Shown here: piece after piece, positions 1 to 50,062 of the stretch
Numbering within the stretch: the stretch's first letter is position 1
Layout of the letters: every line of letters starts with the position of its first letter
IMG/VR virus record: IMGVR_UViG_3300037200_000057
Span: 1 to 50,062 of that record
Source: a virus
Direction: 5' to 3' (one strand)
Length of the DNA: 50,062 nucleotides
The notes under the pieces: model-generated
What the model saw: only the letters and a program-made list of their open reading frames with translations
What the model was told of the DNA's origin: nothing
The model's database searches: none
Program-made: the position numbers and the translations under genes

Positions 1-669
1 CAGGGTATGATATGCAATCGGATTGGCGTAGAGCGGGTTATTGGTATGGATTTTAATCATTGTGTGGCCATAGAATAGCTCGCCGCTCAATCCGCACTTC
101 TGAAATGAAATACCCATGTCCCTTGCCTTCACCGATGAGGCGCGTTTCATTTCCGCATTCTCCCCAATCCTTACCTCAAGATCCAACGCCTCCCTCCTCA
201 TCCATACATTAGAAAAGCAGCACTCACCTAGTCCGGCCTTTTCTGCTTCCGCTTTCGAAACAAACAAACCGTCAATGGTTTTACCCATCTTCGCCTTGTC
301 GGTCCAAAGCCCGCTAAGTTCGCACTTGGCATAGTATGATTTGAGTAGGTGATCTTCCGATCTGTGATGCCAGCCAAGCGGGTTTTTGTACGACCACTCC
401 TCGATGGTAGATGTGGGTATGATATGGCCGAAGATAGTTTTCTGGGTCTTAACATCCAAATCTTTCTTTTTTGGCTTCAAAACCTTAACTTCTTCAGCTA
501 CTACAACTTGTTCTTCTTTTGGTTTATTTTTCTTATGTTTAGTCGCCATATCTTCCTCCTCTAGTTCTGCCCCAACATTAGCCTCGATCTCGGCAATATC
601 ATCATCCGTTAGCTCGTAATGGATCTCGGCTGGATCGTTTTCGATTTCTTGTTCAATTGGTTCTGGCAT
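1..669 (-). CDS. Hypothetical protein, 3' part cut by window edge
   Basis: An open frame of at least 223 residues runs off the left edge. The first 40 residues are very acidic (Asp/Glu rich) and are followed by a Lys-rich stretch. Two similar short motifs of the form Lys-Cys-x-Leu-Ser-Gly lie about 100 residues apart, which hints at an internal repeat or paired metal or structural cysteines. I do not recognise the family. The ATG at 669 gives the longest frame. An in-frame ATG at 549 is preceded by GAGGAGGAAG, an excellent Shine-Dalgarno match that is rare in this window, so the true start may be 549. It is the last visible gene of the long minus-strand run. Confidence 0.7.
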   Translation of the reverse strand, partial: MPEPIEQEIENDPAEIHYELTDDDIAEIEANVGAELEEEDMATKHKKNKPKEEQVVVAEEVKVLKPKKKDLDVKTQKTIFGHIIPTSTIEEWSYKNPLGWHHRSEDHLLKSYYAKCELSGLWTDKAKMGKTIDGLFVSKAEAEKAGLGECCFSNVWMRREALDLEVRIGENAEMKRASSVKARDMGISFQKCGLSGELFYGHTMIKIHTNNPLYANPIAYHTL

Positions 670-690
670 GGTATAAACGGGTTAAAATAG

Positions 691-725
691 TTTGGAGGCC
701 ATGCGGTGCAGCGCATGCCTCCAAA
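691..725 (-). terminator. Strong hairpin between genes, possible terminator
   Basis: TTTGGAGG and CATGCG pair with CGCATG and CCTCCAAA, giving a 14-bp stem with one bulged C and a 6-nt loop. On the minus strand it follows the gene ending at 746 and is trailed by CTATTTT, a weak U-rich tail. It could terminate transcription or be a processing site. Confidence 0.45.
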
Positions 726-745
726 TTGATCGGTGGGCTAAAGCC

Positions 746-1219
746 TCAACGATTGGTCCGACCCATCCCGATCACGGGATTAGTCTTACCGGTCTTCTGG
801 TTGACCCAGGCATTCGGGCGCTTGCTCACCTTGTAGACCTCAAAGGACTTATGCCCTTCGATCTTAAGGTAGCGTTTTGCGTGGATGCGGGCCTCGTCGC
901 GGGTTCCGAAGAGACGATCCGAGACTCGGAAGGAGCCGGACTTGCGAGCCCAACCGTCCTTGGTGCGAATTTCGTCGATCTTCTTGCTTCGCTTGAACCG
1001 GATGCCCCAGCTAAACCTCTGCTTTTCGATCCGCTTCTGCTGGGCAGGAGTCGGAAGGTACTTGCGCGGTTTAACTTGAACCTCCACCTCGGCTTGCGCC
1101 GGGGCCTGATTTCCTAATCCATCCAAGCCAAGTACGGTAAGATTGTGGCGTGCCTCGTTAACGAGATCCAGAATCTTAAGTAGTTTGCCAAGAACAGATT
1201 GTTTTGTTACTTTGCTCAT
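746..1219 (-). CDS. Hypothetical protein with C-terminal domain shared with upstream gene
   Basis: 157 residues. The last ~100 residues (from P-T-x-A-Q-Q through H-A-K-R-Y, H-K-S-F-E, N-A-W-V-N, T-G-K-T-N-P-V-I-G, R-T-N-R) are clearly homologous to the end of the adjacent gene at 1275-1943, so this is a tandem duplication. The shared domain is rich in Arg, Lys, Phe and Trp and has alternating predicted strands. I do not recognise it; a small nucleic-acid-binding or virion fold is possible but unsupported. The N-terminal 50 residues differ between the copies. Confidence 0.8.
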   Translation of the reverse strand: MSKVTKQSVLGKLLKILDLVNEARHNLTVLGLDGLGNQAPAQAEVEVQVKPRKYLPTPAQQKRIEKQRFSWGIRFKRSKKIDEIRTKDGWARKSGSFRVSDRLFGTRDEARIHAKRYLKIEGHKSFEVYKVSKRPNAWVNQKTGKTNPVIGMGRTNR

Positions 1220-1237
1220 GCTTCTTAACTTAATTAA

Positions 1238-1267
1238 GGAGGCTAAGCCTTGCAGGCAATCGCCTCC
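1238..1267 (-). other. Intergenic nested hairpin
   Basis: GGAGGC pairs with GCCTCC around an inner GCCT-TGC-AGGC hairpin. It lies in the 55-bp gap between the two paralogous genes, so it would sit in the leader of the downstream copy. There is no U-tract. It may be an mRNA processing or regulatory element. Confidence 0.3.
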
Positions 1268-1274
1268 CCAAGCT

Positions 1275-1943
1275 TTAGCGGTTGGTCCGCTTGAGGCCGA
1301 TGACCGGATTGGTCTTGCCCGTGGCTTCGTTCACCCACGCATTGGGGGCGATGCCCGTAGCCGTGAAGATTTCGAAGCTCTTGTGCTTCTCGATCACCAC
1401 GTACCGCTTGGCATGCGTCTCGGCTTCGGCGTAGGTGCCGAAGTACCGGGCGCTGGTCGCCACAGTGGCATTGTCCACCGCTTTCCAGCCACTCGTCGTC
1501 CGAACTTCCTTCAGCGCACGGCTGCGCGTGAATTTGATTCCGAAAGAGAAGTTCTGGCTGTCGATGCGAGCTTGCTGCGCCGCAGTCGGATTGAACTTGC
1601 TAACCGCAACCGGTTTGACGGACTGGCTGTTGGCGTTGTCGGTCGCTTGTTCATCCGCGATGGAGGATTCAGCATCCAACCCGTCGGCGGTAAGGCCGCG
1701 CAGATCGGAGATGATCCCAGCAATGCTTCCAGCCAACGCCGCGAGCTTGGAGACGATGCCGGACTTCAGGACCGGAGGCGGAAGGTCTTCGGCTACGGCC
1801 AGAACCCCGAAGGACTTGGCGCAGGCGATTTTCTCAGCCACGATTGAAGCCTCGGTAAAGACCGTGGCGTTTGCTTTGATTGCGTTGAAGCCCTGGCCGT
1901 CCACGAAGTATGAACCGCTGGCGTTTTTGATAACTTGTTTCAT
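1275..1943 (-). CDS. Hypothetical protein, paralogue of the 746-1219 product
   Basis: 222 residues. The C-terminal ~100 residues repeat the domain of the next gene downstream, including F-S-x-G-I-(K/R)-F-(T/K)-R-S, Y/LFGT-x-(A/D)-E-A, H-A-K-R-Y, H-K-S-F-E and T-G-K-T-N-P-V-I-G. The N-terminal half is Ala/Val rich and unrelated to the shorter copy, so the conserved module has been attached to two different N-termini. Codon use is more G/C-rich than in neighbouring genes and resembles that of the capsid gene, which suggests abundant expression. The function is unknown. Confidence 0.8.
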   Translation of the reverse strand: MKQVIKNASGSYFVDGQGFNAIKANATVFTEASIVAEKIACAKSFGVLAVAEDLPPPVLKSGIVSKLAALAGSIAGIISDLRGLTADGLDAESSIADEQATDNANSQSVKPVAVSKFNPTAAQQARIDSQNFSFGIKFTRSRALKEVRTTSGWKAVDNATVATSARYFGTYAEAETHAKRYVVIEKHKSFEIFTATGIAPNAWVNEATGKTNPVIGLKRTNR

Positions 1944-1992
1944 TCTGATTATTCCCTTTCGGATTTCTAGCTAGAACCGGGGTTTGTTAACC

Positions 1993-2015
1993 GCCATAAT
2001 CCCGGCAATTATGGC
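1993..2015 (-). other. 8-bp intergenic hairpin
   Basis: GCCATAAT and ATTATGGC form a perfect 8-bp stem around a 7-nt loop, directly downstream of the gene ending at 2028 and upstream of the gene starting at 1943. No T-run follows on either strand, so a classical terminator is not clear. It may be a processing or attenuation element. Confidence 0.3.
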
Positions 2016-2027
2016 AGGTAGGTTTGA

Positions 2028-2651
2028 TTAAGGAAGTCGTAACTCTTTGGCGAAGTTGTCGTTGCCGATTGATCTCGGCCATTTAGGTTTGCCGCTTTCC
2101 TTTGCGTTCCAATCATAAAGGCACCAGGCCCGGAACTTAAGCCCGAGATCATTGTATACTTCCTTAAAGCTTTTACATTCCCATTGAGACTTGAACGCAG
2201 TCTTGTTATTGACTGCTTGCAAAGTATAATAGGAGTCATCCACTTGCCATGGCAGGATGTCTTCATCAAAGGTAATTACATCCCCCTCAATAATTTCTTG
2301 GTTGTCGTTTAATCCCGGAATGAAGTGGGTCAGAGCCCAAACCCTTTGATCTGCCGGTTTGGTTGCGTCTGGGTCAATGGCAAGGGTGGGTGGTGGATTT
2401 TCTGAGGCATATGCACCATACCCGTCCGGGATGTAGTCAAGGGGCCTCCATATCGTTATATCCGACTTATCCGTCCCCGGAACAGAGGTCATGCTTGAGA
2501 GGTGGATGGCTCCGTACTGTTTGATGATACCTTGTCCGAGCGGCGTGATGGACGGGAATGCCGTCTTGCTTATGGAGACAAGGCTTCCGTTTTGAACAAG
2601 AAACTCCGGGGCCAGGTTTCTGAAACCCAACCAGATTTTTTGTGAGAGCAT
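2028..2651 (-). CDS. Hypothetical protein next to glutamine amidotransferase
   Basis: 207 residues, no recognised family. It has many Trp, Tyr and Pro residues and looks like a globular, mostly beta protein. There is no signal peptide or membrane segment. It starts 2 bp after the stop of the amidotransferase gene, so it is probably co-translated or co-transcribed with the amidoligase module. It could be a partner or substrate of that module, but this is inference from position only. Confidence 0.7.
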   Translation of the reverse strand: MLSQKIWLGFRNLAPEFLVQNGSLVSISKTAFPSITPLGQGIIKQYGAIHLSSMTSVPGTDKSDITIWRPLDYIPDGYGAYASENPPPTLAIDPDATKPADQRVWALTHFIPGLNDNQEIIEGDVITFDEDILPWQVDDSYYTLQAVNNKTAFKSQWECKSFKEVYNDLGLKFRAWCLYDWNAKESGKPKWPRSIGNDNFAKELRLP

Positions 2652-2652
2652 A

Positions 2653-3375
2653 TTATAGATTTCCTTGAAGGAGTCGGCGCAGGAGGGTTCTGCAATAGTT
2701 TACCTCGGCGCTATTGTCTGGATTGGCCACCCACTCGGGATGGGATTGGATGGCTAAAGCGTTGATCTTTCGGTAGTAGGCAATCTCAACCTCAACGATA
2801 GCAGAGGCGTCGTGATCGCTAATCATCTCATATCCTCCGCCTGAGTAATGGAACCTACTCGCACCCCTGGAATAGCCGTAGAGATCCCAATCTTCCAGCG
2901 GCAATCCCCATGGGTACTGGGCCTGATGGTGATCCCCGCCCACTGTAATCTCGATATTCTTCCTGAGCGGGTTGCCCGGTTCGTTGGTGAACATCTTATG
3001 GGGATGGTTGTTTTCTTGGTGCTGAATAAGTTTCCCCCCCGCCAGCGCGCACATCAATTGAGCCCCACGGCAGATGCCGACAATTGGTTTCCCAAGTAGT
3101 TGAGCATAATCGAATTGCTCGATCTCTTCCCTATCTCTTGAAGAGTTGCAGCAGGTTGCGGGATGGGCTTGGTCATGGTAGAGGTTGGGGCTGATGTCAG
3201 CGCCGCCCGTAAAGACCACCAGATCCGCTTCCGCAAGATGATGGCAGACGGTGCCTTGCATCCATGAGGCGTAGTTGTCATATCCCCCAACCACGAAGAT
3301 CCTGGGGTTGGTTAAGCGGGGAGTTTTGGGTTGGGCCGGAGCCTCTTTAACCGGCGTTTCTACCTCGGTTGTCAT
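2653..3375 (-). CDS. Class I glutamine amidotransferase-like (peptidase C26) protein
   Basis: 240 residues. The first ~22 are a Pro/Lys-rich tail and the rest is one class I GATase-like domain. Visible signatures are T-G-G-A-D-I-S-P at ~56-63, the nucleophile elbow G-I-C-R-G-A-Q with Cys102, and the His-x-Glu pair S-H-P-E near 211-214. This matches the gamma-Glu hydrolase/PuuD branch (peptidase C26), which cleaves gamma-glutamyl amides or supplies ammonia. Its start overlaps the upstream stop in ATGA. With the amidoligase at 4300 and the cyclotransferase-like gene at 7228 it makes an amide-bond making and breaking set. Confidence 0.88.
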   Translation of the reverse strand: MTTEVETPVKEAPAQPKTPRLTNPRIFVVGGYDNYASWMQGTVCHHLAEADLVVFTGGADISPNLYHDQAHPATCCNSSRDREEIEQFDYAQLLGKPIVGICRGAQLMCALAGGKLIQHQENNHPHKMFTNEPGNPLRKNIEITVGGDHHQAQYPWGLPLEDWDLYGYSRGASRFHYSGGGYEMISDHDASAIVEVEIAYYRKINALAIQSHPEWVANPDNSAEVNYCRTLLRRLLQGNL

Positions 3376-4148
3376 GCGGTAACGAGTTTAGATTTCTTCT
3401 TGGTCTTGGCTGGGAAATGAAAGTCCATGATGCCTTCATCATGCCACGAACATGGCTTGCTCCAATCATCATCCGGCAACTCTCCATCCAGGATGCGTTG
3501 GAAGCGTTCTAGGGCCTTATCCTGGCCAACCAGCATGTCGGCGTCATACCCATCCACCTTCTCAAGAAAGTCCATTGGCGACCCGTTTCCGTCCCAATAG
3601 ATGGCATTCCTGATGAGGAGAGAGTAAATCGAGATGAGATAGGTCCACTTGATCCAGAAGGTATCCGCCTCCGCGACGTACAGGTTGTCTGCCAACTTGT
3701 GGATCACGGTAGGCTTGAGGACCCCAGCCAATTTTCCCTCGAAGAAGTTGAGCATCATTTGGACGTTCCGCCAGTTGGCGTCGATGGCCTTCAGGTCTCT
3801 TGGCATTTGGGCATAAGGCATAGGGCTGCGAGCCCCCTTGCCGCACACCTTGTACGCCAACCATACCGTGCCATCATCGAACAGATCGGCCTTGGCCGGG
3901 CACCACAGCCCCCATTTGCCATAAGGCTTACCGGTCTTCTCGGTGTAGACCCAATCGTTCAAGTAGTCTTTGCACGGCGAGATGGGCTGGATGGTGTGGA
4001 GTTCGTTGCCCTTCTTTTTGCAGAAGGCATAACCGATGCCGTAATTGCGGCCCTCGATTAATACGCCTCGGTTCTGGTTGTCAACCAGCACGAGGCTGGT
4101 TGTTGTGCCGGAATCAATCACGGCTTCTGGTTGTGTTGTCGTTTCCAT
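3372..4148 (-). CDS. Hypothetical protein in amidoligase module
   Basis: 258 residues. It has many Trp and Lys residues, a Lys-rich C-terminus, and motifs such as W-C-P-A-K-A-D-L-F-D-D-G-T-V-W. No family is recognised. It lies between the amidoligase and the glutamine amidotransferase and shares a 4-nt ATGA overlap with the latter, so it is likely part of the same pathway. It may be an acceptor protein or a second catalytic or specificity subunit. That role is inferred only from its position. Confidence 0.75.
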   Translation of the reverse strand: METTTQPEAVIDSGTTTSLVLVDNQNRGVLIEGRNYGIGYAFCKKKGNELHTIQPISPCKDYLNDWVYTEKTGKPYGKWGLWCPAKADLFDDGTVWLAYKVCGKGARSPMPYAQMPRDLKAIDANWRNVQMMLNFFEGKLAGVLKPTVIHKLADNLYVAEADTFWIKWTYLISIYSLLIRNAIYWDGNGSPMDFLEKVDGYDADMLVGQDKALERFQRILDGELPDDDWSKPCSWHDEGIMDFHFPAKTKKKSKLVTA

Positions 4149-4303
4149 TTTAAGTAGCGAGATGAGATGAATATACCAAGTGAAAGGAGCATGAAGAACA
4201 ACCCGTAGTCCATAACCTCTGGGACGATGGGCATGGTGTGAAACGGTTCCGGTGGGCCTTCAATGGGTTGAAAGGCGTTGGGGCCTGTGGGCGAGTCAAT
4301 CAT
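4118..4303 (-). CDS. Small single-span membrane protein
   Basis: 61 residues, starting at an ATG that overlaps the amidoligase stop (ATGA). The N-terminal half is Pro-rich and probably extracytoplasmic. It is followed by one hydrophobic segment (Y-G-L-F-F-M-L-L-S-L-G-I-F-I) and a basic tail R-Y-L-K-W-K-R, giving an N-out/C-in prediction. The gene runs 31 nt into the next gene. It may anchor or partner the amidoligase module at the membrane. Confidence 0.7.
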   Translation of the reverse strand: MIDSPTGPNAFQPIEGPPEPFHTMPIVPEVMDYGLFFMLLSLGIFISSRYLKWKRQHNQKP

Positions 4304-5247
4304 AAAAGCCAATCGTACATACCCCAATCTTCGTACAGATCGGGTTGATAGCTGGTGTTGAGCTTGACCATAAGATCATCCGGCAATCCGGCTCTGTCCA
4401 ATACGGCCCTGGCCAACGCCTTGGAATTAACATTGATGGCTTTCTGCACCAAGAACGGCCCGCACTTCTCAAGGAGTTCTTTGGCGGTTCCATTGCGGAT
4501 ATAACTCATGGCGTGGTCTGCCAGTTGGTAGGCCAGCCTGACTGTCTGGGGAGAACGGAGAGCCCAGTTCCCCAATACCCGGTACTCAAACCCGTAATCG
4601 GTTGGTCTGTATTCCCCAGCCCTACCGTAGTAACGCCTTCTGGCTGAAGAGGTTGGGTCGTCCTCGATAAGCGTAATCCCGCAACCCACAAACACATCCA
4701 TCAGCATAACCGCCATGGCCTTGGCTCGCAGCCCGGCGATAGGTGAGTCCCCTCGCGTCATGCAATCCCGGTCCCCGATATGGATATGGAATGATCCCGT
4801 TCTCATCCCGTCCATGAACTTAGCCGGTTTGTTTTGGCCGAAGGTATAAGCGTTGTGGTTAGGATTGCACCCGGTTTCCCATGGGTCCATCATCACCGGT
4901 CTTCCTTCCGTATCGTAGCGAGGGGTCTTTGGAGGGACCTTGACCAAATGCTTATCCTCGTAGATTGCAGAAGCTTGTGGCAATAGCCTGTAGCCAGTTC
5001 CGAGCATCTTCTGGATCTTCTCGAAGGCGTTGCCTACTTGGGTTACAGCTCCGTCAATGGTAAGAGACGGAGGCATGGATGCCTCGATCAATACGTTATC
5101 GGCGTAACACTTAACTCCATCCCCAAGGTCAATGGGGTCGTGTTTGTCTTGGCCTAATACCAGCATGGCTGAGACGGGTTTGTTGGTAAACGAGTCTACC
5201 AAAATGAGTTCGGGATCTAGCCCGAGGGTAGTTTCTAATTGGATCAT
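4300..5247 (-). CDS. phiEco32-type amidoligase (COOH-NH2 ligase type 2)
   Basis: 315 residues from the preferred start, which places G-L-D-P-E-L-I right after the N-terminus as in the phiEco32-like COOH-NH2 ligase family. Other marks are Y-A-D-N-V-L-I-E-A-S-x-P (metal/ATP-binding strand), R-T-G-S-F-H-I-H-I-G, and R-R-Y-Y-G-R-A-G-E-Y-R followed by G-F-E-Y-R-V-L. These match the glutamine-synthetase-fold amidoligases described in phages. The expected reaction is ATP-dependent joining of a carboxylate to an amine, on a protein, peptide or cell-wall substrate. An upstream in-frame ATG at 5301 would add 18 residues. Neighbours are glutamine-amide enzymes. Confidence 0.85.
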   Translation of the reverse strand: MIQLETTLGLDPELILVDSFTNKPVSAMLVLGQDKHDPIDLGDGVKCYADNVLIEASMPPSLTIDGAVTQVGNAFEKIQKMLGTGYRLLPQASAIYEDKHLVKVPPKTPRYDTEGRPVMMDPWETGCNPNHNAYTFGQNKPAKFMDGMRTGSFHIHIGDRDCMTRGDSPIAGLRAKAMAVMLMDVFVGCGITLIEDDPTSSARRRYYGRAGEYRPTDYGFEYRVLGNWALRSPQTVRLAYQLADHAMSYIRNGTAKELLEKCGPFLVQKAINVNSKALARAVLDRAGLPDDLMVKLNTSYQPDLYEDWGMYDWLL

Positions 5248-5385
5248 AGTTGCAGAACTGACGTTTTTAAATTGGTGGAGCCCCTTGTCGCCAGGCCCCA
5301 TGAACCGAGGGATACGTCCCTGCGATAGCGTTTGCCAAAGGTAGCTTCTTCTGGAATTTACCAGCTGCTGCCCAAGGAAATTGAA

Positions 5386-5485
5386 TTGGCTTGGAGGGAT
5401 TCGTAACCACCCTCACGCCAGGCAGACACATCTGCCCAGCACCCGGATTGTGTCCAGTTGCGTCTACTAATTCCGCCACAAACCA
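5386..5485 (-). tRNA. tRNA-Leu-like gene with abnormal loops (possibly non-functional)
   Basis: Class II layout. The acceptor TGGTTTG/CAAGCCA pairs over 7 bp, the D-arm GCGG-AATTAGTAGA-CGC is almost the leucine consensus, and a long variable arm GGCAGA-TGTG-TCTGCC is present. Three conserved parts are broken. The anticodon stem CTGGA/TCCGG closes a 5-nt loop (CACAA) instead of 7 nt. The T-loop is 11 nt (TGGTTACGAAT) between GAGGG and CCCTC. The D-loop has AG instead of GG. No CCA is encoded. It could be a decayed tRNA or a tRNA mimic. The anticodon cannot be assigned. Confidence 0.6.
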
Positions 5486-5488
5486 AAT

Positions 5489-5563
5489 TGGTGCGAGACG
5501 GAGGCATTTCACCTCTCGATACTCCGGTTTAGAGGGCCGGTGCTTTCTCTTAAGCTATCTCGC
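5489..5563 (-). tRNA. tRNA-Arg(UCU)-like gene with C33 and unusual D/T loops
   Basis: Acceptor GCGAGAT/GTCTCGC pairs over 7 bp, followed by A73 and an encoded CCA. The D-arm is GCTT-AAGAGA-AAGC and the anticodon arm CCGGC-CCTCTAA-ACCGG has four good pairs plus a C-A mismatch next to the loop. The centred anticodon is TCT. Position 33 is C rather than the near-universal U. The D-loop lacks GG and the T-loop (TGAAATG) lacks TTC, so the normal D-loop/T-loop tertiary contacts are lost together. This may be a functional divergent tRNA or a mimic. It is adjacent to the Leu-like gene. Confidence 0.6.
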
Positions 5564-5573
5564 GTAAAATAAA

Positions 5574-6350
5574 TTAACCCTTATCCTCTAAGCGACTTAT
5601 AATAAATGCGTTGCACTTATCCAGTATGGTTTTTCGCGCAGCAGCACACGCAGCAGCATACGCAGCAGCATTCGCAGCAGCATACGCAGCATTCGCAGCA
5701 GCATCCGCAGCATCCGCAGCAGCATACGCAGCATACGCAGCATTCGCAGCAGCATACGCAGCAGCATTCGCAGCAGCATTCGCAGCCTTCACAGCATTCG
5801 CAGCAGCATCCGCAGCAGCACACGCAGCAGCATACACAGCATTCGCAGCAGCATACGCAGCATACGCAGCATCCGCAGCATACGCAGCATACGCAGCAGC
5901 ATTCGCAGCCTTCACAGCATGCGCAGCAGCATTCACAGCATGCGCAGTCTCTTTACATGGTCGCTCCAGGTAGGCTTTGGCTGCTTCAATAGCCGTTCGC
6001 GGACGTTTGTCATCCGGGTATTTGCTCTCGAAGATTTCGATAACAAGCTCAGCCCCAAAGATAGCCAGAGCTACCGAGTCTTCCTTGGTCCATTCCCAGG
6101 CTTGGATTACCCTCATAGATTGGTGGCAGGATTTATCATCGCCATACACACTCAATCCATCAACCTCAACCTTGGCGATAAAGCCGGGTTTAACGTTGCT
6201 GATAGCTTCAAGTGGGGTTGGCGAGGCGTGAAATCCAACCGAGCAAAGCTTGGGCCGGCTAGTGAGGTGCTTCCATCCATCCACCGTCCAGGTAGTATTT
6301 CCGTGCTGAGATTTCATGTCAGCTAGCAGGCATTTCCAGAGTATTTTCAT
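5574..6350 (-). CDS. Imm-5-like protein with Ala-rich C-terminal repeat
   Basis: 258 residues from the ATG preceded by AACAAAACCAA. Residues ~1-110 form a globular domain with W-T-V-D-G-W and G-F-H-A-S-x-T-P-L-E-A, like phage DUF7666-type proteins. Next comes the Imm-5-like signature F-P/Y-P-D-D-K-R-P-R-T-A-I-E-A-A-K-A-Y-L. The last ~120 residues are almost only Ala, with Tyr, Asn, Asp, Cys, His, Val or Lys every third or fourth position, predicted as one long helix. The tail is coded by low-complexity DNA shared with the genes at 10299 and 11144. The function is unknown; 'immunity' is only a family label. Confidence 0.75.
   Translation of the reverse strand: MKILWKCLLADMKSQHGNTTWTVDGWKHLTSRPKLCSVGFHASPTPLEAISNVKPGFIAKVEVDGLSVYGDDKSCHQSMRVIQAWEWTKEDSVALAIFGAELVIEIFESKYPDDKRPRTAIEAAKAYLERPCKETAHAVNAAAHAVKAANAAAYAAYAADAAYAAYAAANAVYAAACAAADAAANAVKAANAAANAAAYAAANAAYAAYAAADAADAAANAAYAAANAAAYAAACAAARKTILDKCNAFIISRLEDKG
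5636..5950 (-). repeat. GCTGC(G)NAT-type low-complexity repeat coding Ala-Ala-X helices
   Basis: About 315 bp built from 9- and 12-bp units (on the plus strand GCAGCATAC or GCAGCATTC). All six frames are open because the unit contains no stop triplet in any phase. In the coding frame each unit gives Ala-Ala-X or Ala-Ala-Ala-X, with X varying. Such DNA is prone to slippage and recombination, and related arrays recur at 10353 and 11203. Confidence 0.85.
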
Positions 6351-6374
6351 TTGGTTTTGTTTAGGATAAAAGGG

Positions 6375-6501
6375 CGGAAAGCTCCAGAGCTTGTCTAGGG
6401 CGGGATTGCCATAACCCACCGAGGTCTCTAGATTAGGGCGTACACCCTCGCGCTGCGTTCATAGCAGTATATGGGTGAAGTTCCTTGGGACTTGCTTTCC
6501 G
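6375..6501 (-). ncRNA. Multi-hairpin intergenic element, RNA candidate
   Basis: The 155-bp gap between two genes is closed by an 8-bp long-range stem (CGGAAAGC with GCTTTCCG). Inside are CTGC-TATGAAC-GCAG, AGGG-TGTACG-CCCT and GG-GGG/CCC-CC stem-loops. The branched layout suggests a small structured RNA or leader. I could not fit it to a tRNA or a known riboswitch. Confidence 0.35.
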
Positions 6502-6505
6502 TAAA

Positions 6506-6928
6506 TTAATTGCGGGACTTACGCTTACGGTATGTCCACTTGATTCCTTTTTCCAGGGTGAACGGGAGTCTTTTCGCCCGGTAGTCGTTGGATTTCTTCC
6601 ATGCTAAAATGCACCTCTCTTGTTCGTCTTTAGAGATATTGTTGATGCCATATTCTTCGGCGTACTTTAGGAGCCCTTTAATCCCGATAGAAAGACCGAC
6701 AACCGGACGCATGAGCCGGATTCTGTCCTTCAGTTCATTCTTGGGTTTATCGCTCAGCACATATAGAAGCCGTTCGAAGAATCCCGAGCAACTGACACTC
6801 TCGGCGAACCCGCCGTGGTGAAGAAAGAAGAACAGGGTTTCCGGTGGGTAATCCTTTTGGAGGATCTTGGGTAGACGAACACCGCGTTTCTTTGCGGCGG
6901 ATTTGATTTGTGCTAATGATATGCTCAT
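6506..6928 (-). CDS. Hypothetical protein, basic
   Basis: 140 residues from an ATG that overlaps the upstream stop (ATGA). A longer frame to 7048 exists but overlaps that gene throughout. The protein starts with a helical Lys/Arg-rich segment (A-A-K-K-R-G-V-R-L-P-K), has Phe-rich and G-L-x-I-G-I-K-G-L-L-K-Y segments, and ends in a very basic tail Y-R-K-R-K-S-R-N. The charge suggests nucleic-acid contact, but no family is recognised. Confidence 0.7.
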   Translation of the reverse strand: MSISLAQIKSAAKKRGVRLPKILQKDYPPETLFFFLHHGGFAESVSCSGFFERLLYVLSDKPKNELKDRIRLMRPVVGLSIGIKGLLKYAEEYGINNISKDEQERCILAWKKSNDYRAKRLPFTLEKGIKWTYRKRKSRN

Positions 6929-7140
6929 GGTGATATTTGTTTTTGGCAGCGTAAGGCGTAATGATAAGCGCATGGCTTGTGCTCCACAGTAAATCCGTGG
7001 TGACGAGCCCTGGCATTTTCCCAAGTAAAGCCTGCGCATTCCGTGCAAAGCTTTACCGAGAATATGGAGTCCTTTGATTTACTCAATCCATACCCCAGGA
7101 ACGCATTAGTCGTCGTACCCGTAGGGAGGGTGGCCGTCAT
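6925..7140 (-). CDS. Hypothetical small protein
   Basis: 71 residues, joined to the following gene by ATGA and overlapped by the preceding one for 35 nt. It contains C-x-x-C (L-C-T-E-C) and later C and H residues (H-K-P-C-A-Y-H-Y-A-L-R-C), enough for a small zinc site. Not a recognised family. Confidence 0.6.
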   Translation of the reverse strand: MTATLPTGTTTNAFLGYGLSKSKDSIFSVKLCTECAGFTWENARARHHGFTVEHKPCAYHYALRCQKQISP

Positions 7141-7240
7141 AGCTAACGGGGTTGGCTTGGGTTGGCGGAAACTTGTAGGCCAAAGTTATGATGATGCCAG
7201 ACAGGATCATGGAGCCAACTACCAGGATTAAGACGTGCAT
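7106..7240 (-). CDS. Very small membrane protein
   Basis: 44 residues. One hydrophobic segment lies at the N-terminus (H-V-L-I-L-V-V-G-S-M-I-L-S-G-I-I-I-T-L-A-Y), followed by a Pro/Tyr-rich tail ending G-Y-D-D. It overlaps the genes on both sides by short stretches, as expected in this densely packed run. It is one of several tiny membrane proteins in the operon with unknown role. Confidence 0.6.
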   Translation of the reverse strand: MHVLILVVGSMILSGIIITLAYKFPPTQANPVSYDGHPPYGYDD

Positions 7241-7656
7241 AAGGCCCCTAATTCATGGTATGACGGTAGCTTGATTCCGACCCACTCACCTGACGTAATG
7301 ACTTGATGAAGGTCGTACTTAAACTTCTCTCCATCCTGCATATACATCTCGGCGTGGACGATCTCACCGCTCTCCAGCTTGACGGAGATAGGGTGGCGCT
7401 TGTACCAGTTGGGGTGGCCCTCCAGCTTATCCAGCCTGGATAGGACGTTGTCGTCTACCTCAAATACTTCTCCAATGATGGTAGTCTTTCCGCCCGATAC
7501 AACCCCAGGATACGACCCCATGTTAACCAGGGTATATTCCGGAGTTGCGGTGATGGCGGAGCCAACGAACCGCGACTTGTTCAGCAAGTACCGATCAAAG
7601 TTCCAATAGCCTTGCTTCAGGCTGCCATAACAGAATACGAGGTTAGAATTATTCAT
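7228..7656 (-). CDS. Gamma-glutamylcyclotransferase-like (AIG2/GGCT) protein
   Basis: 142 residues, full length for the single-domain family. The Y-G-S-L motif is at 10-13 (F-C-Y-G-S-L-K-Q-G), followed by Y-P-G-V, G-E-V-F-E-V and the catalytic-Glu motif L-D-x-L-E-G-x-P with Glu79, then Y-K-R. Known members release 5-oxoproline from gamma-glutamyl groups. With the amidoligase and glutamine amidotransferase in the same strand-run it suggests making and trimming gamma-glutamyl or isopeptide bonds. Such a phage gene association has been described for amidoligases. The substrate is unknown. Confidence 0.88.
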   Translation of the reverse strand: MNNSNLVFCYGSLKQGYWNFDRYLLNKSRFVGSAITATPEYTLVNMGSYPGVVSGGKTTIIGEVFEVDDNVLSRLDKLEGHPNWYKRHPISVKLESGEIVHAEMYMQDGEKFKYDLHQVITSGEWVGIKLPSYHELGALCTS

Positions 7657-7777
7657 GGTGTAGAGATTGGTTTATTGAGGGCTTGGGTCGTGACCACCGC
7701 TCAAAGGCATAGCCGAGCCCTGCGCCTAGAAGATCCATCAGGATGGCTCCAGCTAGGTAGCAAAGGAAGATCCTCAT
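7649..7777 (-). CDS. Very small membrane protein
   Basis: 42 residues beginning with a hydrophobic helix (R-I-F-L-C-Y-L-A-G-A-I-L-M-D-L-L-G-A-G-L-G-Y) and ending in a basic/polar tail. Its ATG overlaps the stop of the preceding gene (ATGA), and its end overlaps the GGCT gene start by 8 nt. The function is unknown. Confidence 0.55.
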   Translation of the reverse strand: MRIFLCYLAGAILMDLLGAGLGYAFERWSRPKPSINQSLHHE

Positions 7778-7890
7778 GGTTCACGGAAGTCATCATCATT
7801 GCCGTCCAACCATCCGCTAAATCTATAGCACAAGGCTAGATAGGTAAGCACAACTAGCAGGATAACCGCTGCGACTAGGATGTGTTTCAT
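7774..7890 (-). CDS. Very small membrane protein
   Basis: 38 residues. An N-terminal hydrophobic helix (I-L-V-A-A-V-I-L-L-V-V-L-T-Y-L-A-L) is followed by an acidic tail (N-D-D-D-F-R-E-P). The stop overlaps the next start as ATGA. It starts one base beyond the acetyltransferase stop. Confidence 0.55.
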   Translation of the reverse strand: MKHILVAAVILLVVLTYLALCYRFSGWLDGNDDDFREP

Positions 7891-7891
7891 A

Positions 7892-8228
7892 TTAATCCAT
7901 TACGTGATCTACTTTTCGTCCGTATAAGCAAACCGTTGCTCCTGTTCCGGTTGAAACAAATTCATCCAACTTCTTCCACCCCATCTTCTCAACGATATGG
8001 ATTTGCGCTAGATTGTCAGCCCGCACGGTTGACAGGGCGTAGTCATATCCAAGGCTCGCTATTGCGAAGCCTTTCTTTATGTTGAAGCTGGCCGTACTTC
8101 TTTCCGTCCCAGCCGCCGTTTCTGTAGGCAGGATAAATGAAAGCGTGGTTGCTTACTACTATCTGGTTGCAACCAGGAAACGGGTTAAGCTCGTAGAATC
8201 CCGTTCCACGTTCGTCAGCGTATCTCAT
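7892..8228 (-). pseudogene. GNAT-like acetyltransferase split by a +1 frameshift
   Basis: Two frames join into one GNAT domain. The first, from the ATG overlapping the upstream stop, gives N-H-A-F-I-Y-P-A-Y-R-N-G-G and then G-Q-L-Q-H-K-E-R-L (acetyl-CoA loop region). Skipping one C at 8066 after AGG CTT continues as A-I-A-S-L-G-Y-D-Y-A-L-S-T-V, then N-L-A-Q-I-H-I-V-E-K-M-G-W-K-K-L and L-Y-G-R, the usual end of this family. Without the shift, translation ends six codons later. It may be a true inactivation, an assembly error, or programmed +1 frameshifting at CTT-C preceded by the purine-rich AAAGAAAGG. Confidence 0.7.
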
Positions 8229-8371
8229 TGTCGTATGGCTCCTGTTCTGGTCATAACCAACCAACCCCAACCAAGATCCTGGCCGCAAGTGGTTTGTTTG
8301 TAATCCTTCCACATTTGGGCGTAGGACTCGGTGGATTGTGTGGCTGGGGGCTGACCTGGGGTTGGGTTCAT
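8225..8371 (-). CDS. Hypothetical small Pro/Gln-rich protein
   Basis: 48 residues, linked at both ends by ATGA overlaps. The N-terminus is Pro/Thr/Gln rich and the C-terminus has Trp residues and G-W-G-W-L-V. There is no recognised domain. It is supported by its exact fit in the chain of coupled genes. Confidence 0.5.
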   Translation of the reverse strand: MNPTPGQPPATQSTESYAQMWKDYKQTTCGQDLGWGWLVMTRTGAIRQ

Positions 8372-8520
8372 GCCGGGCTCCAATGGAAGAAGTGGTGCCA
8401 AGCCAGCCACGAGAGGGTAATGAGCAATAACAAGAATACCGCCCAGACAATAACCTTTACGATGGTCTGAAAAACCCACATAATTATGATTAGCAGGAAG
8501 TATTGAACGCCTTTATTCAT
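8368..8520 (-). CDS. Small two-span membrane protein
   Basis: 50 residues. Two hydrophobic segments (Y-F-L-L-I-I-I-M-W-V-F and V-I-V-W-A-V-F-L-L-L-L-I-T-L) are joined by a short loop and followed by an aromatic/His tail W-H-H-F-F-H-W. Start and stop both sit in ATGA overlaps, which fixes the start. The holin-like size is noted, but no holin family is recognised. Confidence 0.6.
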   Translation of the reverse strand: MNKGVQYFLLIIIMWVFQTIVKVIVWAVFLLLLITLSWLAWHHFFHWSPA

Positions 8521-8789
8521 GTTACCCTCTCGTATTCGTGAACGCCCTTACCCATGTAGCGTTCGTACAGGTTGATAAATCGTTCTGGTTTCGGGTTGGT
8601 GTCTTCTTGGATCTCAATGCAAACGTTGTCGTCTGGTTCGGTGGCATGACGCACCGCATTGGCCACCATGTCCTTAAGCTCTTGGGTAAGAGCCTTGGCA
8701 AAGCATAGCTCGCCAATCCGCTCGCCGTTGACTACGATGGAATAGGTGTATCGCTCGTGATTGAAGCTGAACGGGTTGAACGAGGTCAT
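8517..8789 (-). CDS. Hypothetical protein
   Basis: 90 residues. Predicted beta-alpha globular protein: an N-terminal pair of strands (Y-T-Y-S-I-V-V-N-G-E-R-I-G-E-L), a helix (L-T-Q-E-L-K-D-M-V-A-N-A-V-R), then an acidic strand V-C-I-E-I-Q-E-D. The family is not recognised. It ends in ATGA with the next gene and begins 3 nt after the previous stop. Confidence 0.65.
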   Translation of the reverse strand: MTSFNPFSFNHERYTYSIVVNGERIGELCFAKALTQELKDMVANAVRHATEPDDNVCIEIQEDTNPKPERFINLYERYMGKGVHEYERVT

Positions 8790-8792
8790 GAA

Positions 8793-9020
8793 TTAGTCAT
8801 CTAGCATCATGTTTACCATCGAAAGCAGTTTCTCTTGCTTGCCTTCCTGTCCGGCTCGACGGAACACCAACTTCCTGAACTCCTGGTCGGTTAGATTCTC
8901 ATCTCCCTGCTGAACAAGCTGAAGCGAGGATGCAACCATAAGCTGGTTATGGTATGGAAGAGACAAGAACTTAAGCGCCAACCTCAGGCCAAAGCTGGTC
9001 CCATCAGTCTCTTGGGTCAT
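8793..9020 (-). CDS. Hypothetical helical protein
   Basis: 75 residues, mostly helical (L-R-L-A-L-K-F-L-S-L-P-Y-H-N-Q-L-M-V-A-S-S-L and later L-L-S-M-V-N-M-M-L-D-D). Its ATG overlaps the upstream stop. No family recognised. Confidence 0.6.
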   Translation of the reverse strand: MTQETDGTSFGLRLALKFLSLPYHNQLMVASSLQLVQQGDENLTDQEFRKLVFRRAGQEGKQEKLLSMVNMMLDD

Positions 9021-9433
9021 TTAATTGCCGGGTATTGACTGAGCAGTTGGCGCTCGGCTTTGGTTAATTCGTGGAAGATCCAGCACCGTGTTGTTCTATT
9101 ATATCGCCAGCCACCGTTGCTCCTTAATCGAGCCACCTTCCTCATATCCTTGGCAATCTCGGCGCAGAGGACGAGCGCAATGATTCGGGGGGTTATTTCT
9201 GTTGCCAGGTTAAAACGACGCGTCAACACGCTCTCGTAGTATGGCCACCAATAAGGAGCGGCGTAGCTGGGCCTAAACATCTTCCTGAGAAACTCATACT
9301 CGGTGTTGGTTTCGCGCCTCATCCAATAGCCAGCTCGGTCTAGGGCCTTGCAACATCCAACATGGATTTCTCCAATATCAACCAATGAAGCGGCAAGCAT
9401 AAACACTTTGGGATCAGGCAGTTTTGATTTCAT
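9017..9433 (-). CDS. Hypothetical protein
   Basis: 138 residues from the internal ATG at 9433; a longer frame to 9514 overlaps the upstream gene further. It has many Arg, Trp and Tyr residues (Y-W-W-P-Y-Y) and a helical core with E-I-A-K-D-M-R-K-V-A-R-L. It ends in ATGA with the next gene. No known domain seen. Confidence 0.65.
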   Translation of the reverse strand: MKSKLPDPKVFMLAASLVDIGEIHVGCCKALDRAGYWMRRETNTEYEFLRKMFRPSYAAPYWWPYYESVLTRRFNLATEITPRIIALVLCAEIAKDMRKVARLRSNGGWRYNRTTRCWIFHELTKAERQLLSQYPAIK

Positions 9434-9848
9434 GTTGAATTCGATTGAAAGCGTCGTATATCTTCCTGGCCATTTCTGGTGATGTAATGTTGTAGGGCCT
9501 GTGCGGACCAGCAAGGTAGTTGCTACCGCTGGATTTTCTTAGCAAATGGCCATCATGCCGAAATCTTAGCTCCCCGTTGTAGTGCTGGAGAAGCTCCCTG
9601 ACTTGAAGCTGGACTTCCAGGGGCAGGTTGTTCCACGAATCCTCGCAGAAGTAGAACATGCAAGAAACCGAACCACCCCGAACGCCACAGCCATTTACGG
9701 TCAGGAACTTGCAGCCGGTGCAGCAAGGCCGAAGCCCGTTGGCTTTACCTGCGCAGCTTACCCCTCCGTCCGGCAGCTTGGCAATGCGGCAGGGGTTGTG
9801 ATCGTCCAGGATAGACCTGAGCTTAGCTACCACCAATTCGTTCTTCAC
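9414..9848 (-). CDS. Cys-rich hypothetical protein, probable zinc binding
   Basis: 144 residues. The middle holds about nine cysteines in ~60 residues, including C-C-T-G-C, G-C-G-V and S-C-M-F-Y-F-C, which is suitable for two structural metal sites. The C-terminal half is helical and basic. It is coupled to the upstream gene by ATGA and overlaps the downstream start by 20 nt. No family name can be given. Confidence 0.65.
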   Translation of the reverse strand: MKNELVVAKLRSILDDHNPCRIAKLPDGGVSCAGKANGLRPCCTGCKFLTVNGCGVRGGSVSCMFYFCEDSWNNLPLEVQLQVRELLQHYNGELRFRHDGHLLRKSSGSNYLAGPHRPYNITSPEMARKIYDAFNRIQHEIKTA

Positions 9849-10132
9849 GTTGGGATTGCTTGCTCTGCCACGTTAACCGGGGTTGCCGGCGTTTGTGTGG
9901 GCTTGGCATGGTTCAGCTTGCGCTCGATCTCGCGAGCCTCCCTGATGGCCTTCCTGCGGATTCTCCTGGCCTTCCGAGTAGCCTGAAGCAAAGCTTGCTT
10001 GGGCTTGCGCTTGAGGGCTTTCTTCTTCCGGGCCAACTCACGCCGAAGCTTGTTGGCTTGGGTGATATGGAACTGCTCCTTGAAGAAGCCATCTTTCTTC
10101 TTGGATTGACGGCCTTGTGCTTTGGTAGCCAT
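9845..10132 (-). CDS. Highly basic helical protein
   Basis: 95 residues, roughly a third Lys or Arg, mainly one predicted helix (R-R-E-L-A-R-K-K-K-A-L-K-R-K-P-K), with a Pro/Thr/Ala tail. Such charge suggests DNA or RNA binding or a packaged basic protein. This is inference from composition only. Confidence 0.6.
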   Translation of the reverse strand: MATKAQGRQSKKKDGFFKEQFHITQANKLRRELARKKKALKRKPKQALLQATRKARRIRRKAIREAREIERKLNHAKPTQTPATPVNVAEQAIPT

Positions 10133-10138
10133 AGTTGG

Positions 10139-10294
10139 TTAGTTGGATTCAATTTCCTTGCGGCAGACCGAGCAGCGCCATTGAACCTTCTGGCCCTTAC
10201 TCGACCGCATCTTGTTGTGGACCCGCTTGTTGGGTCCGTGAACTTTGTCCTGGAACTCGTGCTTGCAATTGCAGGGGAGGATTTTGGATGCCAT
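10139..10294 (-). CDS. Small zinc-ribbon-like phage protein
   Basis: 51 residues. Metal ligands are C-N-C-K-H near the start and C-S-V-C near the end, separated by a basic loop with G-P-N-K-R-V-H-N and W-R-C. This layout (CxC...RVHN...WRCxxC) resembles a short conserved protein often seen in phages with no assigned function. A longer frame reading into the upstream Ala-repeat DNA is spurious. Confidence 0.65.
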   Translation of the reverse strand: MASKILPCNCKHEFQDKVHGPNKRVHNKMRSSKGQKVQWRCSVCRKEIESN

Positions 10295-10298
10295 AAAA

Positions 10299-10940
10299 TT
10301 AGATAAAATGATTGGAAACAACCTTACGAAGCTGGTCGCATTGTGCGCTCCTCGCAGCAGCATTCGCAGCATTCGCAGCAGCATACGCAGCAGCATTCGC
10401 AGCAGCATACGCAGCATACGCAGCATACGCAGCAGCCCACGCAGCATTCGCAGCAGCCCACGCAGCATTCGCAGCAGCATTCGCAGCAGCATACACAGCA
10501 TCCGCAGCATTCGCAGCAGCCCACGCAGCATGCGCAGCAGCATTCGCAGCAGCATACGCAGCATACGCAGCATCATTCGCAGCAGCATACGCAGCATCCC
10601 ACGCAGCAGCCAGTTCCGTCGCGGTGGCGGCTCCATTGGCGTAGCGTTCAGCCACAACCAATGCGTTAAGGGAACGCTTATCGGTCAAAAGCGATTCGGT
10701 TGTCTTCCCGTTGGCCAATGGCGTGTTACGGGCACACCAAACCATATACAGACGGCAGGCTTTCTCGTCCGGCGGAGCGGCGATGGCGTTTAGAATCCAA
10801 ATCATCCAATCAACCCGCTGGCAGTTCGCCCAGACTTCCCCCATCGTTTTGTACCCTAGAGCGAACTTGGCTCCATCGGCGCAAGCTTGCGTGGCCCGGC
10901 AAAATTCCTTGGGCGAGAGGATAAGCAATTCTTTTTTCAT
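10299..10940 (-). CDS. Imm-5-like Ala-rich repeat protein (paralogue 1)
   Basis: 213 residues. The N-terminal ~110 have the family marks R-V-D-W-M-I-W-I-L-N-A-I, C-R-L-Y-M-V-W-C-A-R-N-T-P and A-L-V-V-A-E-R-Y-A-x-G-x-A-T-x-x-E-L-A-A-A. About 85 residues of Ala with Tyr, Asn, Trp, Asp, His or Val at every third or fourth place follow, ending S-A-Q-C-D-Q-L-R. It is paralogous to the gene at 11144; long stretches, including the last ~65 coding bases before the array and a ~43-bp block near 10790, are identical in DNA. This suggests recent duplication or gene conversion. The role is unknown. Confidence 0.8.
   Translation of the reverse strand: MKKELLILSPKEFCRATQACADGAKFALGYKTMGEVWANCQRVDWMIWILNAIAAPPDEKACRLYMVWCARNTPLANGKTTESLLTDKRSLNALVVAERYANGAATATELAAAWDAAYAAANDAAYAAYAAANAAAHAAWAAANAADAVYAAANAAANAAWAAANAAWAAAYAAYAAYAAANAAAYAAANAANAAARSAQCDQLRKVVSNHFI
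10353..10610 (-). repeat. Ala-X-coding low-complexity repeat, second array
   Basis: Units of 9 and 12 bp like those at 5636, here with extra CCC (Trp in the coding frame, TGG) variants. No stop occurs in any frame. It encodes the helical tail of the 10299 product. Confidence 0.85.
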
Positions 10941-10946
10941 AAGAGA

Positions 10947-11147
10947 TTAGTTTCCGGTATGCCGGTAGTTGGGGTCTAGGGTTGGGTCTTCGGGGTCAAG
11001 GATTTCGGCAGCCTCACGGAAGATTTTAGCCATCTCTTTAACCTCTCTTTGGCTGTAGAGATGTTCGTGAATCTCAAAATTATCTCCAGCCATAGTTACG
11101 AAAGTAGTGCCTGGGCTGTTTTTCCTGCGGCTTACTGCAATGGTCAT
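10947..11147 (-). CDS. Hypothetical small acidic protein
   Basis: 66 residues, coupled to the upstream gene by ATGA, which favours the start at 11147 over an internal ATG. It has a helical segment with E-V-K-E-M-A-K-I-F-R-E-A-A-E-I-L and a Pro/Asp-rich tail. It sits between two Ala-rich paralogues. Not recognised. Confidence 0.6.
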   Translation of the reverse strand: MTIAVSRRKNSPGTTFVTMAGDNFEIHEHLYSQREVKEMAKIFREAAEILDPEDPTLDPNYRHTGN

Positions 11148-11779
11148 GACTCAATGAAAGGATTTCTAACCACCAAACGAAGCTGGTCGCATTGTGCGCT
11201 CCTCGCAGCAGCATTCGCAGCATTCGCAGCAGCATACGCAGCAGCATACGCAGCAGCATACGCAGCATCCGCAGCATCCGCAGCATCCGCAGCAGCATTC
11301 ACAGCATGCGCAGCAGCATACGCAGCATACGCAGCAGCATACACAGCATTCGCAGCATACGCAGCAGCATTCGCAGCAGCATACGCAGCATACGCAGCAT
11401 CATTCGCAGCAGCATACGCAGCAGCACACGCAGCAGCATCCGCAGCATCCAGTTCTTCCCTAGTTGCTCTGCCATGGACAAACTCTTCAGCAACCCGCAG
11501 CGCTTCAAGGCTTCTTGGGTCCGTTAATAGCGCAGACGTGGTTCTGCCATCGCCCAATGGCGTATTTCTGGCACACCAAACCGCATAAAGCCTGGCCACC
11601 TTGTCATCCATTGGGGAATCTATGGCGTTTAGAATCCAAATCATCCAATCAACCCGCTGGCAGTTGTTCCATACCTCCGCCATGGTTTCATGCTTCAAGG
11701 CGAACTTAACGCCTTCCATGCAAGCCTTCGTTTCTTTGCAGAACCCTCGCGGGGAGAGGCGAATTAGGTGGGTCTTCAT
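11144..11779 (-). CDS. Imm-5-like Ala-rich repeat protein (paralogue 2)
   Basis: 211 residues with the same order as paralogue 1: a helical N-terminal domain (C-Q-R-V-D-W-M-I-W-I-L-N-A-I; A-R-L-Y-A-V-W-C-A-R-N-T-P-L; A-L-R-V-A-E-E-F-V-x-G-x-A-T-R-E-E-L), then ~90 residues of Ala-Ala-X repeats with X = Tyr, Asn, Asp, Cys, His or Val, then S-A-Q-C-D-Q-L-R. X residues fall at 3/4 spacing, one face of a helix. It is coupled by ATGA to genes on both sides. The function is unknown. Confidence 0.8.
   Translation of the reverse strand: MKTHLIRLSPRGFCKETKACMEGVKFALKHETMAEVWNNCQRVDWMIWILNAIDSPMDDKVARLYAVWCARNTPLGDGRTTSALLTDPRSLEALRVAEEFVHGRATREELDAADAAACAAAYAAANDAAYAAYAAANAAAYAANAVYAAAYAAYAAAHAVNAAADAADAADAAYAAAYAAAYAAANAANAAARSAQCDQLRLVVRNPFIES
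11203..11450 (-). repeat. Ala-X-coding low-complexity repeat, third array
   Basis: About 250 bp of GCAGCATAC/GCAGCATTC/GCAGCATCC units on the plus strand. The first ~65 bp plus the flanking unique sequence match the array at 10353 almost exactly. It encodes the tail of the 11144 product. Confidence 0.85.
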
Positions 11780-11994
11780 AATTTTAGGGCTTCTTTTGCA
11801 ACCTTCCTCATATTTTCCGAATCTCCAACTGGAGCTAGGGCTATTAGCGTAAGTGCCTTATGGTACTTATGTTGCTTCTGTACTTGCCGGTTAAGGCTAT
11901 CGCAAGTCTCTTGAAGCTGATTGAATAGTTCCAGGTTATGCCTGAAAGCTGCTGTGCCGTTGATTTCCATGGCTACTTTCTGTGCGGCCTGCAT
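11776..11994 (-). CDS. Hypothetical coiled-coil-like protein
   Basis: 72 residues, nearly all helical with heptad-like hydrophobics (L-E-L-F-N-Q-L-Q-E-T-C-D-S-L-N-R-Q-V-Q-K). It ends in ATGA with the Ala-rich gene. No family recognised. Confidence 0.6.
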   Translation of the reverse strand: MQAAQKVAMEINGTAAFRHNLELFNQLQETCDSLNRQVQKQHKYHKALTLIALAPVGDSENMRKVAKEALKL

Positions 11995-12101
11995 GGCGCA
12001 TGAACCGTAGGCCGTGCAGGGCCTATTGGTTTAGGTCCATGCGGAGCAGGCCCAGCGGGTTTAGCCATTCCCAAAACGAAAATAATAACCAGGGTATTCA
12101 T
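11973..12101 (-). CDS. Very small Pro-rich protein with hydrophobic N-terminus
   Basis: 42 residues. The start N-T-L-V-I-I-F-V-L-G-M-A is a short signal- or anchor-like segment, followed by repeated G-P/K-P/A-P and His-rich residues. It overlaps the next gene by 22 nt. Evidence is the frame, the position in the gene chain and the composition only. Confidence 0.45.
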   Translation of the reverse strand: MNTLVIIFVLGMAKPAGPAPHGPKPIGPARPTVHAPCRPHRK

Positions 12102-12102
12102 C

Positions 12103-12366
12103 TTAAGCTGCCTTTCTGTAGGGTCTTGTGATTCTGATAACAAAGTCGTAGGATCTATTCTTTGCTTTTGCAATGGCAGCAGGCTTAAGCCCATTCCAAA
12201 GCATAGCCTTGATCTCTTCCCGCTCTTCCGGGGTTGATCTGGGCCTTGACTCTGAGTTGAGTCGAACAAGGGACCCTGCTTTCATTAGCAGCGGTGCTTT
12301 GTGTTCGATCATCCTCAGCAGGGCCTCGGCCCCTGACGATCTACCCAACCCCATCCGGGTATTCAT
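12103..12366 (-). CDS. Helix-turn-helix-like protein
   Basis: 87 residues from the ATG at 12366. The C-terminal half (T-P-E-E-R-E-E-I-K-A-M-L-x-x-G-x-K-P-A-A-I-A-K-A ... F-V-I-R-I) has the pattern of a resolvase/Hin-type helix-turn-helix and suggests DNA binding. The N-terminal half (R-S-S-x-x-x-x-L-L-x-M-I-E-x-K-A-P-L-x-M-x-A-G) recurs without the HTH in the small gene at 13030-13143. The start overlaps the upstream membrane-protein gene by 4 nt. Confidence 0.65.
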   Translation of the reverse strand: MNTRMGLGRSSGAEALLRMIEHKAPLLMKAGSLVRLNSESRPRSTPEEREEIKAMLWNGLKPAAIAKAKNRSYDFVIRITRPYRKAA

Positions 12367-12560
12367 CTGCGCTTGCTTCTGATAAGGGCGATCAAAGCCA
12401 TCGGCCAAAGCAACCAACCGAAAGCAACAGCTAGTATGAATGAGCCGATCACATTCTCGTGCGGCTTCATCTTGGTTGGGATGGAGAGCAGCAACCAGAA
12501 AGTCACCAGTGCTGCGATGAGAGCATAAATCCTAACTTGATCTGAGTTAATGAGATGCAT
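12363..12560 (-). CDS. Small two-span membrane protein
   Basis: 65 residues from the ATG at 12560. Hydrophobic segments are I-Y-A-L-I-A-A-L-V-T-F-W-L-L-L and V-I-G-S-F-I-L-A-V-A-F-G-W-L-L-W-P, with a basic tail R-S-K-R-R. It is coupled to the HTH gene. The same order (two-span protein, then K-A-P-L-x-M protein) repeats at 13328-13030. Confidence 0.65.
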   Translation of the reverse strand: MHLINSDQVRIYALIAALVTFWLLLSIPTKMKPHENVIGSFILAVAFGWLLWPMALIALIRSKRR

Positions 12561-12780
12561 AAAATTCCTTTTTCGGCCACATCCAGGAAGCCTGGTTCTT
12601 TCCAATATCTGAGTCTGGTGTTTTATCAGAAACTTCCACTAGCCAGAATTTAATAGATTTCATTCGGCTCTTGCTGGTTGCTCTTTCTCGCTTGCGTTTT
12701 GTGACATCTTTTCTTGAGCCAACCATTATCAGCCTGGACTTTGGTCTGGATGTTCCCTCAAATAACGCAAGTTTGCTCAT
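12547..12780 (-). CDS. Hypothetical basic protein
   Basis: 77 residues. The first half is rich in Lys, Arg and Ser (R-K-D-V-T-K-R-K-R-E-R-A-T), the rest has Trp and acidic residues. It overlaps the following gene start by 14 nt. No recognised family. Confidence 0.55.
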   Translation of the reverse strand: MSKLALFEGTSRPKSRLIMVGSRKDVTKRKRERATSKSRMKSIKFWLVEVSDKTPDSDIGKNQASWMWPKKEFYASH

Positions 12781-12836
12781 GTCTAGAAATTAAACCCGTC
12801 CACCTAAGATAGAGCGGGGTTGTTTACTCGGGGGAA

Positions 12837-12980
12837 TTAGATTACAACGCGACCGATTAGTTTGATCTCGTGTATCTCAAGGTCGCTATATTCGATATCA
12901 AACGTTTTGATGGCAGATTCGATGGAATCAGCCGCTACATAAAGTTGTCCATTAATTAACCAAAGCTTCTCTTGTTTCAT
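12837..12980 (-). CDS. Hypothetical small protein
   Basis: 47 residues, coding-like: two beta strands (K-L-W-L-I-N-G-Q-L-Y-V-A-A) then a helix (S-I-E-S-A-I-K-T-F) and a strand (E-I-K-L-I-G-R-V-V-I). It has the look of a small sandwich fold common in phage early operons. The flanks hold no other gene. Confidence 0.55.
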   Translation of the reverse strand: MKQEKLWLINGQLYVAADSIESAIKTFDIEYSDLEIHEIKLIGRVVI

Positions 12981-13029
12981 CTGGAAATTGAATCCGATAG
13001 AGCAGCTTAGTAATGCGCTGCGCGATACC

Positions 13030-13143
13030 TCATAGCCGCCGCTCCCTGCTTGTGCTTAAGCCACCAGCCCGCATAAACAAAGGAGCCTTGCGCTCAATCA
13101 TAGCCAGCAAACTTCCTACCTCTGACGAACGATCAAGCTTCAT
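13030..13143 (-). CDS. Short paralogue of the HTH-protein N-terminus (truncated)
   Basis: 37 residues, similar to the first ~30 residues of the gene at 12103-12366 (S-L-L-A-M-I-E-R-K-A-P-L-F-M-R-A-G versus A-L-L-R-M-I-E-H-K-A-P-L-L-M-K-A-G) but without the HTH. The start overlaps the upstream stop (ATGA). It may be a decayed copy or a functional mini-protein. Confidence 0.5.
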   Translation of the reverse strand: MKLDRSSEVGSLLAMIERKAPLFMRAGGLSTSRERRL

Positions 13144-13328
13144 AGCAAAGCCAGGGCAAGGTAGATAGTGCCGATAAACCACGCCGCAATCAGCCACATA
13201 GCCCATGTCTTGCCATCGGCAGCCATACATGCCCCCCATGCTGATACGACTAGGGATACTAAGACGTAAAGCATGATTCCAAGGACGGAACTAAGCGTTT
13301 CTGCTGCCAATAGCCAGTGAGGTTTCAT
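13140..13328 (-). CDS. Small two-span membrane protein
   Basis: 62 residues with two long hydrophobic stretches (L-G-I-M-L-Y-V-L-V-S-L-V-V-S-A-W and A-M-W-L-I-A-A-W-F-I-G-T-I-Y-L-A-L-A-L-L). It begins directly after the upstream stop and ends in ATGA. Gene order mirrors 12560-12103. Confidence 0.65.
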   Translation of the reverse strand: MKPHWLLAAETLSSVLGIMLYVLVSLVVSAWGACMAADGKTWAMWLIAAWFIGTIYLALALL

Positions 13329-13661
13329 TTAGCAAATCTCCGACATGATGCAGACACCGGGGTCGAGTTCGTCGATCTGAGCATTTGAGCTTGCCCCTTC
13401 GTAGGGAGGCAACCCCGCCATGGCTTTGTCTACCAGTTCAAGTCCCCGGTCGCGGGTCGAACAAAAGCTGCGCATACGGAGACGATACTCGTCGCCTTTC
13501 GGCCACTTATTCTTTTCATAATCGGCCTGGAAAAACTCCACCTGGCGCTGGCAGTCTGTCCTGAGTTCATTCCTAAACGCTTCTGCTGCCGCCTCACGAC
13601 TCTCAGCACACACCATCCAGTTTTCTCCGTAGCCGTTGGTGTGTAGATTGTAAAGTTTCAT
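13329..13661 (-). CDS. Hypothetical protein
   Basis: 110 residues from the ATG at 13661, which overlaps a short upstream frame as ATGA. It has many charged residues, the helices A-A-A-E-A-F-R-N-E-L and F-F-Q-A-D-Y-E-K-N-K, and four Cys. No known domain. Confidence 0.65.
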   Translation of the reverse strand: MKLYNLHTNGYGENWMVCAESREAAAEAFRNELRTDCQRQVEFFQADYEKNKWPKGDEYRLRMRSFCSTRDRGLELVDKAMAGLPPYEGASSNAQIDELDPGVCIMSEIC

Positions 13662-13762
13662 TTGAAGTAAATTGAACGAGGAATCAGGACCACCCAGGTC
13701 TCGTCTGCCGACTTGCCTGGAGATAACCACTCCTGCGGCTTAGGCTGTACGTCGCTGCCCAC
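13658..13762 (-). CDS. Possible small protein with GTG start
   Basis: 34 residues if GTG is used; there is no ATG in frame. The sequence is protein-like (P-K-P-Q-E-W-L-S-P-G and T-W-V-V-L-I-P-R-S), and the stop overlaps the next ATG as ATGA, matching the habit of this operon. It fills an otherwise empty 140-bp gap. Confidence 0.4.
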   Translation of the reverse strand: MGSDVQPKPQEWLSPGKSADETWVVLIPRSIYFK

Positions 13763-13803
13763 CGCTAGTCGTCCTGATTTTTATCTAGGGAAACCTCAGA
13801 TTA

Positions 13804-14109
13804 TTATTGCCCTGGTTGGGTAGTATCCAGCCTGTTATCAATCGGATCGACGATAACCTCTCCAGCCGATCCGTCCCATTCGCCGAGCGGGCAGAAATCC
13901 TTGCCGTCCATGGTTAGCATGGCTCCGGCAATATCCTTATCACCATAAAACCGAATTGCGCAACCATGGGTCTCAAACTCGCAATCCCCAATGGTCTTGC
14001 CGATTAAAGGCAGCATGATGGAGTTGAACTCCCGCTTGATGCCTGCTTTCCATCCGGCATAAGTAAGGTAAATCCTTACCGCTCTAGGTTTTTTGATTTC
14101 AGTTGCCAT
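13804..14109 (-). CDS. Hypothetical protein
   Basis: 101 residues. Starts with K-K-P-R-A-V-R-I-Y-L-T-Y-A-G-W-K and contains several strands (C-E-F-E-T-H-G-C-A-I-R-F-Y-G). Two consecutive in-frame stops end it. It looks globular; no family recognised. It overlaps the preceding gene by 11 nt. Confidence 0.65.
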   Translation of the reverse strand: MATEIKKPRAVRIYLTYAGWKAGIKREFNSIMLPLIGKTIGDCEFETHGCAIRFYGDKDIAGAMLTMDGKDFCPLGEWDGSAGEVIVDPIDNRLDTTQPGQ

Positions 14110-14263
14110 TGAAAATGTAATCCATCCACATTGCCTGAAGTTGATCGGTCAGCGGCATAACGCCAAGCTTTTGGAGCACGATAATCTGAATCGTTTCCCA
14201 GCTATTGCCGTCATTGGCCTTTATAATCTTAATAATCTCAGACTTAACTTGTTCTGGATTCAT
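14099..14263 (-). CDS. Hypothetical small helical protein
   Basis: 54 residues, predicted all-helical (Q-V-K-S-E-I-I-K-I-I-K-A-N-D and W-E-T-I-Q-I-I-V-L-Q-K-L). Found by reading the minus strand; it overlaps the next gene by 11 nt, as is usual here. Function unknown. Confidence 0.55.
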   Translation of the reverse strand: MNPEQVKSEIIKIIKANDGNSWETIQIIVLQKLGVMPLTDQLQAMWMDYIFNGN

Positions 14264-14296
14264 AACTAAATTGGCCACAACAACTAGGATTTATTA

Positions 14297-14640
14297 GACC
14301 CGAGTCGTTGTGGGGAGCTATCCTATCCGGTTATCGGGTCGTTTCGGCGGCCATCCGTAATAGACGTTTCACCATCGCCAACCGCAAATGCTCTGGGTTG
14401 TACCATCCCAAAGACGGGATGCTTGCTCTCATAATCCCGGATATGCTTCATGCCGGGCGGCTGAAGCCCGAAGGAAATTGGGTGCCGGACAGATCCAAAC
14501 CTTTAGGTTTCAATAAAGAAACCCTCTGCACAGGTACGCTCTTGAAACCATGGGCGACCTGCCCGGCAATCTTTTTCTTGGATGACTTGTGCAGAGTCAA
14601 GGGGTCGCAAACCCCAATAAGTTCGTCTAGCGACGAATTG
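14297..14640. ncRNA. Structured non-coding segment, RNA candidate
   Basis: A 386-bp gap in the minus-strand gene run. It holds nested and long-range complementarity: GACCCGA/TCGGGTC, CATCCC/GGGATG, CGGGC/GCCCG, AAACC-TTTA-GGTTT, a 9-bp pair CTCTGCACA (14524) with TGTGCAGAG (14588), GGGGT-CGCAA-ACCCC and TTCGTC-TAGC-GACGAA. A plus-strand open frame of 128 codons crosses it but is not protein-like and opposes its neighbours. The strand is unclear. Confidence 0.45.
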
Positions 14641-14649
14641 CGTGAAATT

Positions 14650-14802
14650 CTAAGGCTTCAATTTGATGAAGCTAATCGGTTCACTTGGAACTGAAAAAGA
14701 GATAATGCCAAGTTCGGTTGTTTCAACCGGAACCTCGATGCATTTGCGGGTTATGACCTTTCCGTCCATATCCCGAACCTCAACAATCAAAGCTTTTCTC
14801 AT
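14650..14802 (-). CDS. Hypothetical small protein
   Basis: 50 residues: a beta-rich start (A-L-I-V-E-V-R-D-M-D-G-K-V-I) and hydrophobic/Pro-rich end. Its ATG overlaps the stop of the upstream 38-residue gene (ATGA), which supports both frames. Not recognised. Confidence 0.55.
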   Translation of the reverse strand: MRKALIVEVRDMDGKVITRKCIEVPVETTELGIISFSVPSEPISFIKLKP

Positions 14803-14915
14803 TGGATGAAGTAACGGACGGTTTGGACGATGTAATCCGTCTCGTTGCGCATTTGTGCGAAATAATCGTCCCAGAATGCGGAAGCTTCGTAATCCGGTCC
14901 TAAGTTGGATGGCAT
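14799..14915 (-). CDS. Hypothetical very small protein
   Basis: 38 residues, aromatic- and acidic-rich (D-Y-E-A-S-A-F-W-D-D-Y-F-A-Q-M). It is the first gene of the coupled chain below the hairpin array. The ATGA overlap with the next gene is the main support. Confidence 0.5.
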   Translation of the reverse strand: MPSNLGPDYEASAFWDDYFAQMRNETDYIVQTVRYFIQ

Positions 14916-14953
14916 AAGTTTTTAGTTCGTCTAGTCGGCTCCGCTTAGTTAAG

Positions 14954-15095
14954 CCTGGAATTGTTCCGAATCCATTATTCCAGGTCCTACGGAAGATAAA
15001 CTAAAGCAAGCCCACAACCGGCTAAGGCTATGGGCTTAATTAGTTTACCTAGGTCTACTTGCCTAGGTTCAAGAGGGGATTTGAAGCAATCCCCT
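14954..15095. other. Array of four strong hairpins downstream of the 15130 gene
   Basis: In order: CCTGGAAT/ATTCCAGG (8 bp), AAGCCCA/TGGGCTT (7 bp), ACCTAGG/CCTAGGT (7 bp) and AGGGGATT/AATCCCCT (8 bp), followed at once by the terminator hairpin at 15104. No gene is visible between 14,916 and 15,129. The array would form the 3' end of the transcript of the 15130-15765 gene or the 5' leader of the next operon. Confidence 0.5.
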
Positions 15096-15100
15096 TTGCT

Positions 15101-15120
15101 AAAAAGGCTTGTTAAGCCTT
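15101..15120 (-). terminator. Intrinsic terminator of the 15130-15765 gene
   Basis: On the minus strand AAGGCTT-AAC-AAGCCTT forms a 7-bp stem followed by TTT, starting 10 bp after the stop codon. Short but correctly placed. Confidence 0.55.
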
Positions 15121-15129
15121 GAATCAGAA

Positions 15130-15765
15130 TTACTTCTGATTGATGGCCCGCTGCGCTTGCAGCAAAGCCTTCTCTTCCGGCGTGATTAGGAATTTCACCA
15201 TGCCGCGCTTTTGCAGCTCGCGCTCCTTCGCCCTTGCTTCCTGCAAGGCTTCCTTCAGCTTGCTGTCTTGGAAGCGCAGCGTATGCGCCACTCCATTCGC
15301 CGACTCGCGCTTTCCGGTCATGTCCATCTTCTTAACGAGAGCCAGGGCTTCCGCCTTTGTGGCTCCCATCTTGCAGATGTCCTTGTGCTTGGCCCGAGCA
15401 CCTTTGATCTTGGCCCTGTCGTCGTCTGTGAAGTTGCACAGACTGACTTTTTGCTTGAACGCCGGATGGTCCAACGCCTTGCCCGTGACGATGGAATTCA
15501 GATATTCCGTCAATTCGTCTTGGGTGTAATTGGGGCCTGACGGTTGCGTCTCGGGTTTGGTCTCAGCAGGCGCATTGGAATGCGTTGCGTTGACTTCGCC
15601 CTTGGGCGCTTCCGGTGCCGCCGGTTTGCTCGCTTCCCTCTGTTCGATCAGGGCGATCTTGGCATTGCGTTCCTCTTGGGTGATTACCCCAGCAAGGAAC
15701 GAAGCCTCGATGGCTCCAATTTCAGACGTTGCGAGCGTGATGACTTTCTTTTGGTTTTTAGCCAT
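15130..15765 (-). CDS. Hypothetical protein, charged, possibly abundant
   Basis: 211 residues. A helical N-terminus (I-E-A-S-F-L-A-G-V-I-T-Q-E-E-R-N-A-K) is followed by a Pro/Ala/Glu-rich linker (~45-80) and a Lys-rich helical C-terminal half (A-K-I-K-G-A-R-A-K-H-K and K-L-K-E-A-L-Q-E-A-R-A-K-E-R-E). Codon use is G/C-rich at third positions like the capsid gene, suggesting high expression. It is isolated: hairpin array and terminator downstream, 1.7 kb of non-coding sequence upstream. No family recognised. Confidence 0.75.
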   Translation of the reverse strand: MAKNQKKVITLATSEIGAIEASFLAGVITQEERNAKIALIEQREASKPAAPEAPKGEVNATHSNAPAETKPETQPSGPNYTQDELTEYLNSIVTGKALDHPAFKQKVSLCNFTDDDRAKIKGARAKHKDICKMGATKAEALALVKKMDMTGKRESANGVAHTLRFQDSKLKEALQEARAKERELQKRGMVKFLITPEEKALLQAQRAINQK

Positions 15766-15779
15766 TGTGTCTAATCTCC

Positions 15780-16800
15780 TATTTTCCGCAAAGTCTTGCA
15801 GGGCAAAACTTAGAAGTTAAGCTTGCTGTAACCCACTTACTATGCGGAGAAAGTGCAGCCTCTAAGGGTTTAATGCTTAGAGGTTTACCACTCAAATTCA
15901 GAGTTTTCTCAATTTAATCCAATTGCGCCGTCCGTCTACCCTTTCGGTCTGTAGTGTGTTTGCGCAATCGTAGTCCGTTGCAAGTTAATGCTTTAGGCAC
16001 TATTGGTCCTAGAGTTTCCCCTAGGTTGATTGGTTCTCTGAAACAGATTTGCGCCGTCCCAATGCTTTCAAACCCTTTCGGGTTATCGGCTTCTAAGGAT
16101 TCGCTTAAAGCTAATCTGGAAAATACTTGTGTCGGATACCCAATAGATAAGTCTGGCAACTTGGGCAAACGGCAAAGCCGTTTCTCTAGTTAGAAACCTT
16201 ATTGAGAATGAAGTCTCATTAAGCTAAGTTTCGCATGCTATAAAAAGCAGGCTCAACTCTGTTTCATCTGAAGTTGCTCTTGGGCAAAGGTACTCCCTTT
16301 GCGCTCACCTATCCTCTTTCCTTGTCCGATTGCGTCTTTTCCATGCTTCGCCCTACTTCGCTCCTGGAGCGTGAGACTAGCGAAACGGCGAGACTCGGCT
16401 CGCCCTATGGTCTAGACCTTATCGTAACGCAACTAGGTCCATAGCTTAGCGGGTATACTGCGCTTACGACGGGCGGAGGGTCTTGAAAGAGCCCATTACC
16501 GTCTTGCAGGATTACGTCTTGCTACTCCTATTGCTCCGCTGCTGTGCGGATTTGGGGCGCTTCTCAGAACCTACGGATTTGCAGTAGGCTTTACCGGATG
16601 CGATCACTGGGATACTCTCGGAAAATTCGCCCCCATAGAAGAGGGAATCGACCCGCCTTGCCAGTCCACTGAACCGTTGCGAGCCTCAAGAAAGAGGCAC
16701 GGTCTACAGGTTGAACAAGTCGGATCGCGGAAAACCTACCCTTACCAGTCAGGCTAGTCGCGATCTCACTGAGAAACTATCAATCGAACATCCCCAATGG
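15780..16800 (-). ncRNA. Candidate large structured (ornate) RNA
   Basis: About 1 kb without a gene but with dense local and long-range complementarity: CCTCTAAG/CTTAGAGG, CCTAG/CTAGG, AAACGGC/GCCGTTT, GCAAAGG/CCTTTGC, GGCGAG/CTCGCC, CCTAC/GTAGG, GCCTC/GAGGC and GATCGCG/CGCGATC. Two hairpins have GAAA (GNRA) tetraloops only when read on the minus strand (AACCC-GAAA-GGGTT at 16071-16084 and CC-GAAA-GG inside CTAC/GTAG near 15936), which favours minus. Size and phage context recall GOLLD/ROOL-type RNAs. I cannot confirm membership. Confidence 0.5.
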
Positions 16801-17177
16801 GTCACAACGAAATTGATTTGACAAAATAAATCTAACGATAAGCAGCTAACTACTTGGTTTCCAACGAATTAAAATTCTATCTCAAACAAGAGTAGTAGGG
16901 AGAAAACCAGGCCAAATCCGCTCGATCTGCCCGGGCGCGCAACCCAACATAACCGTTATTAACAAGTAATCTCCCCTAGTCAAACCCAACCCGCAACTCA
17001 ACTCTATTCTCAGAACAAGTTCTATGCCAAGTCGCTTTTCTTTCTCGTTTGGCACAAACCTTGCTCAGCCCTTCTTGAGACTAGGACCCAGCTAACGTCA
17101 GGGACAATTCTTATGCCATCTATCCCAAACGGAGCGATTTGGTTGGGGGTGGCACGCTTTTTGCTTCATTTGGAATA
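16801..17177. other. A/T-rich intergenic stretch without recognised gene
   Basis: No convincing frame or strong hairpin. It is A/T-richer than the RNA candidate on its left and leads into the inverted repeat and parS-like site. It could hold promoters for the RNA or an origin region, but I see no clear motif. Confidence 0.3.
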
Positions 17178-17195
17178 GTTGACTAAACGGTCAAC
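17178..17195. promoter_or_regulatory. Inverted repeat next to the parS-like site
   Basis: GTTGAC-TAAACG-GTCAAC, 6-bp arms with a 6-bp spacer, ending 5 bp before the 16-bp parS-like palindrome. It could be an operator or an accessory binding site. Confidence 0.35.
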
Positions 17196-17200
17196 AAAAA

Positions 17201-17216
17201 TGTTCCACGTGGAACA
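17201..17216. promoter_or_regulatory. parS-like centromere site
   Basis: TGTTCCACGTGGAACA is a perfect 16-bp palindrome. It matches the chromosomal parS consensus TGTTNCACGTGAAACA in the core and equals the GTTCCACGTGGAAC form known from Pseudomonas and Caulobacter type ParB systems. It lies in non-coding DNA between divergent gene blocks. No ParA or ParB gene is visible here, so it would have to be bound by host ParB or by a phage ParB coded elsewhere. The short frames across it, which read M-F-H-V-E-H, are a by-product of the site. Confidence 0.7.
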
Positions 17217-17444
17217 TTCGGTCGGCCGGCTTGCGCAACCTATTGAGACTGAGACTCATGTGCAAGTAGCCTGCGCACCTGGTTTGGGAGCCGGCTGCCT
17301 GAGACCACCCGGCACCCACCACCACCCCCCGGCGCAGGGCCGCCGGATGAAAGACCCTGGTTGCACTCAAGGCCATATGGCAAATTGATTTTGGGTTATT
17401 TAGGCCCCCCCCGCTATTTTTAGTACCCCTGGTTTAGTTTTTGG
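17217..17444. other. G/C-rich intergenic block with C-tracts
   Basis: Contains runs of C (17321-17330, 17404-17412) and a G/C-rich segment that contrasts with the A/T-rich flanks. No protein-like frame on either strand. It could belong to an origin, packaging site or promoter region; nothing decides between these. Confidence 0.3.
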
Positions 17445-17493
17445 TTGACTTATATATCTATTTAGATATTTGTTTAGATATCAACTTAGATAT
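17445..17493 (+). promoter_or_regulatory. TTGACTT element plus triple 12-bp-spaced TTAGATAT repeats
   Basis: TTGACTTAT at 17445 resembles a -35 box. It is followed by TTTAGATAT, TTTAGATAT and CTTAGATAT starting at 17461, 17473 and 17485, exactly 12 bp apart, just before the ATG at 17497. The spacing suggests an operator array for a DNA-binding protein, or small iterons. Confidence 0.5.
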
Positions 17494-17496
17494 CAT

Positions 17497-17877
17497 ATGA
17501 GAAAGAAAGGTCCTAAGCCCAGTGGAGTTGTTAAGGTGGCGTACTACCGAAGGGTGGTTCCTGATCTGGTAGGGCGACTGGATTCTATCATTGATGGGTT
17601 GCCGGATGGGTCTTGCTTCCAATCTAAGGCCATTTCTGAGCCCGCAAAGGTAGCGATGGCTACCGTGGTATCAACTGGGGAGATTGAGAGCCTTAGGAAT
17701 GATAATAAGGCGCTTTTGGATGGTGCGGAAATCGCCAGGTTGAGAATTGAGGAGCTTGAGAAGAAGTTGGATCGGTGCTCTAGGGCTTCAGATAGCGAAA
17801 AGCTTGCTAAGGCTTATAGGATAGTTGATGAGCTAAAGGCTAAGATCGGCAACAAAGGTCAATGGGATCAAACATGA
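17497..17877 (+). CDS. Hypothetical protein with basic N-terminus and coiled coil
   Basis: 126 residues. Starts R-K-K-G-P-K-P, then V-A-Y-Y-R-R-V-V-P; residues ~65-115 form a coiled coil (I-E-S-L-R-N-D-N-K-A-L-L and R-L-R-I-E-E-L-E-K-K-L-D-R). The ATG was chosen over an upstream TTG that lies inside the operator-like repeats. It is the first gene of a small plus-strand group, so it could encode a regulator; this is inferred from position. Confidence 0.65.
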   Translation: MRKKGPKPSGVVKVAYYRRVVPDLVGRLDSIIDGLPDGSCFQSKAISEPAKVAMATVVSTGEIESLRNDNKALLDGAEIARLRIEELEKKLDRCSRASDSEKLAKAYRIVDELKAKIGNKGQWDQT

Positions 17878-18119
17878 GCTACGATAAAGATACCTTGTTG
17901 GAGGCGGCTAGGTTCATAGCTTGGATGAGGGGGCCGGAACCCTATCCATCCTATGTTGAAGAAGTTGCGGTTGAGGTTCCAGATGAACCTGGACGTTGGC
18001 CTGTTTGGAAGGCGCTTAGACCTGAATGGATGGGTGTCGGAAGGGTTATGTTTTACTTTGACGAATCAGCTGTCTGGGATTACCTATCCTTCATGCACCA
18101 GAAGGAACCCAAGCAATAA
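17874..18119 (+). CDS. Hypothetical acidic, Trp-rich protein
   Basis: 81 residues, start overlapping the previous stop in ATGA. Has helix L-L-E-A-A-R-F-I-A-W-M-R-G, an acidic stretch E-E-V-A-V-E-V-P-D-E-P and several Trp. No family recognised. Confidence 0.6.
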   Translation: MSYDKDTLLEAARFIAWMRGPEPYPSYVEEVAVEVPDEPGRWPVWKALRPEWMGVGRVMFYFDESAVWDYLSFMHQKEPKQ

Positions 18120-18127
18120 GGCGCAAA

Positions 18128-18289
18128 ATGACTCCACTTGAACAGGCGCTAAAAGATACTCCGCTACCAAAGGTGGATTGGAAGGCGGCAGCCAAGATCC
18201 TAGAGAAAAGCCCATATTGGCACCTGGTGTTGGAATGCGGGCGCAAAAAAACCGACCCCCTTGAGGGTCGGCGTCTCTGCTTGGACTAG
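18128..18289 (+). CDS. Hypothetical small protein
   Basis: 53 residues (T-P-L-E-Q-A-L-K-D-T-P-L-P ... W-K-A-A-A-K-I-L-E-K-S). Its 3' end overlaps the terminator of the converging minus-strand genes, so its last ~15 residues (K-K-T-D-P-L-E-G) are dictated by the hairpin. Confidence 0.5.
   Translation: MTPLEQALKDTPLPKVDWKAAAKILEKSPYWHLVLECGRKKTDPLEGRRLCLD
18245..18271 (-). terminator. Intrinsic terminator for the 18305-20243 minus-strand group
   Basis: CCGACCC-CCTTGA-GGGTCGG is a perfect 7-bp stem; on the minus strand it is followed by seven T. It lies 34 bp past the stop of the 18305 gene and inside the end of the plus-strand 53-residue gene, at the convergent junction. Confidence 0.8.
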
Positions 18290-18304
18290 AGGTTACTCCT
18301 GAGG

Positions 18305-18595
18305 TTAGACAGGATAGGAATAGACCACATACGGGCCAACCAACGGGTTAACCGAGGTTTGCTGGGATGCGAACGTAGCTTCCTGGCTGACGAGCTGGGC
18401 AATTTGCTGGTAGGCATCTTGCAAGCTGTTGAACAGCTGGTTGGACGCCGGATTCCAGGTGCTGCCGCTATTCGAGCTGTACTCGATGACGTAGAAGACT
18501 GGACCGTTCGGCGGAGGACCGGGCGGGATCTGGAGCTTACCGAAGGCGTGAACTCGATAAGTGTAGATAGATGGGGACGGATAGATTTGAGCCAT
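18305..18595 (-). CDS. Hypothetical protein, beta-rich
   Basis: 96 residues, rich in Tyr, Pro, Ser and Gln (Y-P-S-P-S-I-Y-T-Y-R-V; I-P-P-G-P-P-P-N-G-P; V-V-Y-S-Y-P-V), with G/C-rich codons like the structural genes. Possibly a small virion protein. It lies directly before a strong terminator. Confidence 0.6.
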   Translation of the reverse strand: MAQIYPSPSIYTYRVHAFGKLQIPPGPPPNGPVFYVIEYSSNSGSTWNPASNQLFNSLQDAYQQIAQLVSQEATFASQQTSVNPLVGPYVVYSYPV

Positions 18596-18638
18596 ATGAC
18601 TTGATTGTTAATTATGTTTGCAAACGGAATGATGACTA

Positions 18639-18833
18639 TCAACCACCTAGACGTTTGTCAACATCTTTTTTGTGGACGATAGAATCGTTCATTTCTATGG
18701 ACAGGTAATCCGTTAGCATCTTCAATATGCCTACCTGGCTGCAAACCAGCATGTCTGGGTATTCGTTGCGGTAGTGGGTTAGAAGCTGCCTAAGCTCCGC
18801 ACCAAACCGATAGGCCATATCTTCTTGGGTCAT
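18639..18833 (-). CDS. Hypothetical small helical protein
   Basis: 64 residues (M-A-Y-R-F-G-A-E-L-R-Q-L-L-T-H-Y-R ... L-K-M-L-T-D-Y-L). Coupled by ATGA to the small Cys/Trp-rich gene upstream. Not recognised. Confidence 0.55.
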   Translation of the reverse strand: MTQEDMAYRFGAELRQLLTHYRNEYPDMLVCSQVGILKMLTDYLSIEMNDSIVHKKDVDKRLGG

Positions 18834-18949
18834 AGTTGTGAAGAGTCTAAACTAACCCATGCAGGTGAATTCTCGTAAATAGCCATACAACCATACGGCA
18901 TGGCCCACATCCAGCTAAGGTCGGGACCGCATGCAATCCAGCAGCACAT
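18830..18949 (-). CDS. Very small Cys/Trp-rich protein
   Basis: 39 residues with C-C-W-I-A-C at the start and four Trp. Its ATG overlaps the MazG-like stop (TGATG) and its stop overlaps the next ATG (ATGA), which is the main support. Confidence 0.45.
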   Translation of the reverse strand: MCCWIACGPDLSWMWAMPYGCMAIYENSPAWVSLDSSQL

Positions 18950-19314
18950 CAGGTCACATCTCCATGCTTAAAGGGCCGACCCTTATTGTACGCCATCTTT
19001 TCTAGGATCACCTCGCCAAGCGGTAGGTTGTAGCCTCCGCAATAATCGAAGATCCGAATGACGGTATCTGCCATCTCGCAAATCTCCATTGAGCGATTGG
19101 GTAGGTGGTCGTCCATCAATCCCTTACGGATTCCGTGCAGGGCTTCGGAAAGCTCGCTGTGCATCAAGGCAATGCGGCTAAGTTTATAGTTGGTTTCGTC
19201 TGCGTCGTACCCCTCCCAGAACCCGTGGTCCCAGGAAGTCTTATGGGCGGCGTTGCACCCATCGGTAATGGCGGCTACAAAAAGCTCTTGCTTTGATTCT
19301 GCTGATAGATTCAT
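18949..19314 (-). CDS. MazG-like nucleotide pyrophosphohydrolase
   Basis: 121 residues, one all-helical domain. Typical marks: A-L-M-H-S-E-L-S-E-A-L-H-G-I-R-K-G (the E-x-x-E metal-binding helix), M-E-I-C-E-M-A-D-T-V-I-R-I-F-D-Y (E-x-x-D) and the tail K-M-A-Y-N-K-G-R-P. Family members hydrolyse NTP or dNTP to the monophosphate, and phage forms may tune nucleotide or alarmone pools. It overlaps the next gene by one nucleotide and sits downstream of the RlpA-like gene. Confidence 0.82.
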   Translation of the reverse strand: MNLSAESKQELFVAAITDGCNAAHKTSWDHGFWEGYDADETNYKLSRIALMHSELSEALHGIRKGLMDDHLPNRSMEICEMADTVIRIFDYCGGYNLPLGEVILEKMAYNKGRPFKHGDVT

Positions 19315-19646
19315 AATCTGATAATGGTTACTTCTATAACTCCTTGTTCAAGATAGCCTAACTCTCTAAACGCAGCTTTGGAAAGATCCAACAACCGTCC
19401 TTTAACGTAGAGGTCCTGATTCGGCCCTCGGTCGGTCACTTTAACCCTGACAAAAGCTCCACCTGACTCCACAAGAAGAATTGCACCCATTGGATAATCC
19501 CATGAGGCACACGTAAGCTCAGTTGGATTATAAGGATGACCATTAGCCATGATATGGCCAGCCAGCTTGTCGGAATACCACGAAGCCTTGCCGTGGCGCA
19601 CCTCAACATCCGCCTTTCCATGGTGTGCTGGAGGTTCTGCGATCAT
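19311..19646 (-). CDS. RlpA-like double-psi beta-barrel protein
   Basis: 111 residues covering a whole RlpA/DPBB domain: G-K-A-S-W-Y-S at the start, then M-A-N-G-x-x-Y-N-P, P-M-G-A-I-L-L-V, V-R-V-K-V-T-D-R-G-P (with Asp of the conserved D-R-G-P), L-D-L-S-K-A-A-F and Q-G-V-I-E-V. RlpA proteins bind or cut peptidoglycan. No signal peptide is visible, so it may act in the virion or need a holin. A lysis or wall-modification role is inferred. Confidence 0.85.
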   Translation of the reverse strand: MIAEPPAHHGKADVEVRHGKASWYSDKLAGHIMANGHPYNPTELTCASWDYPMGAILLVESGGAFVRVKVTDRGPNQDLYVKGRLLDLSKAAFRELGYLEQGVIEVTIIRL

Positions 19647-20243
19647 TTAGCTCTTCCCGTCAGCTTCGGTTGTCTTAACTTGGTCTACCACGTCGCTAAT
19701 GATCTTGTCCGCAATTTGAGCACTTTGTTCGGACAAACTCGGACTGGCCTGTTCTTGCTCAACCTCTTCCTTAGCCATGGGCGTAAGTTCGGTTTCGATC
19801 TGGATCTTGGGCTTGATCGGGGTTCCAAGATTGCGGACTTTAAAGCGAACAACCGAGTTGGCAAACTTCTCCTCTCCGGCTTCCTTGGAGGCGTCGATCA
19901 TCTTCCGCAAGGACCGCCCCGCCAACCAACCTGAACTATTGGGGTCCAGGATACCCAAACATGCCATAGCCTGGCCGATGGTTGAGAGGGTGCGGCTCAG
20001 GATCTCTTCTGATTGCTTCTCATCAACCTCCTTGGCATTGAGGTAATCCAACTGGGCTTGAAGCATACGGATGGATTGGTCGATAACTCCCTTAGAGCCA
20101 AGGTATTGCTGGACCAGAGCCATAGCCCGAAATGCGCTGCCAAACGAGGTGATAAACGCCGCTGCGTCCCGGCAGCTTAGGTTCCCCAAGCATTGCTTAT
20201 CCGAGTTCCAGTTCGTATCACCCACCAAAAATTCTTTTTTCAT
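19647..20243 (-). CDS. Hypothetical protein
   Basis: 198 residues. N-terminal half helical (A-A-A-F-I-T-S-F-G-S-A-F-R-A-M-A-L-V), middle strand-rich (R-F-K-V-R-N-L-G), C-terminal 60 acidic and Gln/Ser rich with a final amphipathic helix. First gene of the minus group, preceded by a TTGACTTTT element. It stops exactly where the RlpA-like gene starts. Unknown function. Confidence 0.7.
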   Translation of the reverse strand: MKKEFLVGDTNWNSDKQCLGNLSCRDAAAFITSFGSAFRAMALVQQYLGSKGVIDQSIRMLQAQLDYLNAKEVDEKQSEEILSRTLSTIGQAMACLGILDPNSSGWLAGRSLRKMIDASKEAGEEKFANSVVRFKVRNLGTPIKPKIQIETELTPMAKEEVEQEQASPSLSEQSAQIADKIISDVVDQVKTTEADGKS

Positions 20244-20270
20244 CGTGTAACCTATCCTCTATTTTTCACT

Positions 20271-20279
20271 AAAAGTCAA
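20271..20279 (-). promoter_or_regulatory. TTGACTTTT promoter-like element, minus strand
   Basis: TTGACTTTT lies 28 bp upstream of the ATG at 20243, in the divergent gap between minus and plus genes. The same motif occurs on the plus strand at 22942, 32057, 39570, 43346 and 45123. It resembles a -35 box; the -10 is not obvious. Confidence 0.4.
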
Positions 20280-20335
20280 GTTAGTTTTCATTTTATTCTT
20301 GTGTTTGGGCTTAGAAAGTATAGAGGTTATCTTCA

Positions 20336-20548
20336 ATGAAGATCAAAGAATCCGGGCTCCGCAAGAAGAAGCGTAACGCTAACGCCTACTACTATTGGCT
20401 TCTGGAAGAGAAGCCTCGCCGCAAGAAACGATTAGCCCAGCTAAACAAGGCTCGTCGGATCGCGGCCAAGAATAATCCCCGTTCTGAGTTGGTGGTTGCG
20501 GCTGAACGTGCTGAACAAGAAAACTCCCTAGCCAAAAGCAAGCGATGA
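20336..20548 (+). CDS. Highly basic small protein
   Basis: 70 residues, over a third Lys/Arg (R-K-K-K-R-N-A-N-A-Y-Y-Y-W-L-L, R-R-K-K-R-L-A-Q-L-N-K-A-R-R), otherwise helical. Probably nucleic-acid binding by composition. Coupled by ATGA to the next gene. Confidence 0.6.
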   Translation: MKIKESGLRKKKRNANAYYYWLLEEKPRRKKRLAQLNKARRIAAKNNPRSELVVAAERAEQENSLAKSKR

Positions 20549-20739
20549 ACGACAGGTGGGAGAATTTCCATGGCTACATTGCCATCGGGCATATCAAAGC
20601 CATTCTGCGAGAGAACAGTGAGTTGCGTCAAAAGGTAGCCCAATTAGAAGGCGTGGTTGAGGATGTTTGCGTTGGAACCAAGCTGCAATGCGCCTTGTGC
20701 GGAAACTACCGACCTTGCTTGTGTCAAGATTGTTCTTGA
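20545..20739 (+). CDS. Small coiled-coil protein with C-terminal zinc-like motif
   Basis: 64 residues. Helix I-K-A-I-L-R-E-N-S-E-L-R-Q-K-V-A-Q-L-E-G then C-A-L-C ... C-L-C-Q-D-C, five cysteines able to hold one Zn. It ends over a TTGACTTA element preceding the tRNA cluster. Confidence 0.6.
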   Translation: MNDRWENFHGYIAIGHIKAILRENSELRQKVAQLEGVVEDVCVGTKLQCALCGNYRPCLCQDCS

Positions 20740-20760
20740 CTTAATTACCGGTTGGTAATA
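20736..20760 (+). promoter_or_regulatory. TTGACTTA and inverted repeat before tRNA cluster
   Basis: TTGACTTA overlaps the preceding stop codon. It is followed by ATTACC-GGTT-GGTAAT, a 6-bp inverted repeat, and then TATCTTTTG. It may be the promoter or a hairpin separating the gene from the tRNA genes. Confidence 0.35.
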
Positions 20761-20782
20761 GGTATCTTTTGTTCTTTTTAAT

Positions 20783-20862
20783 GGCCAGGTAGTTTAAAGC
20801 AGAACCCGCAATAGTTCCCCCTCTCGGCGGAGATGAAGGTTTGAATCCTTCCCTGGCCTCCA
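20783..20862 (+). tRNA. tRNA-like gene with non-standard anticodon region
   Basis: Acceptor GGCCAGG/CCTGGCC (7 bp), D-arm GTTT-AAAGCA-GAAC without GG, T-arm GAAGG-TTTGAAT-CCTTC (perfect 5 bp, 7-nt loop) and encoded CCA are clear. The 29-nt middle is about six longer than usual. CCGC/GCGG closes a 17-nt loop, or alternatively GAAC/GTTC closes an 8-nt loop containing GCA with a TCTC-GGCG-GAGA variable arm. The amino acid is undetermined. Confidence 0.6.
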
Positions 20863-20868
20863 ATTTAT

Positions 20869-20945
20869 TGCAGAATGGAGCAGTCCGGTAGCTCGGCGCG
20901 CTCATAACGCGTAGGTCGTTGGTTCAAATCCAACTTCTGCAACCA
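20869..20945 (+). tRNA. tRNA-Met(CAU)
   Basis: Canonical cloverleaf: acceptor TGCAGAA/TTCTGCA, D-arm with GG, anticodon arm GCGCG-CTCATAA-CGCGT, T-arm GTTGG-TTCAAAT-CCAAC, A73 and encoded CCA. The anticodon is CAT; it could be elongator Met or, if lysidine-modified, Ile. Both flanking tRNA-like genes are unusual while this one is normal. Confidence 0.92.
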
Positions 20946-20946
20946 T

Positions 20947-21023
20947 CAGCTAGTAGCTCAACCTGGCAGAGCGTATGGCCTGGGACCATAAGGTTGCAAG
21001 TTCAATTCTTGCTTAGCTGACCA
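20947..21023 (+). tRNA. tRNA-Pro(UGG) with C33
   Basis: Acceptor CAGCTAG/TTAGCTG with C1-G72 and A73 (bacterial proline identity), D-arm GCTC-AACCTGGCA-GAGC with GG, anticodon arm TATGG-CCTGGGA-CCATA (perfect 5 bp), T-arm GCAAG-TTCAATT-CTTGC, encoded CCA. The anticodon is TGG. Position 33 is C where nearly all tRNAs have U. The rest of the fold is excellent. Confidence 0.85.
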
Positions 21024-21047
21024 CTTTCAAGTTCAATAAATCAAATC

Positions 21048-21194
21048 ATGTCTTACGTTATCACGTTTATCGTTGGTGCTATTCTCGGTGCGATTGGTTA
21101 TGCCCTGGTGATTCGCAAGAATCCCAAGATCCAGGCCGACACCGTTAAGGCTGCTGTTCAGGCCCAGAAGGTCGCCACGGAAGTTAAGAAGTAA
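21048..21194 (+). CDS. Small single-span membrane protein
   Basis: 48 residues: an N-terminal hydrophobic Gly/Ala/Ile-rich helix (I-T-F-I-V-G-A-I-L-G-A-I-G-Y-A-L-V-I) followed by an amphipathic Lys/Ala/Gln helix. Gene-dense region with tRNA genes on both sides. G/C-rich codons. Confidence 0.65.
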   Translation: MSYVITFIVGAILGAIGYALVIRKNPKIQADTVKAAVQAQKVATEVKK

Positions 21195-21199
21195 TTGCT

Positions 21200-21406
21200 A
21201 TGCCGACCCCTAAAGGCAATCACGATACCAATATCTCAGACCGGGATATTACCGCTACGTCGGCTGAGACCTTGCTCAACATGAGCCGGGCCTTTCCTGA
21301 CGCCAACAACAACTCGTGTCCTCGCGAGTACAACCAATGCGTTCCTGAGCCCGATATGAGTCAGGAGAACTTGGCCAAGACGCAACGGACCGGCTACACC
21401 GACTAA
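21200..21406 (+). CDS. Hypothetical polar protein
   Basis: 68 residues, low hydrophobicity, rich in Asn, Asp, Thr and Pro, probably disordered. Starts 5 bp after the previous stop. No family recognised. Confidence 0.55.
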   Translation: MPTPKGNHDTNISDRDITATSAETLLNMSRAFPDANNNSCPREYNQCVPEPDMSQENLAKTQRTGYTD

Positions 21407-21407
21407 G

Positions 21408-21605
21408 GTGGCTAAGATCGCAGAAAGTTCAGCAGGTGCTTTGCCGGGGGTTTCCTTTGAGGAAGCCCGCCATCGCCTTGCTGGACAAAAAGGGATTACC
21501 TTGCCTATGGCTGGTAGTCAGTTGGGTGGATCTAAATCCCCTATCTCAACCGTTTCTGCGCCTAAGATTGGCAAGCCCATGGCTATGCCTAAGTTTAAGA
21601 TTTGA
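21408..21605 (+). CDS. Hypothetical protein with GTG start
   Basis: 65 residues from GTG one base after the previous stop; no ATG nearby in frame. Gly/Ser/Pro/Lys-rich, with F-E-E-A-R-H-R-L and a Met/Pro/Lys tail. Looks disordered or virion-like. Unknown. Confidence 0.5.
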   Translation: MAKIAESSAGALPGVSFEEARHRLAGQKGITLPMAGSQLGGSKSPISTVSAPKIGKPMAMPKFKI

Positions 21606-21617
21606 TTTGGGTATCTA

Positions 21618-21738
21618 AAGTTGGTGCGCAACTACCTTCTCGATGTGGCAAACTGAACAATGCAACCCACGCGAGGATGAGCAATCGGCGGATAGTCCGA
21701 AATCTATCCTGGGGGCTTCTCGGGTCAGTTTAGATTGA
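21618..21738 (+). ncRNA. Structured RNA candidate before tRNA-Thr
   Basis: 153-bp gap. It holds AGTTG-GTGCG-CAACT, a long helix TTCTCG-a-TGTGG with CCACG-CGAGGA around an 18-nt loop, GGATAG-TCCGAAAT-CTATCC and GGTCA/TGACC. The series of stable stems in a gene-free gap next to tRNA genes suggests a small RNA. No known family fits by eye. Confidence 0.4.
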
Positions 21739-21758
21739 CCATACCTAATTCAAACTTT

Positions 21759-21834
21759 GCCCGCATAGCTCAATTGGTAGAGCATCTCTTTTGTAAAGAG
21801 AAGGTTGTAGGTTCGATTCCGTCTGTGGGCTCCA
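21759..21834 (+). tRNA. tRNA-Thr(UGU)
   Basis: Acceptor GCCCGCA/TGTGGGC, D-arm GCTC-AATTGGTA-GAGC, anticodon arm TCTCT-TTTGTAA-AGAGA with normal U33 and anticodon TGT, T-loop TTCGATT and encoded CCA. The T-stem has two mismatches (GTAGG/CCGTC). Confidence 0.88.
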
Positions 21835-21840
21835 ATTTTC

Positions 21841-22374
21841 ATGAACATTCACCACACCAACGAACCTGAGGTTAAATGGTCCTCCTGGCTGGCACCCCTT
21901 CTGGCATGCTACGCTTCAACCGACAATAAGAATCTGGTTGAGGTAGGGATTGGTCACTTCTCGACCCCCGCCCTACATGCCCTTGTTTTGGCTTCTGGAG
22001 GGGTTATGGTGTCATTGGAGGATTGCCAGGCATGGATGGATGGGTTTGTTGAAAAATTCAACGTGAATGGTAGTCATCTGTTCTTTGACGGAGACTACGA
22101 CGCTTCGTTAAAGGAGGTTGTTGCTGGCTATCAACTTCCGACTAGGTATGGAGTTGGGTTTATTGACGAGTCTCCTGGTGGGGCTCGGCGAGCCAAGAGC
22201 TTTAAGGCTTTGATTGATAAGTGCGACTTTGTGGTGGTCCATGATTATTGGAACGAAAATATCCCGGCTATCGGCCCCATGTTGGGTGATTGCAGCTGGG
22301 CGGTTGCCAACCATTTCGAGCCACCTACCTTGATTGCTTCCAAGACCAAGAAGGTCCCTGCCCATCTGCTTTAA
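21841..22374 (+). CDS. SAM-dependent methyltransferase-like protein
   Basis: 177 residues. The start of a Rossmann fold is visible: N-L-V-E-V-G-I-G-H-F-S-T-P-A-L (motif I), G-G-V-M-V-S-L-E-D (acidic end of strand 2) and C-D-F-V-V-V-H-D-Y-W (motif IV-like). This fits a small class I methyltransferase of the FkbM/TylF type, possibly modifying a sugar given the glycosyltransferases elsewhere. The catalytic identity is uncertain. It begins 6 bp after tRNA-Thr. Confidence 0.6.
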   Translation: MNIHHTNEPEVKWSSWLAPLLACYASTDNKNLVEVGIGHFSTPALHALVLASGGVMVSLEDCQAWMDGFVEKFNVNGSHLFFDGDYDASLKEVVAGYQLPTRYGVGFIDESPGGARRAKSFKALIDKCDFVVVHDYWNENIPAIGPMLGDCSWAVANHFEPPTLIASKTKKVPAHLL

Positions 22375-22427
22375 GCTTGCTTAGCAGGTAGGTTAGGTTT
22401 AGTTGTTGGGTCGATAAAACCAATTAT

Positions 22428-22694
22428 ATGGCGACCAACAAACCTAAGTTTCAAGATAACCCCTATGACCCACCGGGTTGGGAAAAGACTCCCGAGTGGA
22501 TGAGGAACGTAGCCCCGGAACATGCCTCTGTGGCGGCTTCGATGGATCGGGACTATCCCAGGGATCAATTCGGGCGCAAACTGCCTGGAACCAAGCCAGA
22601 ACTGCGGCTGGACCCCCGTCCGGCAAGCATGGTGCCTTCCCGCAAGACCTACACCGAGCAGGACAAAAGCACGCTCAATGGACGAAACATCTGA
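22428..22694 (+). CDS. Hypothetical polar protein
   Basis: 88 residues, Pro/Lys/Arg/Asp-rich (D-P-P-G-W-E-K-T-P-E-W; R-L-D-P-R-P-A-S), probably disordered. Overlaps the next gene by 17 nt. Unknown function. Confidence 0.6.
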   Translation: MATNKPKFQDNPYDPPGWEKTPEWMRNVAPEHASVAASMDRDYPRDQFGRKLPGTKPELRLDPRPASMVPSRKTYTEQDKSTLNGRNI

Positions 22695-22920
22695 GGCTTT
22701 GGCTTACATGAAGGTTCGGGCTCAATCCCAACTGGATGGCCTGAAGCTTGAGAACGACGGGCATAACGTGCTGATCTGCGTCCATGACCCCGCAACCGGC
22801 AATTGGGGATTGGCTTCAACCATCCCCGATAAGACCGCTTTAGGCATCCTAATCCGCCATTGCGACTTCCTGCACACCAGAATATCTTCGTGTGTAAGTA
22901 ACCAGGTTACTGGTAGTTGA
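22678..22920 (+). CDS. Hypothetical protein
   Basis: 80 residues from the ATG at 22678. Begins with helix A-L-A-Y-M-K-V-R-A-Q-S-Q-L, then strands H-N-V-L-I-C-V-H-D and W-G-L-A-S-T-I-P. Not recognised. Followed by ~395 bp without a gene. Confidence 0.6.
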   Translation: MDETSEALAYMKVRAQSQLDGLKLENDGHNVLICVHDPATGNWGLASTIPDKTALGILIRHCDFLHTRISSCVSNQVTGS

Positions 22921-22941
22921 GTTATGATTACCTATTTAGTA

Positions 22942-22950
22942 TTGACTTTT
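22942..22950 (+). promoter_or_regulatory. TTGACTTTT promoter-like element
   Basis: TTGACTTTT upstream of the hairpin-rich leader of the exonuclease operon. Same motif as at 32057 and 45123. Confidence 0.4.
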
Positions 22951-22968
22951 TTCAGATTTCCCCCCATC

Positions 22969-23190
22969 CCCCTTAATGCAGTTAAGGGTTCAGAGCTTGG
23001 AACCTTAGGGTTCCGGCGCTTAGAAAGAGAGTCTTTCTTCAGCCTACCTAATTTAGGTAGTCTTCAGAAAAACAAGACAAATGAACCAACCATGAATTGC
23101 GGAGCAACTGGTTAAATCAAGGTTAACCCGAAGGACTGCGCTAGCACTTGCCTCCGGCAATGCGCAAGCGAGTCAACTATAGAGTATAGT
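22969..23190 (+). ncRNA. Hairpin-rich leader of the replication/packaging operon
   Basis: Consecutive stems: CCCTTAA-TGCAG-TTAAGGG, GGAACC-TTAG-GGTTCC, GAAAGA-GAG-TCTTTC, CTACCTA-ATT-TAGGTAG, GGTTAA/TTAACC, and TTGCC-TCC-GGCAA inside GCGC/GCGC. No protein-like frame. It lies between a TTGACTTTT element and the exonuclease gene, so it would be a 5' leader or a separate RNA. The remainder to 23,315 shows no gene. Confidence 0.45.
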
Positions 23191-23315
23191 AGACAGAGAG
23201 GGTAGAGAAAACCGACAACCAGGAGATAAGCAAAATCAGAACCCGGTTGCTCAGGTTAAGGTGGTTGAATTTGAGATTGACTCTCAGACCAGAACCTGCA
23301 ATAGGTCTTCCCACA

Positions 23316-24116
23316 ATGGCACAAACAAAGGCGGTTGTAAGTAAGTTTAGACGGTTATTCGCAGACATTGAGACTAGCCCCAACGTGGTGCTTAGTTGGA
23401 GATGCGGATACGACATTAATATCGCTCACGATAACATCATCAAGGAGAGAAAGATTATCTGCATCGGGTATAAGTTTGAGGGAGATAAGAAGGTGCAAAT
23501 CCTGCGCTGGGATAAGGACCAAGACGACAGGAAGATGTTGGAAGCATTTCTGGAAGTTGCCAAGGAAGCTGATGAAATAGTTGGACACTACCTAGACCGC
23601 TTCGACTTACCTTGGATTAGGGCTCGCTGCTTGATTCTAGGGTTAGATCCCTTGCCGCTCTTGAAGACGGTTGATACCAAGGCATGGGCCTCAAAGTACT
23701 TCTACTTCAACTCCAACAAGCTTGATTACCTGGGTGAGGTTCTTGGATTCGGAAAAAAGATCAAGACTGATTTTGACCTTTGGAAGGATATTGTTCTCCA
23801 TAAGAGCCAGAAGGCCCTGGGTAAAATGTGCACCTACTGCGCCCGAGACATTGATCTTTTGGAGAAGGTGTTTCTGAAGTTGCAAGGTTGCACCAAGCCA
23901 AAAACCCATGTGGGTGTTCTGAACGGCGGAGAGAAGTGGAGTTGTCCTTTCACGGGTTCTACGGACGTTCAGCATGAGAAGCTTCGTGTCACCTCAACCG
24001 GCACCCGCCAGCATCAATTTTTCAGCCGCACTGCCAAAAAGTACTACCAAGTGTCGGATACGGCATTTAAGGAATATATGGCCTATCGGTTGCATCAGTT
24101 AAAGGAAATGAGTTAA
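23316..24116 (+). CDS. DnaQ/DnaB-polymerase-type 3'-5' exonuclease
   Basis: 266 residues from the ATG preceded by CCCACA. An RNase H-fold exonuclease: F-A-D-I-E-T-S (Exo I, D17/E19), G-H-Y-L-D-R-F-D-L-P (Exo II) and C-T-Y-C-A-R-D-I-D-L-L (Exo III, Y-x-x-x-D like). The C-terminal ~80 residues look like a degenerate zinc ribbon: C-P-F-T-G-S replaces the usual CxxC, and a second pair is missing. There is no polymerase domain in this window. It probably does proofreading or DNA processing. Confidence 0.8.
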   Translation: MAQTKAVVSKFRRLFADIETSPNVVLSWRCGYDINIAHDNIIKERKIICIGYKFEGDKKVQILRWDKDQDDRKMLEAFLEVAKEADEIVGHYLDRFDLPWIRARCLILGLDPLPLLKTVDTKAWASKYFYFNSNKLDYLGEVLGFGKKIKTDFDLWKDIVLHKSQKALGKMCTYCARDIDLLEKVFLKLQGCTKPKTHVGVLNGGEKWSCPFTGSTDVQHEKLRVTSTGTRQHQFFSRTAKKYYQVSDTAFKEYMAYRLHQLKEMS

Positions 24117-24140
24117 TCGTTAGTTTAGGGGTAACCACAA

Positions 24141-24683
24141 ATGGAAACAATGGAACCTAAGGTTGGTGGCTGGATGCTGACCTTTTCAAAAAAGCGGTTC
24201 TACCCGCTTGACGTGTCGCCTGACGACATTTGCATTGAGGATATTGCCCACGCGCTCAGCAACTTATGCCGGTTTGGGGGCCATTCGGTTTACCCCTACT
24301 CGGTTGCTCAGCATTCCGTCCTGGTTGCAAGATTGCTTCCACCAGAACTCATGTTGGCTGGATTGCTGCACGATGCGACGGAAGCTTATTACGTGGACGT
24401 TCCGCGCCCCGTGAAGGCCATCTTGCCAGAGTACAAGAGGCTTGAGCACAAGCTGGAGCTTATTATCGGCAAGAAGTTTGGTTGTGACTTCTCAGATCCC
24501 AGGATCAAGCAAGCCGACAACCTCATGCTGGTAACTGAGGCCAGGGACGTAATGAAGCTTAACGACGTGGAGTTGGCTGATTGGGGTATCGGTGTAGATC
24601 CCCTTCCTACCAATATCCATATTTGGGAAGGCTGGTTGGCAGAGCATCTGTTTTTGAAGGAATTTGAGAAACTAACAAAATGA
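24141..24683 (+). CDS. HD-domain phosphohydrolase (YfbR-like)
   Basis: 180 residues. V-A-Q-H-S-V (H58), L-L-H-D-A-T-E-A-Y (H77-D78) and the adjacent D-V-P-R-P-V-K (D86) give the HD metal site; a later A-D-x-L-M-L-V-T-E-A supplies the last Asp. It resembles 5'-deoxynucleotidase/YfbR-type enzymes that dephosphorylate dNMPs. Its leader is TAACCACAAA directly before ATG. Coupled to the dNMP kinase gene by ATGA, suggesting joint control of nucleotide pools. Confidence 0.85.
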   Translation: METMEPKVGGWMLTFSKKRFYPLDVSPDDICIEDIAHALSNLCRFGGHSVYPYSVAQHSVLVARLLPPELMLAGLLHDATEAYYVDVPRPVKAILPEYKRLEHKLELIIGKKFGCDFSDPRIKQADNLMLVTEARDVMKLNDVELADWGIGVDPLPTNIHIWEGWLAEHLFLKEFEKLTK

Positions 24684-25237
24684 AGCCAATTATCGCTTTT
24701 ACGGGCAACATGGGCTCAGGCAAGTCAACGGCAGCCGAAGCCCTTCAAAACACCTACAAGTGGCGTAGAATGAGCTTTGCGGAGCCTTTGCGAGACATGC
24801 TGCGTTGCATCGGCCTTGAAGCTTCCGATTTCACACCAGAAGGCAAGAAACGGAAGATCGAGTGGCTAGGAAAGACTCCGCGAGAGTTAATGCAGACCTT
24901 GGGAACTGAGTGGGGACGCAAGCTTGCTTCTGACTCTATCTGGGTCGATCTCATGCGGCGTCGCATCGAGTTTGGATTTAATGAGCTTGGGTATGATGGG
25001 GTTGTAATAGACGACTGCCGCTTTGACAACGAAGCCAAGGCTATCCGAGAGATGGGTGGTATCGTAATCAAGATCAGCAATCCATCAACCGCATGCGTTA
25101 ACCCCTCCCATGCTTCAGAGTCGGGTGTAAGCAACGAGCTAATCCAAGGGTATATCTCAAATGTGTATTCCAGGGAAGACTTTCAGAGCCAGGTTCTGGC
25201 AACCGTCAAGACCCTAAGCTACCTGCTTAAAAAGTAA
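24680..25237 (+). CDS. Deoxynucleoside monophosphate kinase
   Basis: 185 residues. P-loop G-N-M-G-S-G-K-S at 9-16, then S-F-A-E-P-L-R-D (nucleotide-binding) and D-D-C-R-F-D-N-E-A (Walker-B-like, as in the D-V-R-F-x-N-E motif of T4 gp1-type kinases). Converts dNMPs to dNDPs for phage DNA synthesis. Start overlaps the HD gene stop. Confidence 0.85.
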   Translation: MKPIIAFTGNMGSGKSTAAEALQNTYKWRRMSFAEPLRDMLRCIGLEASDFTPEGKKRKIEWLGKTPRELMQTLGTEWGRKLASDSIWVDLMRRRIEFGFNELGYDGVVIDDCRFDNEAKAIREMGGIVIKISNPSTACVNPSHASESGVSNELIQGYISNVYSREDFQSQVLATVKTLSYLLKK

Positions 25238-25241
25238 CCCA

Positions 25242-25640
25242 ATGGCCAAGAAAGAAAGAGAAGTTCTCGCAGTTGAAAAACTGACTCCGCAATCCGTCGT
25301 CCTCAACCTAGCCGGTGAGGACGTTAGGGTGGCTGGCAGCGCGTCAGAGAACGACTTCATGGGCAAGGTTGTAGCATGCCACATGCGCCATATCTTTCAA
25401 AAGGGCCTGCGCAAGTTCAACGACGATGACGTAAAGTTCTCACCCAAAGAGCTTAAGGATCTTATCGAAGCTGGCAAGGTCCTTGCGGAGATGTGCGGAG
25501 CAGCTTATGCCAAGGGAGAGGTATTAGATACGATGAAAGTAGTACAAGAAGCTCCGCCAACCGACATCGACTTTAGTGCATTAAATAAGATTCCAGAAGT
25601 ACCAAAGGCAAATGACAATCCAGGAAACAAACAGGATTAA
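25242..25640 (+). CDS. Hypothetical protein, candidate small terminase partner
   Basis: 132 residues, helical, with V-K-F-S-P-K-E-L-K-D-L-I-E-A-G-K-V-L-A-E-M and a Pro-rich acidic tail. It lies directly before the large terminase and overlaps it by 29 nt, the usual place of a small terminase, but no HTH is visible. Function inferred from position only. Confidence 0.6.
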   Translation: MAKKEREVLAVEKLTPQSVVLNLAGEDVRVAGSASENDFMGKVVACHMRHIFQKGLRKFNDDDVKFSPKELKDLIEAGKVLAEMCGAAYAKGEVLDTMKVVQEAPPTDIDFSALNKIPEVPKANDNPGNKQD

Positions 25641-28557
25641 CGCCCTGGTCGCTAACTCAAGCTGGATTGATGCTGGCAACGAGGTTTTAAGGTTGCTGGA
25701 TAACACCGGCTGCGCCAAAACCAGAAATCAGGCGGTGGGGATTTGTCGCGGGCTATTCCAATACCTACTCGAACACGACCAATATTTATTGGCAGCCGCC
25801 CTTCAGTGGGGGGAAGCGTTTGTAACCGAGGCTGAATCCACCCAGCGTGCATTTACGGCTATGCACAAGTCGTCCAAGATACTTTTTATGGGTTCGAGCA
25901 GTATGGGAAAATGCCTAGGGCCAGAGGTTAATGTGTTGATGTTTAATGGTTCATGCAAGCAAGCGAAAGATATTAAGGTAGGCGATGTGCTTATGGGTGA
26001 TGATTCACTGCCAAGGAATGTGTTGCAGACCAGCCATGGAATTGGAAATATGTATCGCGTAGTTCCTGAGCGTGGCGATTCCTGGACATGCAATGGTAAT
26101 CATGTTTTGACATTAAAGGTTTCATCTACAAAGAATTGTGGAAACAGCGGAAAACCAAGCAAGGTTACGTTTAGGGGTAACATCATTGACATACCGATTG
26201 AAGAATATTTGGCAAAGGGAAGATCAAGGAAAAATATCCTTAAGCAGTTTCACGTTGGGGTTGTTTTTCCGGAAAAGCCGGTCGAATATGATCCGTATGT
26301 TTATGGATCATGGCTGGGCGACGGCGGTACGGATGTGGCGTCTCTGCACACCACGAAGGGGCCAATGTCTGATCGGTGGTGCGAGTATTTTGAGTCCATT
26401 GGAATGAGAGTGTATGTGGGGTATAAGGAGAAAAGCTGCCAAATGTATTGCGCCCGACTTAAGTCGCATAAAGGTGGTGCATGTAATCCGTTTCTTAAAT
26501 TCATTAGATCATCAGTAATTCAGGAGAAAAAAGAGAAGTTCATCAGGAGCGAATATCTCATTAACTCAAGAGAGGTAAGGCTTAAACTGCTGGCTGGACT
26601 TATTGATAGCGATGGGTGGGTATCATGTCGGACAGGTTATGGATTTGTTTCTAAATTTCGATCCCTAGCTGAACAGGTTAAATGGCTAGTTAGAAGCCTT
26701 GGCTTTTCGGCCGTTGTTTACCCAAAACGATGTGGCATAAAATCTATAGGTTTTTCTGCGATATATTGGCATGTTCAGATAAGTGGTCGAGGAATAACCG
26801 AAATACCAACCCTAGAGAAACATGCCGTTGAATCAACTAGCAATAAGGAGCTTACTAATGTTGGAATAAAGCCAGAGAGTATCGGGGTTGGCGAGTACTT
26901 TGGGTTTGCTGTTGATGGAAACCATAGGTTTTTGCTTGGGGACTTCACTGTTACCCATAATAGCTATAATTCTGGTATTTGGATGCTATTAGACTACTTA
27001 CGTGATCCATTCTACACTTCGGTCAAGCTAGCTGCCGTTAACGAAGATCAACTCCGCAAGCAGCTTTTCGCTCACGTTGCGACCAAGGTAAAGTCTCTAG
27101 CTATCCCAACCCAATACGACATTCAGATCCGCGACTCTGATCTTTGGCTGGGTATCAAAGAGGCCGGATACGGATTTGGTATTGCCGGAATTCCTTTCAA
27201 GCAATCACAAGAAACTTCAGGCCAACTCAAAGGCTATAAATCCCAGCCGGTGCGGGCTGTGAAGCATCCGCAATTCGGTCTTATGTCGAGACTTAGGGTT
27301 CTGCTAGATGAGAGTCAGAACATCCCTGGAGGCCCTTTTCAGGACATGAATTCCCTGGTTGCCTCAGTGAGTGGGGCTGACTTGGTTAAGATCGCTTGTG
27401 CATTCAACCCAGAGAACACCACCTGTCATGCCGTTCAGCTAGCCGAGCCGCCCGACGGATGGGACCCAGATGACATGGATCGTTTGTACGACTATGTGGC
27501 GAAATCAGGATGGCTAGTGTGCAGATTGGACGCTGCTTTGTGCGAGAACGTAAAGCAAAAAAAAGTAGTATTTCCTGGCCTACAAACCTACGAGGGCTTT
27601 ATGGGATACCTAAAGGCCGGTGGAGATAGCTCTGCGGCCTATAGTTGCTTTGCCCGTGGATTCCCACCAATGAAGGGGTCGGTTTGGACGGTAGTTCCCC
27701 CAACCTGGCCGCAGACCGCGAGGGGTGAGGTTGTGTTTGTGGAAAACCCAGTAATATTTGGTGCGGTTGACTTAGCCTTCATGGGGCAAGATAGCGCCCA
27801 AATGGCAGTTGGCAGATGGGGACTGGCTTCTGGCTGGAGGGATCACCAAGGATTGTCTCATACGTTTAAGGACAGGCTCAACATCGCAAAAGATCGCCCC
27901 CGTCACGTTCTGCAAATAGATCAGATTTTTCCCATGATGAAGTCAGACAACACGGTTGTCATGGCTGAAGAGATTATAGGAAAGTGCAAAATGCTCGGAA
28001 TAAACCCAGAGAACCTGGCCGTCGATAGCACGGGCTACGGCTTCGGCGTCCATGGGCATCTAGTAAAAGTTTTCGGCGAGGTTCTCGGCATTGCCTGGAA
28101 CCAGAAGGCAACCGAAAGAAAGATCCTAGCAGAGGACCAGGAAGGTGCCGATGCCCAGGTTGATGGAGTCATGTCAGAAATGTGGTGGGCTTTTCGGCGC
28201 TGGATAGATCCTAGCTGTAAGGCTATCTTAATTAACCCTATCATTCCAACCAATCCAATCCACACCCAACTTACGGCGAGGCGGTATAGGAACGGAAAGA
28301 ACGGAATCAAAGTTGAATCCAAAGAGGAATATAAATCCAGAAATAAATCCAGCCCAGACGAAGCAGATAGTTTTGTTATGCTTGTCCATATTGTTCGTAA
28401 GCAATCAGATGTGCTTCCTGGCCTTGTTGAGCAAGCTGACGTGAAGAGAATCAAGGATAAGGATAATGAGGGAAAGATCCGCTGGCAATCGGTTGGAAGC
28501 ATGCAGAACGTTGATGTGTCGGACTCGATCAGCGAAGATGGAAAGAGTGACCAATGA
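25612..28557 (+). CDS. terL: Terminase large subunit, interrupted by an intein
   Basis: 981 residues as translated, ~631 after splicing. The ATPase has Walker A G-S-S-S-M-G-K|S split by the intein after Lys100, and Walker B V-L-L-D-E-S-Q-N. The nuclease part shows G-A-V-D-L-A-F-x-G-x-D and L-A-V-D-S-T-G-Y-G-F-G. It cuts and packages concatemeric DNA into the prohead through the portal. The C-terminus is Asp/Lys-rich. Coupled by ATGA to the next gene. Without splicing the ATPase would be inactive. Confidence 0.9.
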   Translation: MTIQETNRINALVANSSWIDAGNEVLRLLDNTGCAKTRNQAVGICRGLFQYLLEHDQYLLAAALQWGEAFVTEAESTQRAFTAMHKSSKILFMGSSSMGKCLGPEVNVLMFNGSCKQAKDIKVGDVLMGDDSLPRNVLQTSHGIGNMYRVVPERGDSWTCNGNHVLTLKVSSTKNCGNSGKPSKVTFRGNIIDIPIEEYLAKGRSRKNILKQFHVGVVFPEKPVEYDPYVYGSWLGDGGTDVASLHTTKGPMSDRWCEYFESIGMRVYVGYKEKSCQMYCARLKSHKGGACNPFLKFIRSSVIQEKKEKFIRSEYLINSREVRLKLLAGLIDSDGWVSCRTGYGFVSKFRSLAEQVKWLVRSLGFSAVVYPKRCGIKSIGFSAIYWHVQISGRGITEIPTLEKHAVESTSNKELTNVGIKPESIGVGEYFGFAVDGNHRFLLGDFTVTHNSYNSGIWMLLDYLRDPFYTSVKLAAVNEDQLRKQLFAHVATKVKSLAIPTQYDIQIRDSDLWLGIKEAGYGFGIAGIPFKQSQETSGQLKGYKSQPVRAVKHPQFGLMSRLRVLLDESQNIPGGPFQDMNSLVASVSGADLVKIACAFNPENTTCHAVQLAEPPDGWDPDDMDRLYDYVAKSGWLVCRLDAALCENVKQKKVVFPGLQTYEGFMGYLKAGGDSSAAYSCFARGFPPMKGSVWTVVPPTWPQTARGEVVFVENPVIFGAVDLAFMGQDSAQMAVGRWGLASGWRDHQGLSHTFKDRLNIAKDRPRHVLQIDQIFPMMKSDNTVVMAEEIIGKCKMLGINPENLAVDSTGYGFGVHGHLVKVFGEVLGIAWNQKATERKILAEDQEGADAQVDGVMSEMWWAFRRWIDPSCKAILINPIIPTNPIHTQLTARRYRNGKNGIKVESKEEYKSRNKSSPDEADSFVMLVHIVRKQSDVLPGLVEQADVKRIKDKDNEGKIRWQSVGSMQNVDVSDSISEDGKSDQ
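25912..26961 (+). mobile_element. LAGLIDADG intein in terminase Walker A
   Basis: 350 residues. Starts with Cys1, followed by the block A pattern V-L-M-F-N-G-S then V-G-D-V-L-M-G-D-D. Block B is W-T-C-N-G-N-H-V-L-T-L. Endonuclease blocks are Y-G-S-W-L-G-D-G-G-T-D and L-L-A-G-L-I-D-S-D-G-W. It ends F-L-L-G-D-F-T-V-T-H-N followed by Ser+1. All splicing residues (Cys1, block B His, His-Asn, Ser+1) are present. Codons look more A/T-rich at third positions than the flanks, fitting separate origin. Class 1 intein by its Cys1. Confidence 0.92.
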
Positions 28558-29135
28558 AGCTGGAGTACAACCCCAACTGCCAGCGGCAACCGTTCGGTGG
28601 GCACCACTTCACCGAGCGAGGCGTGACCATGCAGGAGGACACGCTTGAGGAATTGACACAAAAACTAACTGATTTTCGTGTCAATAATGGGCTTATCCTG
28701 GGCAATCCTTTGCAAGATATTTTAGCCTACTACCAAACCAAGTGGCCCTACCTGGTCCAGCGGTCAGAGGACCAGTCTCAGGGCGAGGAAAGCGCACGCT
28801 ATACGCTATGGCGCTCTTGGCTGCATGCTACCTGGAAAAACCCGCCCAAAAACCTCATACCGCTTAGGGAGGCCAAGGAACGCTGGGAAGTGTGTAAGGA
28901 CTGCAAATTCAACAGGAAGAGAAACTGGGTCAAATCACTAGAGTCTCTTGAATTGACTCGGAGGGCTTTTATGCTTAGACGTGGTATTGATGTACCGGAT
29001 TACTTAGGATTCTGCGCCTACCATGGTGCTGATTTGGGGGTTTTTACGATGCTGGAACATCCAGAATCTTTTTCAAAGGCTGAGGGAAAATTTGACTACT
29101 GCTGGTTTTCGAAACTCAAGGACAAAAATGATTGA
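28554..29135 (+). CDS. Hypothetical protein with two Cys pairs
   Basis: 193 residues. Helical N-terminal half; the middle has V-C-K-D-C-K-F-N-R-K-R and the end has F-C-A-Y-H and D-Y-C-W-F, possibly one zinc site. It lies between terminase and primase-helicase and overlaps both. Family not recognised. Confidence 0.65.
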   Translation: MKLEYNPNCQRQPFGGHHFTERGVTMQEDTLEELTQKLTDFRVNNGLILGNPLQDILAYYQTKWPYLVQRSEDQSQGEESARYTLWRSWLHATWKNPPKNLIPLREAKERWEVCKDCKFNRKRNWVKSLESLELTRRAFMLRRGIDVPDYLGFCAYHGADLGVFTMLEHPESFSKAEGKFDYCWFSKLKDKND

Positions 29136-32046
29136 TGCGCATGAACTTAATAGACTACTTAACGACAGGCTTCCTGAAGTCTGCGCCTACCTTTTCCCAA
29201 ACGGGAAGGTACGTGGAGGAGAGTTTGTCGTTGGCGGGATGGATGGGTCGGCTGGGGAATCCCTCCAAATAACCCTTGGAGGATCTAGGGCTGGAAGGTT
29301 TAAGGATTTTGCCAATCCAGAAGATAAGGGCGGCACTGCGCTTTGGCTTTGGAAGCAGGCCCGCAAGCTATCGTTCGTAGATGCAATCAAAGAGTCCAAG
29401 GAGTGGTTGGGAGTGAAGGAAGAGGAGTTCGGTATCCACCGCCACAAGAACAAGGAATGGACGCGGCCAACAAGAGACTCCGTTCGCCTTGCCGAACCCA
29501 ACACAAAGGTTATGGACTACCTTTGCTGCGAGCGGAAGCTAGACCCAATCGTTTTAGCTACTGCCAAGGTGTGCGAGACTGAGAACGGCGAAGAGGTTGT
29601 ATTGCCGTTTTACGAGTTCGACGACGAATCCAAGAAGTGGGTTGTAGTTCACCGCAAATACGTCAAGGTGGACCGCCCAACCGGCAAGAAGGAGATCCAT
29701 GCCACCAAGGGTACGAAACGCTGCCTGTACGGAAAGAACCTCATCTCTGACGACATTAGAGACCTGGTTATTGCAGAAGGAGAGTTTGATGCGCTATCCT
29801 GGAACTCTTGGGGGATTCCTGCCGTTTCAATCCCAAACGGAGTAAGCGATTTTGAATGGGTAGACGTTGATTGGGACTGGTTGACGCGCTTTGAGCGGAT
29901 CTATGTCTCAACCGATATGGACGATCCCGGCAAGACTTGCGCCCAGGAAATCTGCAAACGCCTCGGCCTTCATCGCTGCTATATCGTCTCCCTACCTAAG
30001 AAGGACGCCAACGAATGCTTGGTTTCCGGAATGAAGTTTGCAGATATGGCCAAGTTGCTGGCCTCAGCCAAGCAGATCGAGTTGGACGAGATCAAACGCC
30101 CCGGTGAGTACACCGCAGAGGTGATGGACTACTACAACACAACTTGGGAAACTCGCGGTTGGGACACGCCATGGTATCCGGCGCTTCCGTGGCGGGTTCG
30201 TCAGGCTGAGTTCTCTATTTTATCTGGATTCTCTGGATCTGGTAAGGCCCTAGCACTAGACACGCCAATTCCTACACCAACTGGGTGGTCTGACATGGGT
30301 AGCCTTATGCCTGGAGATAAGGTTTTCGATGAGAACGGAAAGCCGTGCAAGGTGGTGTTCGCAACCCCGGTTCAGTATGATAGAAAGTGCTATTCTGTGG
30401 AGTTTTCCGACGGAACCAAGATTATTGCAGACGCCGACCACTTGTGGGAGACGTGGACGCCTCACGCCAGAAATTCAGCGGCCAGGTCTAAAACTCGTGT
30501 AAGAAAAACCAAGAACTTGTCGCAAATGGCTCGTTCGATCAAACCATCAGTAGTTACGACCGAGGAAATTTCAAAAACATTAATCGAGGACCGCTGGGCA
30601 TCTCGGGGCCGCCACAAGCATGGTATTCCGGTAGCCAAGGCGCTAGCGATTGATGATGTTTCAGTTCCGGTTGATCCATACTGCCTTGGGGCGTGGATCG
30701 GAGATGGTAGCTCATATAACGCTGTTGTGTTTTGTGGAAACGGAGATGAACAAATTATTCAGCAATTTTCTGATGCTGGATTCACTGTTAATAAGCAGAA
30801 CCTTATGCGCGAAGGCTCGTGTCCCGCATATGGGATCGGTGGGCTTATGCCTGGTTTAAGGGATGCTGGGGTTATCGGTAAAAAGCATATTCCCGAGTGG
30901 TATCTTAGATCGTCAATAAACCAAAGACTGTCTTTATTGCAGGGACTTATGGATACTGACGGATTTATTGGGTCTAATGGTCAATGTGAGTTTACGTCAA
31001 TGCTGCCGGGCCTAGCGAGCGGGGTTCGTGAGCTTATCCTTAGCTTGGGTATGCGTTGCACTGTAACCACCGGAATAGCATCCGTTAACGGAAAAAAATG
31101 TGGAACTAAATACAGAATACACTTTAGTCCATCAATGCCGGTATTCCGATTGCAAAGAAAGCTTGATCGCATGAAGCCGAAGATTGGATCGAGCGCCATG
31201 TACCGATATATCGTTTCAGTTATTCCTGTTGACTCTGTTCCTGTTAGGTGCATCCAGGTGGATTCCCCTAGCCACCTGTACCTGTGCTCAACCGCTATGA
31301 TACCAACACACAACACCGTGGCACTCAACCAGTTAATGCTGCATTTGGTTAGTCAAGGACTCAAGATCATGGATGCGTCCCTTGAAATCAAGCCAGGTTT
31401 AACGCTCTACAACATGACCCGCTGTGCTCTAGGCAAGAAGGTTTCACCAAAGGAAGATATTGAAGGATGCGTAGAGTGGTTGAATGAGTCCATGTTCTTC
31501 CTGGATTGCATTGGAACCGTCAACACAAAGCGGTTGATTACAGCTATGGAATACGCAAGGAAGCGCCATGGAGTTAACGTGATTGTGATCGACTCGCTAT
31601 TCAAGTGCGGGATGAGTTCCGAGGATTGGGGTGCTCAACGTGAGTTTACGGATTGCCTAACGACATTCTGTAACAATACGGGATGCCATGTGATCCTGGT
31701 TGCCCACTCGCGTAAAACATCAAATGGCAACGAGTTATCGGTCCCAACTAAGTCGGATGTGGCCGGATCTTCCGATATTACCAATGGGGCGTTTAATGTA
31801 ATCATTTGGTGGCGCAACAAGCTTAAGAAGAGGAAGTTAGACGAACTTCGTGCCGAGATAATTCCGAACGTAGAAGAGATCAAGAAGTGGGAGGATGAGC
31901 CAGACGGTAAGGCGGTCTTGGATAAGCAACGGTTTGGAGAGGGGGAAGAGGCGGAATGCAAGGTTTGGTTTCACCGCGATTCGACCCAATTCCACACTCA
32001 ACCTAATCAATGTTTGCCTTATTTCCGGCCAAAAAAGCCATTTTGA
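29128..32046 (+). CDS. Primase-helicase (T7 gp4/Twinkle type), interrupted by an intein
   Basis: 972 residues, ~616 after splicing. Residues 1-110 form a primase-like N-domain without clear zinc cysteines. TOPRIM follows: V-I-A-E-G-E-F-D-A-L and V-S-T-D-M-D-D-P-G-K. The RecA-like helicase has S-G-F-S-G-S-G-K|T with the intein inside Walker A, then I-V-I-D-S-L-F-K (Walker B), H-V-I-L-V-A-H-S-R-K and S-S-D-I-T-N-G-A-F-N-V. Provides primer synthesis and fork unwinding. The start at 29128 is chosen because the upstream extension is in the previous gene. Confidence 0.9.
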   Translation: MIDAHELNRLLNDRLPEVCAYLFPNGKVRGGEFVVGGMDGSAGESLQITLGGSRAGRFKDFANPEDKGGTALWLWKQARKLSFVDAIKESKEWLGVKEEEFGIHRHKNKEWTRPTRDSVRLAEPNTKVMDYLCCERKLDPIVLATAKVCETENGEEVVLPFYEFDDESKKWVVVHRKYVKVDRPTGKKEIHATKGTKRCLYGKNLISDDIRDLVIAEGEFDALSWNSWGIPAVSIPNGVSDFEWVDVDWDWLTRFERIYVSTDMDDPGKTCAQEICKRLGLHRCYIVSLPKKDANECLVSGMKFADMAKLLASAKQIELDEIKRPGEYTAEVMDYYNTTWETRGWDTPWYPALPWRVRQAEFSILSGFSGSGKALALDTPIPTPTGWSDMGSLMPGDKVFDENGKPCKVVFATPVQYDRKCYSVEFSDGTKIIADADHLWETWTPHARNSAARSKTRVRKTKNLSQMARSIKPSVVTTEEISKTLIEDRWASRGRHKHGIPVAKALAIDDVSVPVDPYCLGAWIGDGSSYNAVVFCGNGDEQIIQQFSDAGFTVNKQNLMREGSCPAYGIGGLMPGLRDAGVIGKKHIPEWYLRSSINQRLSLLQGLMDTDGFIGSNGQCEFTSMLPGLASGVRELILSLGMRCTVTTGIASVNGKKCGTKYRIHFSPSMPVFRLQRKLDRMKPKIGSSAMYRYIVSVIPVDSVPVRCIQVDSPSHLYLCSTAMIPTHNTVALNQLMLHLVSQGLKIMDASLEIKPGLTLYNMTRCALGKKVSPKEDIEGCVEWLNESMFFLDCIGTVNTKRLITAMEYARKRHGVNVIVIDSLFKCGMSSEDWGAQREFTDCLTTFCNNTGCHVILVAHSRKTSNGNELSVPTKSDVAGSSDITNGAFNVIIWWRNKLKKRKLDELRAEIIPNVEEIKKWEDEPDGKAVLDKQRFGEGEEAECKVWFHRDSTQFHTQPNQCLPYFRPKKPF
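30247..31314 (+). mobile_element. LAGLIDADG intein in helicase Walker A (Ala1, class 3-like)
   Basis: 356 residues. Begins A-L-A-L-D-T-P-I-P-T-P-T-G-W, so there is no Cys or Ser at position 1, then L-M-P-G-D-K-V-F-D-E-N-G. Block B region has D-A-D-H-L-W-E-T-W. Endonuclease blocks are L-G-A-W-I-G-D-G-S-S and L-L-Q-G-L-M-D-T-D-G-F. Block F is V-R-C-I-Q-V-D-S-P-S-H-L-Y-L; it ends P-T-H-N before Thr+1. The Trp/Cys/Thr set and Ala1 match class 3 inteins typical of phage helicases. Assignment from motifs only. Confidence 0.9.
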
Positions 32047-32056
32047 AGTATTGTGA

Positions 32057-32065
32057 TTGACTTTT
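32057..32065 (+). promoter_or_regulatory. TTGACTTTT promoter-like element before portal
   Basis: TTGACTTTT in the 72-bp gap before the portal gene, with TAGACG 17 bp downstream as a weak -10 possibility. Start of the virion operon. Confidence 0.45.
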
Positions 32066-32118
32066 CAATAAAGTACCAATAGACGTTTTATTCCTACAAA
32101 AGGTCAAAAACGAACTGA

Positions 32119-34263
32119 ATGCCGCAAACAACGACTCAAGGGTTCCCGAATAACGTACTAAGCGATTCAGTCGGTTCGACCCCTGATGTAAGTAGCAATC
32201 TTGAGGTTGAGAATCGTGTAATCGAATCCACCGACCAGGCGTTCTCGGTTTGCGAGACCCTGGTTAATGACTGGAAAAAGGGCATTCTCAATTCAGCCAG
32301 GATCACGGCAAAGCTAAATGGCGAGCGCCCCTACAACCAGCGAAAGCTGGATAATAACGCAAAGGGATGGAAGACAAACATCTCTACCGGTTTCTTGGCG
32401 ACCGAGTGCAGGAAGATCGTCCCTCGTCTATTCATGCCTATCAAGTCAGCTAAGTACCTTACAGCTGCGGAGCTTCCTGCGGACTGGCCTGATGGTGCAG
32501 CCAAAACCCAACACTTCCGTCAAACCATAACCGATGCAATCAGATCATGGCCTAAGTTCAATTTTTATATTCGTGGTTTGTGTCGGGAGTTTGGCACTTT
32601 CGGATTTGCTTTTAACTGCTGGTTTGACGAATATGAACCCTGGCCGTCGCTTCAGCGCATGGATCGGGCGTTCGTTCCACAAGGTACGGAAATCATGGAT
32701 GAACCAGCGTTCTTCATGGTTAAGTACGATTACCGTCCTAACGAACTCCTTGACCTTCTAAAGGCCGCTAAAGAAGCCGGGCGGGACGAGTGGAACGAGG
32801 GTAACGCGATTGATGCGATCAATTCGGCACTTCCTCCGCCAGCAGACGCCACCTATCCCAACGCCAGAACGTATGAGGAGCTTATTCGCCAGGCTACCTG
32901 GGCCTATACCTATACCAAGGGTGCCAAGGTTATTAGAACCTACCATCTCTTCAGTAAAGAGACTACCGGAAAGGTTTCTCACTACATCATGGTTTCCGAC
33001 CGTGGTGCCGCTATCGGAGACGGAGATGCTAAATCCCCCTCCAAAGCCAAGGGCGACAACCGGATGCTCTACAAGAACGAGGATCAGTTCGATTCTATGT
33101 TCGATGTTCAGAGTACGTTTGTGTTCGATTTTGGAGACGGAACTATTCATGGCTCATGGGGCGCTGGCCAGATTCTTTATGACCTAGCCGCCCAGGTAGA
33201 GAAGATTCGTTGCGATTCAATCGACAACATGCGATTGACCAACAAAATCAAGGCGCAAGTTACTGATGCAAAGAATATTAACGATGTAAAACTTACCATC
33301 AACGACCAGATGGTGATTGTTAGCGGGGCTCAGTTTGCAGGCAATACTGCTGGTATGCCGGTCGAAATTCAAGGCTATGAGCAGTTGGATGCTAAACTCA
33401 CCCAGCTAGCTCAGCAGAAGATTGGAGCTTTCGTTCCTCCAATCCCGACCCAACCTTCTGACATCAAAGCCGCCCAGATCAATGCGGCCCTTGCGCAAGA
33501 GAAGGAGCTTCAGGAGGACATGATCGAGAACTGCCTAATCCAGTGGGCTCCATTCATCCATCAGATTACTAAGCGGCTTTGCAACCCCAACAGCCCTAGT
33601 AAGTGGTCAAAGGCGGTTCAGGCCAAGTTAACCACCAAGTTGAACGCTGAAGAGATGCAGATGTTGATTGAAAGCGTTCCGGCAAAGACGGTTAGCGACT
33701 TTACAGAGGCCAAGGCCCAGCAGCGGGCAATGTTTGCTCATACCGTAATGAATAACCCACTCTTTAATCAGAATGAGGTTGCTCGTGTTATGGCAGAAGG
33801 TGCTGGAGATGAGACATTTGTTAAGTCTATCGTTAATCCGGCAGGCGATCAATCTCAATCTATCGAAGCTCAACGTCAGCAAATTCTTGAGACAACCTCT
33901 CTTGGATTTGGAAATCCGGTCCCAATTCTTCCGAAGGACAACGATTGGGTTCACATGCAAACCCTATCTCCGGTTCTGCACCAGATGTTGATGAATCCTC
34001 AATCCAGGACGGCTGGATCACAAGCCATGCTTCAGCATTACGCCGCCCACTACACGCAAGGTGTTGCTAAGAAAGGGATTCCAGACGATCAAATCAACCC
34101 GGAGAAATCTAAGATAGCCGAGATGGAGAAGTTACTCCAACACATTCAGCAGCGGGACCAGATTGCGGCCCAGCATCAACAATTGCTCGCAGCTCAAGCT
34201 GGCGGTCAACCTCAACCAGGCCAACAACCGCAGCAAGCCGCTCCTCCGCCTCAGCAGCAATAA
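32119..34263 (+). CDS. Portal-like protein
   Basis: 714 residues. Placed after terminase/helicase and before scaffold and capsid genes. N-terminal ~60 polar; a long alpha/beta body with W-K-T-N-I-S-T, R-L-F-M-P and E-F-G-T-F-G-F-A-F; a helical crown-like region with A-Q-V-E-K-I-R-C-D-S-I-D-N-M-R; and a final ~80-residue helical, Gln/Pro-rich tail. Size and layout fit portal proteins of podovirus-like phages. The portal forms the dodecameric DNA channel at one capsid vertex. No single diagnostic motif, so position carries weight. Confidence 0.75.
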   Translation: MPQTTTQGFPNNVLSDSVGSTPDVSSNLEVENRVIESTDQAFSVCETLVNDWKKGILNSARITAKLNGERPYNQRKLDNNAKGWKTNISTGFLATECRKIVPRLFMPIKSAKYLTAAELPADWPDGAAKTQHFRQTITDAIRSWPKFNFYIRGLCREFGTFGFAFNCWFDEYEPWPSLQRMDRAFVPQGTEIMDEPAFFMVKYDYRPNELLDLLKAAKEAGRDEWNEGNAIDAINSALPPPADATYPNARTYEELIRQATWAYTYTKGAKVIRTYHLFSKETTGKVSHYIMVSDRGAAIGDGDAKSPSKAKGDNRMLYKNEDQFDSMFDVQSTFVFDFGDGTIHGSWGAGQILYDLAAQVEKIRCDSIDNMRLTNKIKAQVTDAKNINDVKLTINDQMVIVSGAQFAGNTAGMPVEIQGYEQLDAKLTQLAQQKIGAFVPPIPTQPSDIKAAQINAALAQEKELQEDMIENCLIQWAPFIHQITKRLCNPNSPSKWSKAVQAKLTTKLNAEEMQMLIESVPAKTVSDFTEAKAQQRAMFAHTVMNNPLFNQNEVARVMAEGAGDETFVKSIVNPAGDQSQSIEAQRQQILETTSLGFGNPVPILPKDNDWVHMQTLSPVLHQMLMNPQSRTAGSQAMLQHYAAHYTQGVAKKGIPDDQINPEKSKIAEMEKLLQHIQQRDQIAAQHQQLLAAQAGGQPQPGQQPQQAAPPPQQQ

Positions 34264-34284
34264 ACCTCCAGCCATCTAACCCAA

Positions 34285-34518
34285 ATGGAAACCTTAAGGA
34301 AGATCACACAAATCCAGACCCGTAAGTGGCTGAGTTCAGAGTACGGGATGGAATTAATGCTCCACCTTCGCGAGAACGTGCCCAGCGTAGGTAGGGGCGA
34401 CGTTCATCAAATGGTGTTCGACGCTGGAGTAGCCGAGGGATACAAGATTGCCCTAAACCGGATTTCGGAGATTACGCCGCGAGAAGAAGCTTCCGAGCAG
34501 CGTGCCGATAACCCATAA
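34285..34518 (+). CDS. Hypothetical protein
   Basis: 77 residues, helical (Y-G-M-E-L-M-L-H-L-R-E-N; Y-K-I-A-L-N-R-I). Lies between portal and scaffold genes; leader CTAACCCAA. Family not recognised. Confidence 0.6.
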   Translation: METLRKITQIQTRKWLSSEYGMELMLHLRENVPSVGRGDVHQMVFDAGVAEGYKIALNRISEITPREEASEQRADNP

Positions 34519-34535
34519 TTTAACCACAAACCACT

Positions 34536-36047
34536 ATGCCCGATACATCTGTAGAGACAACCGTAAAAGAGCCAACCCGCGACGTTATTGACAACGGGAA
34601 CGATCTGGAAAAGAATTCATCCCTAGCCGACATCTTTAGTAAGATTGCTGATGGCAAGGGCGATGGGAAATCTGCCCGTGAGGTGATCGAAGAGATTGCC
34701 AAGGAGCCCGAGCATACCGAACCGGAGAAAACCGAGCCAGAAAAGACGGAACCAGAGGTCAAGGAAGAGCCGACTGATCTGGAGAAGCAACTCAACAAGT
34801 CCCAGGAAAAGAAAGAGTCGGACGAAATCGTCCGTGGCGAGCCCGAGAAGAAGATAGAGCCCGAAAAGAAGGAGGCTAAGCCAGAGGAAAAAGCCAAGCC
34901 GGAGGATGAGGTTCCTGAGGACCAACTCCAGCCCCTTCCTCACGATAAGCCACTTACCGTAAAAAGGATCAAAACCCTCCTGACGCGCATTGATAAAGTT
35001 ACCCAATCCGAGGCTAACACCAAGAAGGAGCTTGAGGCGCGTGATTTGAAGCTCAAAGAACTTCAGACAGAACTTGAGAAGGTAAAGACGGTTGATCCCA
35101 CAACCAACGATCAGATCAAGACCCAACTAGACGAGTTGGCGATGTTCCGTCGCCGTTACGAGCTTGAGAAAGACCCAGAAGTTAAGACCAAGTTTGACAC
35201 CCGAATTGAATCGTCCGAAGAGTCTATCGTTAAGACACTTAAGGATAGACAGGCGGGAGACGGACTTTTGAACCTTATTAAGCAGGAAGGTGGATGGAAT
35301 AAGTTCTCCAAGTCGAGCCTGGCTGTTACCTTGACGGACGGTACCAATACCACTGCCGCAAAGCTGGCTGACCAGATCATCCAATCGCTTCCGCTTGGTT
35401 CTCGCCAAGAGATTGAGGCTGCTGCTATTGAGCAAATTCAGACCGCTCGCGACAGGGATCGCTACTTCAAGGAGCAGCAGCAGAATGCGGTTAAGTACTT
35501 CAAGGAAAAGGATGAGGCCCAAATCAAGCAGAAAGAAATCTACGATAATCAGGTAAAGACGGCCCGAGAGAATATCGACAAGTGGGTTAAGGAAACCGAG
35601 GAGAAGACAGACTGGCTCAAGGAACGCGCAATCCCGGAAACCGCAACTGCGGCTCAGAAGAAAGAGATCGAGGATGACAATAAGTACTCGGCTCAGCTTC
35701 GGACGCTTCTCCGTAAGTCTTTGGCGGTTAAGACATTTGAGGACGCTATTCAGATAAACCTTGACTCGGTTAAGTATTACCAAGAGCGCCGCCAGAACCA
35801 GAAGCTATTGGCTGAACTCGCTACCGTCAAAGCTGAGTTGGCGAAGAAAGCTACCGAGATCGACAAGTTTCGTGGAGCCTCTCGTACCGTGAGCAAGGGC
35901 GGAAAGATTGGCCAGAATGGCGATCCGGCGTCCACCAACTCTGGTTCGGTTAAGAAGTTCACTAGCCTGGAGGATACGCTTAATGCCCTGGCATCAGGTC
36001 AGGTTAGTCGTAGCGAGATTCTGACCAACATTCCTGACGAAGAGTAA
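34536..36047 (+). CDS. Putative scaffolding protein
   Basis: 503 residues, very rich in Glu and Lys. Residues ~60-130 are acidic tandem repeats of the E-P-E-K-T type. The middle is long coiled coil (K-K-E-L-E-A-R-D-L-K-L-K-E-L-Q-T-E-L-E-K), and a second coiled coil lies near the end before a Gly/Ser-rich region and a C-terminal helix. Composition and place between portal and capsid genes fit a prohead scaffold, removed after assembly. Leader contains TAACCACAAA. Its stop/start with the next gene is TAATG. Confidence 0.7.
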   Translation: MPDTSVETTVKEPTRDVIDNGNDLEKNSSLADIFSKIADGKGDGKSAREVIEEIAKEPEHTEPEKTEPEKTEPEVKEEPTDLEKQLNKSQEKKESDEIVRGEPEKKIEPEKKEAKPEEKAKPEDEVPEDQLQPLPHDKPLTVKRIKTLLTRIDKVTQSEANTKKELEARDLKLKELQTELEKVKTVDPTTNDQIKTQLDELAMFRRRYELEKDPEVKTKFDTRIESSEESIVKTLKDRQAGDGLLNLIKQEGGWNKFSKSSLAVTLTDGTNTTAAKLADQIIQSLPLGSRQEIEAAAIEQIQTARDRDRYFKEQQQNAVKYFKEKDEAQIKQKEIYDNQVKTARENIDKWVKETEEKTDWLKERAIPETATAAQKKEIEDDNKYSAQLRTLLRKSLAVKTFEDAIQINLDSVKYYQERRQNQKLLAELATVKAELAKKATEIDKFRGASRTVSKGGKIGQNGDPASTNSGSVKKFTSLEDTLNALASGQVSRSEILTNIPDEE

Positions 36048-36979
36048 TGAGTTTTGACGTTAAAAAGCTCGTCCGCGACAAAATCGCGGAATTGGGAACC
36101 AAGTCGGCATCCGAATACTTCGGGGTCTCCTATGGAACCGTAAGCAACTGGCAGACGGGTAAACGCGATCCATCTGCCGAGGCTATCCAGAGGGTTTTGG
36201 ATGGGTCCGATTTAGCACTTCCGGCGTCAGAGGCAGAATCCCTGACCATGTGGGAGGGTCGTAAGTTAATGATCCTTCTGCCCTGGTATAAGTCCGGCCA
36301 CCCCCGTACCCACTATTCGCTATTCGCAAATTACGCACGGTATGGGGCCGATAAGATCGCAATCGACTATGAGGACCAAACCTTGATCGACGAGGCTCGT
36401 TCAATTTTAATTGATAGGGCTATGAAGACGGACGCCGAGACTTTCCTAATGGTGGATGATGATATGATTCTTCCGTGCGGCAATGAATGGTTCTTCAATA
36501 CCCGCTGCGATGCCAGGGTTCCATCTAAGTTGGCTTCTCGCATTGCCATTAGCCGCATTATGTCCCATGGACGCGACAAAGGCATCGTGGGTGGGTTGTA
36601 CTTTGGTCGTCATCGCGCAGGCAGAGCCCAATGTTCTGGCGGGTTCTCAAGCAACCTTAAAAACCGAGAATACCATTCTTACAAAAACGACGGACTCGTT
36701 CCAGAGCAATGGGTTGCAACAGGAGTTCTGAAGATAGAGAGATGGGTAATCGAGGCTATGAAAAAGCATATTGATGCTGGCAAATGGCCTGAGTGCAAAC
36801 CAAACAACGGTTGCCCATGGACTGGGTACTTTGCTAAAATAGGAACCGGCGTTGGCGAGGACGCTTCTTTTGGTTGCCGCGCCGCCGAAATCGGAATCAA
36901 ATCTTATGTTGATGCTGGGCTTGTTTGCCTGCATATCGGACAAACGGCCTATGGGCCATCTAACACAATAGCCACTTAA
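36047..36979 (+). CDS. HTH-glycosyltransferase fusion protein
   Basis: 310 residues. Residues ~1-50 look like a helix-turn-helix (S-A-S-E-Y-F-G-V-S-Y-G-T-V-S-N-W-Q-T-G-K). From ~75 on there is a GT-A-like domain: L-M-I-L-L-P-W-Y strand, Y-A-R-Y-G-A-D, the metal-binding acidic motif M-V-D-D-D-M-I, and near the end G-E-D-A-S-F-G-C-R-A with D-A-G-L-V-C-L-H-I-G. Likely transfers a sugar to a phage or host target. The joined DNA-binding-like domain is unusual. First of a glycosyltransferase group before the capsid gene. Confidence 0.7.
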   Translation: MSFDVKKLVRDKIAELGTKSASEYFGVSYGTVSNWQTGKRDPSAEAIQRVLDGSDLALPASEAESLTMWEGRKLMILLPWYKSGHPRTHYSLFANYARYGADKIAIDYEDQTLIDEARSILIDRAMKTDAETFLMVDDDMILPCGNEWFFNTRCDARVPSKLASRIAISRIMSHGRDKGIVGGLYFGRHRAGRAQCSGGFSSNLKNREYHSYKNDGLVPEQWVATGVLKIERWVIEAMKKHIDAGKWPECKPNNGCPWTGYFAKIGTGVGEDASFGCRAAEIGIKSYVDAGLVCLHIGQTAYGPSNTIAT

Positions 36980-36990
36980 CCACAAATCCA

Positions 36991-37779
36991 ATGAACGTAC
37001 CAACGACTTATCAACAGAAAAAGCCAGACCGCGTAAAGGTCGAAACCATCCTAACGATCTACTCCAAGGCATTGCTTACTCCAGAACGCAATCTTGACGC
37101 CCAGAACGAAGCTATTGCCCGATTCTCCAACAAAGCTGGAGATGTTATCGTAGCTGGCAACATCCGCCCTCCATGCGTCAAGGAAGAGGATAAAACATCT
37201 GGATTTCTGTTCTTGGGTAGCAAGGACGAAAACCCCTCATTGGTTGAGATCCTAAGCTACTACCGCAACAAAGCCAAAGGTGGCCCAGATGGAGTAGTTA
37301 TCATCGCCGCGCCCAATATCGACATTTCCAAGGACCAATCTAAGCTCTTTGCTTTTGTTGATGCCGCCAAGATGCAACGAGCCTGGGCCGGTGGCCTGAA
37401 GTGCCCTACAACGCTCGGAAACAACCCTCCAGACGCTTTTGTCATGCAGGGGTATATCATTGAGTTCATCTTGAAGGATGTGCCTGGGGATTTGAATTTT
37501 ACCACCAACGCTTGGGCCTCCTGGCTCGACCTTTGGTTTAAGCGTCACATGCAGCCCAATCGGTACTTTGATGGTTCCAGCCTCGGGCTTGTAAATGCCT
37601 TCGAGAACGTTTCCGCAACCTACCAGGCGGAAGATGCTGCTGGATCGAATGGAGGCGTCTTCGTCCCGCCGCAAGTTAAGGTTCTCCCTGCCCTGCCGCT
37701 TGTGGAGTTCAAGGCTCCTGCCGCATCTCCAAAACGTCATCGTGGCCGTCCCGCCAAAGTAACCCAAGAAGCAATCTAA
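36991..37779 (+). CDS. Hypothetical protein with C-terminal AT-hook-like motif
   Basis: 262 residues. Globular body with V-V-I-I-A-A-P-N-I-D-I and many aromatic residues; a Pro/Ala linker leads to K-R-H-R-G-R-P-A-K, which matches the AT-hook core R-G-R-P and may contact DNA. Leader TAACCACAAA starts with the previous stop codon. Located in the glycosyltransferase group; function unknown. Confidence 0.65.
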   Translation: MNVPTTYQQKKPDRVKVETILTIYSKALLTPERNLDAQNEAIARFSNKAGDVIVAGNIRPPCVKEEDKTSGFLFLGSKDENPSLVEILSYYRNKAKGGPDGVVIIAAPNIDISKDQSKLFAFVDAAKMQRAWAGGLKCPTTLGNNPPDAFVMQGYIIEFILKDVPGDLNFTTNAWASWLDLWFKRHMQPNRYFDGSSLGLVNAFENVSATYQAEDAAGSNGGVFVPPQVKVLPALPLVEFKAPAASPKRHRGRPAKVTQEAI

Positions 37780-38003
37780 TGGAACCCAACATCCAAACCA
37801 TCCAAGAGTGCGGAAGAATCAGCATGGCTGCAAAGCGTCTTGGCTACCGAATCCAGGAAGAGGTAAGCAAGAAAGGCATCGCCTATATCTGGGTTGATCC
37901 CATGAGCGGTTCTCGCCTGGAAGGACCGGCATGTCAAGAGCGCCAAGAGGCGCTTCACGCCGCCTGCAAACTGATCGAAAATTCTTGGCAAGCACCTAAA
38001 TGA
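37779..38003 (+). CDS. Hypothetical small protein
   Basis: 74 residues, start overlapping the previous stop (TAATG). Two helices and a strand pair (G-I-A-Y-I-W-V-D-P). Ends in ATGA with the glycosyltransferase gene. Confidence 0.6.
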   Translation: MEPNIQTIQECGRISMAAKRLGYRIQEEVSKKGIAYIWVDPMSGSRLEGPACQERQEALHAACKLIENSWQAPK

Positions 38004-38809
38004 GAAGCGTTTGGGTAAATTACGTAACCTTCCTGCGCGACCTGCAATGGTTGGACTACTCCCTCCAGTCGTTTCATAAATACGCCACTGGGTTTGACGG
38101 GGTGATTATTGTGGTGCCACAAGACCAGACCGCCCACTTCATGTATATGGAGAAGAAATTCGGCACCCCGAACTGCCCGGTCTGGATAAGGGGATTCATG
38201 GAGTACCCTGGAAAAGGCTTTGTTCATCACTTGGCCATGAAGTGCTATGCGGATGTGATTAACCCTGAGGCTACCCACATCCTTCATATGGACCCAGACT
38301 GCCTTTTTTGTTCACAAGTTACTCCAGATGATTACTTTGTGGATGGAAAACCGGTGTTAGTAATTGAGCCATATGATGTGGTTTCAAGATACCACCCCAG
38401 ACGTGCGGATTGGAAGGGCGTAACGGAGTTCGCGTTGCCATTCGTTTGTCAGTATGAGGCTATGTGCCGCCATCCAGCCATTCACATTCCAGAGACATAT
38501 CGCGGAATGAGGCATATGGTTGAGCTTAAGCATAGAACGCCGTTCATGGATTTCGTGATTAAGCAAAAAAACAGTTTTCCACAAGGCTTCGGGGAATTCA
38601 ACACCCTTGGGTCATATGCCCATTTCGATCTACATGATAGCTATCACTTTGTGGATTGCGGGCCAGAGCGACTAAAGCACGTTGAGATGCTTAAGCAGGA
38701 CGCTGAAATCCCGATAGGCCACCCAAAACCAAAGCTGTGCCAGATGTGGTCGTATGTTGGCGTTGACAATCCAGCAAACAAACAGAGAATTAAACAAATA
38801 CTAGCATGA
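38000..38809 (+). CDS. Glycosyltransferase, GT-A type (DUF6492-like)
   Basis: 269 residues. A Rossmann-like start (W-V-N-Y-V-T-F-L-R-D) is followed by F-D-G-V-I-I-V-V-P, the metal-binding motif H-I-L-H-M-D-P-D-C-L-F, and later H-R-T-P-F-M-D-F and F-G-E-F-N-T-L-G-S-Y-A, which fit a retaining-type GT-A active site. Probably adds a sugar in the cytoplasm. Coupled to both neighbours by ATGA. Confidence 0.75.
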   Translation: MRSVWVNYVTFLRDLQWLDYSLQSFHKYATGFDGVIIVVPQDQTAHFMYMEKKFGTPNCPVWIRGFMEYPGKGFVHHLAMKCYADVINPEATHILHMDPDCLFCSQVTPDDYFVDGKPVLVIEPYDVVSRYHPRRADWKGVTEFALPFVCQYEAMCRHPAIHIPETYRGMRHMVELKHRTPFMDFVIKQKNSFPQGFGEFNTLGSYAHFDLHDSYHFVDCGPERLKHVEMLKQDAEIPIGHPKPKLCQMWSYVGVDNPANKQRIKQILA

Positions 38810-39573
38810 TCTGCGCCATACAATTTTGGGGTGACGTAAACAATGGAGATAAGGTCCACGCAATGGCGTTGGCTCGGCTCATTGCCGACCTTCAACCAAC
38901 CTACCGTAACGACATGAAGATCATGTTCTGCGCACGGTTTGACACGCAACATGATGACGCCACAGTAGATTACGTGAGTCAGAAATTTCCGACCGAGAAG
39001 TTCACTTGTAAGACGCAAGTCACTGGCTGGCCGGGCGGGTGCAACAAGATGGTTGGTGACATCTTCACGCATGTTGCGACAAACTGCAAAGCCAGGAAGA
39101 CAGTTGACCACATCTTCTTTATTGAGGCCGATGGTGTTCCATTGCGGGCTACTTGGCTGGACGAAATCAATCAAGAGTACCTGGAAGGTAAACGCATGAT
39201 CCTTGGTGCTTACTCAAAACGGGGGGATGGGGGGCTGGAGCACGTTAACGGCAACTTGGTGATGTCCACCAACTTCTGGAAGGCATGTCCTGACATTATG
39301 CACCCACCGGCTAAGCACGCCTGGGATAATTACTTTAAAGGCGTTTTGATCGCTTGTTGCACCCCATCTAAGCTAATATGGAACGATTGGAGGCTTGGTT
39401 ATGGAGATAACCCGTGGCGTGGCGACGACTATTTGTGGGAGCCGAAACGTTACCGAGACCCATCTAACCCACTGTATGGTATTGATTTGAACTGCGCCTA
39501 CCATCATGGCTCAAAGAATGGCAGGGGTATTGAGTTAGCAAGAAAAAGGCTACTTGGAGAAAAAACTTCTTGA
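38806..39573 (+). CDS. Glycosyltransferase-like protein
   Basis: 255 residues. Strand M-K-I-M-F-C-A-R-F, V-D-H-I-F-F-I-E-A-D-G-V-P-L (acidic donor-binding motif), then N-G-N-L-V-M-S-T and G-D-D-Y-L-W-E and a C-terminal Y-H-H-G-S-K. This is the pattern of small phage glycosyltransferases. It is the third of its kind in a row and directly precedes the capsid promoter region. Confidence 0.65.
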   Translation: MICAIQFWGDVNNGDKVHAMALARLIADLQPTYRNDMKIMFCARFDTQHDDATVDYVSQKFPTEKFTCKTQVTGWPGGCNKMVGDIFTHVATNCKARKTVDHIFFIEADGVPLRATWLDEINQEYLEGKRMILGAYSKRGDGGLEHVNGNLVMSTNFWKACPDIMHPPAKHAWDNYFKGVLIACCTPSKLIWNDWRLGYGDNPWRGDDYLWEPKRYRDPSNPLYGIDLNCAYHHGSKNGRGIELARKRLLGEKTS

Positions 39574-39600
39574 CTTTCGTTAGAAGTAGTATAAAGCGTT
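39570..39600 (+). promoter_or_regulatory. Putative capsid-gene promoter
   Basis: TTGACTTTC overlaps the end of the preceding gene and is followed 14 bp later by TATAAA. Spacing is short for sigma70. Lies 5 bp before the structured leader of the capsid gene. Confidence 0.4.
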
Positions 39601-39604
39601 AGTC

Positions 39605-39765
39605 AAGTGGCTCATAGGGTTGGGATCGTGCGAGCCACTTTCGATCCCATACTCGCACGGCGATATTAGTTCTCGACGCCGGGAGAACCGAGGCAGGTCA
39701 CGTATTCCTGTAAAGTTCACTTCCGGCAGTTGATGTCTGGCTCTAGCCAGACGGATTCTGCCATA
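39605..39765 (+). promoter_or_regulatory. Interlocking structured 5' leader of the capsid gene
   Basis: Three pairings share one central segment: AAGTGGCTC(39605)/GAGCCACTT(39632), TGGGATCG(39621)/CGATCCCA(39642) and CGTGCGAG(39627)/CTCGCACG(39652). Because segments 39621-39640 overlap, only some can form at once. Downstream are GTTCTC/GAGAAC and GTCTGGC-TCTA-GCCAGAC enclosed by GGCAG/CTGCC. This is a 5' UTR able to switch between folds, possibly controlling capsid translation or mRNA stability. Confidence 0.6.
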
Positions 39766-39784
39766 ATCCAAACTAAATTCTTCA

Positions 39785-41023
39785 ATGGCTCAGCTCTATA
39801 CTGATGGCACGCTGACTCCTGCCGATTATTCCGCAGGCATCGCCGCCCAGGTTAATGTACTTCGCAATGAAACTGTGCGTTTCATCGCCCTTAACGACCC
39901 CTACGCCAACTTGGTTGACGGCGGGACCACGCCTAACCATATGGGCGAACAGATCCAGACGCTCGTTACCAATCGCTTGGTGACTGGTCAATCGCTTGTT
40001 GCTCCCGCCTTTGCGCCCACGGTGCAGGCTGACGGAACCAACGGCCCCAAGTCGTCCTTCGGTCAGACGGTGTTTACGACCCAACTCGCCACTCTGCGTG
40101 GTGAAGGTCCTACCATCGCTCTGAATCAAAGCCGTTTTGCGGTTATTGACTCGTATCGTATTGCCGAACAGAACCTTAAGGATGCGGTTAAGTCGCTGAA
40201 CGCGGCTGACATTCGCTCCCAGTTGGTTCTCAATTCCGGTGTCAAGGTCACTCTACTTTCTACGGCTACCTCGCTCAGCCAGATCATGACCGGTGGCTAC
40301 AATCAGGTGGGTGTAAACTTCCCTGGTTATCTGCCAGATTGCTCTCTGACTCACGAGTTCCTGGTCTATCTCAGCAACTATATGCGGGATAACTTGAGCC
40401 CTGAGTTCTTCGGTGATGGCGCGGGTCAATACTTCGTCTTCATCGGTTCTAGCGAGATTATCGAGTCTCTGCGTAATCAGGCCGGTGTGCAAGGCGACTT
40501 GCGTGCGCTGATTACCGGTAACGAGATGGCCGCTCAGGGTGCTTACAAAAAGTACTCCTTCATCGACTATCCTTACCGTGGTCTGAAGCTTGCCATCGAC
40601 CAGCAACCGCTGCGTGCGGACGTGCTGAACGGTTCCGGCAACCCGATCTACATCGAACCCCTGATCTCTACGGTCACGGATTACGGTGTGCAGAATTTGA
40701 CGAATCCTGACTGGAATTCGGCGGACTACGAGGTAGGCCTCCTGGTCTCCAAAGGCACATTCCGGCGTCTGGTTCCAGAACGCTTCGTTGGCGAAGGCAC
40801 GATGAAGTTCGATCCGCAGTTTGTTATGGGTGAGTTGAAGTGGCATTACATTGAGGATAATATCAATCAATGGGGTGACTTCGGCTGGCATCTGTACCAG
40901 ATTTTGCGGGCGTTCCAGGCTCGGCGTCCTCACGGCGTTATTCCGATCCTCTACCGGCGTGCTCCGCAGGCTTGGGGTCTGACTCCGACCAATCCGCTGA
41001 ACAGCCTCAGCCTGACGATCTAA
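39785..41023 (+). CDS. Major capsid protein (probable)
   Basis: 412 residues with no low-complexity, predicted alpha/beta, ending N-S-L-S-L-T-I. It follows portal and scaffold genes, has strongly biased G/C-rich codons, its own structured leader and promoter-like element, and is followed by a free hairpin region. Motifs include A-L-N-D-P-Y-A-N-L-V and F-I-G-S-S-E-I-I-E-S-L. These fit a HK97-fold shell protein, but no diagnostic motif is certain. There is no obvious cleavable N-terminus. Confidence 0.75.
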   Translation: MAQLYTDGTLTPADYSAGIAAQVNVLRNETVRFIALNDPYANLVDGGTTPNHMGEQIQTLVTNRLVTGQSLVAPAFAPTVQADGTNGPKSSFGQTVFTTQLATLRGEGPTIALNQSRFAVIDSYRIAEQNLKDAVKSLNAADIRSQLVLNSGVKVTLLSTATSLSQIMTGGYNQVGVNFPGYLPDCSLTHEFLVYLSNYMRDNLSPEFFGDGAGQYFVFIGSSEIIESLRNQAGVQGDLRALITGNEMAAQGAYKKYSFIDYPYRGLKLAIDQQPLRADVLNGSGNPIYIEPLISTVTDYGVQNLTNPDWNSADYEVGLLVSKGTFRRLVPERFVGEGTMKFDPQFVMGELKWHYIEDNINQWGDFGWHLYQILRAFQARRPHGVIPILYRRAPQAWGLTPTNPLNSLSLTI

Positions 41024-41096
41024 TTGGGTTAGTGGTTCCTCCGTCCTACCCGGCATTCCTCCGGGTGGGACTTTAGTAACCATTTACAACTAGATC
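41024..41096 (+). terminator. Possible attenuating hairpin after the capsid gene
   Basis: CCTCCGTCCTACCCGGCATTCCTCCGGGTGGGAC region: CCCGG-CATTCCT-CCGGG forms a 5-bp G/C-rich stem followed by TGGGACTTTAG. Weak terminator or processing site between the capsid and the next small gene. Confidence 0.35.
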
Positions 41097-41294
41097 ATGG
41101 CCCTCTATCCAGCAGGCAACGACGCCCAAGGGACGCTCGTATTCAAGATTGCCCAGAACTGGTATGAGATTGCCGTAAAGCTCGGGATAACAGGTCTTAA
41201 CGCGCCAATAGTAGGCCAGACCCAATCCGCCCTCTATTCGCTTATCTGCTACTATACCGCAGTTATAGATCAACTCAATATCCCCATCGCTTAA
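41097..41294 (+). CDS. Hypothetical small protein
   Basis: 65 residues (G-T-L-V-F-K-I-A-Q-N-W-Y-E-I-A-V-K-L-G), helical. Its N-terminal pattern (P-x-x-N-D) resembles the start of the large surface-protein gene that follows. Directly downstream of the capsid gene; may be a minor virion component. Confidence 0.6.
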   Translation: MALYPAGNDAQGTLVFKIAQNWYEIAVKLGITGLNAPIVGQTQSALYSLICYYTAVIDQLNIPIA

Positions 41295-41318
41295 GGCCCT
41301 AGCCGAAAACCTCCAAAT

Positions 41319-43025
41319 ATGTCTCAATATCCGTTTCCTAACGACCCCATTCCGGTTCTTCTATCAAAGATTGCATCTAATACCGCAGATATTGACACAT
41401 CAACGGGTTCCGGGGCTTATGTAACTTCTATTGTAGCTGGAACTGGTATCTCCATCAGCCCGACCTCTGGGGTTGGAACCGTAACGATTACGGCGACCAC
41501 AAACGGTGGCAATGTGACTGGTCCGGCAACCCAAACCACCAACGCGATTGCGACGTATAGCTCCACGCTTCATACGCTATTAAACACCTCCTGGCTAATC
41601 AGCAGCAATACGCTGACGACGCCGTTTGGGGCGACGGTGGTGGACAATGGGAGCGGGGGGTTGGCGTTGGCGGCGGGTGGGACGAATGGGGCCGGCTTTG
41701 CGTTGGGTCAAACAGCCAACGGATTTGCCACCATAACAGCCAACACTACGAGCACGGCGGGACAACCAATTGCCGAATTCCTGGCTCCCAGCAAACCGAC
41801 AAGCACCTTGGGCGCGGGTCCGTATGTTCAATACGGAATTGCCCCAACTACCCTCAATTCTGGATTTCTCCAGTTTGGATATGTTGGCGCTGGATCGACG
41901 GGTAATATGTTCGGTTTGGGCATGTCTGGAAGCGTGCCTTCGCTTTGGGTGACTGGCCTGAACAACGTCCTGATCGGAACCACGACCGACTTCGGCAGCG
42001 GATCCGGTCAGTTGAAGGTGAATAGTAACATTGTCACCAATCAAGGCCAGATCACGGCCAACGTAAATGGGCTATCTGGCGGCGGAGCTATTATTGTGAA
42101 TGGGGGAGTGACGACAAACAATGCGTGTTTTCAATCCAGCGACGGGACTACGACTTGGGCAACCGGAATCACATCGGCATCGGCTGGAGTCTCGGATGGC
42201 GGGTACCGGATTTACCAGGGAGGTGTTGGAACTGCGCTGACCGTTGCTAAGGCGACCAACGCAGTTGCCGTGACCAACGCCACCGCCACCACCTCCGTCA
42301 CCGGCGGCGCGTTCAACGTGAACTCGGTGTTCGCGGTCAACGGGACGACCGGGAGCTTGTATTCGTCGGGCCTCGGGTCGTTTGGAACGAGCATGCAGGT
42401 TGGGACGACGCTGGGGGTGGGAGTGGCTCCGAACAACTTCGCGATGTTAAACATCGCTGGAACGATCGTCACTGGTAGCGGCAACCAGTACGGGCTTTCG
42501 ATGACCGGGACGTTCGGAAGCTCCGTTAGCACAAACACCGTTTACGGTATCAACGTCGCACCGACACTGACGGCTGGATCTTACACGCCCGCAGCCGTCA
42601 TCGGTCTCAATATTGGAACGGCAACGATTGGATCCGGTGCGACTCCAACCAACCTTTACGGCCTCTATGTCGCCAACCAAACGGGCGGCGGCACCAACTA
42701 CGCCATCTACACCAACGGCACCGCGCCGAGCGTGTTCGGCGGGGCGATCACCTCCGCCGCGCACACCATCACCGCGGGCAACACCCTCACGATCACCGGG
42801 GGGAGCAATGCCCTCTCCGGCACTGTCACGTTGGTTGCTGGAGCGGCCACGATCACTAGCACGGCGATCACCACCAACTGTGTCATCATGTTCTCAGAAG
42901 TCACATCAGGCGGTACGCCTGGGCTGTATCAACCATTAGCCAAGGTCAGTGCAGGATCAGCCGCAGTAACTAGCGTCTCCACAGATACTTCTACCTACAA
43001 CTGGGTAGCCGTTTTGCGAGCCTGA
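41319..43025 (+). CDS. Low-complexity fibre or decoration protein
   Basis: 568 residues, dominated by Gly, Thr, Ser, Ala, Val and Asn in beta-like repeats (G-T-G-I-S-I-S-P-T-S-G-V-G-T-V-T-I-T near the start). Start resembles the preceding small protein. G/C-rich codons locally. The composition matches phage tail-fibre or capsid-decoration proteins made of beta-helix strands. No receptor-binding or enzymatic domain is seen. Confidence 0.65.
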   Translation: MSQYPFPNDPIPVLLSKIASNTADIDTSTGSGAYVTSIVAGTGISISPTSGVGTVTITATTNGGNVTGPATQTTNAIATYSSTLHTLLNTSWLISSNTLTTPFGATVVDNGSGGLALAAGGTNGAGFALGQTANGFATITANTTSTAGQPIAEFLAPSKPTSTLGAGPYVQYGIAPTTLNSGFLQFGYVGAGSTGNMFGLGMSGSVPSLWVTGLNNVLIGTTTDFGSGSGQLKVNSNIVTNQGQITANVNGLSGGGAIIVNGGVTTNNACFQSSDGTTTWATGITSASAGVSDGGYRIYQGGVGTALTVAKATNAVAVTNATATTSVTGGAFNVNSVFAVNGTTGSLYSSGLGSFGTSMQVGTTLGVGVAPNNFAMLNIAGTIVTGSGNQYGLSMTGTFGSSVSTNTVYGINVAPTLTAGSYTPAAVIGLNIGTATIGSGATPTNLYGLYVANQTGGGTNYAIYTNGTAPSVFGGAITSAAHTITAGNTLTITGGSNALSGTVTLVAGAATITSTAITTNCVIMFSEVTSGGTPGLYQPLAKVSAGSAAVTSVSTDTSTYNWVAVLRA

Positions 43026-43058
43026 TGCGTTGCTTAAAACACAAACTGTAAAATCATA

Positions 43059-43343
43059 ATGATCTACGTACCTATTACGCCTTCTTCCGTATATCCCACA
43101 GGAACACAGCTCCTTGTAGAGCATCTTATGCCAAAGCTTGGCGCAACGTCTAACTGTTGCTCTGCCCAGCTTTCTATCTACGATTCTGCGACTCCACCAA
43201 ACCTCCTATCGTCTCCGTATCGGTTTCAGATTCCTGACGACGTTTACCAGAATGATTGGGACGAGGGCGTCGATGGAGACTTGGATTTTGCGCAGGCTAT
43301 TGCCACTTCGGCGGGGTACTCCCCGACAGCCGATCCCTCATAA
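43059..43343 (+). CDS. Hypothetical virion-type protein
   Basis: 94 residues, beta-rich, with L-L-V-E-H-L-M-P-K-L-G, S-N-C-C-S-A-Q-L-S-I-Y, and an acidic D-E-G-V-D-G-D-L-D-F tail. Lies between the fibre-like protein and the lipoprotein. Not recognised. Confidence 0.6.
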   Translation: MIYVPITPSSVYPTGTQLLVEHLMPKLGATSNCCSAQLSIYDSATPPNLLSSPYRFQIPDDVYQNDWDEGVDGDLDFAQAIATSAGYSPTADPS

Positions 43344-43345
43344 GC

Positions 43346-43375
43346 TTGACTTTAGGCTTAAATTCCAGTAGGCAT
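43346..43375 (+). promoter_or_regulatory. TTGACTTTA promoter-like element
   Basis: TTGACTTTA followed 17 bp later by TAGGCATATAA, upstream of the lipoprotein gene. TATAAA lies further down, 23 bp from the first box. Confidence 0.4.
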
Positions 43376-43383
43376 ATAAACCT

Positions 43384-44004
43384 ATGAAAAGCTTAAAGGA
43401 CGCGTTGGTTTTGGTTACGATTTGGCTGGCTGCTATTTTTGTGTTGCAAGGGTGTTCAGAGCGGTCTAATCCCGCTCAACCTAAACCCCAAGTTAATGTC
43501 GTTCCAGCCGCTAACCCTGCGTCCGGACTGGTTCTCCAACCAACGGATATAGTAGCGAGGTTTGTTTCGGCGGTTGTTGCGGCTCCAATCATGCACTCAT
43601 CTTCCTATGCGGAAGTTAACTACGATTGGGTGGATGGATTTATGGATAGGTACAAGTCTGAACTATTCTCCAAGGGTGTTATTGATAACGTTCAAACAGG
43701 ATCTGGGTGGACCACTACCTTTGATTGCGTTTACTTTGTGGCATCGTTTAGGGTGCTGGCCGAAGAGGAGTACAACAAGACTCAATTTAACGCTATAAAT
43801 CCAGCGCCAGCATTAGCTATATTTGAGATTTGCTATAAGCGAGATACGGACGTGGAATACGCCAATTCCAAAGGTTTGGTTGCCGAAGCTCATGATATTT
43901 GCCTACTTTTGACCAATAAAGGCTCATACTTTTTAGATCCCCAAATTGGCATCACCACCCTTAGCAAGACAGAGCTTGAGTCGATATTCTTCAAAGTGGG
44001 CTAA
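43384..44004 (+). CDS. Putative lipoprotein
   Basis: 206 residues. N-terminus S-L-K-D-A followed by L-V-L-V-T-I-W-L-A-A-I-F-V and lipobox L-Q-G-C with Cys24, so lipid-anchored after signal peptidase II cleavage. The mature part begins with a Pro/Asn-rich linker and then a globular domain with several Trp and Tyr residues. Lies before two other membrane genes, so an outer-membrane spanin or a wall-targeting lysis factor is possible but unproven. TTGACTTTA element just upstream. Confidence 0.7.
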   Translation: MKSLKDALVLVTIWLAAIFVLQGCSERSNPAQPKPQVNVVPAANPASGLVLQPTDIVARFVSAVVAAPIMHSSSYAEVNYDWVDGFMDRYKSELFSKGVIDNVQTGSGWTTTFDCVYFVASFRVLAEEEYNKTQFNAINPAPALAIFEICYKRDTDVEYANSKGLVAEAHDICLLLTNKGSYFLDPQIGITTLSKTELESIFFKVG

Positions 44005-44005
44005 C

Positions 44006-44875
44006 ATGAAAGCTATTAAACAAGCATTTGTGGTTCCTGTCGTTATCTGGATTGCTGCTGGGTTAGCCGGTCTTGCTGCGCTATTTTACCATCCCCACGC
44101 CAAAGCGCCTCCCGCTCCCGATTTGGCTGCGCTCCACCAAGCCCAGACAGACCGAGATAAGGCGCTGCAAGATGAAGCCGCAGCCAAGACCAACTACGAT
44201 AACGCCATTAAGGATCTTAACGCAAAGTTCACCAGCCAGGTTTCCTACAGCCAGCAAATGGGATATGGCTCTGCAAATGCTTTTAGGCGCGTTCCTGTGG
44301 CCCAACAAGGCCCTGAGTATGTGCTGGGGCTGTCTTTACTCGACCGAGCCAACAACGGGCTTGCCAAGGCCCTTGGCGACCTTCCTGACGCCCAACGCCA
44401 GGAGATTCTTGGTATCGTGGATGGGGTTCTATCCAAAGCCCAGGATCAAGTAGCGGCTGCAAATAAAGCTTTGGCCGACAAAGACGCTCAACTTGTCCAA
44501 ACAACCTCAGAACGTGACGTTCTTAAGGGCCAACTTCCTGGGCTTAAGTCAACTCTGGACGCTAAAGATGCCGCAGCCAAGATCGCCAGTCAGCTAGTAG
44601 ATCAGGATACAGCCAAGGTTGTGGAGTATGCCAAGGCTAAAGAACAGACGCAAGGGTTTCTGGCCCAAGCAGAAGCTAAGGCCAGATTCTTCCTTAAGGT
44701 TTTGGTTGGAATTGCAGTAGGCTGGTTTCTGCTGGTTTTTATTCTTCCAACGGTTGGAACCGCCATTGGTCCACTAGCCGAGAAGATCCTGCATGAAATT
44801 TCCGGCCACATCCTAAGCCCCCTTACCCACCTTAAGCAGAAGGCGACAATTGCTGCCCAAAAACTAAGCAAATGA
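44006..44875 (+). CDS. Membrane protein with coiled coil (two spans)
   Basis: 289 residues from the ATG at 44006. First span F-V-V-P-V-V-I-W-I-A-A-G-L-A-G-L-A-A-L, long helical/coiled-coil middle rich in Ala, Lys and Gln, second span V-L-V-G-I-A-V-G-W-F-L-L-V-F-I-L-P near 235, then a short helical end. Lies between lipoprotein and holin-like genes. Could be an inner-membrane lysis partner; family not recognised. ATGA overlap with the next gene. Confidence 0.65.
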   Translation: MKAIKQAFVVPVVIWIAAGLAGLAALFYHPHAKAPPAPDLAALHQAQTDRDKALQDEAAAKTNYDNAIKDLNAKFTSQVSYSQQMGYGSANAFRRVPVAQQGPEYVLGLSLLDRANNGLAKALGDLPDAQRQEILGIVDGVLSKAQDQVAAANKALADKDAQLVQTTSERDVLKGQLPGLKSTLDAKDAAAKIASQLVDQDTAKVVEYAKAKEQTQGFLAQAEAKARFFLKVLVGIAVGWFLLVFILPTVGTAIGPLAEKILHEISGHILSPLTHLKQKATIAAQKLSK

Positions 44876-45120
44876 CCGCAGAAGCATACGACCGCAACTC
44901 CATTGACTCTGTTTTATCTAGGCTTGAGCAGAAAGTTGATTACCTGGGCGGTAACATCGAGGACATTAAGAGCTTTATGCTAAAGTACGACCAAAAACTA
45001 AATGCGCTGGAGCAAGCGGAGGCTGGTCATAAGGAGTCGGTAAAGACGGTTTACAAGGTAATTACCACCCTTGCGGCTGTCTTTGCTGCGGTTGCGGCGT
45101 TCCTTGGGTTGAAGAAATGA
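44872..45120 (+). CDS. XhlA-like holin/haemolysin-type protein
   Basis: 82 residues: coiled coil (V-L-S-R-L-E-Q-K-V-D-Y-L-G-G-N-I-E-D-I) then one C-terminal hydrophobic segment (V-I-T-T-L-A-A-V-F-A-A-V-A-A-F-L-G-L-K-K). This two-part layout matches XhlA-type proteins used in phage lysis. Start overlaps the previous stop. Followed by a TTGACTTTT element. Confidence 0.65.
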   Translation: MTAEAYDRNSIDSVLSRLEQKVDYLGGNIEDIKSFMLKYDQKLNALEQAEAGHKESVKTVYKVITTLAAVFAAVAAFLGLKK

Positions 45121-45122
45121 TC

Positions 45123-45131
45123 TTGACTTTT
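45123..45131 (+). promoter_or_regulatory. TTGACTTTT promoter-like element
   Basis: TTGACTTTT directly after the holin-like gene, with AGTATAACC about 34 bp downstream and the TAACCACAAA leader before the next ATG. Probably starts a tail-gene transcript. Confidence 0.4.
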
Positions 45132-45187
45132 CCCTGGTTGTTGGCAAGTGTGAGACCGAAAGTATAACCACAAACCAATATAAAACA

Positions 45188-45622
45188 ATGTCTGAAGCAA
45201 ATCAATTGACGGTACAGAAGATTTACGACGCGCATATTGCGCTTTCCAAGCTTATCGAGACTGATAAGGTAAACAAGTTCTTCTTCTCTCGCACCGTTCG
45301 CATGCGGATCTCCAGCTATATCCGTAAAACCCGCCCTATTTTCGAGGATTACACCAAAGAGCGTGACGATCTGATTCGTGCGCTAGGAGAATTGACCAAT
45401 GAAAAGACTCAAACCTACAAGGTCAAGCCCGAGAATCAAGACCAGTTCAATTCTGAAATTAAGGCCATGCTTGAGGCCACCTACGAAATCGAGTTTAAGC
45501 CCCTTACCCAAGACGAACTCTTCGGCGTGACCGAGCAGCAAGAGGCGGGCGGCTCTAAGCCGAACCAGATCGAGATGGACCTTATCAATCTCCTTGAGGA
45601 TGTTGGACTTTTGAAAGTATAA
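45188..45622 (+). CDS. Hypothetical protein, possible tail-assembly or neck component
   Basis: 144 residues, charged helical N-terminal half (K-I-Y-D-A-H-I-A-L-S-K-L-I-E-T-D-K) and a mixed C-terminus with L-I-N-L-L-E-D-V-G-L-L. Leader TAACCACAAA. Lies between the lysis-like and fibre-like genes. Family not recognised with confidence. Confidence 0.6.
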   Translation: MSEANQLTVQKIYDAHIALSKLIETDKVNKFFFSRTVRMRISSYIRKTRPIFEDYTKERDDLIRALGELTNEKTQTYKVKPENQDQFNSEIKAMLEATYEIEFKPLTQDELFGVTEQQEAGGSKPNQIEMDLINLLEDVGLLKV

Positions 45623-45624
45623 TT

Positions 45625-45990
45625 ATGGACAAAATTGATCTTGGGACCAAGTATCCCGAACCATCGGCTGTGATGGATAAACCAGATAAGGGGCCTAAAG
45701 TCAGCTATCCCACCATCTATGCCAGCAAGAGCGGCGGAGAGAATGAGGGTTTCGATTCTCTCCCGAAAGGCGACTTCCATTTCCACGGCAAGGGTAAGGT
45801 TTTGAGTCGGGGCTCCAAGGAGGATGATAAAGGTAAGTTTCATCACACCATGGAGATGGAGATTCATCACGTCCATCCAATGGACGAGGGTGAATCTGGC
45901 GATGCTGGTGATGGTTTGGCATCTGAGCTAAGTAAGATTTCCAAGAAAAAGGCTTCTAAAAATGAGCCCATGGGAGAAGATACCAAGTAA
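45625..45990 (+). CDS. Hypothetical charged protein
   Basis: 121 residues. Central His-rich strand region (G-D-F-H-F-H-G-K-G and E-M-E-I-H-H-V-H-P), Asp/Glu/Lys-rich ends, disordered C-terminal tail. The Y-P-T-I-Y segment followed by beta strands recalls small capsid-staple/cement-type proteins, but that likeness is weak. Confidence 0.6.
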   Translation: MDKIDLGTKYPEPSAVMDKPDKGPKVSYPTIYASKSGGENEGFDSLPKGDFHFHGKGKVLSRGSKEDDKGKFHHTMEMEIHHVHPMDEGESGDAGDGLASELSKISKKKASKNEPMGEDTK

Positions 45991-46001
45991 AAAATAACTA
46001 A

Positions 46002-46982
46002 ATGTGGCCATACGATAACGGCGGGTTTTGTGGGGGTTTTTGGAATCCTATGGGCTACCCTCCGCCCACTCCGTATGGCCGATTCGGCAACCCAAGCCCT
46101 CCAGTAAGCCCAGGGCTTGTCTATCAGAACGCCCAAGGCGTTTATTCCAACACGACAACCCCGAGCGGATTAGCTTCCATCGGGGTTACTCTTGTTCAGG
46201 CTACGGATGTTCAGACCGTTACCGCAGAGATTACAGGTCTGCTCACGGTTGGATCCATTACCGCCACCGGAACGGTCAGCCTCCAGGGCAATGTTACGTT
46301 TGCTGGCGCTTCAGCCTTTAGTTCTACTGTTGCTATTACAGGGGTTGTTACTGCTTCAACGATTAACTCGGTCGCGCTGAGCAATTTGGTTCTTGGAACT
46401 GCGTCCTACGGGGCTTCCCTCACCTTCGCCTCTGCAACCGGCATCCCCCAATTCAATGCGCTCACGACTAATGGAGTACTTACGACAACCTCGACTAATG
46501 GCACACTTGCTGTTGTTGGCGTTACTGGTACCGGTACTGTGGTGCTCTCTGCGTCTCCTGCGTTTACTGGTACGGCTAATTTCGTCAACCTCACTTCTTC
46601 TGGTTCGATTGAAGCAGCGGGCACCATCCTTACCAGTTCCCCAACTGGTTTTGGCTACGCCGCTGGTGCTGGTGGAGCCCAGACTCAATCCACCAACAAG
46701 TCTACCGCAGTTACCCTTAACGCCGCCTGCGGCAATATCACCTTAAGCAATTCGGCCCTGGCTTCGGCGACTACCGCGAGCTTTACGTTCACGAATAGCT
46801 CAATCGGGGCTAATGACTTTGTTGACATCAAGCACGTCTCTGGAGGTACGCTTGGCTCTTATGGCATTACATTTACGCCTGCTGCCGGATCTTGCACGGT
46901 CTACGTGACGAATATTACCAGTGGTAGCTTGAGTGAAGCTATCGTTCTTAAGTTTGTCGTTATCAAGGCCGCAATCACCTAA
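46002..46982 (+). CDS. Low-complexity surface or fibre protein
   Basis: 326 residues. N-terminal ~40 are Gly/Pro/Phe/Tyr-rich (G-F-C-G-G-F-W-N-P-M-G-Y), the rest Thr/Ser/Ala/Val/Gly in alternating beta pattern like the 41319 product. The C-terminus is more globular (I-V-L-K-F-V-V-I-K-A-A-I-T). Likely a second trimeric fibre or decoration protein. Leader is A-rich with no SD. Confidence 0.65.
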   Translation: MWPYDNGGFCGGFWNPMGYPPPTPYGRFGNPSPPVSPGLVYQNAQGVYSNTTTPSGLASIGVTLVQATDVQTVTAEITGLLTVGSITATGTVSLQGNVTFAGASAFSSTVAITGVVTASTINSVALSNLVLGTASYGASLTFASATGIPQFNALTTNGVLTTTSTNGTLAVVGVTGTGTVVLSASPAFTGTANFVNLTSSGSIEAAGTILTSSPTGFGYAAGAGGAQTQSTNKSTAVTLNAACGNITLSNSALASATTASFTFTNSSIGANDFVDIKHVSGGTLGSYGITFTPAAGSCTVYVTNITSGSLSEAIVLKFVVIKAAIT

Positions 46983-46992
46983 AATATCACAA

Positions 46993-47952
46993 GTGCTTGT
47001 ATCAGAGGTGTATGATGAAGTTAAGTTGGTGCTCGGAAAATGCAGCCCTGATGTCATATTCAGACGGATAACCGATGCCGTTAGGCTTGGAAATAACCAG
47101 GGAATTTTCGACGCCACGCTTGGTATACTTGAAACTCAGGTTTTCAACGGCACAATTACCCTTCCGCCAGAAGTGGGAACGCTTCTTGCGGTTAATCATA
47201 ACGGACTACCCACCCTAATCCGAGATCAATGGTTCCAATTCCACGCCAACGGGCCAGGTGCCACACTCTTTCAACCCTGGACGTACACCGATGAGCTTGG
47301 TCCGGTTGTAACTTACCAGGATCCGCAATTCCCTTTCTCGGTTTCTGCTGTGGTTGAGAATCCGTCTGATTCAAACTGCAACTTGAGGATTCTCGGTTGG
47401 GACCCTAACAACAAGCGGATCTATACCCCGGACGCTAATGGAAACATGCAGGATGGATTCCTGGTTCCAACATCCTACGGGTTTACGACCTCCAATCCCA
47501 ATTGCCCGGCGGTAGGTCGGATTGATCGGGTAATCAAGGATGTGACACAAGGGTATATTCAGCTTTTCGCCAACAATATCTACAACCAGAACGTTGCGCT
47601 CCAGATTGGCTACTACCAGCCATGGGAGACGGTGCCAGCATATCGCCGCATTCGCGTTCCTAACGGTACTTTCCTCAGCATCAAGTACAAGCGTAAGGAC
47701 TTAGTTGTAAGGGGTTGCAATGATTGGATCAATATGGATAACCGGGAGGCGCTAATCCTCTTGGTTAAGGCGGTTAAATTCCGGCTAGACAACCAGATAG
47801 ATCAAGCTAAGGCTTACGAGATGGAGGGGGTTAGGTTGCTTAGCAACGAAGCCGACCAGCTTCGTCCGAAAGGTCTTGATGCCCCGCAAGTTATCTTCAG
47901 CGAGGGTATTGATCGTAGCTACACGAAAGACGAGTTGTATCTCCACTACTAA
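46993..47952 (+). CDS. Putative tail/neck structural protein
   Basis: 319 residues from GTG at 46993, which is preceded by ATATCACAA; an upstream ATG at 46933 lies inside the previous gene. Starts L-V-S-E-V-Y-D-E-V-K-L-V-L-G-K, then beta-rich with P-P-E-V-G-T-L-L-A-V-N and L-G-W-D-P-N-N-K-R. Lies before the large tail-type protein. Function inferred from position and composition. Confidence 0.6.
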   Translation: MLVSEVYDEVKLVLGKCSPDVIFRRITDAVRLGNNQGIFDATLGILETQVFNGTITLPPEVGTLLAVNHNGLPTLIRDQWFQFHANGPGATLFQPWTYTDELGPVVTYQDPQFPFSVSAVVENPSDSNCNLRILGWDPNNKRIYTPDANGNMQDGFLVPTSYGFTTSNPNCPAVGRIDRVIKDVTQGYIQLFANNIYNQNVALQIGYYQPWETVPAYRRIRVPNGTFLSIKYKRKDLVVRGCNDWINMDNREALILLVKAVKFRLDNQIDQAKAYEMEGVRLLSNEADQLRPKGLDAPQVIFSEGIDRSYTKDELYLHY

Positions 47953-47963
47953 AACTTAAGTGA

Positions 47964-50062
47964 ATGCCACCGCCCCCAGGACAACCTCCGCAGCAGACTA
48001 CGGATGCCCAGATCCTTGTTGATGGCGACGACTCGTTTCTTCTTGGTGTAGATAGTTTTACGCAACCTTCAAAATTGGTGGCCGGGGAGTATCCCGAATC
48101 CCTGAATTGCGTTAATCGCGGTGGCCAGATTCAAACCCGCCCAGGTTCAGTAAGTCTATTTCCTGGCTTAGACTTGCCAGCAGGCAATCTCCAGGGTTGC
48201 ACATTTTGGACTCCGCTGGGAAGTTCAACCCCATTTCTGCTATTCTGCGTTGATGGAAAGGTTTATGCGAGCCCCTCCCCGTTCGTATCATATTCTCAGC
48301 TTCCCAATATCCAGTTCAATAAGAACAGCAAGTATATTGCTTGGGCGGCATGCGTCCAATCTTCAGATTATGATGCAACCGGCACTCTGTATGCCCTTAG
48401 CCCGCCCAAGAGTGTGATGATGATGCAAGACGGAAACGCCCGTGCTGCCTATTGGGATGGAACGACTTCTGCCCATCTTAACCCCACCCCCAGCCCAAGA
48501 AACTCGGTATCGGTTGGAATTAGCTCGGCCAGCAACTCCACCCCTATCGTTATCACGATTACGAGCCCAATCATCATTGGGGATGGGGAGCAAGTTCAAG
48601 TTTCAGACATTGTTGGAAACCTCGGAGCAAACGGTTCATGGACAATCACAACCATAGATTCGACCCACCTGAGCCTGAATGGTTCATCCGGGACAGGGAA
48701 CTTCGTGTCCTCTGGAAGCTCAACCACCCTTCAGATCGTAGGCGCGACCAACACGACGCCGATCATGGTAACTACCGCGACCCCGCTCTACATCCAGAAC
48801 GGAGAGACCGTAACGGTTAATAACGTCCAGGGCACGACAAACGCTAATGGTACGTTTAACGTGACAGTTGTTAGTTCTACCCAGTTTCTGCTTAACGGTT
48901 CTGCGGGTAACGGGGTGTTCGTAGCGCCTTCCGTTGGGTCGCTGGTTGTCCCAACCCTAACCGCGAATCCCGTGGCCACCTTGACCACCAATCCGACCTC
49001 TACGGGGGAAGTGGCAACCTTGCCGGGATACGACGGAACCCCGGTCGGGCTATGGATGGTTTGGTCCAACAACCGTCTCTGGGTTTCGAGAGGATCCTAC
49101 GTCTACGCTTCCGACATCGGAAATCCACTTAAGTTTACCGAAGATCAATACCTTATTAACCTCGAATCCTTCTTGCTTCCTGGTGTTTGCACGGGTGCGA
49201 TTGAGTCCCCTGATAAGAGCGGGGTGATTTTCTTCACCCGAGACGTTGGAGTCCTATTGCTTTCGTCGGTTGAAAACCGCGCAGTGTGGTCTACTACTCA
49301 GGGATTCCAGACCACGATTCTGCCTAATATGGGCTGCTGCGCTCCTCGCTCTCTGGTCCAGCAATACGGACTTATCTGGTGGTTCACGCCCAAGGGCTTA
49401 ATTAGCCAGAACGCTGCACTAAACACCAACATCTCCTCCCAGTTATTTATTCAGGACAACGAGATGGTTGTTTCTAAGTCAAACCTTAGTTACGACTTAT
49501 CAATGGCTTGCGCCTGCTCACTGGAGAACTACCTCGTTACTGCTTTGCCCCATGGCGACAGGCTCAACAACCGGTTGCATGTGCTAGATCAAGCTCCATT
49601 TGAGGGAAAAATGAACTTCTGGAATCTGAACTCCTGGCCGGGATTTTGGACGGGTTGGAGACCGGTTGAGTTTGCCAAGGGAACGGTCGGAACCGCTGAT
49701 CGCATGTTTTGCTGCTCGGTTGACTATGATGGAGTTAACCGCATGTGGGAGCTATTTAGAGATGAAAAGACCGACAATGGAATGCCTATTACCTCGTATG
49801 TGGTTACGAAAACCCACTTTTTTGGCAATCGAGACTGGAAGAAGTTCAAGTATGCCGAGGTGGAGATGGTGGGGATTTCTGGCCCTACTGCCGTTGCTGT
49901 TTATGCCGCTGGCTTGCGTGGAGCTTACCAAAAAGTCGCGTCAAAGGACATAAACGCTACCCAAGGGCAAATTTATTACTTTGGTCAGTATGGGGCTAAT
50001 GTCCAATGGTTCTCTGGTAGCTCTCGTCAGACCCGAGTTGTGCGATCCGAAGACATGCCAGC
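47964..50062 (+). CDS. Large virion (tail/stabilisation-like) protein, cut by window end
   Basis: About 699 residues visible, open at the right edge. Begins with a Pro/Gln-rich stretch and then S-F-L-L-G-V-D-S-F-T-Q-P-S-K-L, G-E-Y-P-E-S-L-N-C-V-N-R and R-P-G-S, the pattern seen at the start of phage DNA-stabilisation/hub-like proteins. Between ~180 and 320 two repeats of ~65 residues (T-P-I-V-I-T-I-T-S-P ... G-A-N-G-S-W-T-I-T; T-P-I-M-V-T-T-A-T-P ... N-A-N-G-T-F-N-V-T) form Ig/FCCH-like beta modules. Then a beta-propeller-like region. Confidence 0.7.
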   Translation, partial: MPPPPGQPPQQTTDAQILVDGDDSFLLGVDSFTQPSKLVAGEYPESLNCVNRGGQIQTRPGSVSLFPGLDLPAGNLQGCTFWTPLGSSTPFLLFCVDGKVYASPSPFVSYSQLPNIQFNKNSKYIAWAACVQSSDYDATGTLYALSPPKSVMMMQDGNARAAYWDGTTSAHLNPTPSPRNSVSVGISSASNSTPIVITITSPIIIGDGEQVQVSDIVGNLGANGSWTITTIDSTHLSLNGSSGTGNFVSSGSSTTLQIVGATNTTPIMVTTATPLYIQNGETVTVNNVQGTTNANGTFNVTVVSSTQFLLNGSAGNGVFVAPSVGSLVVPTLTANPVATLTTNPTSTGEVATLPGYDGTPVGLWMVWSNNRLWVSRGSYVYASDIGNPLKFTEDQYLINLESFLLPGVCTGAIESPDKSGVIFFTRDVGVLLLSSVENRAVWSTTQGFQTTILPNMGCCAPRSLVQQYGLIWWFTPKGLISQNAALNTNISSQLFIQDNEMVVSKSNLSYDLSMACACSLENYLVTALPHGDRLNNRLHVLDQAPFEGKMNFWNLNSWPGFWTGWRPVEFAKGTVGTADRMFCCSVDYDGVNRMWELFRDEKTDNGMPITSYVVTKTHFFGNRDWKKFKYAEVEMVGISGPTAVAVYAAGLRGAYQKVASKDINATQGQIYYFGQYGANVQWFSGSSRQTRVVRSEDMP

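Follow-up and report, generated by a model that had tools for sequence, protein, structure and literature searches.

Does a gene-free kilobase in the genome of an uncultured phage serve as the template of a large structured RNA, and would such an RNA belong to a described family? The window, which is the whole stretch of DNA analysed here, comprises positions 1-50,062 of the 50,062-bp IMG/VR virus record IMGVR_UViG_3300037200_000057, from which terminal repeats are absent. To our knowledge, only a small number of large structured RNAs have been described from phages, and for none of them is the function settled. The set would grow by an orphan RNA outside the described families, for which the neighbouring parS site suggests a function that can be tested; should the stretch be only a hairpin-rich spacer, it would caution against inferring ornate RNAs from one sequence alone. 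The stretch is gene-free, has a strand-biased folding excess, and carries a pairing that closes its ends and a doubled module. The explanation we prefer, tentatively and with slightly less than even confidence, is that 15780-16810 encodes a non-coding, structured RNA of ~0.5-1 kb on the minus strand, at the head of a leftward unit.

Genomic context of the divergent junction

The left arm of the genome carries leftward (minus-strand) genes and the right arm rightward (plus-strand) genes, and the candidate RNA occupies the left 1 kb of the junction between them (Table 1). The sequence-only reading had described a gene-free stretch of ~1 kb, which is confirmed for the entire junction: the codon-usage gene caller leaves all 1731 bp empty, the longest stop-free run in six frames spans 106 codons, and neither approach yields a credible ORF.

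A leftward transcription unit would start in this junction, with the RNA as its first part, then run through the 211-aa ORF and end at the likely terminator; both the Shine-Dalgarno-like motif and this terminator are in phase with leftward transcription. Transcription of the RNA, its exact ends, any processing and its function are all putative, and against the structured-RNA reading, no good promoter was found in the sequence, where promoter-like sites are fewer than expected by chance. Relatives of the 211-aa ORF were found neither in PHROGs and Pfam nor in phage records or the related contigs. The hairpin cluster that follows the ORF reaches minus-strand z-scores of -5.7 (14803-15150) and -10.4 (15001-15200).

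Alternatively, the RNA could be a long 5' leader with a regulatory role for the 211-aa early gene, its structure controlling transcription (anti-termination) or translation. The RNA abuts the ORF, with the Shine-Dalgarno-like motif at the edge of the fold and the terminator behind the ORF, and in two related contigs (G028 and G020) a small ORF in the matching place is preceded by a leader of ~400 nt that is free of genes and bears hairpins (z -1.5 and -2.6). A leader of 1 kb would, however, be unusually long, none of the riboswitches or anti-termination RNAs in Rfam matches the region, and the ORFs of the window, G028, and G020 lack similarity evident by eye. We regard a leader function as quite improbable.

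Table 1. Features of the candidate RNA locus and its surroundings in the window
Feature	Position	Strand	Remark
Gene-free divergent intergenic region	15766-17496	.	No gene from codon-usage caller; between left-arm minus and right-arm plus genes
Candidate structured non-coding RNA	15780-16810	-	5' end near 16810, 3' end near 15780; judged by shuffle z-scores
Long-range closing pairing, 5' arm GUUGUGACCCAU	16797-16808	-	Pairs with 15825-15836
Long-range closing pairing, 3' arm GUGGGUUACAGC	15825-15836	-	Pairs with 16797-16808
GAAA-capped stem AACCC-GAAA-GGGUU (5 bp)	16071-16084	-	Alternative pairing competes in ensemble
GGACGGCGCAA copy 1	16049-16059	-	Downstream of CCGAAAGGGU at 16072-16081
GAAA-capped 7-bp stem CCUAGGG-GAAA-CUCUAGG	16008-16025	-	p 1.00
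9-bp stem CGAUUGCGC/GCGCAAUUG	15920-15970	-	Encloses second CCGAAAGG hairpin; p 0.99
GGACGGCGCAA copy 2	15923-15933	-	Downstream of CCGAAAGGGU at 15938-15947
8-bp hairpin CCUCUAAG/CUUAGAGG	15859-15883	-	p 0.99
Shine-Dalgarno-like AGGAG of downstream ORF	15776-15780	-	At 3' edge of RNA; read from sequence
211-aa ORF downstream of RNA	15130-15765	-	Helical in low-confidence single-sequence AlphaFold model (pLDDT 56)
Hairpin AAGGCUU-AAC-AAGCCUU then U run, likely terminator of leftward unit	15100-15120	-	Read from sequence
Cluster of consecutive perfect hairpins after 211-aa ORF	14915-15152	-	Just downstream; folds more strongly than candidate
Perfect parS TGTTCCACGTGGAACA	17201-17216	.	Upstream of RNA; consensus match
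AT-rich 12-bp direct repeats TTAGATATCTAT, 3.8 copies	17450-17494	.	Just upstream of rightward gene

Strand-biased folding and recurrent motifs

The candidate folds better than chance mainly as a minus-strand RNA, with a signal of modest strength. Its minus strand has a minimum free energy of -347.0 kcal/mol compared to -310.3 +/- 9.5 kcal/mol for dinucleotide shuffles (z -3.9, reached by 0 of 40 shuffles), and its plus strand has a z of about -2.1; over repeat runs, z ranged from -3.8 to -4.6 (minus) and from -2.1 to -2.9 (plus). Because these z-scores derive from small shuffle sets (8-60 in the scripts, 20-200 in the folding tool) and from thermodynamic folding of ~1 kb, single long-range pairs in the fold are not to be trusted. 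The excess is concentrated in 15780-16300 (z -4.0 minus, -3.6 plus). Against the structured-RNA reading, the half 16300-16810 folded alone stays at shuffle level (z -0.7), and other windows score as high or higher, with about 5 of 187 other 521-nt genome windows doing at least as well. Among the unpaired bases of the minus-strand fold, 42% are A; a high A share is common to many structured RNAs.

For the individual elements, the shuffle counts are not clean probabilities, since each element had been noticed before its test. At least ten strong stems had been noticed in the sequence-only reading, and 10 perfect Watson-Crick stems of at least 5 bp are indeed present (3.9 expected; none of 150 shuffles reaches 10). 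Allowing G-U pairs in the count is what tells the strands apart: stems of at least 7 bp then number 7 on the minus strand (2.7 expected; 2 of 150 shuffles) vs. 5 on the plus strand (3.0 expected; 27 of 150), an enrichment on the minus strand only. The long-range pairs that had also been proposed are exemplified by the pairing of the two ends, which extends over 12-13 bp on the minus strand only and is equalled in length in 2 of 400 shuffles, the best run on the plus strand being 6. GAAA-capped hairpins with a stem of at least 5 bp likewise occur as had been claimed, two on the minus strand (5 and 7 bp) and zero on the plus strand, and two are found in 0 of 200 shuffles. Furthermore, CCGAAAGGGU with GGACGGCGCAA downstream of it forms a module that is present in two copies 126-134 nt apart, a coupled duplication seen in 2 of 4000 shuffles. 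Three features thus support the minus-strand assignment: stems that depend on G-U pairs, the pairing of the ends, and the GAAA loops.

In the structured RNA that we favour, the two ends would pair with each other, and the 3' half would consist of local hairpins and the doubled GAAA-hairpin/GGACGGCGCAA module, which probably docks to another helix or a binding partner; the product would be a fold and not a peptide. The energies could also be explained without any RNA function, by a recombination-prone, hairpin-rich spacer; inverted repeats able to fold on either strand are numerous between the genes of these phages. Hairpin-rich spacers recur in this phage and its relatives, often on both strands, the half of the candidate proximal to the ORF folds nearly as well on the plus strand, and the stretch is not conserved. 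Against such a spacer stand the doubled module and the restriction of the GAAA loops, the closing helix, and the G-U-containing stems to the minus strand; moreover, compact phage genomes can ill afford 1 kb without genes. We consider it rather unlikely.

Comparison with known RNA families

The proposal that the stretch might be a GOLLD, ROOL, or OLE RNA did not survive comparison with covariance models. A cmscan search of the region with all Rfam 15 models gave zero matches at the gathering score, and at E-values up to 5 only four weak matches to unrelated families, all at chance level, so that membership in any of the three families is not supported. A structured non-coding RNA on the minus strand is nevertheless the best reading of the locus, and the original interpretation is thus partly supported. 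A group I or group II intron is rejected as well (no Rfam match, no gene split at the site), as is a degenerate tRNA array (none found by ARAGORN in the region).

One criterion for GOLLD RNAs is a homo-oligomeric nanocage, and they frequently, though not universally, sit next to tRNA genes or within a tRNA array. Phages and prophages encode GOLLD RNAs, which are large (>800 nt), ORF-free, and ornate and often have tRNA genes nearby; ROOL, likewise a large structured RNA of phages and often near tRNA islands, has no known function (PMC12286853). The candidate resembles GOLLD (RF01998) in being large, ORF-free, and phage-encoded, but differs in lacking a cmscan match at E 5 and in the position of the tRNA genes; it also differs from ROOL and OLE in having no match to the respective Rfam covariance model. 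The association with tRNA genes suggested by the sequence-only reading is weak, as the three tRNA genes of the window lie 4-5 kb away on the opposite strand (the nearest at 20869). Near-complete tRNA gene sets are present in two relatives, with 29 genes in G007 (L123:9051-13880) and 31 in G029 (L301), on the same side of the junction as the three of the window; a copy of the candidate RNA was not detected in these relatives.

In its description, the locus is also reminiscent of the lytic phage ICP1, where RNA-seq identified an ~800-nt RNA from an ORF-less gap of ~1 kb as the most abundant transcript, which its authors likened in length to GOLLD and ROOL (PMC7567579). Shared with ICP1 are the ORF-less ~1-kb gap and a long RNA, for which transcription is predicted here.

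Homologue searches and related contigs

No homologue of 15780-16810 was found by blastn against phages and plasmids, in ~30 related contigs, or in the surroundings of exonuclease-gene relatives (77 loci); these collections leave out records very near the window, so that close variants of the RNA may exist unseen. Relatives were sought via the P22-like primase, an adjacent protein, the large terminase, and the exonuclease, and each set was searched for the RNA; contigs retrieved with the terminase are 57-69% identical in this protein, and its profile found no relative among GTDB genomes. Motif scans for the doubled module were equally unproductive: in viral contigs, the matches of a first scan were coding or chance on reading, and those of a second were GC-rich loci without nhmmer or blastn similarity, and the seven matches in GTDB genomes show no further similarity. 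With no homologue, there are no compensatory changes to count, so that a new class cannot be claimed: a new structured RNA class is not demonstrated, and the lack of any homologue, and with it of covariation, speaks against the structured-RNA reading itself.

The large terminase and the P22-like primase/helicase of the phage each carry an intein (Hint/LAGLIDADG; genes at 25612-28557 and 29023-32046), and some relatives are without them.

Searches of the relatives for the RNA gave nothing beyond parS. The 67.8-kb contig G028 shares the junction layout and a parS (L299:3291-3306) with a flank common to the window, but its parS and small ORF are separated by no more than ~420 nt, which show no resemblance to the RNA of the window. 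A similar layout without parS is found in G020, and no comparable RNA is seen at the junction of G001 and G007; the lack of similar sequence at the same junction in G001 and G028 counts against the structured-RNA reading. Behind its small ORF, G028 has a strongly folding stretch of 853 nt (44186-45038, L299:4186-5038) with about 22 strong hairpins and z-scores of -7.8 and -7.2 on the two strands, which is a better ornate-RNA candidate than 15780-16810. A structured region of 673 nt (z -4.3) lies downstream of the matching ORF in G020. Neither stretch has an Rfam match, and the idea that they are moved homologues of the candidate is rejected, as the shared words are not collinear.

A partition site beside the candidate

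The perfect parS site upstream of the RNA would be expected by chance about 0.0004 times in 50 kb. A ParB gene was not found by ParB_N search in the window, G028, G020, or G001, and the phage parS may recruit host ParB. The candidate also sits next to the minimum of the cumulative GC skew, at 17429, and the AT-rich direct repeats close by, which overlap a promoter-like TTGACT, may be operators or iterons. A G-rich tract, GGGGGGTGGTGGTGGG, is present at 17304-17334 on the minus strand, with similar tracts at or near the junction in G028, G020, and G030.

Together, parS, the skew minimum, and the divergent junction make an origin- or partition-linked RNA a serious rival, if an unlikely one: the junction would be a replication and partition centre, where the minus-strand transcript might prime or control replication of an extrachromosomal element. 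A precedent exists in the RepA-less parABS mycobacteriophages RedRock, Alma, and LadyBird, in which an ORF-less non-coding RNA close to parABS is required for prophage replication, the deleted ori regions whose role was tested being 400-500 bp long and beside the phage-encoded parABS (PMC7157519). The locus studied here, with its predicted transcript, is alike in having an ORF-less region next to a partition locus at the central junction, but differs in the missing ParB gene. The retention of parS with its flank in G028 fits such a role for the site, although the RNA is not conserved there. The AT-rich repeats speak for an origin as well, although they may be operators. Also against it, the phage has its own P22-like primase/helicase, and divergent transcription likewise explains the skew switch. 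The more specific idea of a new large structured phage RNA family at a replication/partition centre, where host ParB holds the phage DNA via parS and the RNA controls replication, is very improbable in our assessment.

Other genes of the left arm

Three proteins are encoded by tandem repeats of 9-33 bp on the minus strand (5574-6419, 10299-10940, and 11144-11779), and the two of them that were translated have long C-terminal Ala/Tyr/Asn repeats (AAYAAANAA). Genes for a glutamine amidotransferase-like protein (GATase/peptidase C26; 2653-3375) and a phiEco32-type COOH-NH2 ligase (4300-5301) are close to each other on the minus strand, and the two genes likewise lie close together in G020 and G028.
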